IMG/VR virus record: IMGVR_UViG_3300036790_000419
Span: 62,001-126,000 of that record
DNA from: a virus
Strand: one strand, 5' to 3'
Length of the DNA: 64,000 nt
The notes under the pieces: model-generated
Told to the model about the DNA's origin: nothing
The model's input: the letters and a program-made list of their open reading frames with translations, nothing else
Databases searched by the model: none
In this document: piece after piece, positions 1 through 64,000 of the stretch
How positions within the stretch are numbered: position 1 is the first letter of the stretch
How the letters are laid out: every line of letters starts with the position of its first letter
Program-made: the position numbers and the translations under genes

Positions 1-150
1 ATGGACGCCGAGGCGCAGGCGTTCGTGCACCTTTCCCTGGCCAAGCAGGAGCCTGCCCAGCGCGAGCAGCACATGACGAAGATCGCCGAGTACCGCGCTG
101 AGCGTGACCGCCTGCTGGACAAGTACGCGCCGAGGAAGTCGCCCGCGTGA
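1..150 (+). CDS. small charged protein, possibly 5'-truncated by window edge
   Basis: Open frame from base 1, which happens to be an ATG, to a TGA at 148-150 (49 residues if that ATG is the start). The product is helical and rich in Glu, Arg and Gln. The stop overlaps the GTG of the next gene in a GTGA, so the two are translationally coupled. Whether base 1 is the real start cannot be decided here. Function unknown. Confidence 0.55.
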   Translation: MDAEAQAFVHLSLAKQEPAQREQHMTKIAEYRAERDRLLDKYAPRKSPA

Positions 151-650
151 GCGACGCCCCGGCGGATGGGCCGGCGCACCGCAAGCAGTGCGCGGACCTG
201 CTGAACGAGCTGGCCGGGCTGCGCGCCTTCCCCGTGCCGTCGCACGACGCGACCCCGGACACGGTGCACGAGGCGCTGCGCGAGCTGCGCGGCCGGCTGG
301 ACCGGGCCGAGGTCATCCTGACCGAGGTCGTCAGCCTCCGTCACCGGGCGCGGCGCGAGTACCGGAGGCTGGCCTTCGACCTGGACGAGGCCTATGACGC
401 GGCGCTGGGGCCGCAGTCGACGACGGCAATTCGCCGGGAGTTCGAGAGCATCAAGGACCGGGAGGTTACGGCCCGGGTCAAGACCTCCGCCACGCGCCGC
501 GACGCCAAGCGGGCCGACCGCGAGGCGGACGTCTTCGAGCAGGCTGAGGATGCCGCGAAGCGGATGTTCTTCGGCATGCGCGACATCCGCGCCGAGCTGC
601 TCACCACGCTGGACAAGTACCTGCCTTGGCGCGCGTCCATGGAATTCTGA
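147..650 (+). CDS. hypothetical helical/coiled-coil protein
   Basis: 167 residues from a GTG that overlaps the previous stop. The composition is dominated by Ala, Arg, Glu and Asp with heptad-like spacing, suggesting a long coiled coil, especially around residues 90-140 (many alternating K/R and E/D). No catalytic motif is visible. It lies upstream of the single-strand binding protein, RuvC and RecA genes, so a role in recombination or replication is possible but not shown. Confidence 0.7.
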   Translation: MSDAPADGPAHRKQCADLLNELAGLRAFPVPSHDATPDTVHEALRELRGRLDRAEVILTEVVSLRHRARREYRRLAFDLDEAYDAALGPQSTTAIRREFESIKDREVTARVKTSATRRDAKRADREADVFEQAEDAAKRMFFGMRDIRAELLTTLDKYLPWRASMEF

Positions 651-673
651 CAGGCAGCGCCGATCGTGGCGGC

Positions 674-835
674 ATGAAGGCGACAGAGGCGATCGAGGAA
701 ATCGAGCGCGCCGTGCATGAGTTCGGGGACTACGAGCTGCAGATTCCCGACCCGGTTGAGCGCTGGTGGTACCCGGTGGACCGGATTGAGGTCGTACCCG
801 AGGTGCAGGCAATCAGGGTTGTCTCTGATCACTGA
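674..835 (+). CDS. small hypothetical protein
   Basis: 53 residues from ATG 674. There is no Shine-Dalgarno sequence; instead a CCGATCG element sits exactly 7 nt before the ATG, a variant of the CCGATTA motif seen before many genes here, which favours this start. The protein is acidic with an aromatic centre (PVERWWYPVDR). Function unknown. Confidence 0.6.
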   Translation: MKATEAIEEIERAVHEFGDYELQIPDPVERWWYPVDRIEVVPEVQAIRVVSDH

Positions 836-899
836 GGCTCGTCGGCGGCCGGGCGTATTAACAGCCAAGAGCGTAACCAGCCGACAGGAGACACCGCAG

Positions 900-2027
900 A
901 TGCCGAGAGACGTAATCAGTGACAAGCTCGTTAGCAGCGACCGGGTAGAGCTGTTCGACGCCCTGAAGATGGAGACCGGCGAGTGGGCCCGGCTGTGCGT
1001 GCCCGCCGACGAGAACATCTGGTGGGAGTACGTCCACTCCATGCGCGCGCCCGTCCTCGATGACGAGGACATGCCCGTCATCGAGGACAAGAAGCGCCGG
1101 GACGGCTCCAGCGCCGGCCAGGGCTACTTCATGGGGTTCGTCGGGCAGCGCATCTGCCTCGGCGACCCGGCCATCCTGGAGGACAAGAAGCTGGACCCAG
1201 CCCGCTGCCCGGCGTGCGCCTCGGCCGCGCGCGGGACCGCGGGCATGACTCCCGACCGCCGGTTCGCGGTGCCGGTCGTCCGGTACCAGTGCAAGAAGCG
1301 CAACAACACCGACCTGCCGGCCACGCCTGGCGGCAGCGTGCTGGTGTGGAAGATGAACCAGAAGATGTACAACGAGCTGGTCAAGGACAACAAGAAGGCG
1401 ATCCGGGAGCTACTGGAGATCCCCGAGGGCAAGGAGTTCCCCCTCCGGGTCGCCGACATCGCGGTGTTCTGCGAGAACGGGGACTTCAGCCGCATCGTCT
1501 TCAAGCCGCCGATGCGCCCGGCCTGGGGCAAGGACCCGAGGTACGCCGCCTGGATCAAGGAGCTGAAGGCCGACGAGGGCCTCTGGCCGACCGACGCGCA
1601 GCTGAAGGCGGCGTGCGGCCGGGACGGGGACCGCGAGTACATGGCCCTCGACGTGGCGAGCGTGGAGGACCGCTGGCGCAAGGCCGAGCGGGCCGGCAAG
1701 GACGGCGCGCGCCGGCCGGGCCCGGCCGGGGACGGCCCGGTCTCCGGCGGCCAGTCGGCGGCTGACCTGGACAAGAGCCTGGACGCCCTGCTCACCGACC
1801 ACCCGGGCGGCCTGGACGAGTTCGCGTCGCGTGAGGCAGAGGCTCCCGTGGCGGACGACCCGTTCGCTGAGGACTCCGCGCCGGCTGCGGCGGGCGCCGC
1901 AGCCGGGCAGCCGGCCGACCCGTGGGCTGAGGACTCCGCGCCAGAGGCCACGCCGGCTGCCGCCGCTCCCGCAGCTTCTGGCGGGGCACCGCGGGCGCAG
2001 GCGTTCGAAGACATCCTGGGCGACTAG
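900..2027 (+). CDS. gp32-like single-stranded DNA-binding protein
   Basis: 375 residues from ATG 900, preceded by a clear AGGAG ribosome site. A CPAC pair at about residue 102 followed by a further Cys and a Tyr/Lys-rich stretch resembles the zinc-containing OB-fold core of T4 gp32. The C-terminal third is low-complexity (Ala/Pro/Glu/Asp) with two copies of a DPxAEDSAP-type repeat and ends in an acidic tip FEDILGD, the arrangement SSBs use to recruit partners. The neighbours RuvC and RecA fit this role. Assignment is by architecture, not by search. Confidence 0.6.
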   Translation: MPRDVISDKLVSSDRVELFDALKMETGEWARLCVPADENIWWEYVHSMRAPVLDDEDMPVIEDKKRRDGSSAGQGYFMGFVGQRICLGDPAILEDKKLDPARCPACASAARGTAGMTPDRRFAVPVVRYQCKKRNNTDLPATPGGSVLVWKMNQKMYNELVKDNKKAIRELLEIPEGKEFPLRVADIAVFCENGDFSRIVFKPPMRPAWGKDPRYAAWIKELKADEGLWPTDAQLKAACGRDGDREYMALDVASVEDRWRKAERAGKDGARRPGPAGDGPVSGGQSAADLDKSLDALLTDHPGGLDEFASREAEAPVADDPFAEDSAPAAAGAAAGQPADPWAEDSAPEATPAAAAPAASGGAPRAQAFEDILGD

Positions 2028-2047
2028 GTGCCGGGAACTGCGGGGAA

Positions 2048-2074
2048 GGGCTGCCCGGTGAACCCGGGCAGCCC
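2048..2074 (+). terminator. strong hairpin after the ssDNA-binding gene
   Basis: An 11-bp perfect stem, GGGCTGCCCGG with CCGGGCAGCCC, around a TGAAC loop, in the gap between the SSB gene and ruvC. There is no T-run, as is common in high-GC hosts. The ruvC ribosome site GGAGG follows directly. Confidence 0.6.
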
Positions 2075-2089
2075 TTACGGGGAGGCGCC

Positions 2090-2674
2090 ATGAGGGCGCT
2101 CGGGCTCGACCCGTCGCTGAACAGCGCCGGGGGAGCGAAGATCGACTCCCTGGGCAGCCCGGCCGCCCTCTTCCTCTGGAAGCCGCCTGCCAGGCTGCGC
2201 GGCCCGGAGCGGATGGCCTGGCACCTGGACCAGCTGGCCGAGGTGGCGGAAGAGTGCGACCTGGTCCTCATCGAGGGCATCGCCGGCAGCGGGGTCCTGG
2301 GCGTTTCGGCGCACCTGGAGCTGGCCGGCCTGCACTGGGTCATCCGGCACTGGCTCCACAAGGCCGGCATCCCGTGCGCCGTCGTCCAGCCGTCCCTGCG
2401 GCAGATGTACCTGACCGGCAAGGGCAACGCGAAGAAGGAAGACTGCCTGCTGGCCGCCGAGCGGCGCTGGCCGGACGTCGGCTTCACCGGCACCGACGAC
2501 GCTGACGCCTACACCCTGGCCCACATGGGCGCGGACCACCTCGGCTTCGCGCCGGTCCGGATGCCAGCGGACCGGCGCGCGGTCCTGACCAGGATCGTGC
2601 CCGCCAAGAAGACCAAGCCCGCTCATCCGGCCATTGCCTGGCCCGTGCTCAAGGAGGCCGTCAGTGCCGGCTAA
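2090..2674 (+). CDS. ruvC: RuvC-like Holliday junction resolvase
   Basis: 194 residues. The N-terminus [11 protein letters not shown] matches the first acidic motif of RuvC. LVLIEG near residue 60 gives the second acidic residue, and [13 protein letters not shown] followed by [11 protein letters not shown] gives the conserved lysine region and the last pair of catalytic aspartates. This is the RNase H fold of RuvC, which cleaves four-way junctions symmetrically. GGAGG lies 5 nt before the ATG. It is coupled to recA, whose start lies inside its 3' end, so resolution and strand exchange are co-expressed. Confidence 0.85.
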
Positions 2675-3773
2675 GCCGCAGGGGAAGGACCCGCTTGAAG
2701 AGGCGCTCGCGAAGATCAGGCGCGAGCACGGCCAAGGTGCCATCATGCGCCTGGGCGACGAGGAGCGCGTGCCGGCGGAGGTCATCGACTCCGGCTCCCT
2801 CGCGCTGAACAGGGCGCTCGGCATCAACGGGCTGCCCCGTGGCCGGATCGTGGAGATTTACGGCCCGGAGAGCAGCGGCAAGACCAGCCTCGCGCTGCAC
2901 GCCGCCGCCAGCGTGCAGAAGGCCGGCGGCCTGGTGGCGTTCATCGACGCGGAGCACGCGCTGGACCCGGTCTGGGCGAACATTCTGGGCGTGGACGTGG
3001 GCGAGGACTACAAGGGGGCCGTGGACTACGAGAGCGGCGCCATGTACGTCTCCCAGCCGGACACCGGCGAGCAGGGGCTGGAGATCACGGACACGCTGGT
3101 CAAGTCGGGGGCGTTCGCGCTCATCATCGTCGACTCGGTGGCGGCGCTGGTGCCCAAGGCCGAGATCGAGGGCGAGATGGGCGACAGCCACGTCGGCCTC
3201 CAGGCCCGCCTCATGTCCCAGGCCCTGCGCAAGCTCACCGGCGCGTGCAGCGACACGAAGACCACGATCATCTTCATCAACCAGCTGCGCGAGAAGATCG
3301 GGGTCATGTTCGGCAGCCCTGAGACGACCACGGGAGGCAAGGCGCTCAAGTTCTACGCCTCCATCCGGCTGGACGTCCGGCGGATCGAGACGCTCAAGGA
3401 CGGGGGCGACGTCACCGGCTACCGGGCGCGGGTCAAGGTGGTGAAGAACAAGATGTCGTCGCCCTTCAAGACCGCCGAGTTCGAGTTCCTGGCTGGCGAG
3501 GGCATCTCCCGGGCCGGCGAGCTTATCGACCTGGGCATCGAGGCGGGCATCGTCCGCAAGGCCGGGGCCTGGTACAACTACGGCGACCTGCAGCTTGGCC
3601 AGGGCAAGGAGAAGGCCCGGCTGTTCCTGCGGGACAACCCGGAGACGGCTCTGGAGATCGAGGTCAGGATCCTCACCGGGAGCGACAGCGTGAAGGTTCT
3701 GCCCGCCGGGAGGGCCGAGCCGGCTGACCTCCGCGCGCCGTGGGAAATGGACGACGCCCCGGTGAAGGCCTGA
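2664..3773 (+). CDS. recA: RecA recombinase
   Basis: 369 residues from GTG 2664, chosen because AAGGAGG sits 6 nt upstream. It has all RecA hallmarks: Walker A GPESSGKT, the [10 protein letters not shown] box, Walker B region [21 protein letters not shown], the L2 region [21 protein letters not shown] and the core C-terminus. Compared with bacterial RecA there is an insertion of about ten residues ([13 protein letters not shown]) before [10 protein letters not shown]. It catalyses ATP-dependent strand exchange on ssDNA and would work with the SSB, RuvC and Mre11/Rad50-like proteins encoded nearby. It overlaps ruvC by 11 nt. Confidence 0.95.
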
Positions 3774-3825
3774 TAATTCGCGCCCGTCCGTAGTAGGTGG
3801 AGTCAGGCCAACGCGAGGAGGTCAC

Positions 3826-5013
3826 GTGGACTTCACCACCGTTTCATTCGGCGGCGCCGGCCAGCTGCTCACCGTGGCGCAGGCCCGGGAGCAGCTGGCG
3901 GTCACCGACCAGCTCGGCTTCACCACTTTCTGGACCGGTGAGCTGCCTATTACGGCCGAGTACGGCAAGGGCTGGTTCGAGGGAATGTCGACCGCGCCCG
4001 CGCCGGCGTGGCTCACCCTGGCGGAGGGCACTTACCAGCTCACCCACCAGGCGGCCAAGCAGCTCGGCTCAACGTGCCGGGCCAACCAGAAGTACCAGGA
4101 GTTCATCCCCCCGGAGATGCTGTCGCGGCAGGTCACCTGGGCGCTGAGGGAAGGCCTGCACAAGAAGAACGGCGACGGGCTGGAGCTGAAGCTGCTGCTC
4201 AGCGACCAGTCTGGCCGGAATGCCGACGACACGGCGGACGTCCCGCTGGCGGTCGCGCAGACCCGCGCCACGGTTGAGCCGTTCTCCAACGTCCGGCTGC
4301 TCGACGTCATCCTGCTCGCGATCCGGGCCAAATTGGGTAATGAGGCAGCGGCTGGCGCCCTGATCGACTACAAACTGTTCCATGACCTGGAGCACACCAG
4401 CTTCCGGGTCGTCGTCCCCCTGGCCCAGGCGGTCATCGGGGGGACGGGCACCGGGGACGACGCGTGGTGCTACGGCATCGAGGTGTCCAACTCGCTGATC
4501 GGGCTCAAGCAGACGGTCATCTCCGGGTACCTGCTCCGGTTCGCCACCACGGCGGGCCTGACGGACGTGGAGCACGGGGCCGGCGGGTTCAGCCGCCGCG
4601 GGTCCACCCCGGAGGCGGTCTACGCCTGGGCCGCCGAGGCCGCCGAGGACATCCTCGGCGGGATGGAGTCGGCGTTCAACGGGCTGCGGGTCCTGCCGGG
4701 CCGCGTGGTGGACGGCGAGTACGGCTCGGTGATGGAGCAGTACTTCCTGCTCAGGCCGGTGAGCAGGGACTTGCAGCTCCGGATCGTGACTGACCTGGAG
4801 GAGTCCCCGGCCGGCGAGCTGACCATGTACGACCTGGCCACCGTGTCGGCCGACGCGGCCAACCTGGACGGTTCCACCTGGCGGGACGTGCGCACCGTGC
4901 ACGACCTGGCGGGGTTCATCGTCCACCAGGGCGGCGGCATGTGCGACGGCTCGCTGGCGAACGGGTGCCGGCGACTGCTGCCCGAGGGCTGGGAAGCCCC
5001 GGAGGCTTCCTGA
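3826..5013 (+). CDS. phage/plasmid protein, possibly DUF932-like
   Basis: 395 residues from GTG 3826 with GAGGAG upstream. The stretch around residues 185-245 (SFRVVVPLAQAVIGGTGTG, then YGIEVSNSLIGLKQ and LLRFATTAG) recalls the DUF932 family (TIGR03299) found beside phage recombination genes, where a W..GI..RNSEIG-type motif is followed by a CTNG-type turn. The CTNG is not present here, so the match is loose. It follows recA and ends just before a terminator, closing the first operon. Confidence 0.5.
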   Translation: MDFTTVSFGGAGQLLTVAQAREQLAVTDQLGFTTFWTGELPITAEYGKGWFEGMSTAPAPAWLTLAEGTYQLTHQAAKQLGSTCRANQKYQEFIPPEMLSRQVTWALREGLHKKNGDGLELKLLLSDQSGRNADDTADVPLAVAQTRATVEPFSNVRLLDVILLAIRAKLGNEAAAGALIDYKLFHDLEHTSFRVVVPLAQAVIGGTGTGDDAWCYGIEVSNSLIGLKQTVISGYLLRFATTAGLTDVEHGAGGFSRRGSTPEAVYAWAAEAAEDILGGMESAFNGLRVLPGRVVDGEYGSVMEQYFLLRPVSRDLQLRIVTDLEESPAGELTMYDLATVSADAANLDGSTWRDVRTVHDLAGFIVHQGGGMCDGSLANGCRRLLPEGWEAPEAS

Positions 5014-5018
5014 GAGAC

Positions 5019-5065
5019 TGCGGCGGGGTCCAGCGCCTGGCGTTAGGGCCCCGCTGCCGCATTTA
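5019..5065 (+). terminator. intrinsic terminator closing the recA operon
   Basis: Outer stem TGCGGC/GCCGCA with an inner GGGG/CCCC stem, followed by TTTATT. It sits directly before a new promoter. Confidence 0.7.
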
Positions 5066-5069
5066 TTGC

Positions 5070-5098
5070 TTGACTCTAGTTAAGAGAATGGGTAGTGT
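5070..5098 (+). promoter_or_regulatory. sigma70-type promoter with inverted repeat over the -35 (site A)
   Basis: TTGACT at 5070-5075, a 17-nt spacer, and TAGTGT at 5093-5098. The next gene's ATG begins 7 nt later, so its mRNA should be leaderless. The -35 lies inside the imperfect inverted repeat TTGACTCTAGTTAA (5070-5083), shared with two other promoters in the window. Confidence 0.75.
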
Positions 5099-5104
5099 GA
5101 ACCT

Positions 5105-5266
5105 ATGAAGATCTCTGCCTCGAAGGTGATCGTTCGCCGTCAGTACCTGGTTGACTGCAAGGTCTGCGGGGAGGGCGTTGAGACTGACGAGGAGTTCTGG
5201 GACCGCCAGTCGGCCGAAGAGGCCGTCAAGCGCCACCTGGATGAGCATGAGCGGGGGGAATGGTAG
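5105..5266 (+). CDS. small C2H2-like zinc-finger protein
   Basis: 53 residues from ATG 5105, the predicted transcription start of promoter site A, so probably leaderless. It carries C-x2-C (DCKVC) and, about 27 residues later, H-x3-H (RHLDEH), a C2H2-type zinc-binding arrangement. First gene of the operon that contains the Rad50/Mre11-like genes. A DNA- or RNA-binding or protein-adaptor role is possible; no specific function is known. Confidence 0.65.
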   Translation: MKISASKVIVRRQYLVDCKVCGEGVETDEEFWDRQSAEEAVKRHLDEHERGEW

Positions 5267-5268
5267 CC

Positions 5269-5478
5269 GTGTTTCCGCCGGAACTACAGGTTAAGCAGTA
5301 CGTGGCTCGGCTGAAAGGTGCTTTCGGACTTCACTGGTATGTCTACAGGACCGGATCTGACCGGCACTACCTGTTTGTTTGCGCTGAGAACTCGAATATC
5401 CAGATGCCGGTGCTCAAGTCCAGCCTGAAGGACGACGTGCGCAGCGCCCTGGCGAGCGGGTGGGGCCATGCCGGCTGA
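5269..5478 (+). CDS. hypothetical protein
   Basis: 69 residues from GTG 5269, preferred over the in-frame ATG 5260 because the GGGGGG ribosome site would lie only 1 nt from that ATG. The protein is basic and aromatic (LHWYVYRTGSDRHYLFVC) and probably a small beta fold. It overlaps the following gene by 11 nt. Function unknown. Confidence 0.6.
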   Translation: MFPPELQVKQYVARLKGAFGLHWYVYRTGSDRHYLFVCAENSNIQMPVLKSSLKDDVRSALASGWGHAG

Positions 5479-5668
5479 GCCCCGCATCCTGGTGGCGGTC
5501 ATCCGCTGCCCGCTGCGGCTATGCGGGTCCGAGCTGGAGGGCACGTGGCTGGAGCCGGAGGACGCGGAGGAAGACACCCCGGAGAAGGCCCTGCAACTGT
5601 GCCCGGAGTGCGGCCACCGGTGGGCGGCGGAATGGCCGGGTTTTTCCTTTAAGACGGAGGCGGGCTAG
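5468..5668 (+). CDS. small zinc-ribbon protein
   Basis: 66 residues. Cys pairs at about residues 14/19 and 45/48 (CPECGHRW) suggest a zinc ribbon. The start lies within the preceding gene and the stop abuts the next one. Function unknown; one of several one-domain zinc proteins in this phage. Confidence 0.6.
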   Translation: MPAEPRILVAVIRCPLRLCGSELEGTWLEPEDAEEDTPEKALQLCPECGHRWAAEWPGFSFKTEAG

Positions 5669-5676
5669 TGGCCGGG

Positions 5677-5847
5677 ATGAGTGACGCTGACTGGGAGCGC
5701 CTTGACGCCCTGGCGCTAAACACGGAAGTCGAGTTCGAGGTACCGCTGGGCTTCCTGGAGCTGCCGCGCCCGCCGCGAGTGCAGCGCCTCATAGACGACG
5801 AGATGGTGCGTGACCTGCAGGAGCGCCGGCGTGCTGAACCGCATTGA
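5677..5847 (+). CDS. small acidic hypothetical protein
   Basis: 56 residues from ATG 5677 (GTG 5668 would add three). It is acidic at the N-terminus and proline- and arginine-rich at the C-terminus. It overlaps the Rad50-like gene, whose GTG lies 16 nt inside its 3' end, so translation is coupled. No recognisable domain. Confidence 0.5.
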   Translation: MSDADWERLDALALNTEVEFEVPLGFLELPRPPRVQRLIDDEMVRDLQERRRAEPH

Positions 5848-6772
5848 GGTCCGCAACTACCAGAGCCTGCGCGAGGCGGATATCCCGCTCGGGTGGTTCA
5901 CCGTCATCACCGGGCCGACCAACTCCGGCAAGAGCGCGCTGTTCCGCGCGGTGCGGATGCTCGCGCTCAACGCCCGGGGCACCGGCTACGTCAGCCGGGG
6001 GCAGAAGTCGTGCAGCGTGGCGGCCGGCGACGGCCAGTGGATCGTCCGCCTCACCCGGTCGGCCGCGCGCGGCGGGAAGAACGAGTACCAGGCGGCCGTG
6101 CGCGAGGACGGCGGCTGGCAGGTCTCGAAGGACACCAAGCTGGGCGGCCAGGTGCCGCAGCGGGTGGCGGGGCTACTGAACCTGACCGAGCTGAACTTCG
6201 CCTGCCAGCTTGACCCGCCGTACCTGCTGAGCCTGCCGGGCACGGAGATCGCGCGGAGGCTGGGCGACCTGACCAATGTCTCGCTGGTGCTGGGTGCCGC
6301 CGCCGCGGCGAACCGGGTCCGCAAGCAGCACCAGCGGGACCTGGACGCCGCCCGCGGGCGGCGCGAGGCCCTGCTGGAGGAGGCACAGGAGTTCGCCGGG
6401 ATCAGGGAGCGCCGCAGGGCCTGCACAGCGGCCGAGCAGGCCCTGGCCCTGGCCCAGGCTACGGAGGCGTCCGCCGGGCGGCTGCGGAGCCTGGCGGGCC
6501 GCCTGGAGGCCGCTGAGCGGGCTGCCGCCGCCGCCCGGGCTGAGGCAGCCCGCCAGGCTCCGCCGTCGCTGGCGAAGCTGGACGCGCTCGCGGGCAGGCG
6601 CCTCCGCCTCCGGGAGATGACGGCAGCGCTGGCCGCGGCCGAGCGCGACGCGCACCGGTACCGCGAGGAGGCCGGGCGCGAGCGCGGGCACGAGGCGGGC
6701 GCGGAGAAGCTGCTGCACGGCGTCCTGGCCGAGGCCGGCCAGTGCCCGGTCTGCGGGAGCATCGTCGCCTAG
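5831..6772 (+). CDS. Rad50/SbcC-like ATPase, N-terminal half with zinc hook
   Basis: 313 residues from GTG 5831 with CAGGAG 7 nt upstream. The N-terminal lobe has IEVRNYQSL and Walker A GPTNSGKS (about residue 30), typical of RecF/SbcC/Rad50. From about residue 165 it becomes a coiled coil and it stops right after CPVCG, the Rad50 zinc-hook motif. Walker B and the signature lobe are absent; they are encoded separately at 12051-12704. The two products would have to assemble in trans with the Mre11-like nuclease at 7831-8832 to form a DNA-end-processing complex. Confidence 0.75.
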   Translation: MLNRIEVRNYQSLREADIPLGWFTVITGPTNSGKSALFRAVRMLALNARGTGYVSRGQKSCSVAAGDGQWIVRLTRSAARGGKNEYQAAVREDGGWQVSKDTKLGGQVPQRVAGLLNLTELNFACQLDPPYLLSLPGTEIARRLGDLTNVSLVLGAAAAANRVRKQHQRDLDAARGRREALLEEAQEFAGIRERRRACTAAEQALALAQATEASAGRLRSLAGRLEAAERAAAAARAEAARQAPPSLAKLDALAGRRLRLREMTAALAAAERDAHRYREEAGRERGHEAGAEKLLHGVLAEAGQCPVCGSIVA

Positions 6773-6775
6773 TTC

Positions 6776-6790
6776 CCGATACTGCCTGCT
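6776..6790 (+). promoter_or_regulatory. CCGATA motif (weak variant of the phage promoter)
   Basis: CCGATAC upstream of the lysozyme gene, which starts 24 nt downstream of the site with its own GCGGGAG ribosome site. Confidence 0.3.
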
Positions 6791-6813
6791 GAGTCGACAG
6801 GCGGGAGCCCGGG

Positions 6814-7815
6814 ATGTCCAACGCGGCCGGGGAAGACCGGAGCAGCTTCCAGAGGGTCAGCTCCTGGGGCGGGAACGCGTTCGCGTTCGCTAAGGCCACC
6901 GAGGGGACTAACTGGTCTGATCCCGCGTTCGCGTCCAACTGGGCGGGCGCGGCGGCCCAGGGCAAGGTCCGCGGGGCCTATCACTTCTTCCACCCCGCCG
7001 ACAGCCCGTCGGCGCAGGCGCAGTTCTTCGTGTCGTCCGTCAAGGCTCACGGCCTGCGCGCGGGCGACGTCCTCATCGCGGACGTGGAGATCGCGGTCGG
7101 CGAGAGAACGGAGACTTACGGCACCTGGCAGGCCTCGGCCCGCTCGCACGAGGGGCTGAAGGGCGCCGCGCCGCACCTGAGTGCCGCCTCGGTGGGGCCG
7201 GGCGCGCTGCAGTTCCTGCAGGACGTGGCGGCCCTGGCCGGGCCGCACTGCAAGGTGCTGCTCTATACCGACGTCTCCATGGCGCAGAGCCTGCTGGGGG
7301 CGTGCTCGGGCTACCCGCTGTTCATCGCTTACTACGCGTCCGCCCCGGTCGCGCCCGCGCCGTGGAAGACGTGGACCTTCTGGCAGAACGGGGCCAAGGG
7401 CCCGGGCGGCGGGGACCTCGACTACTTCAACGGGAACGAGGCCGCGCTGGCGAAGTGGGCGAATCCGGCCCCTGCCCCCCTGCCGCCCGGCTGGGTGTAC
7501 CCGCCGGTGCAGAAGCTGACCGCGGCCGGCGGGGAGACCAGCGTACGGCTGAGCTGGGACGCGCCCGTCCAGCCGCCCGGTGAGGCCCCGATGCCTGGCA
7601 TCGGCTGGTACCAGGTCGCCGTTACGCGGGGCCCGAGGCTGGAGGGAGCGCAGCTGGCGAGCTACCCGAGGTGGGTGCGCAAGGGCAGCAACCCCGAGGC
7701 GTGGCAGGGCGGCTCGATCCCGCGCGGGACGCAGTGCACGGCGGGCGTGCGCGCGGCTGACGAGAGCAAGCAGCACGCCCCGGCGTGGGAGACGGTGACG
7801 TTCAGCACGACGTAG
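6814..7815 (+). CDS. GH25-type lysozyme with C-terminal Fn3-like domain
   Basis: 333 residues. Residues 1-215 match GH25 muramidases: SSWGGNAFAFAKATEGTNW, GAYHFFHPADSPSAQAQFF, the acidic ADVEI, and later LYTDVSM and FWQNG. The last 110 residues (KLTAAGGETSVRLSWDAPV onward) look like a fibronectin type III module. It cleaves the MurNAc-GlcNAc backbone. There is no signal peptide, so it is either an endolysin needing a holin or a virion component. It is oddly placed between Rad50-like and Mre11-like genes rather than in the lysis-like cluster at 52-55 kb. Confidence 0.8.
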   Translation: MSNAAGEDRSSFQRVSSWGGNAFAFAKATEGTNWSDPAFASNWAGAAAQGKVRGAYHFFHPADSPSAQAQFFVSSVKAHGLRAGDVLIADVEIAVGERTETYGTWQASARSHEGLKGAAPHLSAASVGPGALQFLQDVAALAGPHCKVLLYTDVSMAQSLLGACSGYPLFIAYYASAPVAPAPWKTWTFWQNGAKGPGGGDLDYFNGNEAALAKWANPAPAPLPPGWVYPPVQKLTAAGGETSVRLSWDAPVQPPGEAPMPGIGWYQVAVTRGPRLEGAQLASYPRWVRKGSNPEAWQGGSIPRGTQCTAGVRAADESKQHAPAWETVTFSTT

Positions 7816-7830
7816 TCCGTACTAAACAGC

Positions 7831-8832
7831 GTGAGCCTGATTCTCGCTGTCAACGACATCCACGCCACCAGGCGACCGCCGAGCAGCTGCACTGGCAGCT
7901 ACTGGCCCGACCTGCTGAACCTGCTGCACCAGACGGTCGGCGTCGCCCGTGAGCGCGGGGCCAGCGCCGTGGTGTGGGCCGGCGATGTCCTGCACCACAA
8001 GGAGCCGCGCCGGACCGACCACGGCCTGATGCAGGACCTCATCCGGGTCATCCAGGCCCACCCGTGCCCGCTGTTCATCGTGCCGGGCAACCATGACCTC
8101 CGCTTTGACCGGCTGGACTCGATCGAGGACACCCAGCCGCTCGGGGTGCTCTACCTGGCCGGCGCGCGCCGCCTGGAAGGGTGGGCTGACGACGCGGAAG
8201 GTGCCCTGGAGTTCCCGCTGTACGGCGTGCCGTGGCAGCAGCAGTGGAGCCGGGAGGCACTCGGCACGGCCCTGCGCGGCTACACGGACCCGACTGGCGG
8301 GGAGTGGAACCGCCCGGTCCTGGTCGTCGCCCACGCGCCGCTCTACCCACCGGGCCGGGAGCCCGGCTACGAGGGAGCCGAGTTTACCCCGGCGTCCTGG
8401 TGGGCGGACGCTATGGGCGGGGCCGGGCACCTGCTGTACGGGCACATCCACGAGCCGCACGGGGTGTGGCGGTACGGCACCGGTAAGGGCGTGACGTTCT
8501 GCAACTTCGGGGCGCTGAGCCGGGGCAGCCTGGACGAGTACAACCTGGAGCGCGAGGTGGGTGCCGCCCTGTGGGACAGCGAGACCGGCGGGTTCGAGTT
8601 CGTGCCGCTGAAGGCGAGGCCCGCCTCGGAGGTGTTCCGGCTGGCGGAGCACGAGCAGGCTGTCACCGCGCAGCGCCGCATGGACGGCTTCCGGGCCGCG
8701 GTCAGCGCGGTGACGCTGGGCGTGCTGAGCGTGGAGTCGGTCATCGCGCACATCCGGACGCTTGGTGTCGGCCGCCCGGTGGAGAACCTGGCCGAGGAGC
8801 TGCTCACGGCCCAGCTGGGGGGTACACGGTGA
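7831..8832 (+). CDS. Mre11/SbcD-like nuclease
   Basis: 333 residues from GTG 7831. Calcineurin-type phosphoesterase motifs in order: NDIHA (I), VWAGDVLHHKEP (II), VPGNHDL (III), VVAHAPLY (IV) and YGHIHEPH (V), giving the two-metal site of Mre11/SbcD. It would process DNA ends with the split Rad50-like ATPase (5831-6772 and 12051-12704). The stop overlaps the GTG of the HAD gene. Confidence 0.85.
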   Translation: MSLILAVNDIHATRRPPSSCTGSYWPDLLNLLHQTVGVARERGASAVVWAGDVLHHKEPRRTDHGLMQDLIRVIQAHPCPLFIVPGNHDLRFDRLDSIEDTQPLGVLYLAGARRLEGWADDAEGALEFPLYGVPWQQQWSREALGTALRGYTDPTGGEWNRPVLVVAHAPLYPPGREPGYEGAEFTPASWWADAMGGAGHLLYGHIHEPHGVWRYGTGKGVTFCNFGALSRGSLDEYNLEREVGAALWDSETGGFEFVPLKARPASEVFRLAEHEQAVTAQRRMDGFRAAVSAVTLGVLSVESVIAHIRTLGVGRPVENLAEELLTAQLGGTR

Positions 8833-9341
8833 ACCGCGGAGACCTGAAGACGGCCGTACTGTTCGACCTGGACAGCTGCCTGGCCGACACACGGCACCGC
8901 TGGCACCTGTCGCCGATGGCCGACCCGTCGTCTACCTGGGCGCGGTACTGCGCGGCCCGGATAGGCGACACGCCCATTCCCGGCACCGTGACCGCGGCCC
9001 GGCTGCACTACCCGCACCACCAGGTGAACATCTGCTCAGGCAGCGAGGCGTCGGCTGAGCAGGTCACGCGGATCTGGCTGGACCGGCACCGCGTCCCGTA
9101 CGACGGGCTGGCACTGCGCACCGACCCGGACGCCTCGAACGCGGACTGCAAGGTCCGCTACATCGAGTTCCTGCGGTCGCTCGGCATCGAGACGGTGCTG
9201 TTCTACGAGGACCACCCGGACGTGGCCAGGGATATCGAGGAGCGTACCGGCGTGCCCGTGGCCTGCGTTAACGCGCGCTACCCGGAGGACGCGCACAAGT
9301 TCCGGCAGACGGCGTTCGACAACAGGGGCGGTGGCCTGTGA
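8829..9341 (+). CDS. HAD-superfamily phosphatase, PNKP 3'-phosphatase-like
   Basis: 170 residues from GTG 8829. FDLDSCLADTRHRWHL is the HAD motif I with the short follow-up seen in the phosphatase domain of T4 polynucleotide kinase. SGSEAS and the later FYEDHPDVARDIE provide motifs II and IV. It probably removes 3'-phosphates or cyclic phosphates from nucleic-acid ends. No kinase or ligase is seen in the window. It is coupled to the Mre11-like gene upstream and the Cas4-like gene downstream. Confidence 0.7.
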   Translation: MNRGDLKTAVLFDLDSCLADTRHRWHLSPMADPSSTWARYCAARIGDTPIPGTVTAARLHYPHHQVNICSGSEASAEQVTRIWLDRHRVPYDGLALRTDPDASNADCKVRYIEFLRSLGIETVLFYEDHPDVARDIEERTGVPVACVNARYPEDAHKFRQTAFDNRGGGL

Positions 9342-10177
9342 GCGACGACGGGGCCCTGCGGCTTAGCTGGTCGCGGCTTCGAAATCACGACGAGTGCCCG
9401 GCCAAGGGCGACCTGCTGCGCCGGCATAAGTCGCCGGCCACCAACATCCGCGACTTCTACCACGGCAACGTGGTCGACCTGGCCATGCGCCGCTGGCTGG
9501 GCCAGGAGCACCCGGAGCCGGGGTGGATGGCCGCGCAGGTCGACGCGATCTTCGAGGAATCCGAGGTGATCGCGAAAGACACCGGTGACGGGGTCGTCCA
9601 CTGGAAGTCGCCGACCGACAAGTCCGAGACGCTGGACTTCTGCCGCGAGCTGGTGACCCGGCTGGAGCCCATCCTGGTGAAGTACGCGCTGCCGTTCACC
9701 TGGCAGCCGGCGGTGCGGTTCAAGGTGCCCGTCCGGATCCAGGACCTGGACGGGCACTGGCGCGAGGTCGTCCTCATCGGCGAGATGGACCTGCTGGTGC
9801 GCGACGTGAACGGCCGGCTAGCGGTGTGGGACCTGAAGGCCACCCGCAACAACGCCTACTACAAGAAGGTGCTCGGCCAGCTCGCGTTCTACGCCATCGC
9901 CGTGAAGGCACTGCACGGGCAGTTCCCGGCGATGACAGGGCTTATCCAGCCGATGTGCGACCAGCGGGTGCTCCCGGTCACCGTCGACCACGACGCGGTC
10001 GCGCAGATGGCCGGGCGCATCACCAAGGCCGCGCGCGACATCCTGGCCGGCCGACTTGCCCCAAAAGCTGACCGGCACGATTGCACGGGGCCGTACGGCT
10101 GCCCCGTGCTGCACGCCTGCCCGGCGTTCAGGGTGGGCTCGGGCAAGCCGGGCCGCCTGTCACGGGCTGCGGCGTAG
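9338..10177 (+). CDS. Cas4/RecB-like PD-(D/E)XK nuclease
   Basis: 279 residues. LSWSRLRNHDECPAK at the N-terminus, HGNVVDLAMRRWL, IGEMDLLVRDVNGRLAVWDLKAT (the D...E/D-x-K catalytic core) and QLAFYAIA fit RecB/Cas4 nucleases. C-terminal cysteines (DCTGPYGCPVLHACPAF) together with the N-terminal Cys suggest the Cas4 iron-sulfur cluster. The expected activity is 5'-3' exonuclease on single strands, part of the recombination module. It overlaps the previous gene in GTGA. Confidence 0.8.
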   Translation: MSDDGALRLSWSRLRNHDECPAKGDLLRRHKSPATNIRDFYHGNVVDLAMRRWLGQEHPEPGWMAAQVDAIFEESEVIAKDTGDGVVHWKSPTDKSETLDFCRELVTRLEPILVKYALPFTWQPAVRFKVPVRIQDLDGHWREVVLIGEMDLLVRDVNGRLAVWDLKATRNNAYYKKVLGQLAFYAIAVKALHGQFPAMTGLIQPMCDQRVLPVTVDHDAVAQMAGRITKAARDILAGRLAPKADRHDCTGPYGCPVLHACPAFRVGSGKPGRLSRAAA

Positions 10178-10184
10178 TACGGGC

Positions 10185-10436
10185 ATGGGCATCGAGGAGA
10201 CGGTAGCGCGACTGCGCGAGGACGTGACCGCCGCCCAGCGCCGGCATGCCGGCGCGGACGCGCGAGCCACTCAGGCTGAGGCGCGCGCGGCGGCGGCCCG
10301 GGAGGACATGCAGGCTGAATTCGGCGTGAGCACCGTGCCGGCGGCCCGGCAGCGGCTCGCTGACCTGGAGCGGCAGCTTGAGGAAGAGGCGGCCGGGGTG
10401 CGCGAGCAGCTCGAACTAGCGGGAGGCACAGTATGA
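10185..10436 (+). CDS. small coiled-coil protein
   Basis: 83 residues from ATG 10185, almost entirely heptad-like Ala/Glu/Arg/Leu, with no Shine-Dalgarno sequence. It is coupled by ATGA to the sliding clamp gene. Possibly a clamp or replisome accessory; function not known. Confidence 0.55.
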   Translation: MGIEETVARLREDVTAAQRRHAGADARATQAEARAAAAREDMQAEFGVSTVPAARQRLADLERQLEEEAAGVREQLELAGGTV

Positions 10437-11590
10437 GCGAGGCTCCGGGCAAGGCTGACTACGGCTCGCTGGAGTTCACCGCGCGGAGGTTCCAGATCGC
10501 GCAACTGGCTGAGTGGGCGCTGCCCGCCGTCCCGTCGTCGCCGACCCTGGCGGTGAACGGCTGCTTCCAGGTCTCAGTGAGCCCGGAGCGGCTGCGCGTG
10601 GCGGCCACCGACCAGCAGACCGCCGTCTTCGCCGAGGTGCCGGCGGTCATCACGCAGTCGACAGGCGAGGTTTTCATCCCCGCGCGGAAGCTGCGGGCCA
10701 TCCTGGCCGAGGCCTGCGAGGGCGACGTCACTATCGCGGTCAAGGGCAGTACCGCGCTGGTGACCGCGGGCCCGTCCACCTGGAGCCTGCGCCTGCCGCC
10801 CCCGGACCGTTACACGGGGCTGCCGGACCTGGCCGCCGCCAGCTTCGCCCCCGTCAGTCGCGAGGTGCTGCTGACAGCGCTGGGCACGGTGCGGCACGCG
10901 GTCGGCAAGGACCAGGGGCGCCCGACGTACACCCAGGTCCGCGTCGGCCCTGACAGCGACGGAACGTTCGCCTGCGCGGCCTCCACCAGCCAGTTCGCCC
11001 GCGCGCCGGTGCCCGGCTTTCCCGGTGAGATGCTCATCCCCGGGCACGCGCTCGATGACCTGGTCAAGCTCCTGTCTAAGGTTCCGGTGGACAACGCTGA
11101 GGTGGCCGAGGCAGGGCCGTACGCGGTGTTCCGCGCCGGGGAGGTCACGCTGGCCGCGCTGCGGGTGGCGAAGAAGTTCCCGGACGTCGGCCAGTTGTTC
11201 CTGCAGCAGGTTCAGGGCAACGACATGGTGCTGAAAGTCGACCGGGAGCAACTGACCGCCGCGCTGCGCCGGGTGCGGATCAATTCCGACGCGAGCACCT
11301 CGGCGGTCGCGCTCATCGCCGACGACGGCCGGCTGACCGTCACGTCCCGGGACAAGGACGCCAGCAGCGCCGAGGAGGTCATCCCGGCGGCGTGGGAGGG
11401 CGGCCAGCGCATCCTGGTCGTCAACGCGGTGTTCTTGCTGGCCATGCTCGCCGCGCACCCGTCGGCCACCTGCGACTTCCGGGTGGGCAAGGACCGCGGC
11501 AAGGCCCGCGCCCCCCTGGTGCTGGAGGACAGCGAGAAGAAGGTCACCGGGATCTGCACGTCGATGCCCCCGGCACTGGTGGGCTATTAG
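10433..11590 (+). CDS. dnaN: DNA polymerase sliding clamp (DnaN-like)
   Basis: 385 residues. Length and pattern fit a three-domain beta clamp: FQVSVSPERLRVAATDQQTAVFAEVPAV, the central FIPARKLRAILAEA, MLIPGHALDDLVKLL, the ALRRVRINSDASTSAVALIADDGRLTVTS segment, and a C-terminal domain ending VTGICTSMPP in place of the usual VMPMRL-type end. It would tether the replicative polymerase. Together with the DnaX-like gene at 16253 it means the phage supplies its own clamp and loader. Confidence 0.8.
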   Translation: MSEAPGKADYGSLEFTARRFQIAQLAEWALPAVPSSPTLAVNGCFQVSVSPERLRVAATDQQTAVFAEVPAVITQSTGEVFIPARKLRAILAEACEGDVTIAVKGSTALVTAGPSTWSLRLPPPDRYTGLPDLAAASFAPVSREVLLTALGTVRHAVGKDQGRPTYTQVRVGPDSDGTFACAASTSQFARAPVPGFPGEMLIPGHALDDLVKLLSKVPVDNAEVAEAGPYAVFRAGEVTLAALRVAKKFPDVGQLFLQQVQGNDMVLKVDREQLTAALRRVRINSDASTSAVALIADDGRLTVTSRDKDASSAEEVIPAAWEGGQRILVVNAVFLLAMLAAHPSATCDFRVGKDRGKARAPLVLEDSEKKVTGICTSMPPALVGY

Positions 11591-11607
11591 AAAGAGAGGC
11601 GAGCAGC

Positions 11608-12054
11608 ATGAGTTACCCGCACTTTTCCGGGGACTGCGACGAGTACCACGAGCTGGTCCGCGACTTCGGCGGCGAGCGCCCGCGCATTGTGTGCCTGTGC
11701 GGCTCAACGCGGTTCTACGCGCAGTTCCAGGAAGCGAACTACCGCCTCACCATGCAGGGCGAGATCGTCCTGTCTGTCGGGTTCTACCCGCACGCGGCGG
11801 CTGAGCACGGTCACGGCGAGGGCGTGGGGCACGACTCGGCGGAGAAGGTCTCGCTTGACGAACTGCACAAGCGCAAGGTCGACCTGGCCGACTACGTGTA
11901 CGTCGTGTCCGAGGGCGGCTACTTCGGCGACTCTACGGCCGGGGAGATCGTCTACGCGGTGAGGAACAGGAAGCAGGTCTTGTTCGCCGAAGAGGTGGCA
12001 CGTGACCGGGCTTACGGGATGGGCTTGCTCGGAGTTGCGCCGGTGAGCCCTTGA
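11608..12054 (+). CDS. nucleoside 2-deoxyribosyltransferase-like protein
   Basis: 148 residues from ATG 11608. RIVCLCGSTRF near the N-terminus, then the variable centre and YVVSEGGYFGDSTAGEIVYAVRNRKQVLF are the pattern of phage nucleoside deoxyribosyltransferase/DUF4406-type proteins (a SLOG-related fold with a Glu nucleophile in the GxS/TxxEI motif). It may act in nucleotide salvage or in processing modified nucleotides. The stop overlaps the next start in TTGA. Confidence 0.6.
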   Translation: MSYPHFSGDCDEYHELVRDFGGERPRIVCLCGSTRFYAQFQEANYRLTMQGEIVLSVGFYPHAAAEHGHGEGVGHDSAEKVSLDELHKRKVDLADYVYVVSEGGYFGDSTAGEIVYAVRNRKQVLFAEEVARDRAYGMGLLGVAPVSP

Positions 12055-12704
12055 CCGACCTCGCCGCGCTCGCCGATGCGGTCCAGGCCACCCGCCGGAA
12101 CCTGGACCGCCAGGCGGGCCGCGCGCAGCAGGTGGCCGAGGCCGGCCTGGCGGCCGAGGCTGAGATCGCGCGCCTTGAGGACCTGGCCGGCGTCTGCGCC
12201 AGGACCGCCGCCCTGCTGACGACGATCGGCGAGGAGCGGCAGGAGAGCGCCCGGCAGGCGTTCGAGGACCTGGCGACGCGGGCGCTGCGGGACATCTTCG
12301 GCGAGGACCTGTCGTTTCACCTGGTGCCCGGCGAGACGGGCGGCCAGGTGACCCTGGAGCCGGTTATCCGGTCGGAGTTCGGCGGCGAGGTCCTGGAGAC
12401 CAGCGTGCTCGACGCGCGCGGGGTGGGCATGGCAGTCGTGGTCGGCTTCGTCCTGCGGCTGGTCATGGTGCTGCTCAGTCCGCAGGCACGCAAGGTCCTG
12501 TTCCTGGATGAGACGTTCGCGTTTGTCAGCGCTAGCTACCGGTGCCAGCTGGCCCGGTTCCTGCGTGAGGTGGCCGGCGAGAACGGCGCGCAGGTCGTTA
12601 TGATTACCCACGACCCGGTCTACACCGAGGAGGCCGACGTGCTGGTGCGCCTGGCTCTCGGTCCGGACAAGGTGACCCGGGTGTTCGAAGGGGAGAGTGA
12701 GTAG
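12051..12704 (+). CDS. Rad50/SbcC-like ATPase, C-terminal half
   Basis: 217 residues from TTG 12051, overlapping the previous stop. It starts with a coiled coil, then DARGVGMAVVVGFVLRLVM stands where Rad50-type proteins have the signature motif, followed by Walker B KVLFLDETFAFVS and the switch histidine VMITHDP. Walker A is missing; it is encoded in the separate N-terminal half at 5831-6772. Phage Rad50-like proteins with a degenerate S/D-x-G-G-G signature are known, so the weak signature is not by itself a sign of decay. Confidence 0.75.
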   Translation: MTDLAALADAVQATRRNLDRQAGRAQQVAEAGLAAEAEIARLEDLAGVCARTAALLTTIGEERQESARQAFEDLATRALRDIFGEDLSFHLVPGETGGQVTLEPVIRSEFGGEVLETSVLDARGVGMAVVVGFVLRLVMVLLSPQARKVLFLDETFAFVSASYRCQLARFLREVAGENGAQVVMITHDPVYTEEADVLVRLALGPDKVTRVFEGESE

Positions 12705-12706
12705 CC

Positions 12707-13000
12707 GTGCCGCTGCCAGGTGAAGGCCAGGTGGCCGAGTTCGACCGCGAGGCGGCCCGCAACGTGGTCCGGTGCGTCGTTCTCGCGGCGGACAGCGAGA
12801 TCCGGCGGGCGCCGGTCCCGTTCAGCAGCGTCCGCAACCCGGACGGCTCGCGGCAGGCTGAGACGCAGAGCGAGCGCGAAACCCGGCTGGTCCGCACGGC
12901 GGTCATGCACCTGCTGGAGCAGGGCCTGGTGGTGCTCCCGCCGGACATCGCGGAGATGCTGGACGACTGGATTCCCCTTGAGCGCGCTGGGACGGACTAG
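12707..13000 (+). CDS. hypothetical protein
   Basis: 97 residues from GTG 12707, mixed helical, ending LLEQGLVVLPPDIAEMLDDWIPLE. It is wedged between the Rad50-like C-half and the radical SAM gene, and its TAG overlaps that gene's GTG by 1 nt. No domain recognised. Confidence 0.55.
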   Translation: MPLPGEGQVAEFDREAARNVVRCVVLAADSEIRRAPVPFSSVRNPDGSRQAETQSERETRLVRTAVMHLLEQGLVVLPPDIAEMLDDWIPLERAGTD

Positions 13001-15963
13001 TGACCGGCCGCAGCCCTGACTCAATCGCCCGGTGGCTGGACGGGAATCTGTTCCGGTTCGACGGCCCGTCCCAGATGCTGGGCACCGAGCCGAACGCCGC
13101 CCGCCGCCCGTGGGACGCGGCGAAGACCCGCTGGCTGCTCGCCGCGTCCTGGGACTACAGCCAGGCGGCCGGCAACATGGCGATCCCCGCCGTCTACGAC
13201 GCCATCCACAAGGCGGGGACGTACAGCCTGGCCGACCGCTGGTACCTGCCTGCCACCCCGCGCGACATGGACCTGCTGGAGCGCGGCCAGGTGCCGGCGT
13301 TCGGCATCGAGAGCCGGCGCCAGGCGCTCGACTTTGACGTGGTGGCCACCAGCATCTCCTACACCGTGCTGTTCATGAACTTCTGCAAGACCCTCTCCAT
13401 GAGCGGTATCCCGCTGCGCTGGGAGGACCGCGCGGGCGACCCGGGGGCTTACCCGATGGTCATGGCCGGCGGCCAGGCCTACTGCGCGCCCGAGTTCATG
13501 GCCCCGGTGGCAGACTGCGTATGGCTGGGTGAGGCCGAGGACGAGCCCGGTAACCCCGGCATGGCCGCGGTCTGCGAGGCCATCGCCCAGATGAAGGCGG
13601 ACGGCCTGTGGCGCGAGGAGCGGGCGCTGTGCTACCGGATGCTGGCCCGCGAGTTCAACTTCCTGTACTTCCCGCGCTTCACCGCCGTGGACTACCGCTA
13701 CGAGGACCGCGGGCTGCCTGAGCTGACCAAGATGGTGTCCGGCTACCGCTCGCTGCTGCCGGGCGTCGGCCCGCGCTTCAAGGCCAGGCGGGTGGTCAGC
13801 CTGAATAACGCGGACCTGATGACGTCCGCGCCGGTGCTGTTCGCCGACCCCGGCATGGGCTCGGGCGACGTCGAGGTAGCGCGCGGCTGCCCGGCCTGGT
13901 GCTCGTTTTGCCGTCTCTCGTGGGCCACCAAGCCCTACCGGCAGGAGGACACGGCTCGCTCGCTGGCTCGCGCGAAGACGTGGCGCGACAACATGGGCAG
14001 TACTGACATTTCCCTGGTCGCCCCTGACCCGCCTATGCACACCCAGATGAAGAAACTGGTCGCCGGGCTGCTGGAGAACGTCACCGGCAAGGTGGACGCG
14101 TCCAGCATGCGGATCGATGACTACCTCAGCGACCCGGACCTCTCCCTGCTGCTGCAGGTCTCGGGCACCACCGCGCTCACCCTCGGCCTGGAGGCCGGCG
14201 CGCAGCGGATACGCGACCTGGCCGGCAAGGGCACCAGCGACGACGACGTGGCGAAGGCGGTCACGGCGGCGATCCGGGCCGGCATCAGGAAGATCAAGAT
14301 CTACTTCATCACCAACTGGCCGGGCGAGGAGCAGGCCGACGTGATGAAGGTGGTGGCCCTGGGCAAGCGCCTGGCTGACATCCGTGACAGCTTTGGCGAG
14401 GCCGCGGCCGGGGTGCAGATCATCTTCTCCTGGACGCCGCTGCTGATCGAGGCGCAGACCCCGCTGCAGTGGTTTGCCGTCACCCCGCCGGACTACATGC
14501 TGCAGCAGGCGCTCGACGAACTCCGCGATCACCGGATCTGGGTCAAGATCGGCAGCAAGGCGTCGCCGCCGAAGCTGGCGTTCTTCCAGGCCTGCCAGCG
14601 AGCGAGCCGCGACGCGGGCGAGGCGATCGTAGACGTTATCGAGAATTACGGGACGGCTTCATGGGGCGGCTTCCCGAAGGACATGCGGGAAAAGCTCGAC
14701 GAGGCGATGAGAGTTCACGGTTTCCGCAACGGGCTCGACGACATATTCGGCGAGCGGTTCTACGAGGACCTGCTCGGCTGGGAGATGATCGACACCGGCG
14801 TGAAGCGCTCCCTCATGTGGCGGGCCTACCGGGACATGGTGGAGCTGCTCGAAGGCACGGACGCCGGGACTTACGACAGTGATATCCCCGAGGGATATCA
14901 CGGCAACGAGTGGGTGCCGCGCTGCGACCAGCAGTGCTCGGGCAGTGCGTGCGGGGTGTGCGACCGCGGCGACCTGGAGCTGCGCCGCGAGTACGTTCAG
15001 GCCGTCGACCGGGACCTGGCTGCCGACCCGGTGCGCCCGCTCGACCAGTCCACCGTCGCGCAGCGCGTCCGGCTGCGGGTGGAGCGCCCGGAGGTGTTCC
15101 GCTTCGTCACCGGCACGTTCCTGGAGTACGCGATCCGCCGGGCCGCCTACCGGGCGCACCGCGACGGGTTCCCCGCGCTCGCCGCCGAGTCGGTGCGCCT
15201 GGTGTCGGCGGGAACCGGCTACCGCGAGCGCAGCGCCGGCGTCGACTATGCCGAGTTCGGCCTGACCGCGCCCGCCGACGGTGACGCGGTCGGCGAGTTC
15301 CTGGCCCGCATGGCAGTGCACGTGCACCCGCACTTGCACTGGAGCGGGAACTACGCGGTGCTCCCGGCGGCGGCGAAGCTGCCCGCGCGCCCGGTCGGCC
15401 TGTGGGAGCTGGAGGTGGCCGACGACCCCGCGGTCCTCGCCCGGCGGCTGCGCTGGTGGGACGAGGCGGAGGCGGTGCCGGTGCTGATCCGCGCGGACAG
15501 CTTCTACGCCGGCACGACCGCCGGGCCCGGCGACGCCAAGGAGCACGTCACTGATTTCTGGGTGACCCGCGACGGGCAGCGGACCGTGCTGCGCATGCTG
15601 CTGAACGGCCGGCTCGGCCCGTACCAGGCGTACGCCGCGCTGTCCGGCAAGGCCAGCTGGCTTGAGGCCGCGCGTTACACCGCCCGCCGACTGGAGTTCT
15701 TCAGCGGCGGCGCTCAGCCGTGCGAAGGGTGCGGGCTGCCCGTGCCGGCCAGCCTGCTCGACGTTCCCTGGAGCGAGCGGTTCTGCCCGCGCTGCGGCGA
15801 CGCAGCCGAAGGGAAGGTTACCGCGGCGCTCTCGGGCGCCGGCGTATTACAGGTACCTGCCTTACGCACACCCTGTGGAGGAACCTGTGGATACTCCCGG
15901 ATACCGGAAGCCCGCTCACCAGTACGGCCAGCCTTACGGCACCTCGCCGGGGGCCGGCGATAG
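13000..15963 (+). CDS. radical SAM protein, TIGR03960-like with C-terminal DUF2344-like and zinc-ribbon segments
   Basis: 987 residues from GTG 13000. The N-terminal domain reads like the bacterial TIGR03960 family (SLADRWYLPATPRDMDLL, FGIESRRQALDFDVV, YPMVMAGGQAYCAPEF, WLGEAEDEPG). The radical SAM cluster motif GCPAWCSFC (C-x3-C-x2-C) lies near residue 297. After residue about 690, RFVTGTFLEYAIRRAAYRA recalls DUF2344, the domain that accompanies TIGR03960 in bacteria. A CxxC...CxxC ribbon closes the recognisable part near residue 935. The last 45 residues look atypical and overlap the next small gene. The reaction is unknown even in bacteria; a tRNA, rRNA or DNA base is a possible substrate. 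Confidence 0.75.
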   Translation: MTGRSPDSIARWLDGNLFRFDGPSQMLGTEPNAARRPWDAAKTRWLLAASWDYSQAAGNMAIPAVYDAIHKAGTYSLADRWYLPATPRDMDLLERGQVPAFGIESRRQALDFDVVATSISYTVLFMNFCKTLSMSGIPLRWEDRAGDPGAYPMVMAGGQAYCAPEFMAPVADCVWLGEAEDEPGNPGMAAVCEAIAQMKADGLWREERALCYRMLAREFNFLYFPRFTAVDYRYEDRGLPELTKMVSGYRSLLPGVGPRFKARRVVSLNNADLMTSAPVLFADPGMGSGDVEVARGCPAWCSFCRLSWATKPYRQEDTARSLARAKTWRDNMGSTDISLVAPDPPMHTQMKKLVAGLLENVTGKVDASSMRIDDYLSDPDLSLLLQVSGTTALTLGLEAGAQRIRDLAGKGTSDDDVAKAVTAAIRAGIRKIKIYFITNWPGEEQADVMKVVALGKRLADIRDSFGEAAAGVQIIFSWTPLLIEAQTPLQWFAVTPPDYMLQQALDELRDHRIWVKIGSKASPPKLAFFQACQRASRDAGEAIVDVIENYGTASWGGFPKDMREKLDEAMRVHGFRNGLDDIFGERFYEDLLGWEMIDTGVKRSLMWRAYRDMVELLEGTDAGTYDSDIPEGYHGNEWVPRCDQQCSGSACGVCDRGDLELRREYVQAVDRDLAADPVRPLDQSTVAQRVRLRVERPEVFRFVTGTFLEYAIRRAAYRAHRDGFPALAAESVRLVSAGTGYRERSAGVDYAEFGLTAPADGDAVGEFLARMAVHVHPHLHWSGNYAVLPAAAKLPARPVGLWELEVADDPAVLARRLRWWDEAEAVPVLIRADSFYAGTTAGPGDAKEHVTDFWVTRDGQRTVLRMLLNGRLGPYQAYAALSGKASWLEAARYTARRLEFFSGGAQPCEGCGLPVPASLLDVPWSERFCPRCGDAAEGKVTAALSGAGVLQVPALRTPCGGTCGYSRIPEARSPVRPALRHLAGGRR

Positions 15964-16036
15964 CGACTGGGCCGGCGAGGGCTACAGCAAGGTGCCGGAT
16001 CCTGAGGTACTGGAGCCCGTTGACCAGCCTGCCTGA
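15887..16036 (+). CDS. small protein sharing a PGYxKPxHxYGQxYG motif with the decoration protein
   Basis: 49 residues from GTG 15887, chosen because GGAGG lies just upstream. It begins MDTPGYRKPAHQYGQPYG, a close match to residues 12-27 of the capsid decoration protein encoded at 38262 (PPGYVKPTHEYGQSYG). The rest is acidic and proline-rich. It overlaps the 3' end of the radical SAM frame. The shared peptide suggests a common binding partner or a duplicated fragment. Confidence 0.55.
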   Translation: MDTPGYRKPAHQYGQPYGTSPGAGDSDWAGEGYSKVPDPEVLEPVDQPA

Positions 16037-16256
16037 GCCGCTAGTCGAGCGGGGTGCCGGCTGTCCTTACTGCGGCGGTTCCGCCGAGCCCGAGCAGGAC
16101 GGCGACGTCGTGTACTTCGCCTGCCCGGCGTGCGAGGGCGAGTTCGGCCACCGCAAGGCTGACCGGGGCACGTTCTGCGCGGCCGGCCTGCCCGTTGCCG
16201 GGCCACCGCCCGGCCCCCCGGTCATCGCGGCCACCATCAGGAGGAGACCCGAGTGA
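16020..16256 (+). CDS. small zinc-ribbon protein
   Basis: 78 residues if started at TTG 16020, which has TGGAG 5 nt upstream; no ATG or GTG is available in frame. CPYCGGS and CPACEGEF form a four-cysteine zinc ribbon. Its TGA overlaps the GTG of the clamp-loader gene and GAGGAG of that gene lies within it. Function unknown. Confidence 0.5.
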   Translation: MTSLPEPLVERGAGCPYCGGSAEPEQDGDVVYFACPACEGEFGHRKADRGTFCAAGLPVAGPPPGPPVIAATIRRRPE

Positions 16257-17401
16257 GCGAGCCCCTGCACCTGAAGTACCGGCCCCGGACGTTCGCCGAT
16301 GTCGCCGGGCAGCGCCCGTCTGTCGCCGTCTTGTACCGGATGTGCAAGCTGGGCAGCGTGCCCGGCGGGATGCTCTTCTACGGCGAGCGGGGCTGCGGCA
16401 AGACGACGATGGCCCGGATCGTGGCCAAGGCCCTCAACTGCGAGGCGGGCCCCGGGCCGGCCGGGAGCTGGCCGTGCGGGGCATGCGCGAGCTGCGAGGC
16501 GGTTGACGGCGACACCAGCCCGGACGTGGAGGAGCTGGACGCCGCGAGCAACGGCGGAGTCGAGCAGGTCCGGGACATCCGCACCAGGGCCTACTACGGC
16601 GCCGTCGGCGGCGGCCGGAAGGTCTACATCGTCGACGAGGCGCACGGCCTGTCCGGGCCCGCGTTCGAGTCCCTCCTGAAGGTCCTGGAGGAGCCGCCGC
16701 CCGGCGTGGTGTTCATCTTGGTCACCACTCAGCTCAGCGCTATCCCCCGCACGGTGCGCAGCCGGTGCAGCCCGTTCCGGTTCGACCCGCTGCCAGTCGG
16801 GGTCATCCGGGACCGGCTGGCGGCCATCTGCCAGGCTGAGGGGACCGCCGCCGAGCCCGCGCTGCTGACCGCCATCGCCGAGGCCGCCCGCGGCGGCATG
16901 CGCGACGCCGTGGTCCGGCTTGACCAGGTGTCCTCGGTCGGCATCACCTCGCTGTCCATGTGGCGCGAGCTGACCGGGGAGACCGATTTCGCCCCTGCCC
17001 TGCTGGCCGCGGCGGCTGACGGCGACCCGGGGGCCATGTACGCCGCGATGGACCGCGCGCTGGCCACGTACGGCGACCCGGGGCAGGTCGCCCGCGAGGT
17101 CGTCTTCTGCCTGCGCGACCTGCTGGTGCTGTCGTGCGGCGCCGACGTCGCCGCGCAGGGCGAGGCGCTGGCGGCCCGCCGCGAGCTTGCCGGCCGCCTC
17201 GGCGTGCCCCGGGTGCAGGCGGCGATGGCCGTGCTGTGGGACCTGCAGACCAGGACCCGGGTTGATGACCGGGAGACCGCCCTGACCCTCGCGCTGTCCG
17301 TGGTCGCCCGGAAGCTGGGCCAGCAGCCCCCGCCGATTGCCGCCAGCGGGAGCCAGAAGGCCTCCTTTGATGAGATCAAGGATGCCCTGGGGGCACTGTG
17401 A
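16253..17401 (+). CDS. dnaX: DNA polymerase III gamma/tau-like clamp loader subunit
   Basis: 382 residues. KYRPRTFADVAGQ, Walker A GERGCGKTT, the four-cysteine zinc module (CPC/CASC region, residues about 70-80), Walker B YIVDEAHGLS and LEEPPPGVVFILVTT followed by IPRTVRSRC (sensor I and the SRC arginine finger) are the DnaX signature in the right order. The C-terminal oligomerisation domain is present and the tau extension is absent. It loads the phage clamp (10433-11590). Confidence 0.85.
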   Translation: MSEPLHLKYRPRTFADVAGQRPSVAVLYRMCKLGSVPGGMLFYGERGCGKTTMARIVAKALNCEAGPGPAGSWPCGACASCEAVDGDTSPDVEELDAASNGGVEQVRDIRTRAYYGAVGGGRKVYIVDEAHGLSGPAFESLLKVLEEPPPGVVFILVTTQLSAIPRTVRSRCSPFRFDPLPVGVIRDRLAAICQAEGTAAEPALLTAIAEAARGGMRDAVVRLDQVSSVGITSLSMWRELTGETDFAPALLAAAADGDPGAMYAAMDRALATYGDPGQVAREVVFCLRDLLVLSCGADVAAQGEALAARRELAGRLGVPRVQAAMAVLWDLQTRTRVDDRETALTLALSVVARKLGQQPPPIAASGSQKASFDEIKDALGAL

Positions 17402-17631
17402 GCGCTAGCTGGGAGACCCGCCACCCGTCGGTTCGCGAGAAGTGCCGCTGGCTTGAGCCGAACCCGAACCTTCCGCCGGGCGTGCCGGCCACCGTGGCCG
17501 GCATGTTCCGCGACATGAGGAACCAGCTGCTGGCGGTGCTCGACGACGGTCCCCAGCTCTCGCTCGGGCTGCAGCACCTGGTCGACGGCAAGGACTGCCT
17601 GGTGCGCCAGGCCCTCGCGGACACCGACTAG
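17398..17631 (+). CDS. candidate Acb2/Tad1-type cyclic-nucleotide sponge
   Basis: 77 residues from GTG 17398. The order is TRHPS near the N-terminus, a helix with VAGMFRDMRNQLLAVLDDGP, then LSLGLQHLVDGKDCLVRQAL. This recalls the helical-hairpin family of Acb2 (Vs.4/DUF7681) that binds CBASS and Thoeris signal nucleotides, where a HP/HPP is followed by a helix, a P-x-S/L-x-x-L turn and a Lys/Arg-Ala helix. The match is by pattern only. Length fits. It would be an anti-defence protein. Confidence 0.4.
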   Translation: MSASWETRHPSVREKCRWLEPNPNLPPGVPATVAGMFRDMRNQLLAVLDDGPQLSLGLQHLVDGKDCLVRQALADTD

Positions 17632-18186
17632 ATGGCCCTCTGCTTCAACGAGGAGTGGATGAGCCAGGGCCAGCTCGACGTGCTGGCGGCCCTGGCCCAG
17701 TCCACCGGCTACCTTGACGGCGCGGCCGTCGAGATCGGCACCTGGCAGGGCCGTAGCGCTATCCCTATCGCCAACGCGATCCGCCCGAGGACCCTGCACG
17801 TCGTCGACCACTGGGAGGGCGACGGCCCGGAGTCGGCCGCGGCCGGCATCGGCATCGACCCGGAGCTGGTCAAGCGGGACAACTACGGGATCTTCCTGGC
17901 CAACGTCGCCGAGGCCACGCAGGGCAACGTCCAGGTCTGGAAGGCGGACTGGCGGGAGTTCGCGGCCAAGTGGGACCGCCCGATCGGGTTCCTGCACCTG
18001 GACGCCGCGCACACCACGGCGGAGGTGTCCGACTGCATCGCCGCGCTGCTGCCGCACGCCGTGCCCGGCGCCGTCTTCGCCGGCGACGACTGGAACTTCC
18101 CGACGGTGGCGGCCGGGGTCCGCGAGCAGTTCCCGGACAGCCAGCTCAGCGTCCAGTTCGGCAAGCTCTGGTGGGTGACCCTGTGA
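17632..18186 (+). CDS. class I SAM-dependent methyltransferase
   Basis: 184 residues directly after the previous stop. AVEIGTWQGRSAIPIANAI is motif I, VVDHWEGD motif II, and FLHLDAAHTTAEVSDC plus GAVFAGDDW match Methyltransf_24-type enzymes that often act on sugars or small molecules. It is followed by two glycosyltransferases in overlapping frames, so it probably methylates a sugar or the glycosylated target. Confidence 0.7.
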   Translation: MALCFNEEWMSQGQLDVLAALAQSTGYLDGAAVEIGTWQGRSAIPIANAIRPRTLHVVDHWEGDGPESAAAGIGIDPELVKRDNYGIFLANVAEATQGNVQVWKADWREFAAKWDRPIGFLHLDAAHTTAEVSDCIAALLPHAVPGAVFAGDDWNFPTVAAGVREQFPDSQLSVQFGKLWWVTL

Positions 18187-18998
18187 AACTGTGGGATACC
18201 TGCATGCTCCGCGATGAGCTGGACATCCTCGAATGCCACCTGACGGAGTACGAGGACACTGACATCTGGCGGCACGTCATCGTGGAGGCCCCGCTGACGT
18301 TCACCGGCCAGCCGAAGCCGTTGTACTTCGCGGAGAACAGGGAACGGTTCGCCCCGTGGGCTGACCGGATCGTCCACCTGGTCGACGACGAGCTGCCGGA
18401 GACGCACGACCCCTGGGTCCGCGAGCGCCACCAGCGCGACTTCGCCATGCGCGGCCTGGAGGGCTCGACACCCGATGACGTCCTCATCGTCGCCGACGTC
18501 GATGAGCTGCTCTTCCGCGAGACCCTGAGGGTGCGGCCCGACCCGCTGCTCGGGGTGGGCCTGCAGCTGCTGTACGGCGCGGTGGACCGGCTCGGGAACG
18601 TGCAGGTCATGTCGTCGCTGGCCCGGCGGGGCGTGGTCTCCTCGCTGAATGAGGTGCGCGAGCGCCGGGAGTCCTACCCGAGGGTTGAGCTGGGCGGCTG
18701 GCACTTGTCCTGGCTGGGCGGCCCGGAGGTGATCCGGCGCAAGGCACTGTCGTTCAGCCACACCGAGGCGGTGCCGAAGATCTGCGGGGACAGTGCCTCG
18801 CCGGGTATCGCTTACGAGATGTGGGCGAAAGGCTGGGTGGAGGCGGACGGGGAGACTTACCCTGGCACCACCGACGTGGACCCGGACGCGACCTGGCCCA
18901 AGTGGATCTGGCAGTCCTGGGACCCGGTGCGGCGGCGCCGCCGCCGGCACGGACCCGCGCCGGCCTCCTGGTTCCGCCCGAGGGAGAGCGCATGCTGA
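18183..18998 (+). CDS. glycosyltransferase, GT17-like
   Basis: 271 residues from GTG 18183. KLWDTCMLRDELDILECHLTE is the characteristic opening of GT17 (beta-1,4-N-acetylglucosaminyltransferase III-like) proteins, followed by VIVEAPLTFTGQPKPLYF and DVLIVADVDELLF with the DxD-type metal motif. The C-terminal 30 residues are Arg-rich. It overlaps the methyltransferase and the next transferase. It is likely to glycosylate a virion protein or another phage product. Confidence 0.7.
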   Translation: MKLWDTCMLRDELDILECHLTEYEDTDIWRHVIVEAPLTFTGQPKPLYFAENRERFAPWADRIVHLVDDELPETHDPWVRERHQRDFAMRGLEGSTPDDVLIVADVDELLFRETLRVRPDPLLGVGLQLLYGAVDRLGNVQVMSSLARRGVVSSLNEVRERRESYPRVELGGWHLSWLGGPEVIRRKALSFSHTEAVPKICGDSASPGIAYEMWAKGWVEADGETYPGTTDVDPDATWPKWIWQSWDPVRRRRRRHGPAPASWFRPRESAC

Positions 18999-19771
18999 AT
19001 GACACCGCCCTGCTCATCACCGCCTGGAAGCGGCCGGAGTACCTGCGCCGTACCCTCGCCTCGTGGGCCGCCGCCGCGGACGTGGGCGAGCTGCGCATGG
19101 TCGCCGTCGCCCTCGGCTGGTCGAGTCACATGGATGACCAGATGGACGTCATCGCCGAAGCCGAGCAGGTACTGGGCCGCAAGGTCGTCGTGCTGAAGGA
19201 CAGCACGGAGGCCGCGCACGGTTCCGGCATGCACCGCGCGCTTGGCGAGGCCATAGACCGGGTACTCGACGGGTTCAGCCCGGAGTTCGTGCTCTGCGGC
19301 GAAGAGGACGTCATCGTCTCCAGTGACGTGCTGCGCTACATGGCCTGGGCGCAGGCCCAGTACACCGACAACGTGCTGTGCATCTGCGCGCACAACCGCG
19401 GCGGGGCAGGCTGGGACGGCCTGAGCGCGCCGCGCCAGGACGACGAGGCCGACCAGTCGGCGGTGCGGCTGCTGCCGTACTTCAACCCCTGGGTGTGGTG
19501 CACCTGGCAGCACACCTGGAAGGCGACGATCCGCCCGGTGTGGGACTGGGACTGCGACAGCGGCGTCGCGTTCAACGAGTCCGGCTACGACTGGAACCTG
19601 CAGCGGCTGTCCGGCACCGGGCCATGGCTGAACCTGGTGCCGGACGCCGCGCGCAGCCAGACCATCGGGGAGTACGCCGGGGTGTACTCGAACCCGGGTA
19701 TCTTCCCGCTGCAGCAGGCCCGGTCGTTCCGCGAGGAGCGCGAGAACGTGCGGTACTGGCTGAAAGACTAG
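18992..19771 (+). CDS. glycosyltransferase, GT-A fold (GT2/GT13-like)
   Basis: 259 residues from ATG 18992, overlapping the GT17-like gene by 7 nt. The N-terminus ALLITAWKRPEYLRRTL is the usual GT-A start, VLCGEEDVIVSSDVLRYM gives an EED metal motif as in GT13, and PWVWCTWQHTWKAT and DWNLQRL follow. It probably acts in the same glycan pathway as the adjoining methyltransferase and GT17-like enzyme. Confidence 0.65.
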   Translation: MLNDTALLITAWKRPEYLRRTLASWAAAADVGELRMVAVALGWSSHMDDQMDVIAEAEQVLGRKVVVLKDSTEAAHGSGMHRALGEAIDRVLDGFSPEFVLCGEEDVIVSSDVLRYMAWAQAQYTDNVLCICAHNRGGAGWDGLSAPRQDDEADQSAVRLLPYFNPWVWCTWQHTWKATIRPVWDWDCDSGVAFNESGYDWNLQRLSGTGPWLNLVPDAARSQTIGEYAGVYSNPGIFPLQQARSFREERENVRYWLKD

Positions 19772-19776
19772 GGCTG

Positions 19777-19929
19777 ATGGACCTGCCCGACGATGAGAAG
19801 CAGGGCCTGGGCGAATGGGAGCTGGACTGCGCGGCCCGGCTGCAGTCCGAGTACGGCGTCAGTTACGGCAAGGGCTGGGTGCGCCTGACGACAGAGCCCG
19901 GCTGCCCGCATCACGGGGCGCCCGATTAG
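19777..19929 (+). CDS. small hypothetical protein
   Basis: 50 residues from ATG 19777. Its C-terminus GCPHHGAPD has a Cys-His cluster. The stop TAG forms part of a CCCGATTAG promoter-like motif for the next gene. Function unknown. Confidence 0.5.
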   Translation: MDLPDDEKQGLGEWELDCAARLQSEYGVSYGKGWVRLTTEPGCPHHGAPD

Positions 19930-19935
19930 AGGTGC
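19921..19935 (+). promoter_or_regulatory. CCGATTA motif 7 nt before GTG 19936
   Basis: CCCGATTAG, then 7 nt from the last motif A to the GTG. The upstream gene's stop is embedded in it. Confidence 0.6.
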
Positions 19936-20376
19936 GTGGCTAGCAACTGGGACAAGTTCGACGGGCTGTTCACCTGCCCGAAGAGCGTAGAGGACGGCGA
20001 CCTGCGCACCTCTTACGAGGAGTTCTACTCGACCGCGCGCGGCGAGTGCGAGGGCCTGGACATGTCGTCGGCACAGGTCATGCGCACCAGTGTGATGCTC
20101 AACTGGTTCTTCAAGCACCAGCAGACTTCCCGGCGCGGCTACGGCACCGACGACGGCTACCAGCACCCGGGCCAGGAGAAGGACGCGATCCTGGCCTGGG
20201 AGCAGATCGCCAAGACCTGGGACGACGTCCGGCTGAAGAGCCGCCGCGCCGACCCCGGCGGCATGGCCCCGGAGAAGGTCCGCGACGTCTTCCTGCTGGT
20301 GCTCAGCCAGGTGGAGGACCCTGGCCTGCGCGCCGTGCTGCAGGACAAGTTCGTTGAGGCGCTGAGCGGGGCCTGA
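19936..20376 (+). CDS. hypothetical protein
   Basis: 146 residues from GTG 19936, placed exactly at the predicted start of the CCGATTA motif, so probably leaderless. Helical, with WFFKHQQTSRRGYGTDDGY in the middle and a C-terminal helix. It begins the cluster that leads to the terminase; a small-terminase or DNA-binding role is conceivable but no HTH is clear. Confidence 0.6.
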   Translation: MASNWDKFDGLFTCPKSVEDGDLRTSYEEFYSTARGECEGLDMSSAQVMRTSVMLNWFFKHQQTSRRGYGTDDGYQHPGQEKDAILAWEQIAKTWDDVRLKSRRADPGGMAPEKVRDVFLLVLSQVEDPGLRAVLQDKFVEALSGA

Positions 20377-20383
20377 TAGACAG

Positions 20384-20426
20384 CCGATCAGAGTACGTAT
20401 ACGTTGCCTGTACGTACTCTGATCGG
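20384..20426 (+). repeat. perfect 16-bp inverted repeat upstream of the RHH gene
   Basis: CCGATCAGAGTACGTA (20384-20399) and its exact reverse complement (20411-20426) separated by 11 nt. Nested TACGTA and GTAC palindromes lie in the arms. The right arm runs into the CGGAGG ribosome site of the gene at 20435, so it may be an operator for that RHH protein, an RNA hairpin occluding the ribosome site, or both. Confidence 0.8.
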
Positions 20427-20434
20427 AGGCTGCT

Positions 20435-20839
20435 GTGTCCAACACCACCGTTTCCCTCCCGGACGACCTGCGCGGCTACGCCAGGGCTGCCGGGGTCAAC
20501 CTGTCCGGTCTGCTGCAGCAGGCCGTCCGCGCGCACCGGGCCGAGCACGACAGCCTGGAGGCGAAGTTCCGCGAGGAGCTGGAGAAGTACCGCAGCGACC
20601 CGGAGCGCCAGGCTGAGTTTGCGCGCCTTGGGGCAGGCAACGGGCTCGCCCAGTTCAGGCCGTGCCCGGCCTGCGGTACCGCGGTGGACGAGGCCGAGGG
20701 CTGCATGGCCATGTTCGAGCCGTACGACGCCGCTCCGGTGGCCTTGCTCGCGCACTACCCCGACGACATGCGCCGGGCGAACCTGCGGTACTGGGCGGAC
20801 AGCGGCTGCGCGGATGTCACCCTGGGCATGCCGGAGTAA
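20435..20839 (+). CDS. ribbon-helix-helix regulator with zinc module
   Basis: 134 residues from GTG 20435 with CGGAGG upstream. The N-terminus NTTVSLPDDLRGYARAAG followed by LSGLLQQAVRAH is the beta-strand plus two-helix pattern of CopG/CcdA-type RHH DNA-binding proteins. The C-terminal half has CPACG and further cysteines. The perfect inverted repeat just upstream strongly suggests self-repression. It precedes the terminase cluster, so it may time late expression. Confidence 0.7.
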   Translation: MSNTTVSLPDDLRGYARAAGVNLSGLLQQAVRAHRAEHDSLEAKFREELEKYRSDPERQAEFARLGAGNGLAQFRPCPACGTAVDEAEGCMAMFEPYDAAPVALLAHYPDDMRRANLRYWADSGCADVTLGMPE

Positions 20840-20847
20840 GCCGCCGG

Positions 20848-20861
20848 GCGATTACCAGGGC
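20848..20861 (+). promoter_or_regulatory. CGATTA motif 7 nt before ATG 20862
   Basis: GCGATTA, 7 nt, then ATG; no Shine-Dalgarno sequence. Confidence 0.55.
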
Positions 20862-22397
20862 ATGGCGGGAGCCCTGGAGCTGCTGGAGGCCGAGCACGAG
20901 ACGCGCGAGGCGCACGGGCACCTCATGCGCGAGTGCCCGTGGTACCAGCACGTCGCCAAGGGCGGCCGGGACCATCCTGACCTGCATTGCAGGCCCGCAA
21001 CAGGTGGTGAGGGCGGCGCGCTGGTCAAGTTCACCCCGCGCACCCCGGAGGCGTCCACGGTCGTCAAGCCGACGGTGCCCCCGGGCGGCCCCGGCCTGTT
21101 CCACATGAAGGGCCATCATCTTCCCGCCTACGTGGAGCACCTGTACCCGCACCTGGTAGCCAGGTACGGCAAGCAGGAGGCGTACAAAGTTGCCGTCGGG
21201 GTGGTCAAGAAATGGGCAGCGGGCGTCAACCCGGGCGGTAAGCGCCCGACGAAGACGCATCCCGATGTCCGGGCCGCCGCCGCGAAGAACGTGGCCGAGT
21301 GGGAGAAAGAGAAAGCCGAGGCGCACGAGCACCGTGCCGCCACCTCGGCCGTCGAGCTGGCGGTGGCGACCGCTCCGGGTGCGCGCCCGTTCCTCCTGCC
21401 GTCGCCACCTGGCGGACGGTATTCCCAGTACGGGATGTACCAGAACCCGGTGCAGGCCGTCAGTCCCAGCCCGCCGCTGCCGCCGGCCGTGACCCTGCCG
21501 ACCGCGGCCGAGGTGCGCGCGGTCATCCCGCTGGTGCCTGACTGCAGCGATGCCAGCCTGTCGGCGACCGCGCGCAAGTTCCTGGAGCAGGCCGCCTGGA
21601 AGCTGAACAAGGACGACCCGCTCGCGGCCCTCGCCGTGATGCGCAGCGCCGAGACGGCCCTGTACGCCGCGCACAAGGCCGACCAGGGGAACATGCTGCC
21701 CTCGGCTTACACCGCCAACGTGTTCACCCGCGTCCCGCCGGCCGCCCAGTCGTCGGCGACCACGGTGATGAAGCAGGGCTACGACAAGATGCTGGCGTGG
21801 CGGAAGGCGGAGCAGGCGCTGGGCGCGCTGTCCGACCGCATCCGCAAGCGGTACTTCCACGGTGTTTTCTCGGGCCCTTCGCAGATGGCCCGGATGACGG
21901 AGGGTGACATGAGCGCACTGGACAAGCTCGCGCTGGCCGTGGTGACGGGCAAGGACGTCTCCGAGCCCGCGGAGTCCGACACCTCGGGCGCGGCGCCGCT
22001 CATCCAGCCGCCCGAGGACCTGCTGAACATCACCGACCCGGACGCGTCGCGCGAGCTGGCCGCGCTGCCCGTGCTCGACAAGGCACGGGTGAGTGCCTAC
22101 CTGGCCAGGGCCCGGGACATGCGCCGCACCAACCCGGCCGGGGCCGCCCAGTCCGCGATGCGGGCCGCCATGGTCGCGAAGGAGTCCGGGGCGCACGACC
22201 TGGCCCGGCACATCCGCCACCACGTCCAGGCGCTGGCTGACACGGGCAACATGACCGTCACCGCGGACGCCGCCGGGCGGATGCAGGCCGGCGGGAAGGC
22301 CGTCAGCCCGCGTGACAGCCCGGGGCCGTCCTCCGACAACCCGAACGGCCCGGCGAAGCTGAGCGCGGTGGACGCGCTGCTCGCCGCTGCCCGGTAG
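20862..22397 (+). CDS. hypothetical virion-region protein
   Basis: 511 residues from ATG 20862, positioned by the CGATTA motif. Residues about 80-150 (HHLPAYVEHLYPHLVARYG..EAYKVAVGVVKKWAAG followed by VRAAAAKNVAEWEKEKA) form a helical domain seen in other actinophage structural-region proteins. The centre is proline-rich and the rest mostly helical. It is upstream of the DUF6582 protein and terminase. Possible packaging or head-associated protein; no enzyme motif. Confidence 0.55.
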   Translation: MAGALELLEAEHETREAHGHLMRECPWYQHVAKGGRDHPDLHCRPATGGEGGALVKFTPRTPEASTVVKPTVPPGGPGLFHMKGHHLPAYVEHLYPHLVARYGKQEAYKVAVGVVKKWAAGVNPGGKRPTKTHPDVRAAAAKNVAEWEKEKAEAHEHRAATSAVELAVATAPGARPFLLPSPPGGRYSQYGMYQNPVQAVSPSPPLPPAVTLPTAAEVRAVIPLVPDCSDASLSATARKFLEQAAWKLNKDDPLAALAVMRSAETALYAAHKADQGNMLPSAYTANVFTRVPPAAQSSATTVMKQGYDKMLAWRKAEQALGALSDRIRKRYFHGVFSGPSQMARMTEGDMSALDKLALAVVTGKDVSEPAESDTSGAAPLIQPPEDLLNITDPDASRELAALPVLDKARVSAYLARARDMRRTNPAGAAQSAMRAAMVAKESGAHDLARHIRHHVQALADTGNMTVTADAAGRMQAGGKAVSPRDSPGPSSDNPNGPAKLSAVDALLAAAR

Positions 22398-22398
22398 T

Positions 22399-22413
22399 CC
22401 GATTACCCGGAGC
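22399..22413 (+). promoter_or_regulatory. CCGATTA motif upstream of 22441
   Basis: TAGTCCGATTACCCGGAG. Here the start codon is about 35 nt further downstream with a GGGAGG ribosome site, so the transcript would have a short leader. Confidence 0.45.
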
Positions 22414-22440
22414 GGAATCCGCACGCTCCCGGGAGGCACG

Positions 22441-23253
22441 GTGTCACTGGATAAGATCCTCGCCCTGGCTGGGGCTGTCCCCGAGGCCCCGGACCTGGAC
22501 GCTGAGCTGCTGCTCGCTGTCCAGGTGGCGAGCGGGGAGCTGGCCCTGCTGCTGGCGTCCGATGACGACAGCGGCGATGAAGACCGAGGCCGCGGGGACA
22601 AGTCCGGCAAAGACGGCGACGACGAGGACAGCAGCGGCGGAGAGCATTCTGGCCACGCTACCTACAAGGCGATGGTCAAGAGGAACATCCCGCCGAAGAG
22701 GGCCGCGGCGATGTGCGCCAAGTCAGACAAGAACGTCAAGGCCTCCCAGCTGGCGAATTCGCTGGCGGTGCTGCTGGCCGGCGAGCCGGGCCGGGACATC
22801 TCGCTGGTCACCCTTACCCCGGACAGCGAGACCGCCGAAGGGCGCAAGAAGGCCGCCTCCTCCGGGCATGCCCTGGCCGACGGGTCATATCCAATAGAGG
22901 ACAAGAAGCACCTGCACTCGGCCGCGGTGCTCGCTGCTTCCGGGCACGGCAACGCCTCGGCCGCCAAGGCGCTGATCCGCAAGCGGGCCAGGGAGCTGGG
23001 GGTGGACGTGAACACGCTGCCCGGGTTCGGGGGGTCCGGCAAGGAGAACGACAAGGCCGCCGCGTCGATGGTGGCCCTGGCCAAGCAGGCGGGCGGCGGG
23101 GTCGCGATGCACCACGCGCCGATGACCGGCACCCACAGCCACGCGCACGCGGTCGGCGCGACGCACGAGCACGACCACCAGCACTTCGGCGACAACAACC
23201 ACAGCGGCGGCCCGCTGCACCGTCCGGGCTCCGAGCCGCGAAGGGACTGGTAA
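22441..23253 (+). CDS. DUF6582-containing protein with His-rich tail
   Basis: 270 residues from GTG 22441 (GGGAGG upstream). Residues about 45-70 are an acidic Asp/Gly/Lys linker. Residues about 135-180 (SSGHALADGSYPIEDKKHLHSAAV...KALIRKRARELGV) match the DUF6582 module frequent in phage head proteases and related proteins. The C-terminal 50 residues are His-rich (HSHAHAVGATHEHDHQHF), a likely metal-binding tail. Confidence 0.6.
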   Translation: MSLDKILALAGAVPEAPDLDAELLLAVQVASGELALLLASDDDSGDEDRGRGDKSGKDGDDEDSSGGEHSGHATYKAMVKRNIPPKRAAAMCAKSDKNVKASQLANSLAVLLAGEPGRDISLVTLTPDSETAEGRKKAASSGHALADGSYPIEDKKHLHSAAVLAASGHGNASAAKALIRKRARELGVDVNTLPGFGGSGKENDKAAASMVALAKQAGGGVAMHHAPMTGTHSHAHAVGATHEHDHQHFGDNNHSGGPLHRPGSEPRRDW

Positions 23254-23255
23254 CC

Positions 23256-23438
23256 GTGTTCGGCTGGCTGTCCTCGCTGTTCTTCGCCATCGCGTTCATC
23301 CTGTACGCGGCCAAGGCCGGCACCTCGCTGCCCTGGACCCCGGAGGGCTTCACGATCCTCGGCCTGCTGTGCCTGGCCCTGCACGTGGCGTTCTGGTGGT
23401 ACCCGGTCGGCCGCCGCCCCGGGCCGCCGGTCGCGTGA
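23256..23438 (+). CDS. small two-helix membrane protein
   Basis: 60 residues from GTG 23256. Two hydrophobic segments, WLSSLFFAIAFILYAA and FTILGLLCLALHVAFWW, separated by a short polar turn; the C-terminus is Arg/Pro. It is coupled by GTGA to the terminase. A holin-like size and topology, but the location gives no support for lysis. Function unknown. Confidence 0.55.
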   Translation: MFGWLSSLFFAIAFILYAAKAGTSLPWTPEGFTILGLLCLALHVAFWWYPVGRRPGPPVA

Positions 23439-25402
23439 CCGCCGCCGGCGCGGCTGCCGCGGCCCTGCTCGGGTCGTCCGGCGGCGCGGGCACGTCCGCT
23501 ACCGGGCCCGGCATCTTCGAGGAGGAGCCGGTCCCGCTTGACGTCTTCGTCCGGGACCGGGCCTACCTGGCCAACCCGCCGCTGAGCGAGGTCCAGTACG
23601 AGGCGGTCCGGCACGCTGAGCGGGTCTACTACCTGCCGACCTACGAGCTGCTGGCGGCCAGCGCCGACAAGGAGGTGAGGAACTACTGGTCGCAGCCGAC
23701 GCGCATGGTCAACTTCCTGGAGCTGGAGTGGGGGAAGGGCGGGGGCAAGGACCACACCTGCCGGATGATCGCCATGCGGGTCTGCTACCTGCTGCTGTGC
23801 CTGAAGTCCCCGCAGGATTACTACCAGATGCCCGAGCAGGATTCGATTCACGTCCTGAATGTCGCATCATCTTCGAAGCAGGCCCAGCGCGCGTTCTTCG
23901 CCCCCATGCGCCGCGCGGTGCAGCGGCCGGGCTGCTGGTTCCAGCGCAAGGCCGGCATCGACATCATCGACGCCGCCGCCCGCCAGCAGCGCGGCGCCCG
24001 CGGGGAGCGCACCGTCACGCTGCTGGACACCATCCGGTTCGAGCACAACATCGAGGCTGTCTCCGGCCACTCCGACGCCGACAGCCAGGAGGGGCTCAAC
24101 CTCATCCTCGGCATCGCCGACGAGATCGACGCGTTCCGCTCGGCCGCGGAGCTGGCTCGCAACGCCTCGGCCAAGCAGCGCGAGTCGTCCTCCTCGGCCG
24201 AGGCGATCCTCGACATGATCCGGACCAGTGCCACCACCCGGTTCCCGGAGACCTTCAAGAACGTGCACATCTCCTACCCGCGCTACCTGGGCAGCACCAT
24301 CCAGCAACTGGTCGCCAAGGGCAAGGCTGACAACGAGGCGCGCGGTGAGCGGAGCCGCTACTACGTGTCCGGCCCGCTGGCTACCTGGGAGGCCAATCCC
24401 CGCATCAGCGGGAAAGAGGCGTTCGCGGAGGACTACGAGAAGGACCCGGCGCTGGCCGAGGCGAAGTACGAGTGCAAGCCGCGCCGCGCGATTAACCCGT
24501 ACTTCGCCAACGAGGAGGCCATCCGCGACTGCCTGGTGGAGTACGCCCAGCCGCCGGTGAGCGTGGCCTACGTGCGCGAGGGCGCGACCTGGAGGCCGCT
24601 CTACACCTTCAGCCCCGGGTTCTTCCCGGTCAAGGGTGCCTTGTACGCCATGCACGCTGACCTGGCGGCCACCGGCGACCGGGCCGGCGTGACGATGGCG
24701 CACGTCAAGCGCTGGCAGGACCACGCCCTTGTCGGCTACGACGAGGAAGGCCTGGAGATCAAGGTCCAGGAGCGCCGCCCGGTGGTGAAAGCCGACTTCA
24801 CCATCAGCTACGAGGCGGACGCCGGCGCGAGGCCGCCGATGGAGATCCAGATTCGCTGGGCGAGGATGTTGTGCCTTGAGCTGCGCCGGATGGGATTTCC
24901 GGTAGTTTTCTTCTCATTCGATCAGTGGCAGTCAAAAGACTCCATGCAGATCCTGGAATCGCACGGAATAGAGACTGACCGGTTCTCCACCGACGTGTCC
25001 GAGGAGGGCTGGCGGACGCTGCGGGACGTCATGTACGAGGGCCGCCTGGAGATGCCCGCGCGCGAGCTGACCGTCATCGAGCTGCTCGGGCTGTCGCGGC
25101 TGCCGAACGGCAAGATCGACCACCTGGGTGACAGCTCCAAGGACGAGGCCGACTCCCTGGCCGGCGCGGTTTCCGGCGCGCTGAGGACCGGCGGCCAGGA
25201 GGACGCGAGCGGCAAGCGCGCCTACCCCGGCCAGGCCTCGTTCTACGGCCCGGCCGCTGAGATCCCCTCCCCGGCTGGAATGCCCGCGGCGATGTCAGTG
25301 CTCGGCCCGGATAACTTCATGCCGGCGGACCGCCCCGGCATGGAGTACGGCAGCAGCTACCTGGACGACTGGGGCTCGGCCAGCGGGGACTACCAGCAGT
25401 AA
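23435..25402 (+). CDS. terL: terminase large subunit
   Basis: 655 residues. LEWGKGGGKDHTCRMIAMR is the Walker A region in the GKGxGKD form of phage terminases, ILGIADEIDAF is Walker B, and VSGHSDADSQEG and the later nuclease part (FSFDQWQSKDSM, then NGKIDHLGDSSKDEADS) give the RNase H-like acidic residues. It is the motor that packages DNA through the portal. A strong hairpin follows. Confidence 0.85.
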   Translation: MTAAGAAAAALLGSSGGAGTSATGPGIFEEEPVPLDVFVRDRAYLANPPLSEVQYEAVRHAERVYYLPTYELLAASADKEVRNYWSQPTRMVNFLELEWGKGGGKDHTCRMIAMRVCYLLLCLKSPQDYYQMPEQDSIHVLNVASSSKQAQRAFFAPMRRAVQRPGCWFQRKAGIDIIDAAARQQRGARGERTVTLLDTIRFEHNIEAVSGHSDADSQEGLNLILGIADEIDAFRSAAELARNASAKQRESSSSAEAILDMIRTSATTRFPETFKNVHISYPRYLGSTIQQLVAKGKADNEARGERSRYYVSGPLATWEANPRISGKEAFAEDYEKDPALAEAKYECKPRRAINPYFANEEAIRDCLVEYAQPPVSVAYVREGATWRPLYTFSPGFFPVKGALYAMHADLAATGDRAGVTMAHVKRWQDHALVGYDEEGLEIKVQERRPVVKADFTISYEADAGARPPMEIQIRWARMLCLELRRMGFPVVFFSFDQWQSKDSMQILESHGIETDRFSTDVSEEGWRTLRDVMYEGRLEMPARELTVIELLGLSRLPNGKIDHLGDSSKDEADSLAGAVSGALRTGGQEDASGKRAYPGQASFYGPAAEIPSPAGMPAAMSVLGPDNFMPADRPGMEYGSSYLDDWGSASGDYQQ

Positions 25403-25406
25403 GAAA

Positions 25407-25434
25407 GGGAGGCTGGCCCGCGGGCCAGCCTCCC
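25407..25434 (+). terminator. terminator after terL
   Basis: Perfect 13-bp stem GGGAGGCTGGCCC/GGGCCAGCCTCCC with a 2-nt centre. Confidence 0.75.
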
Positions 25435-25573
25435 TCGCTTCGCCATCTGCCCATGCCCGCCCGTGCGACCGGAAAGGCACTTCCAGTGTGCAGCCTCCGG
25501 AGGCCGTTGTCGCCCGCGCGAACGATTCCGAACGAAGGAAAACGCCCGCGTACGGAACTGGTAGGTTCCGGTC

Positions 25574-25777
25574 GTGCCGTGGTTCCGCCGCAAGCCGTTC
25601 CGGCTCCTGTGCCCGTACTGCGGCAGCTGCTTCTTCTGGGCCCGGGTCAGCCTGGCACGCAAGGGGTACGACCGGCCCCCGGCCATCACCTCGCTGCGCT
25701 ATGACCTGACGTGTGACGATTGCGGCTTCGTGGCCGATTACCAGGATTTCATTGACCAGCACCGGGGCTGGCTGTGA
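25574..25777 (+). CDS. small zinc-ribbon protein
   Basis: 67 residues from GTG 25574. CPYCGSCFF and CDDCGF form a four-cysteine ribbon. No ribosome site; TAGGTT lies 6 nt before the GTG, consistent with a leaderless start. Coupled by GTGA to the next gene. The 139 nt between terL's terminator and this gene hold no other recognisable feature. Confidence 0.6.
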   Translation: MPWFRRKPFRLLCPYCGSCFFWARVSLARKGYDRPPAITSLRYDLTCDDCGFVADYQDFIDQHRGWL

Positions 25778-26055
25778 GTATCCCGTTCGAGGCACTGGTT
25801 GAGTACGCGGCCGGCCTTGCCGAGGAGGACATGGAGGAGGGCCTGGACCAGCTCGCGGCGCGGGCCGGGACCGTGCCCGGGCGGCTGGCCGACGCGATGG
25901 TCGCGGCCAGGCTGGTGCGGCTGAACCCGGCGGAGGTCCGCGCGTCCGTGCACCCGGCGGTCCGCAGGGCGGTGGAGGCCGACCGGGGCGGGGTGGCTAG
26001 CGGCGCCGCGGCCAGCCTCTTTACCCAGCCAGAAATTCCCCTGGATTTAGCTTGA
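25774..26055 (+). CDS. hypothetical protein
   Basis: 93 residues from GTG 25774, overlapping the zinc-ribbon gene. Helical and acidic, ending ASLFTQPEIPLDLA. Its last codons overlap the -35 box of the tRNA-operon promoter. Function unknown. Confidence 0.55.
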   Translation: MSIPFEALVEYAAGLAEEDMEEGLDQLAARAGTVPGRLADAMVAARLVRLNPAEVRASVHPAVRRAVEADRGGVASGAAASLFTQPEIPLDLA

Positions 26056-26080
26056 CACCAGTCAAGCAGGGTAGTAACGT
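26052..26080 (+). promoter_or_regulatory. tRNA-operon promoter with inverted repeat (site B)
   Basis: TTGACA at 26052-26057, 17-nt spacer, TAACGT at 26075-26080. The -35 lies in TTGACACCAGTCAA (26052-26065), the same inverted repeat as at 5070 and 36865. The palindrome GTAGCTAC follows at 26082-26089, at the expected start of transcription, and recurs downstream of the DUF397 promoter. Confidence 0.75.
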
Positions 26081-26176
26081 AGTAGCTACCCGGGATGCGA
26101 CCCAACCAGCCGCACCCGGGGTTCACCGCAAAGAACTGGCGCGGGTTAGGCCCGCTCCGCTACCGTAAGGATCATG

Positions 26177-26284
26177 ATGTCAAGGTCATCGAGTAAGCAG
26201 TGGCAGCGAGGGCACGAGCCCTTCGCAGCCGCCGTGCTGCCCGAAGACAACTGCATCCCGGCGAACAAGGCGGTCGTTGTGTAG
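26177..26284 (+). CDS. possible leader peptide of the tRNA operon
   Basis: 35 residues from ATG 26177 (ATG 26174 is also in frame), with AAGGA 6 nt upstream. It sits between promoter site B and a terminator that precedes the first tRNA, the position of an attenuation leader. Low-complexity Ser/Arg start and hydrophobic end. No homology recognised. Confidence 0.35.
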   Translation: MSRSSSKQWQRGHEPFAAAVLPEDNCIPANKAVVV

Positions 26285-26304
26285 CGGCCAACCTGCACCA
26301 GCAG

Positions 26305-26339
26305 ACCGCCTCGGGAGAAGCCTCCTGAAGGCGGTTTTT
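26305..26339 (+). terminator. terminator or attenuator before the first tRNA
   Basis: ACCGCCT...AGGCGGT with inner CGGGAG/CTCCTG and a T-run. It lies between the site B promoter and tRNA-Trp, so tRNA transcription requires read-through or another promoter. Confidence 0.7.
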
Positions 26340-26357
26340 AGTTGGACAACTCAACAT

Positions 26358-26430
26358 AGGGACGTAGTTCAGCGGCCAGAACGGCAGCTTCCAACACTGC
26401 GCGCCGGGGGTTCGAGTCCTCCCGTCCCTG
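26358..26430 (+). tRNA. tRNA-Trp(CCA)
   Basis: Acceptor AGGGACG/CGTCCCT, loop TTCCAAC with T33, discriminator G. Confidence 0.9.
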
Positions 26431-26477
26431 CGACCGTCAGCAACGGCGAGAGCCCGCGCAGGCGCATGTCAATGCAG

Positions 26478-26503
26478 CTTGAGAACTCCACAGCGTGAGC
26501 ATC
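26478..26503 (+). promoter_or_regulatory. rRNA-spacer-like element in the tRNA leader
   Basis: CTTGAGAACTCCACAG followed by GAGCATC strongly recalls the end of the Streptomyces 16S-23S spacer (CTTGAGAACT-CACAG ... GAGCATC), the region tied to rRNA antitermination and processing. From memory, not searched. Confidence 0.5.
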
Positions 26504-26534
26504 AGCGGCGGGCGCCATCCCGTCGCACATGACT

Positions 26535-26569
26535 GGCAGCCGGGTGCGCTCACACCGTGCCCGGCTGCC
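26535..26569 (+). repeat. 10-bp perfect hairpin in the Trp-Ala gap
   Basis: GGCAGCCGGG/CCCGGCTGCC. The 298-nt gap 26431-26728 also holds the 16-bp palindrome TCACGGCATGCCGTGA (26584-26599) and the rRNA-like element; no gene is seen in it. Confidence 0.6.
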
Positions 26570-26728
26570 GATCAACGCCCGGTTCACGGCATGCCGTGAC
26601 GATGGGCAAGCACCGTGCCGTCCGCCGGCCTCCGGGCTCGCGTTCCACCGTAGGGGTGTGCGGCCTGGCTCCGGCCAGGTGGCGGCGGTACTTGGTGTCA
26701 AGAGTTTTTGCACGATATGCAAAGCAAT

Positions 26729-26801
26729 GGGGCCTTAGCTCAGCTGGTAGAGCATCTGCTCGGCAGACAGAAGGTCGGGGGTTCGATCCCCCCAGGCTCC
26801 A
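26729..26801 (+). tRNA. tRNA-Ala(GGC), C33
   Basis: Acceptor GGGGCCT/AGGCTCC with the G3:U70 alanine identity pair; loop TCGGCAG, so position 33 is C. Confidence 0.85.
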
Positions 26802-26803
26802 CA

Positions 26804-26878
26804 GCGGCGGGTTGCCGGTTCGAATCCGGTCCGGTCCACGCATGGGCTGGTAGCTCAAATGGACAGAGTGTCGCATCT
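26804..26878 (+). tRNA. circularly permuted tRNA-like sequence p1 (3' half then 5' half)
   Basis: Order in DNA: anticodon-stem 3' strand GCGGC (26804-26808), variable GGGTT, T-arm GCCGG-TTCGAAT-CCGGT, acceptor 3' strand CCGGTCC, A, CGCAT, acceptor 5' strand GGGCTGG (26844-26850), TA, D-arm GCTC-AAATGGACA-GAGT, anticodon-stem 5' strand GTCGC (26870-26874), ATCT. The acceptor strands pair at 7 of 7 (two wobbles), the anticodon strands 5 of 5 (one wobble). There is no base 26 in this reading. The anticodon cannot be assigned. It fills the gap between two tRNA-Ala genes. Confidence 0.6.
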
Positions 26879-26951
26879 GGGGACGTAGCTCAGCTGGTAG
26901 AGCAGCCGCCTCGCAAGCGGCGTGTCGCGGGTTCGATTCCCGCCTTCTCCA
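26879..26951 (+). tRNA. tRNA-Ala(CGC)
   Basis: Acceptor GGGGACG/CTTCTCC with G3:U70 and one mismatch; stem GCCGC/GCGGC, loop CTCGCAA, T33. Confidence 0.85.
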
Positions 26952-27107
26952 CTTAGGGCACTACTGCCGCGCGTCGGCCGGCGCAAGGCGAGAGAGGGCA
27001 GCTGACCTCTCTGGTGCCTTACCGTTCACCCGTGCGGTAAAACCGGGGACCAGCGGAGCCGAATGTCCGGGGCACCGGGCTGAGGGTGGGGTAAGCCTCC
27101 GCAACAT

Positions 27108-27182
27108 CGGGGTGTGGCGCAGCTTGGCTAGCGCGCTACGTTCGGGACGTAGAGGTCGTGAGTTCAAATCTCACCACTCCGA
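27108..27182 (+). tRNA. tRNA-Pro(CGG)
   Basis: Acceptor CGGGGTG/CACTCCG, stem CTACG/CGTAG, loop TTCGGGA, encoded CCA at 27183-27185. Confidence 0.9.
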
Positions 27183-27185
27183 CCA

Positions 27186-27241
27186 GGATCTCAATGGCTC
27201 AAGTGAGGCGGCAGTAAAGGGCCACGCCCTGCCGGAGATCC
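27186..27241 (+). repeat. closed-stem spacer between the two tRNA-Pro genes
   Basis: GGATCTC/GAGATCC 7-bp closing stem around an inner CGGCAG/CTGCCG hairpin; it starts right after the encoded CCA and ends 4 nt before the next tRNA. Confidence 0.6.
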
Positions 27242-27245
27242 GTAA

Positions 27246-27317
27246 CGGGATGTAGTTCAGTGGAAGAGCGCCTGGTTTGGGACCAGGATGTCGCGGGTTC
27301 GAGCCCTGCCATCCCGA
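27246..27317 (+). tRNA. tRNA-Pro(TGG)
   Basis: Acceptor CGGGATG/CATCCCG, stem CCTGG/CCAGG, loop TTTGGGA. Confidence 0.9.
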
Positions 27318-27356
27318 CTGCTGGTCAGAGCCGCGTGGCGTGCGGGCCCTTAGCGG

Positions 27357-27391
27357 GGCACTCAGGGTTCGAGTCCCTGCCTGGTCAGCCG
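27357..27391 (+). pseudogene. orphan tRNA T-arm/3' end
   Basis: CAGGG-TTCGAGT-CCCTG followed by CCTGGTCA with no matching 5' half nearby. CTGGTCAG occurs as a direct repeat at 27321 and 27381, suggesting tRNA duplication and deletion. Confidence 0.45.
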
Positions 27392-27461
27392 CTCCGGTAA
27401 TAGGGACGCCAGCAGCGGACGCGCGCTGGCGGTCGGTGAAACCCCGTTGCGAATCCGGAGC
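27391..27461 (+). repeat. closed-stem spacer before tRNA-Phe
   Basis: GCTCCGG/CCGGAGC 7-bp closing stem with inner CGCCAGC/GCTGGCG; tRNA-sized but without a T-arm. Ends 5 nt before tRNA-Phe. Confidence 0.6.
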
Positions 27462-27466
27462 ACCCT

Positions 27467-27539
27467 GGGGCCTTAGCTCAGATGGCAGAGCGCCCGGTTG
27501 AAACCCGGAAGGTCGGAGTCTCGGAATCTCCAGGTCCCG
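27467..27539 (+). tRNA. tRNA-Phe(GAA)
   Basis: Acceptor GGGGCCT/AGGTCCC, loop TTGAAAC. The T-loop CTCGGAA departs from TTCRANT. Confidence 0.8.
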
Positions 27540-27553
27540 CGCAGTAACACAAT

Positions 27554-27626
27554 GGGGATGTGGCCGAACGGTTACAGGCACTTGCCTTCCAAGCAAGCTA
27601 CGCGGGTTCGACCCCCGTCATCCCCT
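27554..27626 (+). tRNA. tRNA-Gly(TCC)
   Basis: Acceptor GGGGATG/CATCCCC, stem CTTGC/GCAAG, loop CTTCCAA. Confidence 0.9.
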
Positions 27627-27754
27627 CTGGTACGGGCCGGACTCATACTCCGGTTGCGTGCAAGTAACCGGTCCGCGGCTGTCGGGCTGCGGACCGGGAG
27701 CGCCTGGGCTGCCCGGAGGGGCCGACACCCTCTCCGGGGGCACCAGTACTCAAT

Positions 27755-27826
27755 GCGCCGCGAGCATGTACGGCTATGCAGCGGACTCTTAATCCACGGA
27801 ACGGGGTTCAAGTCCCTGGCGGCGCA
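27755..27826 (+). tRNA. tRNA-Lys(CTT)
   Basis: Acceptor GCGCCGC/GCGGCGC, D-stem GCAT/ATGC, loop CTCTTAA. The preceding 128-nt spacer holds several GC-rich hairpins, one (CCGGA-CTCATAC-TCCGG) resembling a Met anticodon arm. Confidence 0.85.
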
Positions 27827-27870
27827 CTTCACCTGGCTTCGCCGATTTTCGGCAGAGTTCGGTGTTATTC

Positions 27871-27945
27871 GGGCGAGTAGAGCAACCTGGCAGACCCTCC
27901 GCTCCCAAAAAGCGGGATGTGCGGGTTCGAATCCCGCCTCGCCCA
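27871..27945 (+). tRNA. tRNA-Leu(CAA), C33, short variable region
   Basis: Acceptor GGGCGAG/CTCGCCC, stem CCGCT/AGCGG, loop CCCAAAA (C33). The D-arm resembles tRNA-Leu but the variable region is only 5 nt instead of a long arm. Confidence 0.7.
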
Positions 27946-28049
27946 CGCCGGCTGGCAAGGCCGTCCTGCGAATCCTTGCCCGGCCTCTCCTGTGGGGAGA
28001 GCAAAGGCCGTTACAGGAGGGGGAGAAAAGGCCCCTCCCGTCAATTCAG

Positions 28050-28122
28050 TGGGGTATGGCGCAATTGGCAGCGCAGGTGCGTCTGGTGCACAAGGTTCTA
28101 GGTTCGAGTCCTGGTACCCCAG
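28050..28122 (+). tRNA. tRNA-Gln(CTG)
   Basis: Acceptor TGGGGTA/TACCCCA, loop GTCTGGT, discriminator G. Confidence 0.9.
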
Positions 28123-28125
28123 CGA

Positions 28126-28200
28126 GCTGGAGAATGCGGGTTCGAATCCTGCCCGGCGAGAGAGATCTCGCCGGTGGCTTAATCGGCAAAGCGCCAGCAA
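28126..28200 (+). tRNA. circularly permuted tRNA-like sequence p2 (3' half then 5' half)
   Basis: Order in DNA: anticodon-stem 3' strand GCTGG (28126-28130), variable AGAAT, T-arm GCGGG-TTCGAAT-CCTGC, acceptor 3' strand CCGGCGA, G, AGAGATC, acceptor 5' strand TCGCCGG (28168-28174), TG, D-arm GCTT-AATCGGCA-AAGC, G, anticodon-stem 5' strand CCAGC (28194-28198), AA. Acceptor strands pair 7 of 7 and anticodon strands 5 of 5 in Watson-Crick pairs; every canonical tRNA element is present in rotated order. The anticodon is not assignable (CCC if the 5' side supplies it). An 8-bp hairpin CCCCGGGC/GCCCGGGG follows and ends 3 nt before tRNA-Thr. Confidence 0.7.
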
Positions 28201-28234
28201 CCCCGGGCACGGACGGTATCCCGGCCCGGGGCCC

Positions 28235-28308
28235 GCCCTTGTAGCTCATCTGGCAAGAGCGCCCGCCCCGTAAGCGGAAGGTCCCGCGTTCGACTCGCGG
28301 CAAGGGCT
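28235..28308 (+). tRNA. tRNA-Thr(CGT), C33
   Basis: Acceptor GCCCTTG/CAAGGGC, loop CCCGTAA (C33). Confidence 0.85.
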
Positions 28309-28356
28309 CGTAGTGTCCCGCCGAAGGCGTCACAGGCCCTCATGCCGGCTCCGTTC

Positions 28357-28392
28357 CAGGTGCCGTGCGGGGTTCGAGTTCTGCTCGTTTCT
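28357..28392 (+). pseudogene. orphan T-arm-like fragment
   Basis: GCGGGGTTCGAGTTCTGC with no matching acceptor or anticodon arm; probably a tRNA remnant. Confidence 0.3.
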
Positions 28393-28419
28393 CCCTCGAT
28401 CGCGCGTCGCGATCATTAT

Positions 28420-28493
28420 GCCCGGATAGCTCAGACGGCGAGAGCGTATCCCCGGTACGGATGAGGCCCCGAGTTCGATTCTCGGTCCGGGCT
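28420..28493 (+). tRNA. tRNA-Thr(GGT), C33
   Basis: Acceptor GCCCGGA/TCCGGGC, loop CCGGTAC (C33). A GATCGCG/CGCGATC hairpin ends 5 nt upstream. Confidence 0.85.
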
Positions 28494-28504
28494 CGCAAGT
28501 TCAC

Positions 28505-28578
28505 GCGGATGTAGCTCAGTTGGTTAGAGCGTGACGTTGCCAACGTCAAGGTCGCCGGTTCGAGTCCGGTTATCCGCT
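28505..28578 (+). tRNA. tRNA-Gly(GCC)
   Basis: Acceptor GCGGATG/TATCCGC, stem TGACG/CGTCA, loop TTGCCAA. Confidence 0.9.
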
Positions 28579-28579
28579 C

Positions 28580-28662
28580 GGGTGAGTGGCGTAATGGCAG
28601 CCGCGCACGGTTCAGGCCCGTGTGTCCGCAAGGACGTGAGGGTTCAAGTCCCTCCTCGCCTA
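28580..28662 (+). tRNA. tRNA-Leu(CAG), class II
   Basis: Acceptor GGGTGAG/CTCGCCT, loop TTCAGGC, variable arm GTCC-GCAA-GGAC. Confidence 0.9.
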
Positions 28663-28772
28663 CTTCGAGGTTGTCCACCGTGGCCGCGGGCCGCTGCGCC
28701 TGCCGTGCGAGAGCACGGGTTCCAGGACGGCGGTTAGTTTCCCTGCTAGCGGGAGCGAACGGTGACCTACAC

Positions 28773-28856
28773 GGACGCGTGGCTCAGTGGCTACAGCAGC
28801 GCCCTGCTAAGGCGTACAGGGGTAACCCTGCGGAGGTTCGAGTCCTCCCGCGTCCG
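28773..28856 (+). tRNA. tRNA-Ser(GCT), class II
   Basis: Acceptor GGACGCG/CGCGTCC, loop CTGCTAA, variable arm CAGGG-GTAA-CCCTG. Confidence 0.9.
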
Positions 28857-28941
28857 CTTCTGCGCCGGATACCAGCCGAGTCCGTCAGGTGGTGACGCAG
28901 GCGCAGTGCCCGTGGGGGACGGCAACCCGCGACGGGCGCCC

Positions 28942-29029
28942 GGAAGCGTAAGTCGAGCCGGCCTACCGACAGCGGTCCCGAAAACCGTGAGGGGTAACTC
29001 CCGTGTGGGTTCGAGTCCCACCGCTTCCT
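28942..29029 (+). tRNA. tRNA-Ser(CGA), class II, C33
   Basis: Acceptor GGAAGCG/CGCTTCC, loop CCCGAAA (C33), long variable arm. A GCCCGT/ACGGGC hairpin ends 4 nt upstream. Confidence 0.85.
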
Positions 29030-29038
29030 CCGCACATG

Positions 29039-29081
29039 ATTGAGGCGGCACCCACGGGCCGCTTGCGGGTACCGCCTCAAT
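29039..29081 (+). terminator. hairpin inside the tRNA array
   Basis: ATTGAGGCGG/CCGCCTCAAT 10-bp stem. The 115 nt after it contain a strong AAGGAAGGA ribosome-like site before GTG 29129 with only a 6-codon frame; no gene is called. Confidence 0.5.
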
Positions 29082-29196
29082 GTGTAATCAGCCAGGCTGG
29101 TGATCCAGTCCAGAAGGAAGGAACCACGTGCCTTTACGAGCAGCCTAGTTTACTGCTCGCGTTCGCAAGCATACGCACAGTCACAGTGATTGTCGA

Positions 29197-29270
29197 GGGC
29201 GGGTAGCTCAGCAGGTTGGAGCACTTCCCTGATAAGGAAGAGGCCGCTGGTTCGATCCCAGCCTCGCCCA
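29197..29270 (+). tRNA. tRNA-Ile(GAT)
   Basis: Acceptor GGGCGGG/CTCGCCC, loop CTGATAA. Confidence 0.9.
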
Positions 29271-29274
29271 CCAC

Positions 29275-29349
29275 GGCGGTATAGCTCAGCCGGTGAGAGC
29301 GCCCCGCTCATAACGGGAGAGGCCGGGGGTTCGAGCCCCTCTACCGCTA
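29275..29349 (+). tRNA. tRNA-Met(CAT) (or Ile2 if lysidinylated)
   Basis: Acceptor GGCGGTA/TACCGCT, loop CTCATAA. Confidence 0.85.
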
Positions 29350-29350
29350 C

Positions 29351-29424
29351 GGGCCGCTAGCTCAACTGCGCAGAGCGGCTGACCTTTAATCAGCGGGTTC
29401 GGGGTTCGAGTCCCCGGCGGCCCA
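29351..29424 (+). tRNA. tRNA-Lys(TTT), C33
   Basis: Acceptor GGGCCGC/GCGGCCC, stem GCTGA/TCAGC, loop CCTTTAA (canonical would be CTTTTAA). Confidence 0.9.
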
Positions 29425-29432
29425 CTAGCCTG

Positions 29433-29588
29433 GTGCGCGTGAGGAACCTCGCGCTCCGGGCAGCTGAGCGCCTGCACGTCATCTTCGACGCCGTCCCGGT
29501 TTACGAGGACGAGCGGTGGTACAGGTACGGAGACTGGGGCTGCCGGGCGTCCAACTGGGTGCGCCGGCAGCGGAACAAGCGCCGGTAG
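29433..29588 (+). CDS. small protein gene inside the tRNA array
   Basis: 51 residues from GTG 29433, about 90% GC at third codon positions, with no ribosome site. The product is basic and aromatic (VYEDERWYRYGDWG, then WVRRQRNKRR). Its stop lies 10 nt inside the following tRNA-Arg gene, so coding sequence and tRNA overlap. Function unknown. Confidence 0.5.
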   Translation: MRVRNLALRAAERLHVIFDAVPVYEDERWYRYGDWGCRASNWVRRQRNKRR

Positions 29589-29652
29589 CTCAGTCGGACA
29601 GAGCAGGCGGCTTCTAACCGCCAGGCCGCGGGTTCGAGCCCCGCCTGGCGCA
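29579..29652 (+). tRNA. tRNA-Arg(TCT)
   Basis: Acceptor GCGCCGG/CTGGCGC, stem GGCGG/CCGCC, loop CTTCTAA, encoded CCA. Confidence 0.9.
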
Positions 29653-29658
29653 CCACAC

Positions 29659-29731
29659 GGTCCTGTCGTCTAGCGGCCCAGGATGCCTGATTCTCGATCA
29701 GGTCGCGCGAGTTCGAATCTCGCCAGGACCA
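29659..29731 (+). tRNA. tRNA-Glu(CTC)
   Basis: Acceptor GGTCCTG/CAGGACC, stem CCTGA/TCAGG, loop TTCTCGA. Confidence 0.9.
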
Positions 29732-29825
29732 CGCAGAGCCTGCTACGCGGGAGACGGCCATTGCCAAAGCAGGTACTCTGAGGTCCGCGCCGGGAGCTGG
29801 CTGAAATCCGCTCGGCAGGACGCAA

Positions 29826-29899
29826 GCCCCTCTCGACTAGCGGTCCAGGTCGCCTGCCTTTCAAGCAGGATGACACCGGTTCGAATCCGGTGGGGGGAA
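29826..29899 (+). tRNA. tRNA-Glu(TTC)
   Basis: Stem CCTGC/GCAGG, loop CTTTCAA; acceptor GCCCCTC/GGGGGGA with a 1-72 mismatch. Confidence 0.75.
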
Positions 29900-29930
29900 C
29901 GAGGGCCTCCGGGGTAACCTGGGGGCGCGA

Positions 29931-30008
29931 CGCGGAGTAGGGGAGTTCGGTTGTCCCCGCGGCGCTTTCATAACGCCGAGATCGCGGGTCCGAATCCCGC
30001 CTCCGCCA
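29931..30008 (+). tRNA. initiator-like tRNA-Met(CAT) with 9-nt anticodon loop
   Basis: Acceptor CGCGGAG/CTCCGCC with an unpaired C1-C72, as in initiators. Stem CGGCG/CGCCG encloses CTTTCATAA, two bases longer than normal. Confidence 0.65.
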
Positions 30009-30009
30009 C

Positions 30010-30093
30010 GAGGCCCGGCACTGGCGGCCGGCGAAAGCCCCGGGGAATACGTGGCTGGCCCTGCTGGATAAGGGCTAAACAGCCGGGGGCCTC
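30010..30093 (+). repeat. closed-stem spacer before tRNA-Asn
   Basis: GAGGCC/GGCCTC closing stem with CCGGC/GCCGG next to it and an inner GCCCT/AGGGC hairpin; ends 6 nt before tRNA-Asn. Confidence 0.5.
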
Positions 30094-30099
30094 AGTCGA

Positions 30100-30172
30100 T
30101 CCGGCGTAGCTCAATCGGCAGAGCAGCGTCCCGTTAAGGCGAGGGTTCCCAGTTCGAGTCTGGGCGCCGGAG
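30100..30172 (+). tRNA. tRNA-Asn(GTT), C33
   Basis: Acceptor TCCGGCG/CGCCGGA, loop CCGTTAA (canonical CTGTTAA), discriminator G. Confidence 0.85.
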
Positions 30173-30277
30173 CGCGTCAGTCTGGGATACGAGGGGCAGC
30201 AGCCCTGCCGCGGCCCGCGCGGCGGTCGCCGAAGCGGGACGAGTGCCGGGGCTCCCCAGTCAGCCGCCGGCACACAT

Positions 30278-30353
30278 GGTCTTGTAGGGGAGCCTGGCCG
30301 TCCCCGCCGCCCCGTCAAGGCGAAGATCGCGGGTTCGAATCCCGCCAGGACCG
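30278..30353 (+). tRNA. tRNA-Asp(GTC), C33
   Basis: Acceptor GGTCTTG/CAGGACC, loop CCGTCAA (canonical CTGTCAA). GTGCCGG/CCGGCAC hairpin ends 4 nt upstream. Confidence 0.85.
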
Positions 30354-30377
30354 CTTTCTCACCCGGGGCCGGGGCGT

Positions 30378-30512
30378 TTAGACACCGGAGCGCTTGCGCC
30401 GCTCGCCCAGCTCGGTCCGCCCGAGCCGGTACAGGGCGCGGTAGCCGCCGAGCCTCAGCCCGATCCAGATGCCGGAGCCGAAGGCGATGACCAGGAGGAT
30501 GAAAATGCCCAC
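30378..30512 (-). CDS. small membrane protein on the minus strand inside the tRNA array
   Basis: 44 residues from GTG (complement of 30510-30512) to TAA at 30378. The N-terminal half GIFILLVIAFGSGIWIG is a membrane helix and the C-terminal half is strongly basic (LGRTELGERRKRSGV), a single-pass topology with the tail inside. GC at third positions is very high, supporting real coding. No ribosome site, so possibly leaderless. It is one of only three minus-strand genes in the window. Confidence 0.55.
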   Translation of the reverse strand: MGIFILLVIAFGSGIWIGLRLGGYRALYRLGRTELGERRKRSGV

Positions 30513-30554
30513 GTGATTAAACGGTACCTGGTTCTTTACCAGTGTCTAGGCACT

Positions 30555-30626
30555 GCCCCTGTAGCTCAACGGGAGAGCGCCGTCTCGACAAGGCGGAGGG
30601 AGGTGGTCCGACACCACCTAGGGGCA
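30555..30626 (+). tRNA. tRNA-Val(GAC), C33
   Basis: Acceptor GCCCCTG/TAGGGGC, loop TCGACAA (C33), encoded CCA. Confidence 0.85.
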
Positions 30627-30630
30627 CCAT

Positions 30631-30704
30631 GCACTAGTAGCTCAGCGGACAAGAGCAGCGGCCTACGGAGCCGCGTGGCGGGGGTTCGAGTCCCTCCTAG
30701 TGCA
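30631..30704 (+). tRNA. tRNA-Arg(ACG)
   Basis: Acceptor GCACTAG/CTAGTGC, stem GCGGC/GCCGC, loop CTACGGA. Confidence 0.9.
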
Positions 30705-30715
30705 CGCGAGTACAA

Positions 30716-30787
30716 GGGCGCATAGCTCAGCGGAAGAGCGCTCGGTTCACACCCGAGAGGCCGGCGGTTCGATCCCTTCTGCGCCCA
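30716..30787 (+). tRNA. tRNA-Val(CAC)
   Basis: Acceptor GGGCGCA/TGCGCCC, stem CTCGG/CCGAG, loop TTCACAC. Confidence 0.9.
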
Positions 30788-30788
30788 C

Positions 30789-30860
30789 GGTCGGTATAGC
30801 TCAACGGCAGAGCGCTGGACTGTGGCTCCAGACATACGAGTTCGATTCTCGTTACCAACC
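30789..30860 (+). tRNA. tRNA-His(GTG)
   Basis: G-1 opposite C73, loop CTGTGGC, encoded CCA at 30861-30863. Confidence 0.9.
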
Positions 30861-30864
30861 CCAT

Positions 30865-30945
30865 GGCGGAGTGACCCGAGATGGCAAGGGGGCCGGCTGT
30901 AAACCGGCTGCGCGAGCATGGCAGGTTCGAGCCCTGCGTCCGTCA
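30865..30945 (+). tRNA. tRNA-Tyr(GTA)
   Basis: Stem GCCGG/CCGGC, loop CTGTAAA, medium variable arm, encoded CCA. One mismatch in the acceptor. Confidence 0.85.
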
Positions 30946-30949
30946 CCAA

Positions 30950-31023
30950 GGTCTCATAGCTCAGTGGAACAGAGCACCCGCCTCCGGAGCGGGGGGCCGG
31001 CGGTTCGAGTCCGTCTGAGACCA
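30950..31023 (+). tRNA. tRNA-Arg(CCG)
   Basis: Acceptor GGTCTCA/TGAGACC, stem CCCGC/GCGGG, loop CTCCGGA. Confidence 0.9.
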
Positions 31024-31111
31024 CGACTGAGTTCACCGCCGTGACCTGGCAGCGGGTAGCGGTGGGCCAGTAAAGCGGGGCGTGCTGCCGGCTACGCCTG
31101 CCCCGTCCAAT

Positions 31112-31184
31112 GGCGGTATGGCCGAGTGGTACAGGCGCACGCCTGCAAAACGTGCTTACCCGGGTCCGATTCCCGGTGCCGCCT
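31112..31184 (+). tRNA. tRNA-Cys(GCA)
   Basis: Acceptor GGCGGTA/TGCCGCC, loop CTGCAAA, encoded CCA. Confidence 0.85.
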
Positions 31185-31188
31185 CCAG

Positions 31189-31261
31189 GACCCTGTAGCT
31201 CAGCGGACAGAGCTGCTTCCCCCTAAGGAGCGAGTCGCTGGTTCGAGTCCAGCCAGGGCCG
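31189..31261 (+). tRNA. tRNA-Arg(CCT), C33
   Basis: Stem GCTTC/GGAGC, loop CCCCTAA (canonical CTCCTAA); one acceptor mismatch. Confidence 0.8.
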
Positions 31262-31291
31262 CCTTCGGTGCTCACGCTGTGGCAGCCTGGA

Positions 31292-31351
31292 GACGGGAGA
31301 CCGGGTACGGGCTCGGCTTCGCGGGTCTGAGATCGTTTCCGGTCTCCCGTC
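31292..31351 (+). terminator. long hairpin after the last tRNA
   Basis: Perfect 13-bp stem GACGGGAGACCGG/CCGGTCTCCCGTC around a 34-nt loop; may stop transcription or mark the 3' processing end. Confidence 0.6.
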
Positions 31352-31397
31352 ACACCAGGGTACATGCACATCACTGCGTTACGCTGGCCCTATTACT

Positions 31398-31431
31398 CCC
31401 TGTTGTCCTCTTGAGGCTGACAGGGGTTTTT
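31398..31431 (+). terminator. intrinsic terminator of the tRNA operon
   Basis: CCCTGT/ACAGGG with inner CCTC/GAGG and a TTTTT tail. Confidence 0.8.
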
Positions 31432-31451
31432 GCGTTCCGGTCACGTTTTGA

Positions 31452-31501
31452 GGGAAACAGTTCCGCCGGCCGGCGGGGTGCGACATAGTGGACTGTTTCC
31501 C
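31452..31501 (+). repeat. nested palindromes upstream of the secreted protein
   Basis: GGGAAACAGT (31452-31461) and ACTGTTTCCC (31492-31501), a perfect 10-bp inverted repeat enclosing the palindrome CCGCCGGCCGGCGG (31463-31476). Likely regulatory. Confidence 0.6.
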
Positions 31502-31542
31502 CGTGACAAGCACAGGGGGCCTATGAGTGAGGGGTTTTACCT

Positions 31543-32478
31543 ATGAAGCTCAGCAGGCGGCTTGCTGCCGTCATTGCGGTACCTGCCCTGGCGCTGGGGA
31601 CCGGGCTGGCCGCGGCCGGCACCGCGCACGCCGCGCCAGGTGTCACCCAGCCCGCTGTGACCGACACCTGGGGTTTCGCCGGCGACGAGGCCGCGGCTAA
31701 CTCCGGGACCAATTTCACCCACTTCTCCGCCCTGGTCGGCGCGGGCACGCAGTACAGCGCGGCCAACCCGGCGCTGCCGTCTGTCGGCAGCGTGCTGAAC
31801 GGCGCGGGCTCCGCCTGGCACCCGGTACCGCTGAGCGGCTCGCTGGGCAGGGCGCTGGCCTCGGTTGAGGCTGCGGGCCTGCAGTTCGGCGCGCACGGCA
31901 GCGAGACCGCCTCGCTGGGCGTGCTGCGGGCTGGCAGCCGCAATGACGTGGTGGCCGTCATCACCGGCCACGGCAGCCTTTCCTACGCGGTGCTGGCCTC
32001 CTACCCGGTGGCGGACACCGTCGGCCTGGACCTGCTGCACGACGGCAGATCGGCCTACACGTTCCGTGGCCGGCACATCCAGGCTGGCGCGGTGGCGTTC
32101 AGCACCGAGGACGTCCGCGCCGGCATCAGCTCGGTGAAGACGATCGACAGCTCGCACGTCAGCGGCGGCGTCATCAGCGGCGGCTTCCACACCGCCCTGG
32201 GCGGCATCCTGTCCGGTGCCCGCGCGGCGCAGGGCGGCGTCAGCGCGTTCGCCTCTGACCCGGTGCCCGACACCGCCGGCGGCATCGTGGTCCGGCTGGC
32301 GCACCTGCACCTGGACGCCAACGCCACCGCGGGCGAGACCTTCTCCGAGGGCTTCCAGTCCGGCGCGGCCTGGGCGGTCATCCCGTACGCGGCCTCGGTG
32401 AGCAACCGCACCGTCGCGGAGTCCACCGTCTTCGCCTCCGACCACATCTCGGTCGCGGAGCTGAGCACGCAGCACTAG
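31543..32478 (+). CDS. secreted protein with Sec signal peptide
   Basis: 311 residues from ATG 31543 with GAGGGG upstream. The N-terminus MKLSRRLAAVIAVPALALG...GTAHAAP is a textbook signal peptide with likely cleavage after AHA. The mature part is cysteine-free, rich in Ala, Gly, Ser and Val, and beta-like throughout. No known domain recognised. It is transcribed alone between the tRNA terminator and a 32-nt palindromic hairpin, behind a large inverted repeat. A phage protein exported by the infected cell could alter the surface or neighbours; this is inference. Confidence 0.7.
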   Translation: MKLSRRLAAVIAVPALALGTGLAAAGTAHAAPGVTQPAVTDTWGFAGDEAAANSGTNFTHFSALVGAGTQYSAANPALPSVGSVLNGAGSAWHPVPLSGSLGRALASVEAAGLQFGAHGSETASLGVLRAGSRNDVVAVITGHGSLSYAVLASYPVADTVGLDLLHDGRSAYTFRGRHIQAGAVAFSTEDVRAGISSVKTIDSSHVSGGVISGGFHTALGGILSGARAAQGGVSAFASDPVPDTAGGIVVRLAHLHLDANATAGETFSEGFQSGAAWAVIPYAASVSNRTVAESTVFASDHISVAELSTQH

Positions 32479-32496
32479 CCAGCCCTGTCTCACGCG

Positions 32497-32528
32497 GGCA
32501 GCCCCGGGCGACGTCGCCCGGGGCTGCC
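32497..32528 (+). terminator. terminator of the secreted-protein gene
   Basis: Perfect 32-nt palindrome, arms GGCAGCCCCGGGCGAC and its complement. Confidence 0.75.
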
Positions 32529-32535
32529 TGTGCTT

Positions 32536-32550
32536 CCCGATTAACCGGGC
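32536..32550 (+). promoter_or_regulatory. CCGATTA motif 7 nt before ATG 32551
   Basis: CCCGATTAACCGGGC then ATG; directly after a terminator, so a new transcript must begin here. Confidence 0.7.
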
Positions 32551-32850
32551 ATGCACCTCACGGGAATGTGGCACGAGTTCATGGCCGCCGCCGGCAATGC
32601 CCCGGGCGCGCAGAAGGGTGACGTCATCGTCACCCTGATGGACCCGGTCGGCGGGGTCGGCGAGGTCACGGTCCCCAGCAGTGACGTGACCATCGCGGCC
32701 GAGGCCGGCAACCTGATCGGCGTGCAGCTCAAGATGCCGGACGGGCGCCGCCTGTTCGTGTCCGCAGCCAACCTGGCCGGCATGATCGACGCGCCGCGCG
32801 AGGAGGCCCGGGAGGACAAGCCGGCCCGGGCGCGGCAGCCTGGCAGGTAG
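32551..32850 (+). CDS. hypothetical protein at the start of the head operon
   Basis: 99 residues from ATG 32551 at the predicted transcription start. Beta-rich centre (GEVTVPSSDVTIAAEAGNLIGVQLKMPDGRRLFVSAANLAGM) and a charged tail. It precedes the portal gene. Function unknown. Confidence 0.6.
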   Translation: MHLTGMWHEFMAAAGNAPGAQKGDVIVTLMDPVGGVGEVTVPSSDVTIAAEAGNLIGVQLKMPDGRRLFVSAANLAGMIDAPREEAREDKPARARQPGR

Positions 32851-32866
32851 CCCCGATTAAGGGGGC
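32851..32866 (+). promoter_or_regulatory. CCGATTA motif 7 nt before portal ATG
   Basis: CCCCGATTAAGGGGGC then ATG 32867. Confidence 0.65.
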
Positions 32867-34465
32867 ATGACTACACCGGGCGGCGGGCAGGGCTCCTACA
32901 GCTCCAGCGTGCAGCCGCCTGGTGGCCTCGGGGTTAGCAGTCAGGGCTACGGCCAGGAGGGCTACGTCCTGCAGGACGAGCAGACGCTTGTCCAGCCGCC
33001 CGACGAAGCTCTCAATTTTGCCACCGGCGTCCCGTACTTCCTCCCCTTCGCCACCCCGTACCGGGACTCGTGGGAGGTCTTCCGCGACGACCCGGTCAGC
33101 ATCCGCCAGCTGGTCACCATGCGCCGCCGCGACGGCCAGGCCAGGGCGCTGTACCGGCTGCTGACCAAGCCGCTGCTGAGCGCGATGAAGAACGCCGACG
33201 TGGTGCCCGCCGACGGGGTGACCGGCGGGGTGGAGGAGGCCCGGTTCTGCAAGGACCTGCTGTTCGCGCCGCGGGCGCAGGGCGGCATGTCTCAGTCGTT
33301 TGACAAATTCGTCAAGCAGATGCTGCTCGCGCTGTTCAACGGGTTCAGCGCCTGGGAGATGGTCTACTGGGTCCCCAAGACCGGGCCGAACAAGGGCAAG
33401 TGGACGCTGCGCAAGATGGACTGGCGCCCTTCGGAGACCCTCACCTTCCTGCTTGACGGCCAGGGCGAGTTCAACGGCTTCCGGCAGCGCACGTTCTTCC
33501 AGGGCCGGACGATCGACGTCAAGATCGCGAAAGAGACCGCGCTGTACTACGCGCACGAGGAAGCCGAGCGGCCGTTCTACGGCGTGTCCATGTTCGAGAG
33601 CGCCTTCTACCACTACGACAAGAAGGAGAAGCTCTACTACATCGCTCACCTGGCGGCGCAGCGGGCCGCGGTGGGCCTGCGGGTGGGCACGATGGTGCCG
33701 AATGCCCCGGCTGAGGACAAGAACAACTTCATCCGGGCGCTGGCCCAGCTCGGGCTCGCGCAGTACATCGCGCTGCCCACCGCCGACTGGACGGTGCAGA
33801 CCCTCAACGAGTCAGCCAGCCGGTTCGACTTCCTGGGGCTGATCAACCACCACAACAGCCAGATGTCCAAGAGCGTTCTCGCCCAGTGGTTCGACAACGA
33901 GCAGGGAGGCGGCCAGGGGGACAGCACGCTGGTCGACTTCGGCAAGCAGGACGACGTCACCTACTTCCTGATGCTGGAGGGCATCCTGGAGGAGATGGCC
34001 GGGATCATCACCGACCACATCTTCCCGCGCTTCGTCGACTGGAACTTCGGCTCCGGCAAGTACCCGCAGTTCAAGTGGGGCCCGCTGACCGAGGAGGCCA
34101 AGGCCGCCATCCAGGACACGTTCGACAAGCTGGCCACCGCCGGCCAGCAGGCCAACGTCACGCCGGAGTTCATGCTCGACCTGGAGCAGCGGATGGCCGT
34201 CGACTTCGGGTTCGACATCGACTACGACAAGATCAAGGCGGACCGCGAGAAGCAGCAGAAGCAGATGGCCGCCCAGCAGAAGCAGATGGCCGCCCAGGCC
34301 CAGCAGCAGGCGCAGAACCCGGTCCAGGCCGGGAAGGGCGGGTCCCCCCAGCAGCCGGTGGTGCACATCAAGGTCCCGGTCGGCTCCCAGACTTCCGCCA
34401 CCGGCACGTCGGCCTCCGGCGGCAGCGCGGTCGGCCAGCGCAGCGGGAACGGGCTAGACAGGTGA
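32867..34465 (+). CDS. portal protein, Mu gp29/DUF935-like
   Basis: 532 residues. YRDSWEVFRDDPVSIRQLVTMRRRDGQARALYRLLTKPLLSA is the standard opening of DUF935-type portals, followed by LALFNGFSAWEMVY, the stem region GKWTLRKMDWRPSETLTF, and a Gln-rich C-terminal helix with a QKQMAAQ repeat. It forms the dodecameric DNA gate that docks the terminase. Upstream of MuF as usual. Confidence 0.8.
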   Translation: MTTPGGGQGSYSSSVQPPGGLGVSSQGYGQEGYVLQDEQTLVQPPDEALNFATGVPYFLPFATPYRDSWEVFRDDPVSIRQLVTMRRRDGQARALYRLLTKPLLSAMKNADVVPADGVTGGVEEARFCKDLLFAPRAQGGMSQSFDKFVKQMLLALFNGFSAWEMVYWVPKTGPNKGKWTLRKMDWRPSETLTFLLDGQGEFNGFRQRTFFQGRTIDVKIAKETALYYAHEEAERPFYGVSMFESAFYHYDKKEKLYYIAHLAAQRAAVGLRVGTMVPNAPAEDKNNFIRALAQLGLAQYIALPTADWTVQTLNESASRFDFLGLINHHNSQMSKSVLAQWFDNEQGGGQGDSTLVDFGKQDDVTYFLMLEGILEEMAGIITDHIFPRFVDWNFGSGKYPQFKWGPLTEEAKAAIQDTFDKLATAGQQANVTPEFMLDLEQRMAVDFGFDIDYDKIKADREKQQKQMAAQQKQMAAQAQQQAQNPVQAGKGGSPQQPVVHIKVPVGSQTSATGTSASGGSAVGQRSGNGLDR

Positions 34466-34764
34466 GCGCGCACGAGGCCATGGCGGCGCTCGCCCGCGAC
34501 CTGGTCGAGGAGCTGGCGGCCGGGCGGGCACTGGAGCTGGCCGCTCAGGCCCAGGGGCCGGGGGCGCCCCCGGCCGCGCCCTTGCCCCCGGTACCGCCCG
34601 CGAAGACCGGGGCCGGGGCCGTGTACCCGCAGCTCGGCAGCGCGCTGCTGGTCCCGCCCGGCGATACCATCTCCGGCCTTGCCTACGCGCACCTGCAGCC
34701 GCCTCAGCCGCCTGGTGCCCCGGGCGGCCAGCCGGGCGCGCGGCCTCCGATTGCCGGTCAGTGA
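34462..34764 (+). CDS. proline-rich hypothetical protein
   Basis: 100 residues from GTG 34462, coupled to the portal stop. N-terminal helix (AMAALARDLVEELAAGRALELAAQA) and a disordered Pro/Gly/Gln-rich remainder. Possibly a portal or scaffold accessory. Confidence 0.55.
   Translation: MSAHEAMAALARDLVEELAAGRALELAAQAQGPGAPPAAPLPPVPPAKTGAGAVYPQLGSALLVPPGDTISGLAYAHLQPPQPPGAPGGQPGARPPIAGQ
34747..34760 (+). promoter_or_regulatory. CCGATTG motif 7 nt before GTG 34761
   Basis: CCGATTGCCGGTCA then GTG; lies inside the preceding coding frame. Confidence 0.5.
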
Positions 34765-35219
34765 CCGACGACCGTCTGATGCGCCAGCAGGCCCCGTATC
34801 CCGAAGCCCTCGCTTACCTGGTGGAGCGCCTTGAGTACCGGCCAGGCTGGGAGTTCCGCCTTGCGGACGCCGACCGGGGCCAGGGTAGCGCGGGCCTCAC
34901 CCTGACCATCACGACACGGGGGTACGACAGCAGGCACCCTGACCGGGGTGAGAACTACCGGGTGGACCACTACATGCTGGTGCCGCCGGCCGCCTACGAC
35001 CTCCGGTCGTGGCAGCACTGGCTATTTGAGCAGCTGCTCCTCGTTGAGCGGCACGAGGCCATGGAGTTCTTCGCCGTTCACGACTCGCCGGGCAGCGAGC
35101 ACCTGGTGCGCCCGCTGTCCCCGAGTCACGGGCCGGGTAACGATCCTTACCTTGTCCGTGAGGTCGGTACTGATGTTGACCAGCGCACCAGCTTTCGCGG
35201 CGTCCTGAACCCGGGGTAG
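34761..35219 (+). CDS. hypothetical protein
   Basis: 152 residues from GTG 34761 with the motif at the right distance. Aromatic and acidic; contains YMLVPPAAYDLRSWQHWLFEQLLLVERHEAMEFF. No family recognised. Its TAG overlaps the MuF start by 1 nt. Confidence 0.55.
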   Translation: MTDDRLMRQQAPYPEALAYLVERLEYRPGWEFRLADADRGQGSAGLTLTITTRGYDSRHPDRGENYRVDHYMLVPPAAYDLRSWQHWLFEQLLLVERHEAMEFFAVHDSPGSEHLVRPLSPSHGPGNDPYLVREVGTDVDQRTSFRGVLNPG

Positions 35220-36226
35220 TGGCGGACCCCGGGCAGCAGGCCGCGGCAGCCGTGCGCCAGTCGGCGGCGGGGGCGGCCGGGTACCTCGCGTTGGTCACCC
35301 GCAGCAACCCGCTCGGCTCGGCCGACGACCTGCTGCGCCGCCCCGACACTGACGCGGTCCTGCGGCAGGCACTGGACGAGGCGCGCTCGGCGGCGGGTGA
35401 ACTAGTCCGCCAGGCCTGGGACGACTCGGGCGCCGTGAGCGGCGACGACGAGACACTGAACGACCTGCTGGACGACATCGGCAAGATCTTCGGTGAACTA
35501 GCCCGCCTGCGCGGCCTTGTCCGGCACGCCCACGCCTCGGTCCCGCCGCGCGTCTTTATCCGCGGCGTGCACTCCCCGGGCGAGCACCCGTCCCAGAGAG
35601 CCGCCGAGGAGCGCGCGGACGCCGTGCGGGACGCTCTCCTCGGCTGGGGCCGCCAGGCTGCCCTGAGGGCCCGCATGGCCGCGCACGCAGCCGCTGGCGC
35701 CGGCGCGTCGGCTGCGGTTCTCGCCGGCGGCCTGGCCCGCGAGGCCGCCGGCGAGAAGCTGCGCAAGCGGTGGCGGGCGCACGCCGAGAGCCCGTCGTGC
35801 TGCTACTGGTGCCGGAAGCTGAACGGGGTGACGATTGGCCTGCGCGAGTCGTTCGCCCCGTACCTGGGAGGCCCGGTGGCGATGCCGCAGTCCCGCGAGC
35901 GGCGCGTGGCCACGCGAGCGGGGGCCGCGCGGTACGGCCTGCCGGCGGGCTCTAGGATCGTCTACACGCACCCGCCGCGCCCGTACCACGGTAAGCTTCA
36001 GGGACCGTTGCTCCACCCCTTCTGCAGGTGCTGGCTGGAAATCGTACGTACTGGCGATTCCGTCAGGGTGCCTGTGGACGGCGGCCCGGCACCGGAGAAG
36101 TTCATGTCCGCGGACGACATCCGGGACATGCCCGAAGACGGCTACCAGGCTGACCTCGCGTTCCTGCGGGCGGCCGTCCACGAGCTGGACCAGGTACTGA
36201 AGAGACTGGCTGAGGGTGGTGGCTGA
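35219..36226 (+). CDS. MuF-like minor head protein
   Basis: 335 residues from GTG 35219. The C-terminal half has CCYWCRKLNGV...PPRPYHGKLQGPLLHPFCRCWLEIV, the Cys/His pattern (CxxC ... HP.CRC) of the Mu gpF family that attaches inside the head near the portal. The N-terminal part is helical. Follows the portal as expected. Confidence 0.75.
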   Translation: MADPGQQAAAAVRQSAAGAAGYLALVTRSNPLGSADDLLRRPDTDAVLRQALDEARSAAGELVRQAWDDSGAVSGDDETLNDLLDDIGKIFGELARLRGLVRHAHASVPPRVFIRGVHSPGEHPSQRAAEERADAVRDALLGWGRQAALRARMAAHAAAGAGASAAVLAGGLAREAAGEKLRKRWRAHAESPSCCYWCRKLNGVTIGLRESFAPYLGGPVAMPQSRERRVATRAGAARYGLPAGSRIVYTHPPRPYHGKLQGPLLHPFCRCWLEIVRTGDSVRVPVDGGPAPEKFMSADDIRDMPEDGYQADLAFLRAAVHELDQVLKRLAEGGG

Positions 36227-36452
36227 CAAGACGCGCCAGTGGTTCGCGGACAGTACCGTTTCCTACGCGCTGGGCGTGCTCGCACTGTTCGAGTACGCGA
36301 GGGCACACGGGGTGAAGTACGTTTTCGGGCCGCTGGACACGCACTCGATGACCGACGGGGGACTCACCGTCTCCGGTGCCGAGCACGACCTGGACCAGGC
36401 CGCCGCCGTGCTCGCCGGGGTTCCCGGGCTGGTGGAGTACGAGCCCGATTAG
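36216..36452 (+). CDS. hypothetical protein
   Basis: 78 residues from GTG 36216 (GTG 36219 is equally possible). Contains YVFGPLDTHSMTDGGLTVSGAEHDLDQAAAVLAGVPGL, a small alpha/beta pattern. The C-terminal TAG lies inside the next CCCGATTAG motif. Unknown function. Confidence 0.55.
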   Translation: MVADKTRQWFADSTVSYALGVLALFEYARAHGVKYVFGPLDTHSMTDGGLTVSGAEHDLDQAAAVLAGVPGLVEYEPD

Positions 36453-36458
36453 CTGTCC
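36444..36458 (+). promoter_or_regulatory. CCGATTA motif 7 nt before GTG 36459
   Basis: CCCGATTAGCTGTCC then GTG. Confidence 0.55.
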
Positions 36459-36863
36459 GTGGACAGCGAGTGGGCGATCCGGGACGACGGGGAGTGGGCG
36501 GTCAGGGAAGAGCCGCCGCCGGAAGACGAAAGCAGCTCCCGGGCCGGCGATGACCCGGGAGCTGCTAGCGCTGACGGTACTGCGGCCCCTGACGCTGGCG
36601 AGTTACGAGCCGAGCTTGTCGAACTCACCCTTGTTCACGCCACCGAGGAAGGCGTGCCACTCATCCGGAGTGAAGCGGAGCACCGCCCCGTCCCGGTCAC
36701 GGCTGTTGCGGACGCCCACTACCCCGTTGCCGAGGTCCGCCGCTTCCACGCAGTTGCCGTTCGCGAAGCTCAGGGAACTCTTGACCCATTCAGGATCGGG
36801 TGCCATACACATTCTCCTGCCGTAGCTACCGAAAGTTGCAGCAGAGCCCATCTTGCCTGCTAA
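36459..36863 (+). CDS. doubtful gene, partly antisense to DUF397
   Basis: Open frame of 134 residues starting at a motif-placed GTG. The first 50 residues are acidic and plausible (MDSEWAIRDDGEWAVREEPP), but a 13-bp terminator hairpin lies inside the frame at 36531 and the second half is antisense to the DUF397 gene. Either only the start is meaningful or the short transcript ends at the hairpin. Confidence 0.3.
   Translation: MDSEWAIRDDGEWAVREEPPPEDESSSRAGDDPGAASADGTAAPDAGELRAELVELTLVHATEEGVPLIRSEAEHRPVPVTAVADAHYPVAEVRRFHAVAVREAQGTLDPFRIGCHTHSPAVATESCSRAHLAC
36531..36566. terminator. bidirectional hairpin between 36459 frame and DUF397
   Basis: Perfect 13-bp stem AGCAGCTCCCGGG/CCCGGGAGCTGCT; lies 37 nt beyond the end of the minus-strand DUF397 gene. 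Confidence 0.7.
36603..36806 (-). CDS. DUF397-domain protein
   Basis: 67 residues on the minus strand from ATG 36806 with AGGAGA upstream. PEWVKSSLSFANGNCVEAADLGNGVVGVRNSRDRDGAVLRFTPDEWHAFLGGVNKGEFD is the complete DUF397 signature (WxKSSxS..NGNCVEVA ... VRDSKDP.G..L.FTP.EW..F). In Streptomyces these small proteins pair with HTH regulators that control development, and BldB is related. It has its own promoter (site C) and terminator, so it is an independent, regulated unit inside the head operon. Confidence 0.85.
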   Translation of the reverse strand: MAPDPEWVKSSLSFANGNCVEAADLGNGVVGVRNSRDRDGAVLRFTPDEWHAFLGGVNKGEFDKLGS

Positions 36864-36878
36864 CTAGACTCAAGTCAA
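36850..36878 (-). promoter_or_regulatory. minus-strand promoter with inverted repeat (site C)
   Basis: On the minus strand TTGACT, 17-nt spacer, CAAGAT, then about 44 nt to the DUF397 ATG. The -35 lies in TTGACTTGAGTCTA, the repeat shared with sites A and B. GTAGCTAC (36822-36829) lies in the leader, as near site B. Confidence 0.65.
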
Positions 36879-36886
36879 GAGGAAGC

Positions 36887-37102
36887 ATGATCGCCAAGTC
36901 CCGCGAGGGCATACCGGCCGAAGCAGCCGAGATCGCTGACCGCCTGGAAGCGGCCGGGCTGGACGACGCGGCGGCCAGCGTGCGCCGGGCCGCGCGGGTG
37001 GCGAGGACCGATCCCGCGCTGGCGGAGTCCATCCTGCGCGAGGCGGCCGATGACCTCATGGCCCGCAGTCCCGCCTACAGCCACCGGCGCAAAACCCCGT
37101 AG
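36887..37102 (+). CDS. small helical protein
   Basis: 71 residues from ATG 36887 with AGAGGA upstream. Ala/Glu/Arg-rich helices (EAAEIADRLEAAGLDDAAASVRRAARVA). It is divergent from DUF397 across the site C repeat and may be co-regulated with it. Function unknown. Confidence 0.55.
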   Translation: MIAKSREGIPAEAAEIADRLEAAGLDDAAASVRRAARVARTDPALAESILREAADDLMARSPAYSHRRKTP

Positions 37103-37103
37103 T

Positions 37104-37117
37104 CCGATAACAGGGGC
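37104..37117 (+). promoter_or_regulatory. CCGATAA motif before ATG 37118
   Basis: CCGATAACAGGGGC then ATG. Confidence 0.6.
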
Positions 37118-38233
37118 ATGCTCGATGACCTGCGCTGCATCATCCCGTCGCCTTCGGAGCAGACGTTTTCTCCTGTCGATGACGTGCCTGTAGCGCTGGC
37201 ACGCACCAGGCGGGTGACCGGCAGGCTCTTTGAGAAGCACATCCTCAACATGGGCGACCTGATCCACCCCAAGACCGGGGAGAAGATCCGGGTCGACGAC
37301 GCCTTCGTGGCGTCGCTGCAGGACAACTTCACCCGGGGCGTGTGCGACATCGTGCAGGTCCCGCTGGCCAACGACCAGAACCAGCACGTGGAGAACCCGG
37401 GCGCCAACCTGGGCGAGGTCGTCGGCATCAGCGCGCGCGGCAAGAAGGTGTACGCGCTGCTCGACGCGCGCCAGGACGCGGAGAAGTTCGGCAAGACCTA
37501 CCTGGGCGCCTCAGCGTTCCTGAGCACGAACTACACCGACAGCGCGACCGGCAAGAAGGCAGGCCCCACCCTGCTGCACGTGGCGGTCACCAACCGGCCC
37601 TACGTGACCGGCCTGGACGACTACAAGGAAGTCCTGGCCGCGTCGGCCGATAGCACAGGCGAAGTTGTCGTCCTGACTCCCGCGCCGCCGGAGGAAACCG
37701 TGCCGCTTACCAGGGAAGAGCTGCTCGCCGCTCTGAAGAACGAGCACGGCATCGACGTGGCCGCGCTGCAGGCCGCTGCCCCGCCCGCGCCGGACACCGC
37801 CGCGCTGACCGCCTCCGTCGTGCAGGCGCTCAAGGACGCCGGCATGGTGGGCCTGAGCGCTGATCCCGGCCAGGTGAGCCTGTCCGACGTCACCGCCGCG
37901 GTGGTCGAGCTGGCCGGCAGCAACAAGGGCCTGCGCAGCGAGGTGGACGGGCTGAAGCTGGCCGCCGCCGCGACCGAGGTGGACGGCTACATCGGCGCCG
38001 GCCGGCTGCTGCCGAAGACGCGCGAGACCGCCATCGAGATGGCACTGTCCAACCGTGCCGGGCTGGACTCGATCCTCGCTCCCGAGGACAAGCCCTACGT
38101 CGCCCTCGGCGTGCAGAAGGGCGTCTCCGGCCCGGACGGCGAGCAGCGCCAGGAGCAGGACGTCGATGCTGAGCTGGCGCGGCTGGCCGCGGAGCACAAG
38201 GAGTTCTTCACTCCGGACGGCACCCGGAACTGA
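37118..38233 (+). CDS. head maturation protease/scaffold, Mu gpI-like
   Basis: 371 residues. Residues about 70-165 (VQVPLANDQNQHVENPGANLGEVVGISARGKKVYALLDA...FGKTYLGASAFLSTNYTDSATGKKAGPTLLHVAVTNRPYVTG) match Mu I-like phage proteases. The C-terminal half is a helical Ala-rich region typical of a fused scaffold, ending KEFFTPDGTRN. It precedes decoration and capsid genes, the usual order. Confidence 0.7.
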   Translation: MLDDLRCIIPSPSEQTFSPVDDVPVALARTRRVTGRLFEKHILNMGDLIHPKTGEKIRVDDAFVASLQDNFTRGVCDIVQVPLANDQNQHVENPGANLGEVVGISARGKKVYALLDARQDAEKFGKTYLGASAFLSTNYTDSATGKKAGPTLLHVAVTNRPYVTGLDDYKEVLAASADSTGEVVVLTPAPPEETVPLTREELLAALKNEHGIDVAALQAAAPPAPDTAALTASVVQALKDAGMVGLSADPGQVSLSDVTAAVVELAGSNKGLRSEVDGLKLAAAATEVDGYIGAGRLLPKTRETAIEMALSNRAGLDSILAPEDKPYVALGVQKGVSGPDGEQRQEQDVDAELARLAAEHKEFFTPDGTRN

Positions 38234-38261
38234 CCGGGTTTAGCGACGAGGAGCGCGGCAG

Positions 38262-38951
38262 ATGCCATCCAACGACAGCTTCGAGTTCGACTACCCGCCG
38301 GGTTACGTCAAGCCGACGCACGAGTACGGCCAGTCGTACGGCGACGAGTTCCACGCTGAGGCGGTTCAGGAACTCCTGCTGTCCTATGCCGGCTTCACCC
38401 AGCGGGGCGTCACCCTGGCGGCCGGGCAGGGCGTGCTGCCGACTGGCTGCATCATCGCCCGGCACGTCGCCTCCGGCCGGTACTTCTCCTACCAGGCGGG
38501 CGCCACCGACGGGCGGCAGGTCCCGGTCGGCGTGCTGCGCGACTCCCGTGACACCGGCGGCCCCGGCGCGGCGAGCCTGTCCGCCTTCAACGCCGGCACC
38601 AACGGCGTGAACCCGGACGGCATCACGCTGGTCGGCGGCGCGGTCGTCTTCCCGGCGAGCCCGGGCGGCAAGGTGGCGACCGACGCGCTCGGCAACATGG
38701 TGGTGCGCGGCATCCTCAACGGCAACGTGGTCTCCGGCACCGACACGACCAACATCATCAACGGGCGCGGCCTCGGCTCCGGGGTCGGCCAGTCGATGGT
38801 GCTGCTCGGCGCGCGGTACGTGCCCTACGGCGGCGCGGTCTCCGGTGCCTCCCTCGGTGCCCCGTTCCCCGGCGGCCCGATGGACGGCGTGCCGCCGAGC
38901 AACGCGGGCGTGGTGCCGACCGGCGTCGGGGTCTCGGCGTTTATTTTCTGA
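38262..38951 (+). CDS. capsid decoration protein, lambda gpD-like
   Basis: 229 residues with GAGGAG upstream. GVTLAAGQGVLPTGCIIARHVASGRYFSYQ resembles the start of lambda D/HK97-type decoration domains; the remainder is Gly-rich beta. The N-terminus PPGYVKPTHEYGQSYG is shared with the 49-residue protein at 15887. The stop overlaps the next ATG in TGATG. Confidence 0.65.
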   Translation: MPSNDSFEFDYPPGYVKPTHEYGQSYGDEFHAEAVQELLLSYAGFTQRGVTLAAGQGVLPTGCIIARHVASGRYFSYQAGATDGRQVPVGVLRDSRDTGGPGAASLSAFNAGTNGVNPDGITLVGGAVVFPASPGGKVATDALGNMVVRGILNGNVVSGTDTTNIINGRGLGSGVGQSMVLLGARYVPYGGAVSGASLGAPFPGGPMDGVPPSNAGVVPTGVGVSAFIF

Positions 38952-39277
38952 TGGCTGACGGGCTGCTGTGGGCCTACAGCGGGCCTGCGCTCACGCAGGC
39001 GAAGAGCCCGCTCAACTCACCGTGGTTCGCGCTAGGGGGGCCACAGCTTTCTGCCAACAGCATCAGCCAGGCCCTGCTCTCATGGGCTGCGGCCGGGGGC
39101 ACCACCACGGTGACCGTGCAGGGCAGCTTTGACGGGGTGAACGTGGACGCGGACCTCACCTACACGGTGACGACAGGTACGCCGTTCAGCATCATTACCC
39201 CGTACTTCCGAGTGAACGTGGCACAGACCGTGGCAGATGCGACCAAGACCAAACTGGTTCTCGTTGGAAGGTCCTGA
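38951..39277 (+). CDS. beta-rich virion-region protein
   Basis: 108 residues. GGTTTVTVQGSFDGVNVDADLTYTVTTGTPFSIITPYFRVNVAQTV suggests an Ig-like or discoidin-like beta sandwich. It is coupled to the decoration gene. Likely a capsid accessory protein; not identified further. Confidence 0.55.
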   Translation: MADGLLWAYSGPALTQAKSPLNSPWFALGGPQLSANSISQALLSWAAAGGTTTVTVQGSFDGVNVDADLTYTVTTGTPFSIITPYFRVNVAQTVADATKTKLVLVGRS

Positions 39278-39280
39278 CCG

Positions 39281-39598
39281 GTGATTTACGCGCAAGTAAT
39301 TAGCATTCCTGCGAGTTCGGTCGTCGAGGTCTTCACGGAGATGGGTATCGACCCTCTCCGCTGCGAAGTCATTGTTCAGTTCGAGAGCCCGGTCGTTACC
39401 GGGATCGTGCTGTTTCTCGCGCAGGACGCTGCCGGAACCAATGTCGGGCCAGCGCTTGACACGGAGGCCGTGGGCAGCGGGGGGGCTGCGCTCCCGCTGG
39501 CTACCTCCCGTTTCTGCACGGATAAGGACCCGGTGTACCTCCAGAACACGCACAGCTCCGCAATTAACGTGGCAGTCGCGCTCACTGACCACCCCTAA
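39281..39598 (+). CDS. hypothetical virion-region protein
   Basis: 105 residues from GTG 39281. Beta-rich, slightly lower GC than its neighbours. No domain recognised. It follows the previous gene by 3 nt. Confidence 0.55.
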   Translation: MIYAQVISIPASSVVEVFTEMGIDPLRCEVIVQFESPVVTGIVLFLAQDAAGTNVGPALDTEAVGSGGAALPLATSRFCTDKDPVYLQNTHSSAINVAVALTDHP

Positions 39599-39603
39599 CC
39601 CCG

Positions 39604-39617
39604 CCGATAGCCCGGTC
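39604..39617 (+). promoter_or_regulatory. CCGATAG motif 7 nt before GTG 39618
   Basis: CCGATAGCCCGGTC then GTG. Confidence 0.5.
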
Positions 39618-39959
39618 GTGTGGGTTCCGTGGAGGACTCTTCAGGTCGTGCTCCAGAAGATGGAGGCACGGCTCGACCAGCGGCTGTCACAGCTTGACAG
39701 CAGACTAGGAGCTGTAATGGCATCGCAGGATGACATCGACGCGGCAGTCACGCAGATCAACACCACGCTGGGCGACCTGCAGGCGCAGTCGACGGCCATC
39801 GGCACGGACGTGACCGCCATCCAGGCCGCGCTCGCGGCCCTCCCGGCGGACGTGGACACCTCGGCCCTCAACGCCGCGGTGGCCTCGCTCGCGCAGAACC
39901 AGGCGAGCCTGGACACCTCGGTCGGCGGCCTGTCCGCCGTGGTGCCGCCTGTCTCCTGA
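39618..39959 (+). CDS. coiled-coil protein
   Basis: 113 residues from GTG 39618, start chosen by the motif (ATG 39717 would give 80). VLQKMEARLDQRLSQLDSRLGAV, then DIDAAVTQINTTLGDLQAQ and similar repeats form a continuous coiled coil, like the trimeric stalk of a head fibre. Intrinsic terminator follows. Confidence 0.55.
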   Translation: MWVPWRTLQVVLQKMEARLDQRLSQLDSRLGAVMASQDDIDAAVTQINTTLGDLQAQSTAIGTDVTAIQAALAALPADVDTSALNAAVASLAQNQASLDTSVGGLSAVVPPVS

Positions 39960-39988
39960 GATTGACGGTTGCGCAGTACACCGCCAGT

Positions 39989-40026
39989 GCCAGCCCCCGG
40001 ACCCACCCTCCGGGGGCCGGCTTTTT
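39989..40026 (+). terminator. intrinsic terminator before the endonuclease
   Basis: GCCAGCCCCCGGA/TCCGGGGGCCGGC stem (one mismatch) and TTTTT. Confidence 0.8.
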
Positions 40027-40045
40027 GCTATAGCCCTGTTCTGCG

Positions 40046-40861
40046 CTAGGGCTCTGTTCGAACTGTCGGCCGGGCTTTTCGCGACCGAGGTACCTGTGTC
40101 CGGACTGGCCAAGCATGCCAGGGCTGCGGGCAGGCGTCGTTTCTGTGGCGCTCGATGTAGTCGGCTGCGGCCCGGAGCCAGTCCGGGTTGTCGTCGAACA
40201 GCCCGATCCCCTGGTTGTGCCGGTGGCACAGCAGGTCCCGGAGATGATCAGTAGCGTGGTCGTGGTCGACCGGCAGGCCCCAGTTCCCTTCTCGCCAGTT
40301 CTGCGTAGGGGGAGGTGACGGCGGTTCCCCGCAGATCGCGCAGCGGTTGCCCTGGGCCGCGACCATCTCCTGGTACTGCTCGGGCGTGACCCCGTAACGA
40401 CGGAAGCGCTCACTGAGCCGCCATGGTGCGTTTATCTCCCGGCAGCTTCTTGAGCAGTACGCCTGATTTCCTTTACCGTGGCTGTTTCCTTTAACGACGA
40501 ATTCGCGGGAGAGCAGGTGCCGTCCGTCCTCATCACGTTCGGGTAGCTCACAGCGTGGGTTGGCGCACACGAGTGTGAAGTCTGGGCGGCCAGGGCAGTC
40601 TGCTCCGCAGGTCTTGCTGTCTGCCCTGGACGGCTGATACGTGCGCTGGCATTTCTCGCACTGCCGTGGTCCGGGCTTCAGGTCTTCGAACATGCCCGCG
40701 CTGTCTCGGGTCCCTCCGCGTTTCCTGTTTGAGAGGGTCATCGCGCAGTTCCGGCCGGTTGAAGGCGGGCATGCCTCTTGCTTCCTGCGTACTGGTGTGA
40801 ACTCTGCTTGGCAGATCACGCAGTTTCTGGGTTGAGCCCCAGCTAGTCGTCCCTGTGCCAT
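40046..40861 (-). CDS. endonuclease VII-like HNH endonuclease
   Basis: 271 residues on the minus strand. The C-terminal part YGVTPEQYQEMVAAQGNRCAICGEPP ... LPVDHDHATDHLRDLLCHRHNQGIGLFDDNPDWLRAAADYI is the recombination endonuclease VII family. The N-terminal half has three further Cys clusters (CVICQ, CEKCQ, CxxxCxxR), zinc ribbons that may aid DNA recognition. Opposite orientation, lower GC and position next to the capsid gene fit a selfish homing-type insertion. Confidence 0.8.
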   Translation of the reverse strand: MAQGRLAGAQPRNCVICQAEFTPVRRKQEACPPSTGRNCAMTLSNRKRGGTRDSAGMFEDLKPGPRQCEKCQRTYQPSRADSKTCGADCPGRPDFTLVCANPRCELPERDEDGRHLLSREFVVKGNSHGKGNQAYCSRSCREINAPWRLSERFRRYGVTPEQYQEMVAAQGNRCAICGEPPSPPPTQNWREGNWGLPVDHDHATDHLRDLLCHRHNQGIGLFDDNPDWLRAAADYIERHRNDACPQPWHAWPVRTQVPRSRKARPTVRTEP

Positions 40862-40875
40862 GGTTCTTCTCCCCG

Positions 40876-40890
40876 CCGATTAGACACGCG
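40876..40890 (+). promoter_or_regulatory. CCGATTA motif upstream of the capsid gene
   Basis: CCGATTAGACACGC then GTA; nearly the same as CCGATTAGACGTGC before the major tail gene (55292). Here the start codon is about 100 nt downstream. Confidence 0.55.
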
Positions 40891-40992
40891 TAAAGGCCAG
40901 CCATGTGGCCCGGTGATTCGGGCGGCGCAGGCCGGGCACCCGCAGGTGTCGCTGCTACAGACATTTATTAGTCTACACCAGCTCACTAAGGG

Positions 40993-42201
40993 GTGGTCGA
41001 GATTCCTGACATAAGTCTACTCGAACCGGTAGTGCTACGCGGAGTAGTCGAGAAGTTCGTGACTCCGGAGACCCTGCTGCTGCTGAACAGGCTCGACCAG
41101 ACCCCCTGGCCTTTCCCCAGCGCCACCTGGGACGTGGTGAAGGGCAGCCGCGCGGTCGCCAAGCCGAACGTGCCCAACAGCGAGGCGCACATCATCTCCC
41201 GGCTCGGCCGCAGCCAGGAGTCCGCGAGCTTCATCTACCTGCGCGAGAAGAAGGTCTTCGAGCCGACCACGCTGCACTGGCTGAGGACGCCGGGCGAGAT
41301 CGCCCGCATCAACGCCGAGCAGGCGGTGCTGCGCGAGATCAACGACCTCAACCAGCGGTTCGACAACTTCGCGGAGTGGAGCTGCTGGCAGGCCCTGGGC
41401 GGGGCGATCCAGTACAACTACGCGGACATCCAGGCGACGGTCGACTACAAGTTCCCGTCGAGCCACTTCGTAACGCCCGCCGTGCCGTGGGTCACCAACA
41501 CCGCGCTGGGCTACTACACCACCGGCGGCACGTCGGTGAACAGCGGGGCGCCGGGCAGCGCGGCAACGCTCGGCCAGGCCAACACGAACCTGAACACCGG
41601 CGGTGCCGGCGGCATCACCTACGCCACCCCGGTCGGCATCATCGAGGACGTCCGGTCCTGGAAGAGGCTGCTGCAGGTGCACGGCCGGGTGCCCGCCAAG
41701 GAGACCTTCGGTACCTCGGTCACCATGGCGGGCCTGATGGAGGCCTGGGTGAGTGCCACGCAGGCCTCCACCGTGTCCATCCCGGCGACCATGCTGTCCG
41801 ACCGGATGAAGGACGAGTACTACTCGACCGGCATCATGACCGGCTTCATGGGCTTGACCTGGACCACGGTGGAGCAGGTCTTCGAGTCTGACCTCGGCAA
41901 CCTGACGTTCTTCGTCCCGGACGGCCAGCTCTACATCGGGAACTACACCGACCAGCGGCCGGTGGAGATCCTGGTGGGCCCGACGGCCGATGACGAGGCG
42001 CCCCAGGGCTTCACCGGCAAGTACGCGAAGACCTGGAAGGAGAAGGACCCGTCGGCCAGGCAGTACCTCCTGGAATGGCACCTCCTGCCGATCGTGACCA
42101 GGCCGGAGCAGATGCTGGTGGCCACCAACGTCATCTCGGCCGGCGAGGACAACGCCGCGCCCGCGGGCTACTACAACGGCGGCGCCGGGTCGGTCGACTA
42201 A
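40993..42201 (+). CDS. major capsid protein
   Basis: 402 residues from GTG 40993. LVLRG-type N-terminus, WDVVKGSRAVAKPNVPN, TWTTVEQVFESDLGNLTFFVPDGQLYIGN and the C-terminal QYLLEWHLLPIVTRPEQMLVATNVI fit the lambda E-like HK97-fold capsid family. It has its own motif upstream and a strong terminator downstream, consistent with separate high-level expression. Confidence 0.7.
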   Translation: MVEIPDISLLEPVVLRGVVEKFVTPETLLLLNRLDQTPWPFPSATWDVVKGSRAVAKPNVPNSEAHIISRLGRSQESASFIYLREKKVFEPTTLHWLRTPGEIARINAEQAVLREINDLNQRFDNFAEWSCWQALGGAIQYNYADIQATVDYKFPSSHFVTPAVPWVTNTALGYYTTGGTSVNSGAPGSAATLGQANTNLNTGGAGGITYATPVGIIEDVRSWKRLLQVHGRVPAKETFGTSVTMAGLMEAWVSATQASTVSIPATMLSDRMKDEYYSTGIMTGFMGLTWTTVEQVFESDLGNLTFFVPDGQLYIGNYTDQRPVEILVGPTADDEAPQGFTGKYAKTWKEKDPSARQYLLEWHLLPIVTRPEQMLVATNVISAGEDNAAPAGYYNGGAGSVD

Positions 42202-42234
42202 GCTGAGGCCAGCTCTGCCCTAGAGCTGCGGTTG

Positions 42235-42272
42235 CGGAGAGCCCCCGGTAGTAGACGGCCGGGGGCTCTCCG
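42235..42272 (+). terminator. terminator after the capsid gene
   Basis: Perfect 14-bp stem CGGAGAGCCCCCGG/CCGGGGGCTCTCCG. Confidence 0.8.
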
Positions 42273-42432
42273 CGCCCGGGCGTAGTAGTTACCGTGCCGC
42301 GGCACGGGCCCTCCTCCCCGGACCCGGCACCGGGAATGAGGGAGGGGCGGAGGCAAACTGCTGGCCCGGAACGAGACACGCCGGCCCCGGCCGACGGCGA
42401 GGATCTCCGGGCAGAGCCGCTAGCCGTCCCTC

Positions 42433-42510
42433 CCGATTTCCGGGTATGCTCCGTGACTGCTAAGGGGATTCACCGTCAGGGCCGCCTTGCCCGCTAAGCC
42501 CTGGCCTCGA
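42433..42510 (+). other. small transcription unit between two terminators
   Basis: CCGATTT motif, 6 nt, ATG 42446 opening a 5-codon frame (MLRDC), overlapped by GTG 42453 with a 14-codon frame ending 42497. It is bounded by the capsid terminator (42235) and another hairpin (42511), so it could be a short regulatory RNA or micropeptide. The rest of 42202-42563 contains only GC-rich sequence and the palindrome GTGCCGCGGCAC. Confidence 0.4.
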
Positions 42511-42537
42511 AGGGGCCCGGCCCGCAACCGGGCCCCT
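42511..42537 (+). terminator. second terminator after the capsid gene
   Basis: AGGGGCCCGG/CCGGGCCCCT stem with loop CCCGCAA. Confidence 0.7.
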
Positions 42538-42549
42538 CTCGTGTTTCCG

Positions 42550-42563
42550 CCGATTGCCCTCGC
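42550..42563 (+). promoter_or_regulatory. CCGATTG motif 7 nt before ATG 42564
   Basis: CCGATTGCCCTCGC then ATG; first start after a terminator. Confidence 0.65.
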
Positions 42564-43274
42564 ATGGCAGGACTGAGCGGCGAGCAGGCCGTTATCGACG
42601 TGGTGGCCCTCTCCGAGCGGCTGTGCCCCAGCACCTCCAACGAAACCGCCGCAAGACTGGAACTGCCGCCCGAGGTTCCAGCGGAAATTGGGCCCTCCTG
42701 CGCGCTCGGGCACCCCAACGCGCCCGGCATGCGGTTCTGCGGCGCGTGCGGGCTGCCGGTCGGCGCGTCCATCCCGGTGCGCGGCGAGCCCCAGCGGCCC
42801 AAGCCGGCCGGCCAGCTGACCCCGGCGGAGAAAGCGGAGCGCGAGCGGCAGCACGCTGAGGCCGTGGCCGCCGCCGCGCGGTTCGAGAACCAGCCCCAGC
42901 GGTTCGTGCCGGCTGAGGGCGAGGCCGTGCTCATCCACTTCGTGGCCGACGGGCTGACCGCGTTCGGCCAGGTCTGGTACCGCGGGCAGGAGCTGCAGAT
43001 CGGCCCGGATCACCCGCGCTGGGCCGAGGCCCTGGGGTGGATCACCCTTAACCGCTTCCAGCAGGCCAGTCGCTGGGGTGAGCAGAAGTTCGACTTCGGC
43101 CCCTGGCCCGGCCGCCGCCACGTCGATGCCCTGGGCAGCTTCGAGCAGCTGACCGGCACCGACCCTCAGGGCAACAAGGTGGCCATCACCGGGCCGACCG
43201 AGCAGCAACTGCGCGACGCGGACGCGGCGGAGCGCAGGCGCGGCCGGGCGGTGCCCGCCCCGGCGTTCGGGTAA
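42564..43274 (+). CDS. zinc-ribbon-containing virion-region protein
   Basis: 236 residues from the motif-placed ATG 42564. A ribbon C-x-LGHPN..GMRFCGACG (residues about 50-65) resembles the zinc ribbon of actinophage head-tail proteins. The second half (AVLIHFVADGLTAFGQVWYRGQELQIG) is a beta domain. Exact role unknown. Confidence 0.55.
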   Translation: MAGLSGEQAVIDVVALSERLCPSTSNETAARLELPPEVPAEIGPSCALGHPNAPGMRFCGACGLPVGASIPVRGEPQRPKPAGQLTPAEKAERERQHAEAVAAAARFENQPQRFVPAEGEAVLIHFVADGLTAFGQVWYRGQELQIGPDHPRWAEALGWITLNRFQQASRWGEQKFDFGPWPGRRHVDALGSFEQLTGTDPQGNKVAITGPTEQQLRDADAAERRRGRAVPAPAFG

Positions 43275-43279
43275 CCGCC

Positions 43280-44815
43280 GTGGCGCTGCCGGGCGGCCTG
43301 GCCACGGTCGAGGTCACCGGGCTGAACCTGCTGTCGCTGGACGGCACGCCGCTGTCCGGCACCGTAATCTTCAGCGTTGACGGGCCGGTCGCCGCTCCGG
43401 CGGTCAGCGCGCTGCTGGAGGGCTCGGCCGCGGCGGAAGTGCAGGACGGGGTGATGGAGCCGCTGGTCATCCCGGCTACCGACTGCGTCTCCCCCGGCTT
43501 CTCCTACACGGTCACGCAGCGGCTGACCACCCCGGACGGGCCGGGCGGCAACCCGGTGCCGTCCGCCGGGGTGGCCATCCCGTCGAGCCTGGGCCCGTCG
43601 GTCGACCTGTCGTCCCTGGTGCCGTCGGCTCCTGTCCCCCCGCCGTCGGCATTCGGCACGGCCAACACCTGGGCGCAGACCCAGGCCTTTGAGGGCTCCC
43701 CGCCCCTGCTCGTGCCTGAGGGCGCAGCGGACGGCTACGTGTGGACCTCGGACGCTGACGGGGGCGGCAGCTGGCAGCCGGCCGGCGGTGGCGTCCCCGG
43801 CTCCGGCACGGTCACCTCGGTCAGCGTCGCGAGCGCCAACGGGTTCGCCGGCACGGTCGCCAACCCGGGCACCGTGCCGCAGCTCACGCTCAAGACCACG
43901 GTCACGGGGCTGCTGAAGGGCAGCAGCGCCGCCGGCGCGGTCGCCGCCGCGGCCGCGGGTACCGACTACCTCGCGCCGGGCGGCTCGGGCGCGGCCCTGA
44001 CGGGCATCACCGCCGCGCAGGCCGGCGCGGACGCCGCCGGCGCTGCCGCCAGTGCCCAGGCGGCCAGCCTGCAGAAGTCCGCCAGCCTGGGCGACGTCGC
44101 CTCGCCCGCCACGGCCAGGGCTAACCTGGGCCTCGGGTCGGCGGCGGTCCAGTCGTCCGCCGCATTCGACGCGGCGGGCGCCGCGTCGGCCGTCGAGGCC
44201 CTGGCGCTGCTCATCGCGAGCAACCTGTCAGACCTGCAGTCGGCGGCGACCGCTCGCTCCAACCTGGGGCTCGGCACCGCTGCCACCCAGGCGTCGGGCG
44301 CGTTCGACGCGGCAGGCGCGGCGGCTTCGGCGCAGTCAGCGGCCGAGGCTTTCGCGTCCGGGCTGCAGCCGTCCTCAGGCAGCCCGCTGGCGGTCACTGA
44401 CGGCGGCACCGGCCTGTCGGCTGCGTCGCTGGCCGTGCTGCTCGCCAGCCTGCTCGCGGCCGGCGGCGGGGCGATGGGCGCGGGCCTCGCGCCGAAGGTC
44501 GTCTCGCTGTCCCAGTCGGGCGGGTCGGTCGCCGTTGACGCGAGCGCCGGCAACGCGCTCAACCTGACGCTCACCGCTTCCGGCTGGACGATAGCCAACC
44601 CGTCCGGCCCCGCCGACGCGGAGGTGATCCGCTTCCGGATCACGCAGGGCGCCGGCGGCTCGTTCACCGTGGCGTGGGGCAGCGCCTACGACTTCGGGTC
44701 TGGCAGTGCCCCGACGCTGAGCACCGCCGCCGGCAAGGTCGACATCATCGCCTTCGAGTACGTCAGCTCCAACAGCAAGTGGTGCTGCCTTAACAACGGG
44801 GGCCTGGATTACTGA
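43280..44815 (+). CDS. fibre protein with phage-fibre repeats
   Basis: 511 residues. N-terminal beta domain, proline-rich linker, then repeats of the type ATARANLGLGSAAVQSSAAFDAAGAA and LSDLQSAATARSNLGLGTAAT, the classic tail-fibre repeat. The C-terminal domain WTIANPSGPADAEVIRFRITQGAGGSFTVAWGSAYDF is a common fibre tip. Located in the head region, so a head fibre is as likely as a tail fibre. Ends in TGATG overlap. Confidence 0.65.
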   Translation: MALPGGLATVEVTGLNLLSLDGTPLSGTVIFSVDGPVAAPAVSALLEGSAAAEVQDGVMEPLVIPATDCVSPGFSYTVTQRLTTPDGPGGNPVPSAGVAIPSSLGPSVDLSSLVPSAPVPPPSAFGTANTWAQTQAFEGSPPLLVPEGAADGYVWTSDADGGGSWQPAGGGVPGSGTVTSVSVASANGFAGTVANPGTVPQLTLKTTVTGLLKGSSAAGAVAAAAAGTDYLAPGGSGAALTGITAAQAGADAAGAAASAQAASLQKSASLGDVASPATARANLGLGSAAVQSSAAFDAAGAASAVEALALLIASNLSDLQSAATARSNLGLGTAATQASGAFDAAGAAASAQSAAEAFASGLQPSSGSPLAVTDGGTGLSAASLAVLLASLLAAGGGAMGAGLAPKVVSLSQSGGSVAVDASAGNALNLTLTASGWTIANPSGPADAEVIRFRITQGAGGSFTVAWGSAYDFGSGSAPTLSTAAGKVDIIAFEYVSSNSKWCCLNNGGLDY

Positions 44816-45504
44816 TGGCTGTCAGCTTCCCCGCGACTGCCAGCGACGTCACTGTCGTGCAGGGGCTGGCGACCATGGCCGGAGCGCCGCCGGCGAACAC
44901 GGCCGACGGGGACGTGCTGGTCGCGGTCGCCTCCACCCGCACCGGGGCCGTTACCCCGCCGGCCGGGTGGACGAGCGTGGCGCCCCTGTTCGGGGTGGAC
45001 GGCGGCGCGGTCGTCCACGTGCTGCCCGTGCCTGCCACGGGGTCGCTGCCCGGGAGCTGGACATGGTCGGCGGGTTCGGCCCGGTCGTCGCTGATCATCG
45101 CCCGGGTGGCCGGCGCGTCGCTGGCCAGCCCGGTGTCACAGGCGGGGACGCCGGGCTCGGGCGGGACCGACAGCCCGAACGGGCTGCCGCTGGTGCTGCC
45201 CGGCGTCACCGCGGGCGGCGGCGTGCTCGCGTTCGTGTTCACCTACTTCACCGCCACCGCCCCGCCGACGGCGTACGTGCCGGGGATGACGCAACTGGCG
45301 GTCGCGACCACCGCCGGATCCAACAGGTCGGGTACCGGCCTGTGGGGGATGACCGCCACCGGGGCAACCGGCGACGTCACCTGCGCGGACACCTCCACCT
45401 GGGCGTCCGGCGCGGCGACAGGCCAGTCGGGCGTGCTGGTCGGCATCGCCGCCGCCTCCGCGCCGGCCGCTCCCTCCGGCCTGCTCATGACCGGGATCAT
45501 CTGA
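44815..45504 (+). CDS. putative adhesin or fibre-associated protein
   Basis: 229 residues. PPAGWTSVAPLFGVDGGAVVHVLPV, then SLIIARVAG and TYFTATAPPT are typical of a beta-sandwich found in phage appendage proteins. It is coupled to the fibre gene and resembles the product at 56003 in general design. Possible receptor- or surface-binding protein. Confidence 0.5.
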   Translation: MAVSFPATASDVTVVQGLATMAGAPPANTADGDVLVAVASTRTGAVTPPAGWTSVAPLFGVDGGAVVHVLPVPATGSLPGSWTWSAGSARSSLIIARVAGASLASPVSQAGTPGSGGTDSPNGLPLVLPGVTAGGGVLAFVFTYFTATAPPTAYVPGMTQLAVATTAGSNRSGTGLWGMTATGATGDVTCADTSTWASGAATGQSGVLVGIAAASAPAAPSGLLMTGII

Positions 45505-45508
45505 CTGT

Positions 45509-45522
45509 CCGATTAGCGGTGC
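45509..45522 (+). promoter_or_regulatory. CCGATTA motif 7 nt before ATG 45523
   Basis: CCGATTAGCGGTGC then ATG. That ATG opens a 7-codon frame (MAFARLP) whose TGA overlaps the GTG at 45543, so the micro-frame may couple translation to the adaptor gene. Confidence 0.6.
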
Positions 45523-45542
45523 ATGGCGTTCGCGAGGCTGCC

Positions 45543-46121
45543 GTGACCTGGCCGGTGCCGACCGTCACGGAGCTGGCCGAGTACACCGGCCGGCCGGTAA
45601 CCGGCTACACCAGCTACGTCAATTCGGCGCTGCTGCAGTCCGCGATGATGTTCACCGTCCTGGCTGAGCTGGGCGCGGACGACTACGGGGGCATGCGACC
45701 GGACTTCCAGGCCCTGGCGAACATGGGCATCATGGCGATGGGGGACTACCTGTACCTGCGCTGGCCGTACGCGCAGGCCCTGGCGAGCCCGATGCAGAGC
45801 GAGACGATCGGCTCCTACTCCTACTCCAAGCCGGTCGAGCAGATGGCCCGCAACGCGCAGGCCATCGAGGTGACCTCGGAGAAGACCGGGGTTGACATGT
45901 TCGACCTGGCGGTACGCCGCCTGGCCCGGCGGCGCTCGATGAACGGCGTGTTCTTCGGGCAGATCACAGGCTTCGAAAAGCGCGCCCGCGAAGACCTGGC
46001 GTACGTCAAGTGGGATCCTGACGAGGAGCGCATGGTGCTGGTCGGGCCGGCGGATAGAGATCAAATTGATTTCCAGTTCTTCAGCATCAGCTCCGAGTCC
46101 TTCCCCGGCGATCCTGCGTAG
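45543..46121 (+). CDS. head-to-tail adaptor
   Basis: 192 residues from GTG 45543. TVTELAEYTGRPVTGYTSYVNSALLQSAMMFTVLAEL, YGGMRPDFQALANMGIMAMGDYLYLRWPYAQALASPMQSETIGSYSYSK is the pattern of actinophage head-tail adaptor proteins (gp6-like), which seal the portal after packaging. Preceded by an overlapping micro-frame. Confidence 0.65.
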   Translation: MTWPVPTVTELAEYTGRPVTGYTSYVNSALLQSAMMFTVLAELGADDYGGMRPDFQALANMGIMAMGDYLYLRWPYAQALASPMQSETIGSYSYSKPVEQMARNAQAIEVTSEKTGVDMFDLAVRRLARRRSMNGVFFGQITGFEKRAREDLAYVKWDPDEERMVLVGPADRDQIDFQFFSISSESFPGDPA

Positions 46122-46141
46122 ATGTCATATACACTGACGCT

Positions 46142-46924
46142 ATGCCTAGTGGAAGACCGCCAACTATTCACCTGACACCTGGCCAGCGCATTGGCCGGGG
46201 TGTCGTCATCGATCCGGAAATCCGGCTAGCTCGCACGGCTGCGATGCCGAAAGGGCGGCGCGGCGCGAGACTCCAGTGCGATTGCGGCACGGTCTACGAG
46301 GCCGACATAGGCAGTCTGGTGGAGCGCAAGGGCCGGATCAACACCACGTCCTGCGGCTGCGTGCAGCGGGAAACCTCAGCCCGTATCGGGCGGCAGACCG
46401 TGCTGTACGCACAGACGGCCCGCTGGCAAGCTCGCGGGCTGGATGGCCTTTGTGCTGCGCGGAAGTCGGACTACCAGCGCTGGTCGAACATGATGGCACG
46501 CTGTTATAACCCGGAGTACCCGAGGTACCCGGATTGGGGCGGCCGGGGCATCCGGGTCTGCGAGCGCTGGCACGACTTCCGCTTGTTCCTGGAGGACATC
46601 GACCGGCTGCTTGGCCCTTGTCCGGACGGTTACACACTGGACCGGACCGACAACAACAGCGGTTACGCACCAGGCAAGGTCCGGTGGGCTTCCTACTCAA
46701 CGCAGAACCGGAACCGGCGCAAGAACAAGGGCGCAACCTCTCAGTACCGGGGGGTTAGCTGGGATACGAGCCGACGTAGGTGGCAAGCCAAGATTCAGGT
46801 AGCTGGCCGTACCGTATCGCTGGGCCGGTTCACTGATGAAGAAGACGCGCACAAGGCATACCTGGCAGCAGTGCGCGGCCTGCCTGGCGATCCGGGCTTA
46901 GCACGTAGTACGGGGCATGAGTGA
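46142..46924 (+). CDS. AP2-domain HNH homing endonuclease
   Basis: 260 residues. N-terminal Cys-rich module (CDCGTVYEAD...SCGC), HNH-like centre (YQRWSNMMARCYNPEYPRYPDWGGRGIRVCERWHDFRLFLEDI) and a C-terminal AP2 domain YRGVSWDTSRRRWQAKIQVAGRTVSLGRFTDEEDAHKAYLAA. GC is lower than in neighbours. It ends 8 nt inside the next gene, so insertion left that gene's start region intact. Free-standing homing endonuclease. Confidence 0.85.
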   Translation: MPSGRPPTIHLTPGQRIGRGVVIDPEIRLARTAAMPKGRRGARLQCDCGTVYEADIGSLVERKGRINTTSCGCVQRETSARIGRQTVLYAQTARWQARGLDGLCAARKSDYQRWSNMMARCYNPEYPRYPDWGGRGIRVCERWHDFRLFLEDIDRLLGPCPDGYTLDRTDNNSGYAPGKVRWASYSTQNRNRRKNKGATSQYRGVSWDTSRRRWQAKIQVAGRTVSLGRFTDEEDAHKAYLAAVRGLPGDPGLARSTGHE

Positions 46925-47162
46925 TTCACTGAGTGCTGAGAACGACGCCCTGGCCGCCGCGCTGCTATGGCTGAAGGACGCCCCGCAAGATGACCGGCTG
47001 TACGAGGCCGAGTTCGGCCGGTTCGCGAACAGCTCGGGCTGCTGGTGGTACCTGAAGCTGGTCACCGAGGTGCGCAACGGCGAGGTCCTGGCGAGCCCGG
47101 AGGACGACGAGAAGAAGTACCTGGCGGTCATCGAAGCCTGGCGCAAGGCCTACCAAGCATGA
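46917..47162 (+). CDS. small hypothetical protein
   Basis: 81 residues from ATG 46917, overlapping the end of the homing endonuclease. Acidic; NSSGCWWYLKLVTEVRNGEVLASPEDDEKKYLAVIEAWRKAYQ. Coupled by ATGA to the next gene. Unknown. Confidence 0.55.
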   Translation: MSDSLSAENDALAAALLWLKDAPQDDRLYEAEFGRFANSSGCWWYLKLVTEVRNGEVLASPEDDEKKYLAVIEAWRKAYQA

Positions 47163-47605
47163 CCGAGCCGCGCCGCCGCCTGCTGGTCACCGGCTCACAG
47201 GACTGGGATGACGCGGTTACCGTCCGGCGGGTGCTGAAGGCCGTGTGGATGTACGACCCGGAGACGCTGCTGGTGTCCGGGGCCTGCCCGCGCGGCGCTG
47301 ACCTGATCTGCGAGGCGTACTGGGGCATGTTTCTGCACGGCGACGCCGAGCGGCACCCGGCGGACTGGTACCCGGGCGGGAAGTACGACGGCACGGCCGG
47401 CATCCGGCGGAACCAGGCGATGGCAGACCTGGGCGCATGGGGCTGCGTAGCCTTCGGGCTGCCCTGCGAGCGCGTGACGTGCAGGGGCAGGCAGCCCGAC
47501 CCTGGCTGGCCGTTCCACGTAACGCACGGGACGGGGGGCTGCGCGCGCTACGCTGAGGCTCGCGGCATCCCGGTGAAAAGGTACGTGCCGATCCTGGCGG
47601 CATGA
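47159..47605 (+). CDS. DUF2493/SLOG-family protein
   Basis: 148 residues from ATG 47159. RLLVTGSQDWDDAVTVRRVLKAV, then LLVSGACPRGADLICEAYW is the DUF2493 signature, a Rossmann-like SLOG fold that binds nucleotides or ADP-ribose derivatives. Could act in nucleotide sensing or as an anti-defence sponge; role in phages not established. Confidence 0.7.
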   Translation: MTEPRRRLLVTGSQDWDDAVTVRRVLKAVWMYDPETLLVSGACPRGADLICEAYWGMFLHGDAERHPADWYPGGKYDGTAGIRRNQAMADLGAWGCVAFGLPCERVTCRGRQPDPGWPFHVTHGTGGCARYAEARGIPVKRYVPILAA

Positions 47606-47721
47606 GCGGGCTTTGGCAGTACTTCGGCCCTTCAGGCTGGTGGTCGCAGTGGTACTGGCCCGAGGGCGTGCACGGCTGCGTCTACAACTTCTTTCACGGG
47701 AACGGGTGGCAGGTGACGTGA
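47602..47721 (+). CDS. tryptophan-rich micro-protein
   Basis: 39 residues from ATG 47602, overlapping stops on both sides. Six tryptophans and many other aromatics (GLWQYFGPSGWWSQWYWPEG). Tight overlap on both sides supports real translation. Possibly membrane-interface active. Unknown function. Confidence 0.55.
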   Translation: MSGLWQYFGPSGWWSQWYWPEGVHGCVYNFFHGNGWQVT

Positions 47722-47861
47722 TGGTGCACCGCGGTATCCCTGAGCACGGTCCCTGGTGGAAGCTCGGCCGCGACCTGCTGTTCCTCATCATCGCCGCAGG
47801 CATCTTCGCCGCGCTGTTCATCCTCCTGAGCCTGGCCCTGCGCGGTACGGTCAACTGGTGA
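47721..47861 (+). CDS. small single-pass membrane protein
   Basis: 46 residues from ATG 47721. Hydrophobic segment LLFLIIAAGIFAALFILLSLAL flanked by charged ends. Overlaps the preceding stop and the following GTG. Holin-sized but not next to an endolysin. Unknown. Confidence 0.55.
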   Translation: MVHRGIPEHGPWWKLGRDLLFLIIAAGIFAALFILLSLALRGTVNW

Positions 47862-48127
47862 GTATCCCGTTCGACGCGGGCACCCGCCAGCGGGCGGCCC
47901 GGCTAGCCATTTACCTCTACTACCCGGACGGCTCATCGGCGGTGGCGGAGGGCACGGACCTGACGGTCGACTCCGAGTTCGACTACGGCGGGCGGGTGAC
48001 CGACATCCAGGCGGCACCGGAGCTGACGTCCCGGCTGACCCCGGCCATGCGCCTGCGCATCTACCCGGCACAGCCCGGCCGGGCCACGCTGCGGGTGACG
48101 AAGCGCCCTCCGATTAGCGAGACGTGA
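47858..48127 (+). CDS. hypothetical head-tail protein
   Basis: 89 residues from GTG 47858. AIYLYYPDGSSAVAEGTDLTVDSEFDYGGRVTDIQAAPEL is beta-rich. Coupled at both ends inside the connector cluster. Unknown. Confidence 0.5.
   Translation: MSIPFDAGTRQRAARLAIYLYYPDGSSAVAEGTDLTVDSEFDYGGRVTDIQAAPELTSRLTPAMRLRIYPAQPGRATLRVTKRPPISET
48110..48123 (+). promoter_or_regulatory. CCGATTA motif 7 nt before GTG 48124
   Basis: CCGATTAGCGAGAC then GTG; within the previous gene's 3' end. Confidence 0.6.
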
Positions 48128-48618
48128 CCACGCCGCAGCCTTACCAGCCTTTCGCGCCTGGCCAGGGCCTGCGGATGTTCTATTCCTCGGTCTGCCAGGT
48201 GCTGCGCCTCAACCCCTCGCTCAGTGCGGGCGGCGGCATGTCATTCACCTGGGACCTGGTGAGCGACGTGGTGGACCACTACCTGAACGAGCCAGGCCTG
48301 CTGCAGTGCCGCCTTGACCTGACGTTCCTGCGCCCGGGCAAGGACCAGCCTGCCCCCGTCGTGGCCGGCCGCGCCCCGGACCGGACGGGCGTCTGCTACT
48401 TTGACCCCGCGCCCGACGCCAACGGCGCGTCGCTGGTCAAGGCGGGGGACCGGCTGCAGTGCGTGAGCGGCCCCGTCTTCGGGACATTTGAAATCAGGTT
48501 GATTCCAGATGTTGCACAAGGCTTGACCGGTGCACATCACATCGAAGTCCAAGTAGTGGAAGTCTCGCAGATGCTCAAGCCCGGCACATCGCCAACGCCG
48601 TTCGGCACTCCGGAGTGA
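48124..48618 (+). CDS. putative head closure/connector protein
   Basis: 164 residues from GTG 48124. Position between the adaptor and tail-completion-like genes and content (LFLRPGKDQPAPVV-type turns, beta-rich centre) suggest a head-closure role. No specific motif recognised, so the call is positional. Confidence 0.45.
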   Translation: MTTPQPYQPFAPGQGLRMFYSSVCQVLRLNPSLSAGGGMSFTWDLVSDVVDHYLNEPGLLQCRLDLTFLRPGKDQPAPVVAGRAPDRTGVCYFDPAPDANGASLVKAGDRLQCVSGPVFGTFEIRLIPDVAQGLTGAHHIEVQVVEVSQMLKPGTSPTPFGTPE

Positions 48619-48621
48619 GCC

Positions 48622-49050
48622 GTGGCTGAGTACTTCGCGGTCTACCTGGACGGCGCGGGCGGGGAGCTGGACCGCCTGGCGCGCGGCCCGGACGCCCGCA
48701 CCATCGCCGCGATGGAGGCGGCACTGCTGGAGGGCTACGCCATTACCGAGGGGCGCGTGCACGTCATCACCGGCGGCCTGCTGGAGTCCGGCCACCCGCA
48801 GTCGAGCTTCGACAGGTACACCTGGTCCGGGGAGATCGACTTCGCGCGGGACCCCGGCATCTTCGAGCTGGCGCGCGGCGACGCCCCGACGGAGCACCAC
48901 CCCGCGCCCGCGGGCCATTATTTCTTTGGCCCGGGCGGTCACGAGTTCGAGTCCGGCGTACGGCAGGCGTTCTGGGACTGGGTGACCGGCTACAAGGGCG
49001 GCAAGGCTCCCTCGGGCGGGCTGCCGTGGAAGTCCGGCGGCGACGATTAG
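48622..49050 (+). CDS. putative tail completion protein
   Basis: 142 residues. Helix TIAAMEAALLEGYAITEGRVHVITGGLLESGH, then YTWSGEIDFARDPGIFELARG and HYFFGPGGHEFESGVRQAFWDWVTGY recall HK97 gp10-type tail-completion proteins. Followed by a CGATTAG motif. Confidence 0.5.
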   Translation: MAEYFAVYLDGAGGELDRLARGPDARTIAAMEAALLEGYAITEGRVHVITGGLLESGHPQSSFDRYTWSGEIDFARDPGIFELARGDAPTEHHPAPAGHYFFGPGGHEFESGVRQAFWDWVTGYKGGKAPSGGLPWKSGGDD

Positions 49051-49057
49051 CGCCGGC
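49044..49057 (+). promoter_or_regulatory. CGATTA motif 8 nt before ATG 49058
   Basis: ACGATTAGCGCCGGC then ATG; contains the previous gene's stop. Confidence 0.55.
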
Positions 49058-49237
49058 ATGGACAGTGATTCGACCGCGCACGCCGAGATCCGCGAGCTGG
49101 TCAGCCTGGAGGAGGCGGACGCCTTCGTGCTCGGCTGGAAAGAGCGCGTCTTCTACGAGCTGGACCAGATGCGGAAGCAGATGCCCTACGCGGACACGCT
49201 TGAGCTGCGCCTGACCAGCACGAGGCGGCCCGATTAA
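49058..49237 (+). CDS. small helical protein
   Basis: 59 residues from ATG 49058, placed by the motif. IRELVSLEEADAFVLGWKERVFYELDQMRKQMPYADTLELRL is helical and amphipathic. Its TAA is part of the next CCCGATTAA motif. Unknown. Confidence 0.55.
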   Translation: MDSDSTAHAEIRELVSLEEADAFVLGWKERVFYELDQMRKQMPYADTLELRLTSTRRPD

Positions 49238-49243
49238 CCCGGC
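49229..49243 (+). promoter_or_regulatory. CCGATTA motif 7 nt before GTG 49244
   Basis: CCCGATTAACCCGGC then GTG. Confidence 0.65.
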
Positions 49244-49765
49244 GTGGACGACGTAGCGACCGGGAGCGTCAAGTACCTGACCGGGTTCAGCGACGTCACC
49301 TCGCTGCTCGGCTCCTACCCGCCGACCGACCCGCCCGGCTTCGCGAACAAGCCGTGGCTGTTCAGCGACATGAACCAGGGCGTGCTCAAGGTCATGGAGG
49401 GCACCTCGGCCGCGGCCATCGTGTGCGCCGACTTCGGCGGCTGGGAGGTGCCGGTGCCCGGCTCCAGTGCCCGGTACCGGCGGCTGCGCACGGACATCTG
49501 GATCGACCCGCAGCGCGACGCGGGCCAGAACGTGACGGAGTCCTCCTCCGTCACCGCCAACCGGGGCATGGCGGTGTTCAACGCGGTCCAGCGCCGCCTC
49601 CACCGGCTCGACCCTGACGCGGTGCTCTGGGGCGACCTGTGCACCGTGGGCTGCCAGCTGCTCACCGAGCCTGTCTTCCAGCCGGTGACCGACGGCGATT
49701 ACCTGCTGCGCGGTACTGCCTACTTTGGGGTGGAGTACAGCGGCTGGACGGATGCGACCGAATAG
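49244..49765 (+). CDS. putative tail terminator protein
   Basis: 173 residues from GTG 49244. Beta-rich, with RYRRLRTDIWIDPQRDAGQNVTE, FNAVQRRLHRLDPDAVLWGDL and a C-terminal FQPVTDGDYLLRGTAYFGVEYSGW, compatible with the lambda gpU/tail terminator class found between connectors and tail tube in actinophages. Confidence 0.5.
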   Translation: MDDVATGSVKYLTGFSDVTSLLGSYPPTDPPGFANKPWLFSDMNQGVLKVMEGTSAAAIVCADFGGWEVPVPGSSARYRRLRTDIWIDPQRDAGQNVTESSSVTANRGMAVFNAVQRRLHRLDPDAVLWGDLCTVGCQLLTEPVFQPVTDGDYLLRGTAYFGVEYSGWTDATE

Positions 49766-49837
49766 TTACCCGCAGCCGCGTCATTACCGCCGGCGCGGCG
49801 CGTGAAGTCATCGCGAGCGTAAGGGGGAGAGCCTGAA

Positions 49838-51058
49838 GTGCCAGCTGACCGGCCGTTGAAGATCTTGATTAAGTCGCCGTTCTCTGAATACAGCGGCTAC
49901 GGCCGGGACGGCTACGGCCTCGCCCGCGCACTGCACCACTGGGGCTGCGACGTCTACCTGCAGCCGACCTGGCTGGACGTCCCGGTGCCGCGCGACCTGC
50001 TGCCACTGTTCGCCAAGGAGCTGCGTGCCCCGTTCGACCTGCTCATCAACCACTGGGACCCGTCGCACCTGTTCATCACCCCCGAGGCCCGCCAGTGCGC
50101 CCGGGTAGCGGTGGCCTGGACCATGTGGGAGTTCGCCGGCGGCCCCGGCAAGGGCGGCAAGGGCGTGTCCGGGCTGGTGCCGCACTGCGAGCAGCGGTCC
50201 AAGCTGCGCGCCTCGCTGCGCTGGTTCGACCTGGTGCTGGGCTACGACCAGGTGAGCCTGGACGCGCTGGAGCCTTACATTCCGGCGAGGGTGCACCGCG
50301 GCATCCTGCAGGGCGGCTACGACGCGGGCGAGTGGAAGCGGGCTGAGCGGGACTGGTTCAGCGAGCGGTTCGGCTTCATCATGCACGGCGCGCTCAACGA
50401 CCGGAAGTGCCCGTGGACGGCGATCGAGGCGTTCCAGCAGCTGAAGTTCGAGAAAGGCGCGGACTTCGAGGGCGCGACGCTGGCGCTGCACACTAACGCC
50501 CCCGGCAAGCTGTTCCCCGAGTTGAACGAGCCGTTCAGGAACACCAAGATCCGGGTGTTCGTAGAGGCGTTCGACCGGCCCACGCTAGATGACTTCTACG
50601 CGGCCGGGCACTGCCTGCTCGCCCCGTCCCGCGGCGAGGGCAAGAACCTGCCGGCGCTGGAGTTCCAGACGACCGGCGGCGTGGTGGCGGCCACCAACTT
50701 CGGCGGTCACACGCAGTGGCTGAACGGCGACTACGCCTATCCGCTGGACTACGCCCTGACTCCCACTTTCCCGGATAAGCCCTGGGCTGCGCACGACGCC
50801 CGGGTGAGCGTGGGGCACCTGAAGGAGGTCATCTGGCACATCTACACCCACCGGGCCGAGGCCAGGGAGAAGGGGAACCTGGCCGCGCGGCTCATCCCGC
50901 AGATGTGCGACTGGTCAGTGGTCACGGAGAACCTGTTCCGGCGCATCGGCGACCAGGTGGCCGGCCCCGGGCCCGAGGTGGCTGCCCAGGCGTTCGCCTG
51001 CCGGCGCGAGCCTGAGCCGGGCCCGTCGGCCGCGCTGCCCGGCTGGCACCAGCCGTGA
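49838..51058 (+). CDS. glycosyltransferase, GT4-like (GT-B fold)
   Basis: 406 residues from GTG 49838. PFSEYSGYGRDGYGLARALHHWG in the N-terminal domain and LAPSRGEGKNLPALEFQTTGGVVAATNFGGHTQWLN (E-x7-E type donor site) in the C-terminal domain are typical of GT4. It sits among tail genes, so a virion protein is a likely acceptor. Third glycosyltransferase of this phage. Confidence 0.75.
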   Translation: MPADRPLKILIKSPFSEYSGYGRDGYGLARALHHWGCDVYLQPTWLDVPVPRDLLPLFAKELRAPFDLLINHWDPSHLFITPEARQCARVAVAWTMWEFAGGPGKGGKGVSGLVPHCEQRSKLRASLRWFDLVLGYDQVSLDALEPYIPARVHRGILQGGYDAGEWKRAERDWFSERFGFIMHGALNDRKCPWTAIEAFQQLKFEKGADFEGATLALHTNAPGKLFPELNEPFRNTKIRVFVEAFDRPTLDDFYAAGHCLLAPSRGEGKNLPALEFQTTGGVVAATNFGGHTQWLNGDYAYPLDYALTPTFPDKPWAAHDARVSVGHLKEVIWHIYTHRAEAREKGNLAARLIPQMCDWSVVTENLFRRIGDQVAGPGPEVAAQAFACRREPEPGPSAALPGWHQP

Positions 51059-51318
51059 CCGTGGAAGAGGTCGAGATCCGCTGCCCGGTGCCGCAGCCGC
51101 TTCCCGGGGGAGAGTGCAAACCGGGGAAGCTGCTGATGAAGCTGCTGGTATCCGGCCGGCCGCCCTCGTTCGTGCACCCCGACAACCTCATCGAGCTGGC
51201 CTGCGACGACTGCCGGGCGCAACTGCGCAGGCGGGGGGTCCGCGTGAGGCGCGTGCTGCACCGGTTTGACCTCAGCGGCTCGCTGGTTGAGACACTGACT
51301 GACGGCCAGGTGATATAG
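51055..51318 (+). CDS. small Cys-containing protein
   Basis: 87 residues from GTG 51055, overlapping the glycosyltransferase stop. CxxC (CDDC) near residue 58 and two other cysteines; basic C-terminus. Unknown. Confidence 0.5.
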   Translation: MTVEEVEIRCPVPQPLPGGECKPGKLLMKLLVSGRPPSFVHPDNLIELACDDCRAQLRRRGVRVRRVLHRFDLSGSLVETLTDGQVI

Positions 51319-51345
51319 CGGTAACCTCGCCGCGGAGGCGATTTG

Positions 51346-51813
51346 ATGAACAGGAGCGCGCGCGGGCTGCGGGTCATCCCGACCGAGGCCGCTGAGCTGG
51401 CCAGCCACATGGCGGCGATCGAGGACCACGAGGTGGAGTGCCGCGCCGGGCACCACGGCTTCGAGCTGGACACCTGGAAGATCAGCGACCCGCTGCCTGC
51501 CTCGGTGTACGCCCGCCCGGCCAAGGACGGCTGCTACGAGCTGGTCAGCCCCTGCGACAACTGCGGGGCGAAGCTCATCATCACCACCGGCCCGGGCGGC
51601 AGCCTGGACGGCGCGCTGCCGCGCCGCATCGACTACGACGGAACCTGGTACCACCTGCCCTCGCACCTGCCCCGGGGCAAGCGGGCGTTCCGGCGCGAGA
51701 AGTTCAAGCGGGGCCAGCCCAAGATCCAGGCCCGCATCCGCTCAGCCGCGCTGACAGAGGAGGCCGGGGCGTACAGGCCCGTGCCGGCGGTCACGTTCCG
51801 GGGTACCCGCTAG
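51346..51813 (+). CDS. hypothetical Cys-containing protein
   Basis: 155 residues from ATG 51346, selected because GGAGG lies 7 nt upstream. A CRAGH motif and a later CDNCGAKL ribbon suggest zinc binding; the C-terminal 50 residues are basic. Unknown function. Confidence 0.55.
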   Translation: MNRSARGLRVIPTEAAELASHMAAIEDHEVECRAGHHGFELDTWKISDPLPASVYARPAKDGCYELVSPCDNCGAKLIITTGPGGSLDGALPRRIDYDGTWYHLPSHLPRGKRAFRREKFKRGQPKIQARIRSAALTEEAGAYRPVPAVTFRGTR

Positions 51814-51822
51814 TTGGGCGGG

Positions 51823-52077
51823 ATGAAGTTCACCCCGGCCGGGGTACACCGCGAGCCCCAGGGCGTGAAGCGGCCGGCTGAGTGGTACGTCGTCTGGCTG
51901 GGCCGGCCGCACGCCGAGGGCAGCGTCATCATCGGCCGGACCAGGCGGCTGCGGCGGCACCTGTGGCACCGCTGCTTCCCTGAGTCGGGCGGCGCGTGCC
52001 GCGACGTCAAGGGCCACACGGCGGGCGTCGAGTGGCTGCTGGAGATGTACCGGGCGGCCGTCCCGGCGCCCGATTAA
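51823..52077 (+). CDS. hypothetical protein
   Basis: 84 residues from ATG 51823 (GGGCGGG just upstream). WYVVWLGRPHAEGSVIIGRTRRLRRHLWHRCFPESGGACRD; basic, aromatic. The final PAPD and TAA lie in the next CCCGATTAA motif. Confidence 0.5.
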   Translation: MKFTPAGVHREPQGVKRPAEWYVVWLGRPHAEGSVIIGRTRRLRRHLWHRCFPESGGACRDVKGHTAGVEWLLEMYRAAVPAPD

Positions 52078-52083
52078 GCGGGC
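52069..52083 (+). promoter_or_regulatory. CCGATTA motif 7 nt before GTG 52084
   Basis: CCCGATTAAGCGGGC then GTG. Confidence 0.65.
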
Positions 52084-52668
52084 GTGCACCGTGCTCCCCC
52101 CGCTGGCTGGCCCGCTCCTGTCGTGATGGCTCAGCCGCGGCCCGGGGACTTCTGCTGCGTTCCCGTCAGCGGCCCGGTCGGCTTCAGCATCACCGTCGGG
52201 CAGTGGCTGGACGGCGACGCCTTCCAGTTCTACGACCACGCCGAGGTCTACGTGGGCAGGGCCGACAAGGCGGGCCCGTACGGCTACACGGTCAGCACCT
52301 ACCCCAGCGGGGGCGGCAAGCGCGCGCTGCCCTGCCCGCCGGCGAGGCTGCCGGGCTCCCTGTGGTCCAGCGGCCTGATCGACCTCACCGGCACCCAGCG
52401 GGTCGGCATCACCGGGTGGGCGCTCGCGCACCAGGGCACCGGTTACTCGTTCGCCGACTACGGCGCGCTGTTCCTGCGCATGATGCGCGTGCCGGCCCCG
52501 GGCCTGCGCGAGTACATCGCGAGCACGAGGCACCAGATCTGCTCGCAGTACACCGACGCGGCCTACCTGGCCAACGGCGTGCACCTGTTCGACGACGGGC
52601 GCTGGGAGGGCTATGTAAAGCCAGGTGACCTGGCACGGGTGCTGCAGGCCCGGATCCGGGTCGTCTAG
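52084..52668 (+). CDS. permuted papain-fold (NlpC/P60, YiiX-like) hydrolase
   Basis: 194 residues from GTG 52084. RPGDFCCVPVSGPVG...QWLDGDAFQFYDHAEVYVG puts the catalytic His before the Cys, which appears later in RHQICSQYTDAAYLANG. That His-then-Cys order is the circularly permuted NlpC/P60 (YiiX/LRAT) class. Likely to act on cell-wall peptides or lipids; position before the LysM enzyme suggests a cell-wall role. Confidence 0.65.
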   Translation: MHRAPPAGWPAPVVMAQPRPGDFCCVPVSGPVGFSITVGQWLDGDAFQFYDHAEVYVGRADKAGPYGYTVSTYPSGGGKRALPCPPARLPGSLWSSGLIDLTGTQRVGITGWALAHQGTGYSFADYGALFLRMMRVPAPGLREYIASTRHQICSQYTDAAYLANGVHLFDDGRWEGYVKPGDLARVLQARIRVV

Positions 52669-52744
52669 CGGTTCCCCTGCGGCCTTCGTGATCTTGGTGT
52701 TACCGTCACCTGGTCCGCACCTGACCGCCAGCATGCCCGGTGGC

Positions 52745-52780
52745 CGGGCGCCCCGCGCCCCCCTGACCCCGGGGTGCCCG
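52745..52780 (+). terminator. hairpin in the leader of the LysM gene
   Basis: CGGGCGCCCCG/CGGGGTGCCCG 11-bp stem in the 158-nt gap 52669-52826, 47 nt before the ATG. Either a terminator of the preceding unit or a leader element. Confidence 0.5.
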
Positions 52781-52826
52781 CCGGAGGGAGCCGGCACGGC
52801 GCTCACCGCCTGGCCGGGAGACACCT

Positions 52827-53507
52827 ATGCACGCACGCCTAGCGTCCCTTCTTCCGCCTGTCGCCTTGTCCGTCGCCGTCGCCGCGGCAGCACCCCTGGT
52901 CCCGCACCAGGCCGCAGTCGTCCCGGAGCCCGCCGTTGACGAGGCTCACGTTCAGCACGCCACCCTGGCCGTTCCCGCCGCGCACGTGCGCCGGGCGGCC
53001 CCGGGCACCTATACCGTCCGTGCCGGCGACACCCTGTCCGCCATCGCCGGCAGCCTCTGCGGCGACCCGGGCGACTACCTTGCCCTGGCCTACAACAACC
53101 AGGTCGCCAACCCTGACCTCATCTACGCCGGGCAGGTGTTCAGGGCGGCCTGCCAGGCTGCCGCGCAGGCCGTCGCCGGCCGGTACGCCCTGCCGCCTAG
53201 TTCGCCGCCCGCGCGCCGTTACACGGCCCCCGCCGCGCGGGCGACGGAGACCCTCGGGGCAGGCACCTACCACGGTGACAGCGGCATGCAGGCGTGCATC
53301 ATCGCCCGCGAGTCCGGCGGTAACAGCCAGGTGACGAACTCATCGGGCCACTACGGCCTTTACCAGTTCAGCGAGCAGACCTGGGCCGCGCACGGCGGCA
53401 ACCCAGCCGACTTCGGTCACGCTTCTATCGCGGAGCAGAACCAGGTGTACGCGCAGACAGTGCATGACGACGGGTACTCAGACTGGAGCCAGTACGACGG
53501 CTGCTAG
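52827..53507 (+). CDS. secreted LysM-lysozyme-fold cell-wall hydrolase (Rpf-like)
   Basis: 226 residues. Hydrophobic N-terminus LASLLPPVALSVAVAAAAPL acts as signal or anchor. LysM domain TYTVRAGDTLSAIAGSLCGDPGDYLALAYNN...AGQVF at residues about 60-110. C-terminal domain IIARESGGNSQVTNSSGHYGLYQFSEQTWAAHGG with a catalytic Glu is the Rpf/transglycosylase type of actinobacteria. Cleaves peptidoglycan glycan strands; either lysis or virion entry. Confidence 0.75.
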   Translation: MHARLASLLPPVALSVAVAAAAPLVPHQAAVVPEPAVDEAHVQHATLAVPAAHVRRAAPGTYTVRAGDTLSAIAGSLCGDPGDYLALAYNNQVANPDLIYAGQVFRAACQAAAQAVAGRYALPPSSPPARRYTAPAARATETLGAGTYHGDSGMQACIIARESGGNSQVTNSSGHYGLYQFSEQTWAAHGGNPADFGHASIAEQNQVYAQTVHDDGYSDWSQYDGC

Positions 53508-53522
53508 CCGGCCTTTTCCTGA

Positions 53523-53538
53523 CCCGATTAAGAGGGCG
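53523..53538 (+). promoter_or_regulatory. CCGATTA motif followed by a hairpin
   Basis: CCCGATTAAGAGGGC then GTC instead of a start codon; the gene begins 43 nt later with GGAGG. Confidence 0.45.
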
Positions 53539-53561
53539 TCCCGGACTTCCCGGGACGCCCT
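53533..53561 (+). terminator. hairpin after the LysM gene
   Basis: 12-bp stem AGGGCGTCCCGG/CCGGGACGCCCT with loop ACTTC; begins inside the CCGATTA promoter-like element. Confidence 0.6.
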
Positions 53562-53580
53562 TCGTCGTGCAGGAGGCGGC

Positions 53581-54378
53581 ATGCCGCGGCAGGCAGGCAA
53601 GTACGGACGTCTCCGGCCCGACCCGGGCCGGCCCAGGCTGATCCTGGAGAAGTACCTGGACCCGCGGGCCCCGCTGCAGCTGGCCGGCCTGCCCGCGGTC
53701 CCGCTGACCGAGGACGTGGACCGGGCCAGCGAGGTGACCAGCTGGCCCATGTACCTGAACGACCAGCTCGGGGACTGCACCATCGCCGCCGTCGGGCACA
53801 TGTACGGCGCCTGGACCCGCTACGCGGGCCGCACCGAGGCGCTGTTCGCCGACGGCCAGGTGCAGTCGGTGTACTCGCGGGTCGGCGGCTACGTGCCCGG
53901 CCAGCCCGACACCGACCAGGGATGCGTCATGCAGGACGTGCTGGCCGACCAGAAGTCCGTCGGCATGACCGACGCCGACGGCCGGGTGCACAAGGTCGCG
54001 GGCTACGCGGCGCTGGGCAACCCGCACGACGCCATGCTGCTCGGCCAGGTGCTGGAGGTGTTCGGCTCGGTCTACGTCGGCATCGAGGTCCAGCAGGAGA
54101 TGGAGACCGAGTTCGCGCAGGGCAAGCCCTGGAGCTGGAAGGCCGGCTCGGAGGTCATCGGCGGGCACGCGATCTGCCTGCAGCGCCGCCTGGGCAAGGG
54201 CGCCGCCCCGTACGAGTACGTCACCTGGGGCGCGCTGCAGCCGGCCACCAAGAAGTTCCAGGCCGACGCCGTCGAGGAGGCCTGGGCGGTGGTCACCGAG
54301 GACTGGCTGAACGACCAGAGCGTCACCGCCGAGGGCCTGGACCTGGACCAGCTGCTCGCCGACATGAGGCACGTCTGA
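53581..54378 (+). CDS. papain-like cysteine peptidase
   Basis: 265 residues from ATG 53581 with GGAGG upstream. NDQLGDCTIAAVGHM supplies the catalytic Cys with preceding Gln, GGHAICLQ the His, and YVTWGALQPATKKF the Trp-Gly segment seen after the third catalytic residue in C1-like enzymes. Probably a peptidoglycan peptidase in the lysis-like cluster; a maturation protease is an alternative. Confidence 0.6.
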   Translation: MPRQAGKYGRLRPDPGRPRLILEKYLDPRAPLQLAGLPAVPLTEDVDRASEVTSWPMYLNDQLGDCTIAAVGHMYGAWTRYAGRTEALFADGQVQSVYSRVGGYVPGQPDTDQGCVMQDVLADQKSVGMTDADGRVHKVAGYAALGNPHDAMLLGQVLEVFGSVYVGIEVQQEMETEFAQGKPWSWKAGSEVIGGHAICLQRRLGKGAAPYEYVTWGALQPATKKFQADAVEEAWAVVTEDWLNDQSVTAEGLDLDQLLADMRHV

Positions 54379-54381
54379 GCC

Positions 54382-54912
54382 GTGAACGGGGCCGCGCTCG
54401 CCCTGGTCCTGAGCGTCGCGGGGGCATTCCTCGGCGGCGTCGGGACCTTCCTGGGCTACCTGTACGCGCGCTCGCGCAACGCCCGGGACGACGTGAAGGC
54501 GGAGACCCGGGCGCAGGCGGAGGCCAAGGCCGAGCGCGAGGTCACGCACGCCCTCGCGCAGTCAGCCCACGACCTGGCCACCTCGGCGAGGGCGGAGACC
54601 CGCGGGCTGCGCTCGGAGATGACCGCGCAGGACTCCCGGGTCTCCATCCTCGAATCGAAGATGGAGGTCTTCTGGCGGAATGTGGCATTCGACGTGAGCA
54701 AGATCCTGCACAGCCCGCACCCCGGGTGGGAGAACCTGGACGCACTGCTGGAGAAATTCCGGGACGAGGCCATCACGGCCACGGAGATGGCTGACCTGGA
54801 AACCCAGCTGCGGGACATGGTGGAAGGCCGGTGGACCCCGGCCGAGGTGACGCGCGCGGACCAGGTGGCGGCCTCGCTGCTGCTGCGCGCGATCGAGCAG
54901 ACGAGGGTGTGA
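54382..54912 (+). CDS. membrane-anchored coiled-coil protein
   Basis: 176 residues from GTG 54382. N-terminal membrane helix LALVLSVAGAFLGGVGTFLGYLYA, then a long Ala/Glu/Arg coiled coil and a helical C-terminus. Size and context next to cell-wall hydrolases suggest a holin or spanin-like lysis factor, not proven. Confidence 0.5.
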   Translation: MNGAALALVLSVAGAFLGGVGTFLGYLYARSRNARDDVKAETRAQAEAKAEREVTHALAQSAHDLATSARAETRGLRSEMTAQDSRVSILESKMEVFWRNVAFDVSKILHSPHPGWENLDALLEKFRDEAITATEMADLETQLRDMVEGRWTPAEVTRADQVAASLLLRAIEQTRV

Positions 54913-54915
54913 AGG

Positions 54916-55278
54916 ATGTCGGAGGCTGCCTCGCACAACCTGCAGCGGACCGTTGACGAGATCACCGGGTACCGCAAGCGCACCCGGAAGCTGGTCATCG
55001 GGCTCATCGCCGTCACGGTCGTCGCTGTCGTGCTGGCCGTGGCGGCGGTCTACCTCTACATCCGCCAGCACGACAGCAACGTGGGCAACTGCGTGGCGGG
55101 CAACCAGACCCGGATCCAGCAGGAGCAGCTGTGGAACACGCTGTTCACCCTGGCGTCCAAGAACACCAGCGGCACGCCGCCGACCGCCAAGACGGTGCAA
55201 CTGACAAAAGAGTTCCTGGGCGACGTGAAGAAGACTTACGCGCCGGTGGACTGCGGCGCGCGCTACCCGTTCTGGTGA
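54916..55278 (+). CDS. single-pass membrane protein, possible lysis protein
   Basis: 120 residues from ATG 54916. Basic N-terminus (GYRKRTRKL), membrane helix VIGLIAVTVVAVVLAVAAVYLYI, and an outside domain with two cysteines (NCVAGNQ, VDCGARYPFW). Follows the coiled-coil membrane gene. Candidate second holin or superinfection protein. Confidence 0.5.
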   Translation: MSEAASHNLQRTVDEITGYRKRTRKLVIGLIAVTVVAVVLAVAAVYLYIRQHDSNVGNCVAGNQTRIQQEQLWNTLFTLASKNTSGTPPTAKTVQLTKEFLGDVKKTYAPVDCGARYPFW

Positions 55279-55291
55279 GCTTCCGGCCTCG

Positions 55292-55306
55292 CCGATTAGA
55301 CGTGCG
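55292..55306 (+). promoter_or_regulatory. CCGATTA motif upstream of the major tail gene
   Basis: CCGATTAGACGTGC then GAA; near-copy of the element before the capsid gene (40876). Start codon 33 nt downstream of the site with GGGAGG. Confidence 0.55.
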
Positions 55307-55338
55307 AAGACCACGGGCTACCGGGAGGTCGCGCGACC

Positions 55339-56001
55339 ATGCCTACCGCCAGCAACACTTTCGCGGGCACGCCGTTTGAGGGTTTCTCCCTCTCGCACGC
55401 GGCCATCCTCAACGGCAGCACCGGCGCTGAGGGCGCGACCGTTTACGGTGTCCGCAACGGCACCATCAGCACGGACCAGGGCAACTTTGAGAACACTGGT
55501 GACGACGTAGTTCTCAGTGAACATTTTTGGATCAACTTTGCGAATGTGACCATTGAGGAGGGCTACATCCCCTTCTCGACGATCGCGTACATCACCGGCA
55601 CGCAGGTCACCAGCTCGGGCGCGGCGGGCGCGGACTACTACGCCATCCCGCTGTGGACCCTGGCCTCCATGAACCAGGTCACCCAGCCGCTGGCCATCCG
55701 CGTGCCGTCCAAGGACGCCGGCGGACAGATCCGGACGCTGGACTTCATCCTGTACCGCGTGCAGTTCCAGCCGTTCAACTTCACGGGCCCCAGTTACAAA
55801 ACTGGCCTGAGCTGCAGCATCGCGGGCCGCGCGCTGTTCTCCACCGTCAACGAGATCGGCACCGCGCTGCCCTCCGCCTACGGTGGCACCTCCGGCTCGG
55901 CCGGCAACGCCATCGGCCGCCTGGTGTCCCTGCCCGGCACCGAGACCGGCGCGTTCGTACCCGAGCCGTTCCAGAGCACTGGCTCCGGGGGCATTGTCTA
56001 G
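55339..56001 (+). CDS. major tail (tube) protein
   Basis: 220 residues with GGGAGG upstream. FEGFSLSHAAILNGSTGAEGATVYGVRNGTIS, then ITGTQVTSSGAAGADYYAIPLW and DFILYRVQFQPFNFTG are a beta-rich layout usual for tail tube subunits. It shares its promoter-like element with the capsid gene and lies upstream of the tail chaperones. Confidence 0.6.
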   Translation: MPTASNTFAGTPFEGFSLSHAAILNGSTGAEGATVYGVRNGTISTDQGNFENTGDDVVLSEHFWINFANVTIEEGYIPFSTIAYITGTQVTSSGAAGADYYAIPLWTLASMNQVTQPLAIRVPSKDAGGQIRTLDFILYRVQFQPFNFTGPSYKTGLSCSIAGRALFSTVNEIGTALPSAYGGTSGSAGNAIGRLVSLPGTETGAFVPEPFQSTGSGGIV

Positions 56002-56002
56002 C

Positions 56003-56671
56003 GTGGGCCATGACATCGTGGTGTCTTCGCTGGACGCCAATAAGGGCTACGCTCCGTATCCGGATACGCTCAGTACTTTTTCCACGGCTTCCGTGTCTGC
56101 TGATGCAGGAGACCTCCTGATCTTTTGGATAGCTTCGACGTCAGGCGGCGGTAACTCGTCCAGTATCTCGGGTATTTCCGGGCTGACCTGGGAGAAGCAG
56201 GCTGCGCGGTCGTCTGATCCTGGGGGCCAGAGCCTTCTAGAATGCTGGACCGCCGCTGTCCCTTCTGGTGGTGTGTCCGGGTCGTTGACCGTGGAGTTCG
56301 CTGTCGGGACGAGCCAGTACAACTACGACCTGGATGTGGCCGAGCATGTGTGTTACCTCGTACCCGTAGTCGCCGGTAACGTCCAGACGGCTAGCGAAAA
56401 CGGGAATCCCTCTTCGCTTACGTTCGACACTGCCGCAGACGTCGAGAACTTGTTCCTGTTCGGTTGCATGATCGAGTCCAACTCCGGTCAGACGCCTGAA
56501 GAGAGCCCGGCCTGGTCTGTTGTGGCCGATGTTTACCAAGTAGGTTCTTACACTCTTGGGCTGGAGACACAATTGTCGCCGGATGCCACTGATACCACGG
56601 CGTCTTCTTCGTGGTCTACGAATCCGGGCGACCGATGGGCCGGCATCGGCCTTGAGCTGGCGGCATGCTGA
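56003..56671 (+). CDS. beta-sandwich protein with foreign codon usage
   Basis: 222 residues from GTG 56003. Ser/Thr-rich; SADAGDLLIFWIASTSGGG, LTWEKQAARSSDPGGQSLLECWTA and RWAGIGLELAA are typical of small phage appendage or adhesin domains. Third codon positions use many T and A, unlike its neighbours, so it was probably acquired recently. Possible tail decoration. Confidence 0.55.
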   Translation: MGHDIVVSSLDANKGYAPYPDTLSTFSTASVSADAGDLLIFWIASTSGGGNSSSISGISGLTWEKQAARSSDPGGQSLLECWTAAVPSGGVSGSLTVEFAVGTSQYNYDLDVAEHVCYLVPVVAGNVQTASENGNPSSLTFDTAADVENLFLFGCMIESNSGQTPEESPAWSVVADVYQVGSYTLGLETQLSPDATDTTASSSWSTNPGDRWAGIGLELAAC

Positions 56672-56698
56672 ATGCGTGCAGATAGGGCGGGGCTGTAA

Positions 56699-56929
56699 GT
56701 GGCGGGCAAGCACCGCAAGAAGACCCGTGATGAGGTAGCAGCGGACGACCTTCTGGAAGTTGAGCCTCAGCCGGGCATCGCAGCCATGGCCCAAGGGTTG
56801 CCGGAGGCCGGGGTTAGCCCGGCTGAGGAGTCACCAGAGCAGCCGGACAACCTGGCCACCGGCGGCGAGGCCCTGGAAGAGCAGCAGCAGAACCCGGACC
56901 TGGACGACACCTCCGGGGCGCACCCGTAG
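56699..56929 (+). CDS. small acidic protein
   Basis: 76 residues from GTG 56699, overlapping no gene but preceded by an 8-codon frame (56672-56698) ending 1 nt before. Basic first 10 residues, then acidic, Pro/Glu/Gln-rich and disordered. Precedes the tail chaperone. Unknown. Confidence 0.5.
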   Translation: MAGKHRKKTRDEVAADDLLEVEPQPGIAAMAQGLPEAGVSPAEESPEQPDNLATGGEALEEQQQNPDLDDTSGAHP

Positions 56930-56935
56930 CCTGCG

Positions 56936-56950
56936 CCGATTGTCCCGGCA
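56936..56950 (+). promoter_or_regulatory. CCGATTG motif before the tail chaperone gene
   Basis: CCGATTGTCCCGGC then ATC; start codon 30 nt downstream of the site with AGGAGG. Confidence 0.45.
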
Positions 56951-56979
56951 TCTGATCCCGAGAGGCCCAGGAGGCCCGC

Positions 56980-57591
56980 ATGCCGGATGACAGCGAATTG
57001 GATCGTATCGATCCACAGCCGGAGACCTGCAAGCTGTCGACCGGCTTCGAGGTCGACATCGTGCGGATGCGCACCCGCCAGTTCTTCCGCCTGCTGCGCG
57101 TGCTCACCCACGGGGCCGGCCCGGCGCTCACCCAGGCCGGGCTCGACTTCTCGGCCGGGGCGGAAGAGTTCGGCCAGAAGCTGCTGATGCTGGTGGTCAT
57201 GTCCATCCCCGACGCCGAGCAGGAGGCGATCGGCTTCCTCGCCTCCATGTGCCGTCCGGCGGGGGTCGTGGACAAGCCGGCCAGCCAGCTCACCAAGCAG
57301 GAGAACGAGGCCAACCAGGTCCTGTGGGACCGGTACGGCACCGAGCTGCACAACCCGGACCTGGAAGACACCCTTGACCTGATTGAGGTCATCGTCCGCC
57401 AGGAGGCCCCGGAGCTGCAGGCCCTGGGAAAAAAGCTGCAGCGGACACTGGAGGTGTTCCGCAAGACGGGCCAGGACAAGCAGCCGCCGGAGCCGGAGCC
57501 GGGCCCGCAGGAGATCAACTTGCCGGCGCGTTCGCGGCGGCGTTCGACGGCCTCAGCCATGAGTACGGATGGACCGACGAGTACGTCCTAG
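56980..57591 (+). CDS. tail assembly chaperone (short form)
   Basis: 203 residues from ATG 56980. Follows the major tail protein and precedes the tape measure, the fixed place of tail chaperones. IVRMRTRQFFRLLRVLTHGAG, then LLMLVVMSIPDAEQEAIGFLASMCRPAG are typical. In frame it contains GGA AAA AAG at 57427-57435, a canonical -1 slippery A AAA AAG; the -1 frame stays open to 57989 and encodes the second domain. Confidence 0.8.
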   Translation: MPDDSELDRIDPQPETCKLSTGFEVDIVRMRTRQFFRLLRVLTHGAGPALTQAGLDFSAGAEEFGQKLLMLVVMSIPDAEQEAIGFLASMCRPAGVVDKPASQLTKQENEANQVLWDRYGTELHNPDLEDTLDLIEVIVRQEAPELQALGKKLQRTLEVFRKTGQDKQPPEPEPGPQEINLPARSRRRSTASAMSTDGPTSTS

Positions 57592-57989
57592 ACCTCCCGG
57601 TCTGCCGGCTGAGGCAGTGCCTGGAGGCCGCGGGGGCGCGACGCCGGCGGGAGCAGCTGGCACGGCTGCGGCTGGCCGAGTGGCAGGTGAAGACAGTGTG
57701 CCAGTTCATCGGCGCGCAGGCCGCGATCGACACGTCCAAGACCGGCGGGCGCAACCCGCTGGTGGAGATGGCCGCCTCCATTGACATCTTCGGCGACAAG
57801 TCGCCCGAGGAGCAGGAGCTGGACCGCATCCGCGGCCCGAAGGTCGCTGACTCGGTCGAAGACGACCCGCGGTTCGGCAAGGTGGCCGCTGACCCGGATG
57901 CCGGGATCGAGGCCAGCAACTCGGCCGGCTCGTACGAGGCGTTCATGACGCTCATGGGCGGCCCGCCGCCTGTCCCGGGAAGGGGGTGA
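57435..57989 (+). CDS. tail assembly chaperone, -1 frameshift extension
   Basis: Frame open without stop from the slippery site to 57989 in the -1 frame. It encodes ...SHEYGWTDEYVLDLPVCRLRQCLEAAG...EWQVKTVCQFIGA, the second domain found in frameshifted siphovirus chaperones. Made as a fusion with the first 150 residues of the 56980 product (the G-GT arrangement of lambda). There is no good independent start for this part. Confidence 0.8.
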   Translation, partial: AAADTGGVPQDGPGQAAAGAGAGPAGDQLAGAFAAAFDGLSHEYGWTDEYVLDLPVCRLRQCLEAAGARRRREQLARLRLAEWQVKTVCQFIGAQAAIDTSKTGGRNPLVEMAASIDIFGDKSPEEQELDRIRGPKVADSVEDDPRFGKVAADPDAGIEASNSAGSYEAFMTLMGGPPPVPGRG

Positions 57990-57998
57990 CGCCCCGCC

Positions 57999-60900
57999 AT
58001 GGCTTACGAAGGTCCGTCTTACTGGTACGTGATCTACAAGGCCGTGGGTTTACCCAGGTGACTTCAGCGACCTGATGCGGGACGCGGCCGAGGCCAAGGC
58101 CGCGCTGCAGGGCATGTCCGACGCGGTCAAGGCGGAAACCGCCGCTGAGGTGACCGGCTCTACGCAAGCCGCCACCGCGCGCCAGAAAGACATCGTCTCC
58201 ATCCAGCAGGAGACGCAGGCCCTGTCCCAGCTGGCCAACTCCGCCAAGCAGACCAACGTTCAGCTGCTCTACGGCGGCCGGAACGACATGACCCAGCACC
58301 TGAGCGACATGGCCCAGGAGCTGAATTACACCACGCTGCTCAACCGCCAGAAGTGGCTCGGGTTCTCCAGCGTGCAGCAGGCCATGTCGTACCGCCAGCA
58401 GATGTACAACCTGGCACTTCTCGAAAACAAGGCCCACTTTGCCGGGTACCTGACGGCCGACCAGTACCTGGGCTTCCTGCAGCGGGAGACCGCGCAGACC
58501 GCCGCGCTGTCCGCCGCCATCCGCGACCGCACCGCCGCCATCGGGTCCGAGACGGCGATGCTGCTCGCGCACACCAACGCCCTGCAGGGCACCAGTCAGA
58601 CGGCGGGCAGCCTCGGCGAGGGGCTGACCGCGGTCGGTGCCTACAACGCGGCGCTGGTCGGGCTGCCGGACACGGTGACCACCAAGGCCGTGCTGGACGA
58701 CAGCCAGGCGATGGCGCAGCTCGCCGCCTACCGGGCGGCGCTGACCGGGCTCCCGCACGCCGAGCGGATGGACATCGTGTCGGCGGCCACGCGCGCGGGA
58801 GGGGTCCCGCTCACCCCGCAGCGCGCCGCGGCGCCGGTCGCCGCGCACCCGGGCATCGACTACGCGTCGGTCAACCGCATGCTGTCGCAGGCGGCCAGCC
58901 AGGCCCGCCCGGCCGCGAGCGCGCCACTGGCCCTCGGCGCCGCCGGGCAGTCCGGTGACGCCTTGTCGGCTGCCTCCGGCGAGGCCAGCGCGCTCGCGGC
59001 GTCGGTGTCGGCACTGAGCGACAAGGCCGCTGTCTCCGCCGACGCGATCCGCAAGTTCCAGGACTCGCTCATGCTCGCCGCGGTGGACGCCCGCGCGCTG
59101 GAGCAGGGGCTGGGCCGCCTGACCGCCGCCGAGCAACTGCTCAGCGAGGCCAGCGGCAAGTTCGGCAGCGCCCAGGTGGGGCGCAGCAACCGGCGCAGGC
59201 AGCTCAGCCCGCAGGAGAGCCAGCAGGGTATCGCGGACGTCGCCGGGCTGCAGGACATCACCGGGGCGCTGCGCGGCGGGGAGATGTCCAATGCGCCGCG
59301 CGGCTACCCGCTGCCCGCGCCCGGCATGCGGATTGTCCCGCCCGCGCAGGGGGGCGGGGAGCAGGACCTGTGGGGCGCGCTCAGCAAGTACATGCAGCCG
59401 GCCAAGGCGGCAGCGCAGGTCAGCGTCGAGGGCGGCGAGCAGTCCGAGGCCGTGCTGGACAAGATCGCCGTCCAGATGCAGTGGCTGGACAAGGAGGACG
59501 CCCGGCCGCGCCTGGACCTGGAGGGCGGCCAGCAGGCCGTTACCGAGGCGGACCTGCTGGCCCGCGAGCTGGCCGAGCTGGACACGCGGTCGCGGCTGAA
59601 CGTCGGCATCGGCTTCGAGGAGGTCGAGCAGGCCCGCCTGGAGACGGAGGCACTGGGCGAGGACCTGGCCGGCCTGCCCCGGGAAGTGGACACCGTGCTG
59701 GTGGTCGAGTCCAGCGGCGCGACGCGCGAAGTCCGCGACTACACCCGCGACATCCAGGACATCGAGCGCGAAGTGGGCACCCGCGCCGACTTCGAGGACG
59801 CTGACGCCGAGAACGGCCTGTCGCGGTACCTGACGGCGCTCATCGAGGCGGTGCAGCACAAGTACGAGTTCTACGCCAGCTTCGATGACACCGCCGCCAA
59901 GGAGGAGCTGAGCGGCTGGATCCGGGAACTGGAGGAGGCCCGGGCGCAGGAGAACCGCATCACCGCCGGCATGGGCGGTGCCTCCGGCGGCGGGGGCGGG
60001 GGCGGGCCGCCAGCGGGAGCAGCCGGCGCGGGCGACGCGCCAGACCCGGGTGACGCCCGGGCGTGGGAGGAAATCGCCAAGGCGATGCGCGACGCGGACC
60101 AGTCCGCGATCGACGCCAACCGCGCCCTGTACGACGTCAAGGCCGGGCTCGGCGGGATGGCCGACCCCGCCGCCAAGGCTGCCTCCGCGCTGAAGGCCGA
60201 GGGCGACGCCGCCGTCTACATGGGCTGGCGCATCGGGCTGCTGCGCACGCAGGTCCAGCTCTGGTCGGGCGTCTTCGGGGACACCAAGCTCATCGGCGAG
60301 GTGGCCCTGTGGCACATCCTGCTGGACAGCGTCGTGGAGGTGCTGGCCCTGTGGGTGCCCGCCCTGGCGACCGCCGCGGCCGGGCTCATCGCGTTCGGCG
60401 CGGCCGGCTACCAGTCTTTTAAAGAGATAACCCAGCAGTGGATGACCCTGAGCACGGTCGGCACCGCGCTCAACACGACGATCCCGCCGCTGACTGACAG
60501 CTTCGCCAAGCTGCAGGCCGCGGTCCGGCCGCAGGTTTACGAGCTGCTCGGCGACTACCTGACCGCAGCGGGCGACAAGACCGGCGTCCTCGGCCAGCTC
60601 ATCAACGAGACTGGCAGCTACCTCGACAAGTTCGCCGCCAAGGTCGTCGTCGCCATGCAGTCCGGCGGGACCGGGCTGCAGGACTTCCTGTCGGCCGGCG
60701 CGAAGGACCTCGCGCTCATCGGCCAGGGGTTCGCATCCCTGGGCGTCATCGTCGTCAAGTTCATCCAGGCCACGGCCATCACGCACATCGCCGAGGACCT
60801 GGCCGCGGTCGGCGACCTCATCCTCAGGGTCGCCGCCGACGTCGTGTCGATCGTGCCGACGCCGGTCCTGGCCCTCGTGCTGGCCCTGCACGGCGTCATC

Positions 60901-63900
60901 CTGTGGGGCGGCCTGGCGGCCGATGCCGTGGGCAAGGTGGTCATCGGCGTGGCCGGGCTGGCCGGCAAGCTGCCCGCCCTCAGCGCCGGGGCGGAGGCCG
61001 TAGCCCGCGCGCTGGGCGCGACCAACACCCAGCTGGTCAGTATCGCCAGGAGCAGCACCGAGGTCAGTGCCGTCTCCGACATGATGGGGGCGAAGGCCAG
61101 CGAGGAGGAGCTGGCCCAGCTCGCGATCTCCATCAAGGCCACCGGGCAGAGCGTCGAGGAGTTCGTGGCCTCGGCCGGCACCACCTCAGCGGCGCGGCTT
61201 GAGAGGTTCAGCACCGGGCTGGACGACGCGGGCAAGAAGTCCGTCGCCCTGGGCATCGCCGCCGGCGCGAGCGACACCCAGCTGGCCGGGATGGCCACCC
61301 GGCTGGGCGGCACCGCTGAGGAAGCGGGCGCGCTGGCCATCGAGGGCGGCGCGGCGGCCGAGGCGGTCGGCGCGGGCGGGGGCGGGCTGCTGGCCGCGCT
61401 CGGCAACCTTGTCCCGGTGCTGGGCAACGCCTACGTCGACCTCGGCCTGCTCGCTGCCGCCCTGGTCGGCCTCGGGGTGTACCTGGGGACCCGGGCCGAC
61501 CAGACTAAGCAGTTCACCGACGCCATGGGGCAGGCCGTCGAGAAGGCGTCGCTGCTCACGGTGATTTCCACCACGGTCGGCAACCTGGCCGAGGTCACCA
61601 CCACCCTCAACAAGGCCCAGGCCACCGGCGTCGGCAACGCCAGCGAGCTGGCCGCCTCCCAGTCCGACCTGTCCGGCAAGCTCCAGGAGGAGCTGACCCA
61701 CGTCGGCGACGTGTCCAAGGCCTACGGGACGAACTTCGTCGGCTCACTGGCACTGATGAACGCCGCCGGCGTCACCACCAACCAGCTGTTCACCACCCAG
61801 GCAGGCGTCTGGGCCGTGGCGATGCAGCAGGTCAAGGGCCTCATCTCCGGCTACCAGGCCATGGGCCAGCAGATGGGGGCGGTCGGCGAGGACCTCAACG
61901 CGCTGAACCTGCAGAACTCGGCGCAGGCCGCGTCGATGGACAAGCTCAACCAGGCCTACGACGCGTGGACCAAGACCGTCGGCCAGGGCCCGAGCGCGTT
62001 CATCTCCATGGCCCAGGGCTTCGCCACCTTCCAGAAGGACGCGGCAGCGGCCGGGGCCTCGATGTCCGGCCTGAGCGCCACCAGCCTCACCCTGCAGAGC
62101 GACTTCCAGGCCAGCTACGGCGATGTCGAGTCCCTGTTCGACGCGTTCCGCAACGACCAGGCGCTCACCGGCACCGGTGACTTCACGTCCTTCGTCAAGG
62201 ACGCCGTCGCCCAGCTGATTCCCATGGCGGGCGGGTCCAAGGAGGCCGCGGCCCAGATCTCGGCGCTGGCCCAGGAGGCCGGCGGCCCGGCCACGACCAG
62301 CATCAAGACCCTGCAGCAGTGGGTCGGCAACATCACTGACCCGCTGCAGAAGATGTACGACGCGACCAACAGCGAGTCGGACGCCGCCTCCAACCTGAGC
62401 CAGGACGCCGCCCGGCTGACTAACACGCTGCAGCAGCAGCTCAACCCCGCCATGGCGAGCGCCATCTTCAACGCGCACGGCGGCCAGGGGGTCTTCAACG
62501 CGTTCGCTGACGCGCTGGCTAAGTCCGGCCCGTCCAGCGCGGCCACCGTGACAGCGGCACACAACGTGGCCGCCGAGCTGCTGGCGGTGTCCGGCACCAG
62601 TGCGAGCGCCAAAGCCAGTTTCGTCGGCTTCGGCGAAGCGATGGGGCTGAGCACCAAGAAGGCCAACGCGCTGTGGGCTCAGGTCACCGCGCTCCCGAAG
62701 AACGTCACGACCACCTACGAGCTGGACGCCACCGAGGCGCTCAAGAAGGCGGCCAAGCTCCAGGCCGAGCTACCGGGACTTACCGGGAAGAAAAAGCTTG
62801 AGGTCGAGGCACAGATCAAGGACCTGAAGCTGCAGGCCCTGCAGGACAAGCTCAAGGCGGCCAAGGGCGACGTCTCCGACCTCGACAACGCGAGCCTGAG
62901 CAAGCTGCGCGGCGAGCTGGCGAAGACGGCCAGCTCCACAGCGAACCTGGTCAAGCCGGGCGAGACCGACACGATTCTCAAGTCGTTCAAGGACGGCACG
63001 TTCTACGAGGCGACGTTCCTCGCCTTCATCCCCCAGGTGCAGCGCGGCCTGGAGGTCATGAACCACGCGATCGGCCAGTTCTTCGTTCACGACATCCCGG
63101 AGGCACTCGGCGTCACCGGCCACGCCTTCGAGGCGGCGTGGGACGGGATGGTCAACTGGTTCACCCAGTCGGTGCCGCACGCGCTGGAAGCCGCCTGGGA
63201 CACGGTCTCCGGCTTCTTTGACCGGGCGTTCACGCACGACATCCCCGAGGCCTGGGACCGGGCCTGGAACGACCTGGTCTCCCCGGTGACCCACGCGTTC
63301 GACTCGGTGAAAACCTGGGTCTCCTCCAATTTCGACAACTGGTGGAAGACTCACGGCAGCGCCGTCGAGGCAGTCTGGAACGCGGTCTGGGGGCAGGTCC
63401 GCGGTGACGCCCTCGCCGCGTGGCACTTCATCGAGTCCGACGCGACTACCGCCTGGCACGTCGTCACCGCCCTGTTCACCAGCGGGCCCGCCAAGCAGCT
63501 CTGGAGCGGGTTCGCCAGTGCCGGCAAGGACGTCTGGAACGGGTTCACCGGGGCTGCCCGGGCCGCCTGGGGCCTGGCGGTCGCCGGCGCCAAGGGCGCG
63601 CTGAGCAACATCGAGGCCGTCTTCAAGGCCGGCTGGGCCGTCGTCGCCGCGCTCGGCAAGTCCGCCTGGGACCTGCTTTCGAATTTCATCGTTGCCGACG
63701 TGAAATCCGCCGCAGCCGTGGTCGAGGCCGTCTTCAAGGTGGCCTGGGCCGTGGTGGAGGCCGCGGGCAAGATCATCTGGGACACCCTGGTCCTGGTAAT
63801 CAACGAGTTCCTGGACATCGTCACCGGCCACTGGCAGACCGCGTGGAAAGACCTGCAGGCCTACGCCGTTCAGGTGTGGAACGCGATCAGGACCGCCGGC

Positions 63901-64000
63901 ATCCAGGTGTGGAACGCGCTTTCGAGTGCGGCCACCCAGGTCTGGAACAACATCTGGAACGCGGTCAAGACCTCGGCCACCCAGGTCTGGAACGCGCTGC
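57999..64000 (+). CDS. tape measure protein, partial; +1 shift near the N-terminus
   Basis: ATG 57999 opens MAYEGPSYWYVIYKAVGLP and meets a stop within 21 codons; reading +1 at CCC AGG TGA (58054-58062) gives GDFSDLMRDAAEAKAALQ and stays open to the end of the window (about 2,000 residues). Long helical Ala/Gln-rich stretches, Gly-rich linker near 59980, hydrophobic helices near 60300-60420, 60840-60960 and 61380-61500, and at the end repeated VWNA(L/I) units every 33 nt or so are tape-measure features. The independent start ATG 58075 would omit the first 25 residues. The 3' end is beyond the window. Confidence 0.8.

Follow-up and report, generated by a model that had tools for sequence, protein, structure and literature searches.

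Genomic setting of the phage radical-SAM gene

The window analyzed here, 64,000 bases spanning positions 62001-126000 of a 148,913-base IMG/VR virus record, contains a gene for a radical-SAM protein lying between the genes for a sliding clamp and a clamp loader, within a DNA-replication cluster (Table 1). The same contig codes for a UvsX/RecA-like recombinase, terminase, portal, major head protein and tail fiber. A terminase, a portal, a capsid protein, a clamp and a clamp loader identify the record as a genuine phage, specifically a tailed one; these phage genes, together with the conserved phage synteny described below, rule out bacterial contamination as the source of the gene. Beyond the clamp loader (window positions 17632-19771) are genes for a Methyltransf_24 methyltransferase and for glycosyltransferases of families 17 and 2, which some relatives have and others lack. 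Elsewhere in the record, outside the window, a flavohaemoglobin-like protein with globin, FAD and NAD domains is encoded at record positions 138976-140163 on the minus strand; a 60% identical copy occupies a similar place in the related record G009, and none was found in five other records. The right end of the record (~143-148.9 kb) codes for a GntR regulator, a DUF2637 protein, a TraG/FtsK-like ORF and a possible GIY-YIG ORF, which resemble an actinomycete plasmid backbone, and the phage may be a phage-plasmid.

Table 1. Features of the radical-SAM locus and its surroundings (window coordinates)
Feature	Coordinates	Strand	Remarks
DNA polymerase III beta-like sliding clamp	10433..11590	+	
ABC/RecF-SMC-like ATPase, C-terminal half only	12051..12704	+	Precedes the radical-SAM gene in 9/9 homologous loci
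Fused TIGR03960-like/DUF2344-like radical-SAM gene	13000..15963	+	987 codons, GTG start; conservation to codon ~952
Radical_SAM_N2 (B12-binding-like Rossmann) domain, residues 65-208	13192..13623	+	PF19864, 2.2e-22; predicted fold matches B12-type radical-SAM enzymes
Radical SAM core, residues 292-452	13873..14355	+	PF04055, 7.6e-15
4Fe-4S motif CxxxCxxC, C297/C301/C304	13888..13911	+	Invariant in phages, conserved in cellular homologs
Cysteine cluster C642/C646/C651/C654	14923..14961	+	End of the TIGR03960-like part
DUF2344-like, TruA-like (pseudouridine-synthase fold) region, residues ~686-900	15055..15699	+	Catalytic Asp absent; hhalign, AF2, Foldseek
C-terminal zinc ribbon, C908/C911/C929/C932	15721..15795	+	Invariant cysteines
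Nucleotide-conserved element GCGTATTACAGG, codons 948-952	15842..15853	+	Includes a rare TTA codon
Small ORF, 49 aa	15887..16036	+	Conserved Shine-Dalgarno GGAGG and GTG start; overlaps the radical-SAM 3' end
Clamp loader (DnaX/delta-prime-like)	16253..17401	+	
33 tRNA genes, all 20 amino acids	26358..31263	+	ARAGORN

Approximately 10 kb from the radical-SAM gene lies a tRNA array, 28 of whose 33 genes are supported by Rfam at gathering score; each of five other members of the phage group carries 31-37 tRNAs in a similar order. One predicted "SeC" (tca) tRNA at 29931-30009 was considered as a potential selenocysteine tRNA, a reading that was rejected because comparison with the relative L063 reveals a CAU-type tRNA with two extra anticodon-loop bases.

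At its 3' end the radical-SAM gene has about 35 codons that are not conserved and that overlap the start of the downstream small ORF. The frame of this tail differs among members, and a C-terminal frameshift was therefore considered; nevertheless, the conserved Shine-Dalgarno and GTG mark a separate small ORF that suffices to explain the tail, and no frameshift needs to be invoked. In L009 and L012 the small ORF is joined in frame to the radical-SAM gene, and a CxxC-type zinc-ribbon ORF lies between the small ORF and the clamp loader. Just upstream, the element GCGTATTAC occurs at the same place and in one copy per locus in all nine of the first homologs (L008-L016). It contains rare GTA and TTA codons, the latter accounting for 4 of 6,484 codons; among variant loci L023 retains GTATTA followed by one extra base, and L027 has GGCGTATAAG. 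This element is possibly a regulatory site overlapping the coding sequence.

Domain architecture of the N-terminal two thirds

The N-terminal part combines a Radical_SAM_N2 domain with a radical-SAM core bearing the CxxxCxxC motif, an arrangement typical of TIGR03960, and closes with the cysteine cluster (CxxxC...CG) that ends members of that family. C297, C301 and C304 are invariant in eight aligned phage homologs, as are all four cysteines of the C-terminal cluster, of which C642, C646 and C651 are conserved in cellular homologs too. The NCBIfam TIGR03960 model matches residues 17-611 (E 1.4e-54) with 185.6 bits, short of its curated NCBI cut-off of 462.3 bits, as are the scores of 161-199 bits across six phage records. 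A PHROG search with the protein gave no match.

An AlphaFold2 model of the full-length protein is of moderate confidence (pLDDT 65), with low values around the cluster. In Foldseek searches its best PDB match is MgmA (9ccb; E 1.1e-10), followed by TsrM, AprD4, TokK, OxsB and CysS; all six are B12-type radical-SAM enzymes, and the top entries are 9ccb, 6wtf, 6fd2, 7kdx and 5ul3. Judging from this fold class, the phage enzyme may use B12.

The C-terminal third: a TruA-like module and a zinc ribbon

The Pfam DUF2344 model (PF10105) fails to match the protein of any of six phage records even at E<=10, and hence also at its gathering score, which bacterial DUF2344 proteins pass at 153-171 bits. However, a profile-profile comparison (hhalign) of eight phage C-terminal parts with bacterial DUF2344 gave an E-value of 5.5e-6 over 191 collinear columns (probability 86%), as against 0.37 for the phage N-terminal part used as a control. 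Given this separation and the silence of the Pfam model, we regard the DUF2344 part as real but remote; the DUF2344 partner of TIGR03960 is thus present as a fused C-terminal region.

The C-terminal 297 residues modeled on their own with AF2 attain a pLDDT of 83 and a pTM of 0.83, and among solved structures Foldseek places this model closest to TruA (1vs3; E 5.8e-4, probability 1.00), a tRNA pseudouridine synthase; PUS3, Cbf5 and TruB rank lower. According to a published analysis of the pseudouridine-synthase/PUA clan (PMC7955657), Pfam puts DUF2344 in this clan and treats it and PseudoU_synth_1 as the two halves of one pseudouridine-synthase domain. The bacterial DUF2344 profile matches TruA (E 4.6e-4), with the alignment in register with the TruA catalytic motif, but the phage profile compared directly with TruA is negative (E 0.14), so that the link from the phage to TruA runs via bacterial DUF2344 and the predicted fold. 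At the position aligned to the catalytic Asp of TruA neither the phage proteins nor bacterial DUF2344 have an Asp. By its appearance, then, the module looks like a disabled pseudouridine synthase, with the fold but not the catalytic residue, and its most plausible role is to hold RNA. The zinc ribbon that follows it has weak PDB matches to the Fpg/Nei zinc fingers and YbiI.

In these respects an earlier note on this DNA held up well. It had described a 987-residue phage protein with a TIGR03960-like N-terminal domain, CxxxCxxC and a DUF2344-like C-terminal part, and had proposed profile and Foldseek comparisons of each part; the ORF is present on a phage contig, and similarity to both families was recovered, below the curated cut-off for the first and through profile-profile comparison and fold for the second. 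By the curated cut-offs the phage protein is a member of neither family; based on motifs, profiles and fold it is a remote relative of both that probably works like them.

Phyletic distribution and evolution

Eleven further records, two pairs of near-copies among them, emerged when a set of 2.9 million viral contigs was scanned twice; their proteins are 58-81% identical to this one, and the gene is thus present in twelve IMG/VR records, all from large soil phages. In the first nine loci the gene order is retained: PDDEXK nuclease, sliding clamp, ABC-type ATPase half, radical-SAM gene and clamp loader. These scans yielded no other viral lineage with the gene. Scanning the viral contigs with the bacterial form returned one 4-kb contig bearing both parts, which is probably a bacterial fragment, and "phage" matches in GenBank were rejected as short unannotated fecal scaffolds with bacterial gene content. 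Within the collections scanned, a single phage lineage accounts for every occurrence of the fused form.

Among GTDB genomes, phage-specific patterns picked out a single match, a chromosomal Kribbella protein of 25% identity, while the phage profile matched in 106 of 198 Actinomycetota genomes by its N-terminal part only. A separate DUF2344 gene lies near the TIGR03960-like match in at least 21 of the actinobacterial loci fetched; hence, the bacteria examined encode the two parts in adjacent genes, whereas the phage has them fused in one chain. RNase E/G, which the earlier note had given as the usual companion of the bacterial pair, adjoins it in all four actinobacterial loci scanned for neighbors, and in one of the four L21, L27 and Obg then follow. 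A neighborhood with RNase E/G, L21 and L27 is typical of TIGR03960, though not obligatory; none of the six phage records has RNase E/G.

In a phylogenetic tree the phage sequences are monophyletic (support 100), and their common stem measures 3.6 changes per site. Across 34 cellular homologs 139 columns are conserved at >=90%, and the phage shares the residue in 71 of these, including C297, C301, C304, C642, C646 and C651. Estimates of dN/dS against the nearest homolog are ~0.31 for the N2 region, ~0.29 for the radical-SAM core, ~0.15 for the linker region, ~0.49 for the DUF2344 part and ~0.26 for the zinc ribbon: purifying selection acts on every domain of the phage enzyme. In light of its monophyly, long stem and purifying selection, this is an old, maintained phage gene rather than a recent acquisition. 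Recent transfer from an actinobacterial host was ruled out, given that the nearest cellular homologs are ~25% identical and the phages form one long-stemmed clade. The view of the earlier note that a "bacterial-type" protein had been retained is accordingly superseded by that of a very divergent phage lineage whose protein is fused and has gained a zinc ribbon, and whose gene keeps a constant position among the replication genes.

Functional prediction

Based on the above, we propose that the protein is probably a radical-SAM RNA-modifying enzyme peculiar to this phage lineage, in which a dead pseudouridine-synthase module would hold the RNA. The protein is built from a B12-binding-like domain, a radical-SAM barrel carrying the motif for a single 4Fe-4S cluster, the cysteine cluster, the seemingly dead DUF2344 module and the zinc ribbon. 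The latter two would keep a structured RNA in place, whether a tRNA of phage or host or an rRNA, and offer one of its nucleotides to the radical-SAM center, where S-adenosylmethionine would be cleaved and a carbon group added or rearranged, comparable to the reactions of cobalamin-type radical-SAM enzymes; the purpose might be to tune or protect translation during infection. RNA modification is favored by the pseudouridine-synthase-like fold, the matches to B12-type radical-SAM folds and the array of 31-37 tRNAs in every member tested, and an RNA substrate is suggested by the fold of the C-terminal part and by the bacterial and phage contexts. The co-occurrence with tRNAs, to which the earlier note had drawn attention, fits an RNA-modifying role, yet as all phage members constitute one clade it is not independent evidence. 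Several points count against this prediction: the gene is located in a DNA replication cluster, with the tRNAs 10 kb away, the direct comparison of the phage profile with TruA is negative, and the full-length model has a pLDDT of only 65. A narrower version, offered tentatively, is that a possibly B12-dependent enzyme acts on the tRNAs which the phage itself brings, or on rRNA of the host, perhaps as a means of resisting host tRNA-cutting defenses.

That same location, constant between sliding clamp and clamp loader in 9/9 homologous loci, could instead indicate that the enzyme modifies phage DNA, supplying a radical-SAM step in base hypermodification against restriction in concert with the adjoining replisome genes, and the weak likeness of the zinc ribbon to the fingers of Fpg/Nei DNA glycosylases is in keeping with this. 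We consider it unlikely: among the selected ORFs scanned with Pfam there is no gene for base modification, be it thymidylate-synthase-like, 7-deazaguanine or other, the DUF2344 fold is that of RNA pseudouridine synthases, and the bacterial relatives adjoin RNA-processing genes. Where the earlier note hinted at RNA or base modification, its RNA half gains from the C-terminal fold and the tRNAs, as a predicted function, and its interpretation as a whole is partly supported.

Modification of a protein of translation or RNA decay (e.g. L21, L27 or RNase E/G) that redirects host translation would account for the neighbors of the bacterial pair, and the closest solved fold, MgmA, methylates a protein glutamine; but with a pseudouridine-synthase-like module pointing to RNA and a phage devoid of RNase E/G, we hold this to be rather improbable. 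Least probable is an auxiliary role in small-molecule or cofactor metabolism, or a lost activity, for although B12-type radical-SAM enzymes are often metabolic and unrelated B12-like radical-SAM proteins occur in other phages, the gene is a core one whose synteny is fixed, its cysteines are intact, all its domains are under purifying selection, and the modules fused in it are of nucleic-acid type.

A literature search on TIGR03960, and on DUF2344 with radical SAM, found no function for the bacterial pair. The single-chain form in phages with an almost complete tRNA set of their own is a compact system for finding the substrate. If true, the narrower version proposed above would also provide a first function for this unexplained pair. 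RNA modification by the phage enzyme would mean that radical-SAM chemistry has been joined to a dead pseudouridine synthase serving as an RNA clamp, and that a phage modifies RNA through complex radical chemistry.

Comparison with known systems

The phage protein has in common with TIGR03960 (rSAM_fuse_unch) its domain order, CxxxCxxC and C-terminal cysteine cluster, but differs from the bacterial proteins of that family in its low identity, its long separate branch, the fused DUF2344-like part and the lack of an RNase E/G neighbor. In predicted overall fold its N-terminal two thirds resemble the B12-dependent radical SAM enzymes MgmA, TsrM, TokK, OxsB and CysS, to which it is 12-15% identical and relative to which it has additional C-terminal modules. 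Its C-terminal part is collinear with DUF2344 (PF10105) and has a predicted TruA-like fold, but is a domain of a radical-SAM protein where the bacteria examined have a separate gene. Finally, the module shares its predicted fold with TruA and other pseudouridine synthases, and differs from TruA, as bacterial DUF2344 does, in the absence of the catalytic Asp.
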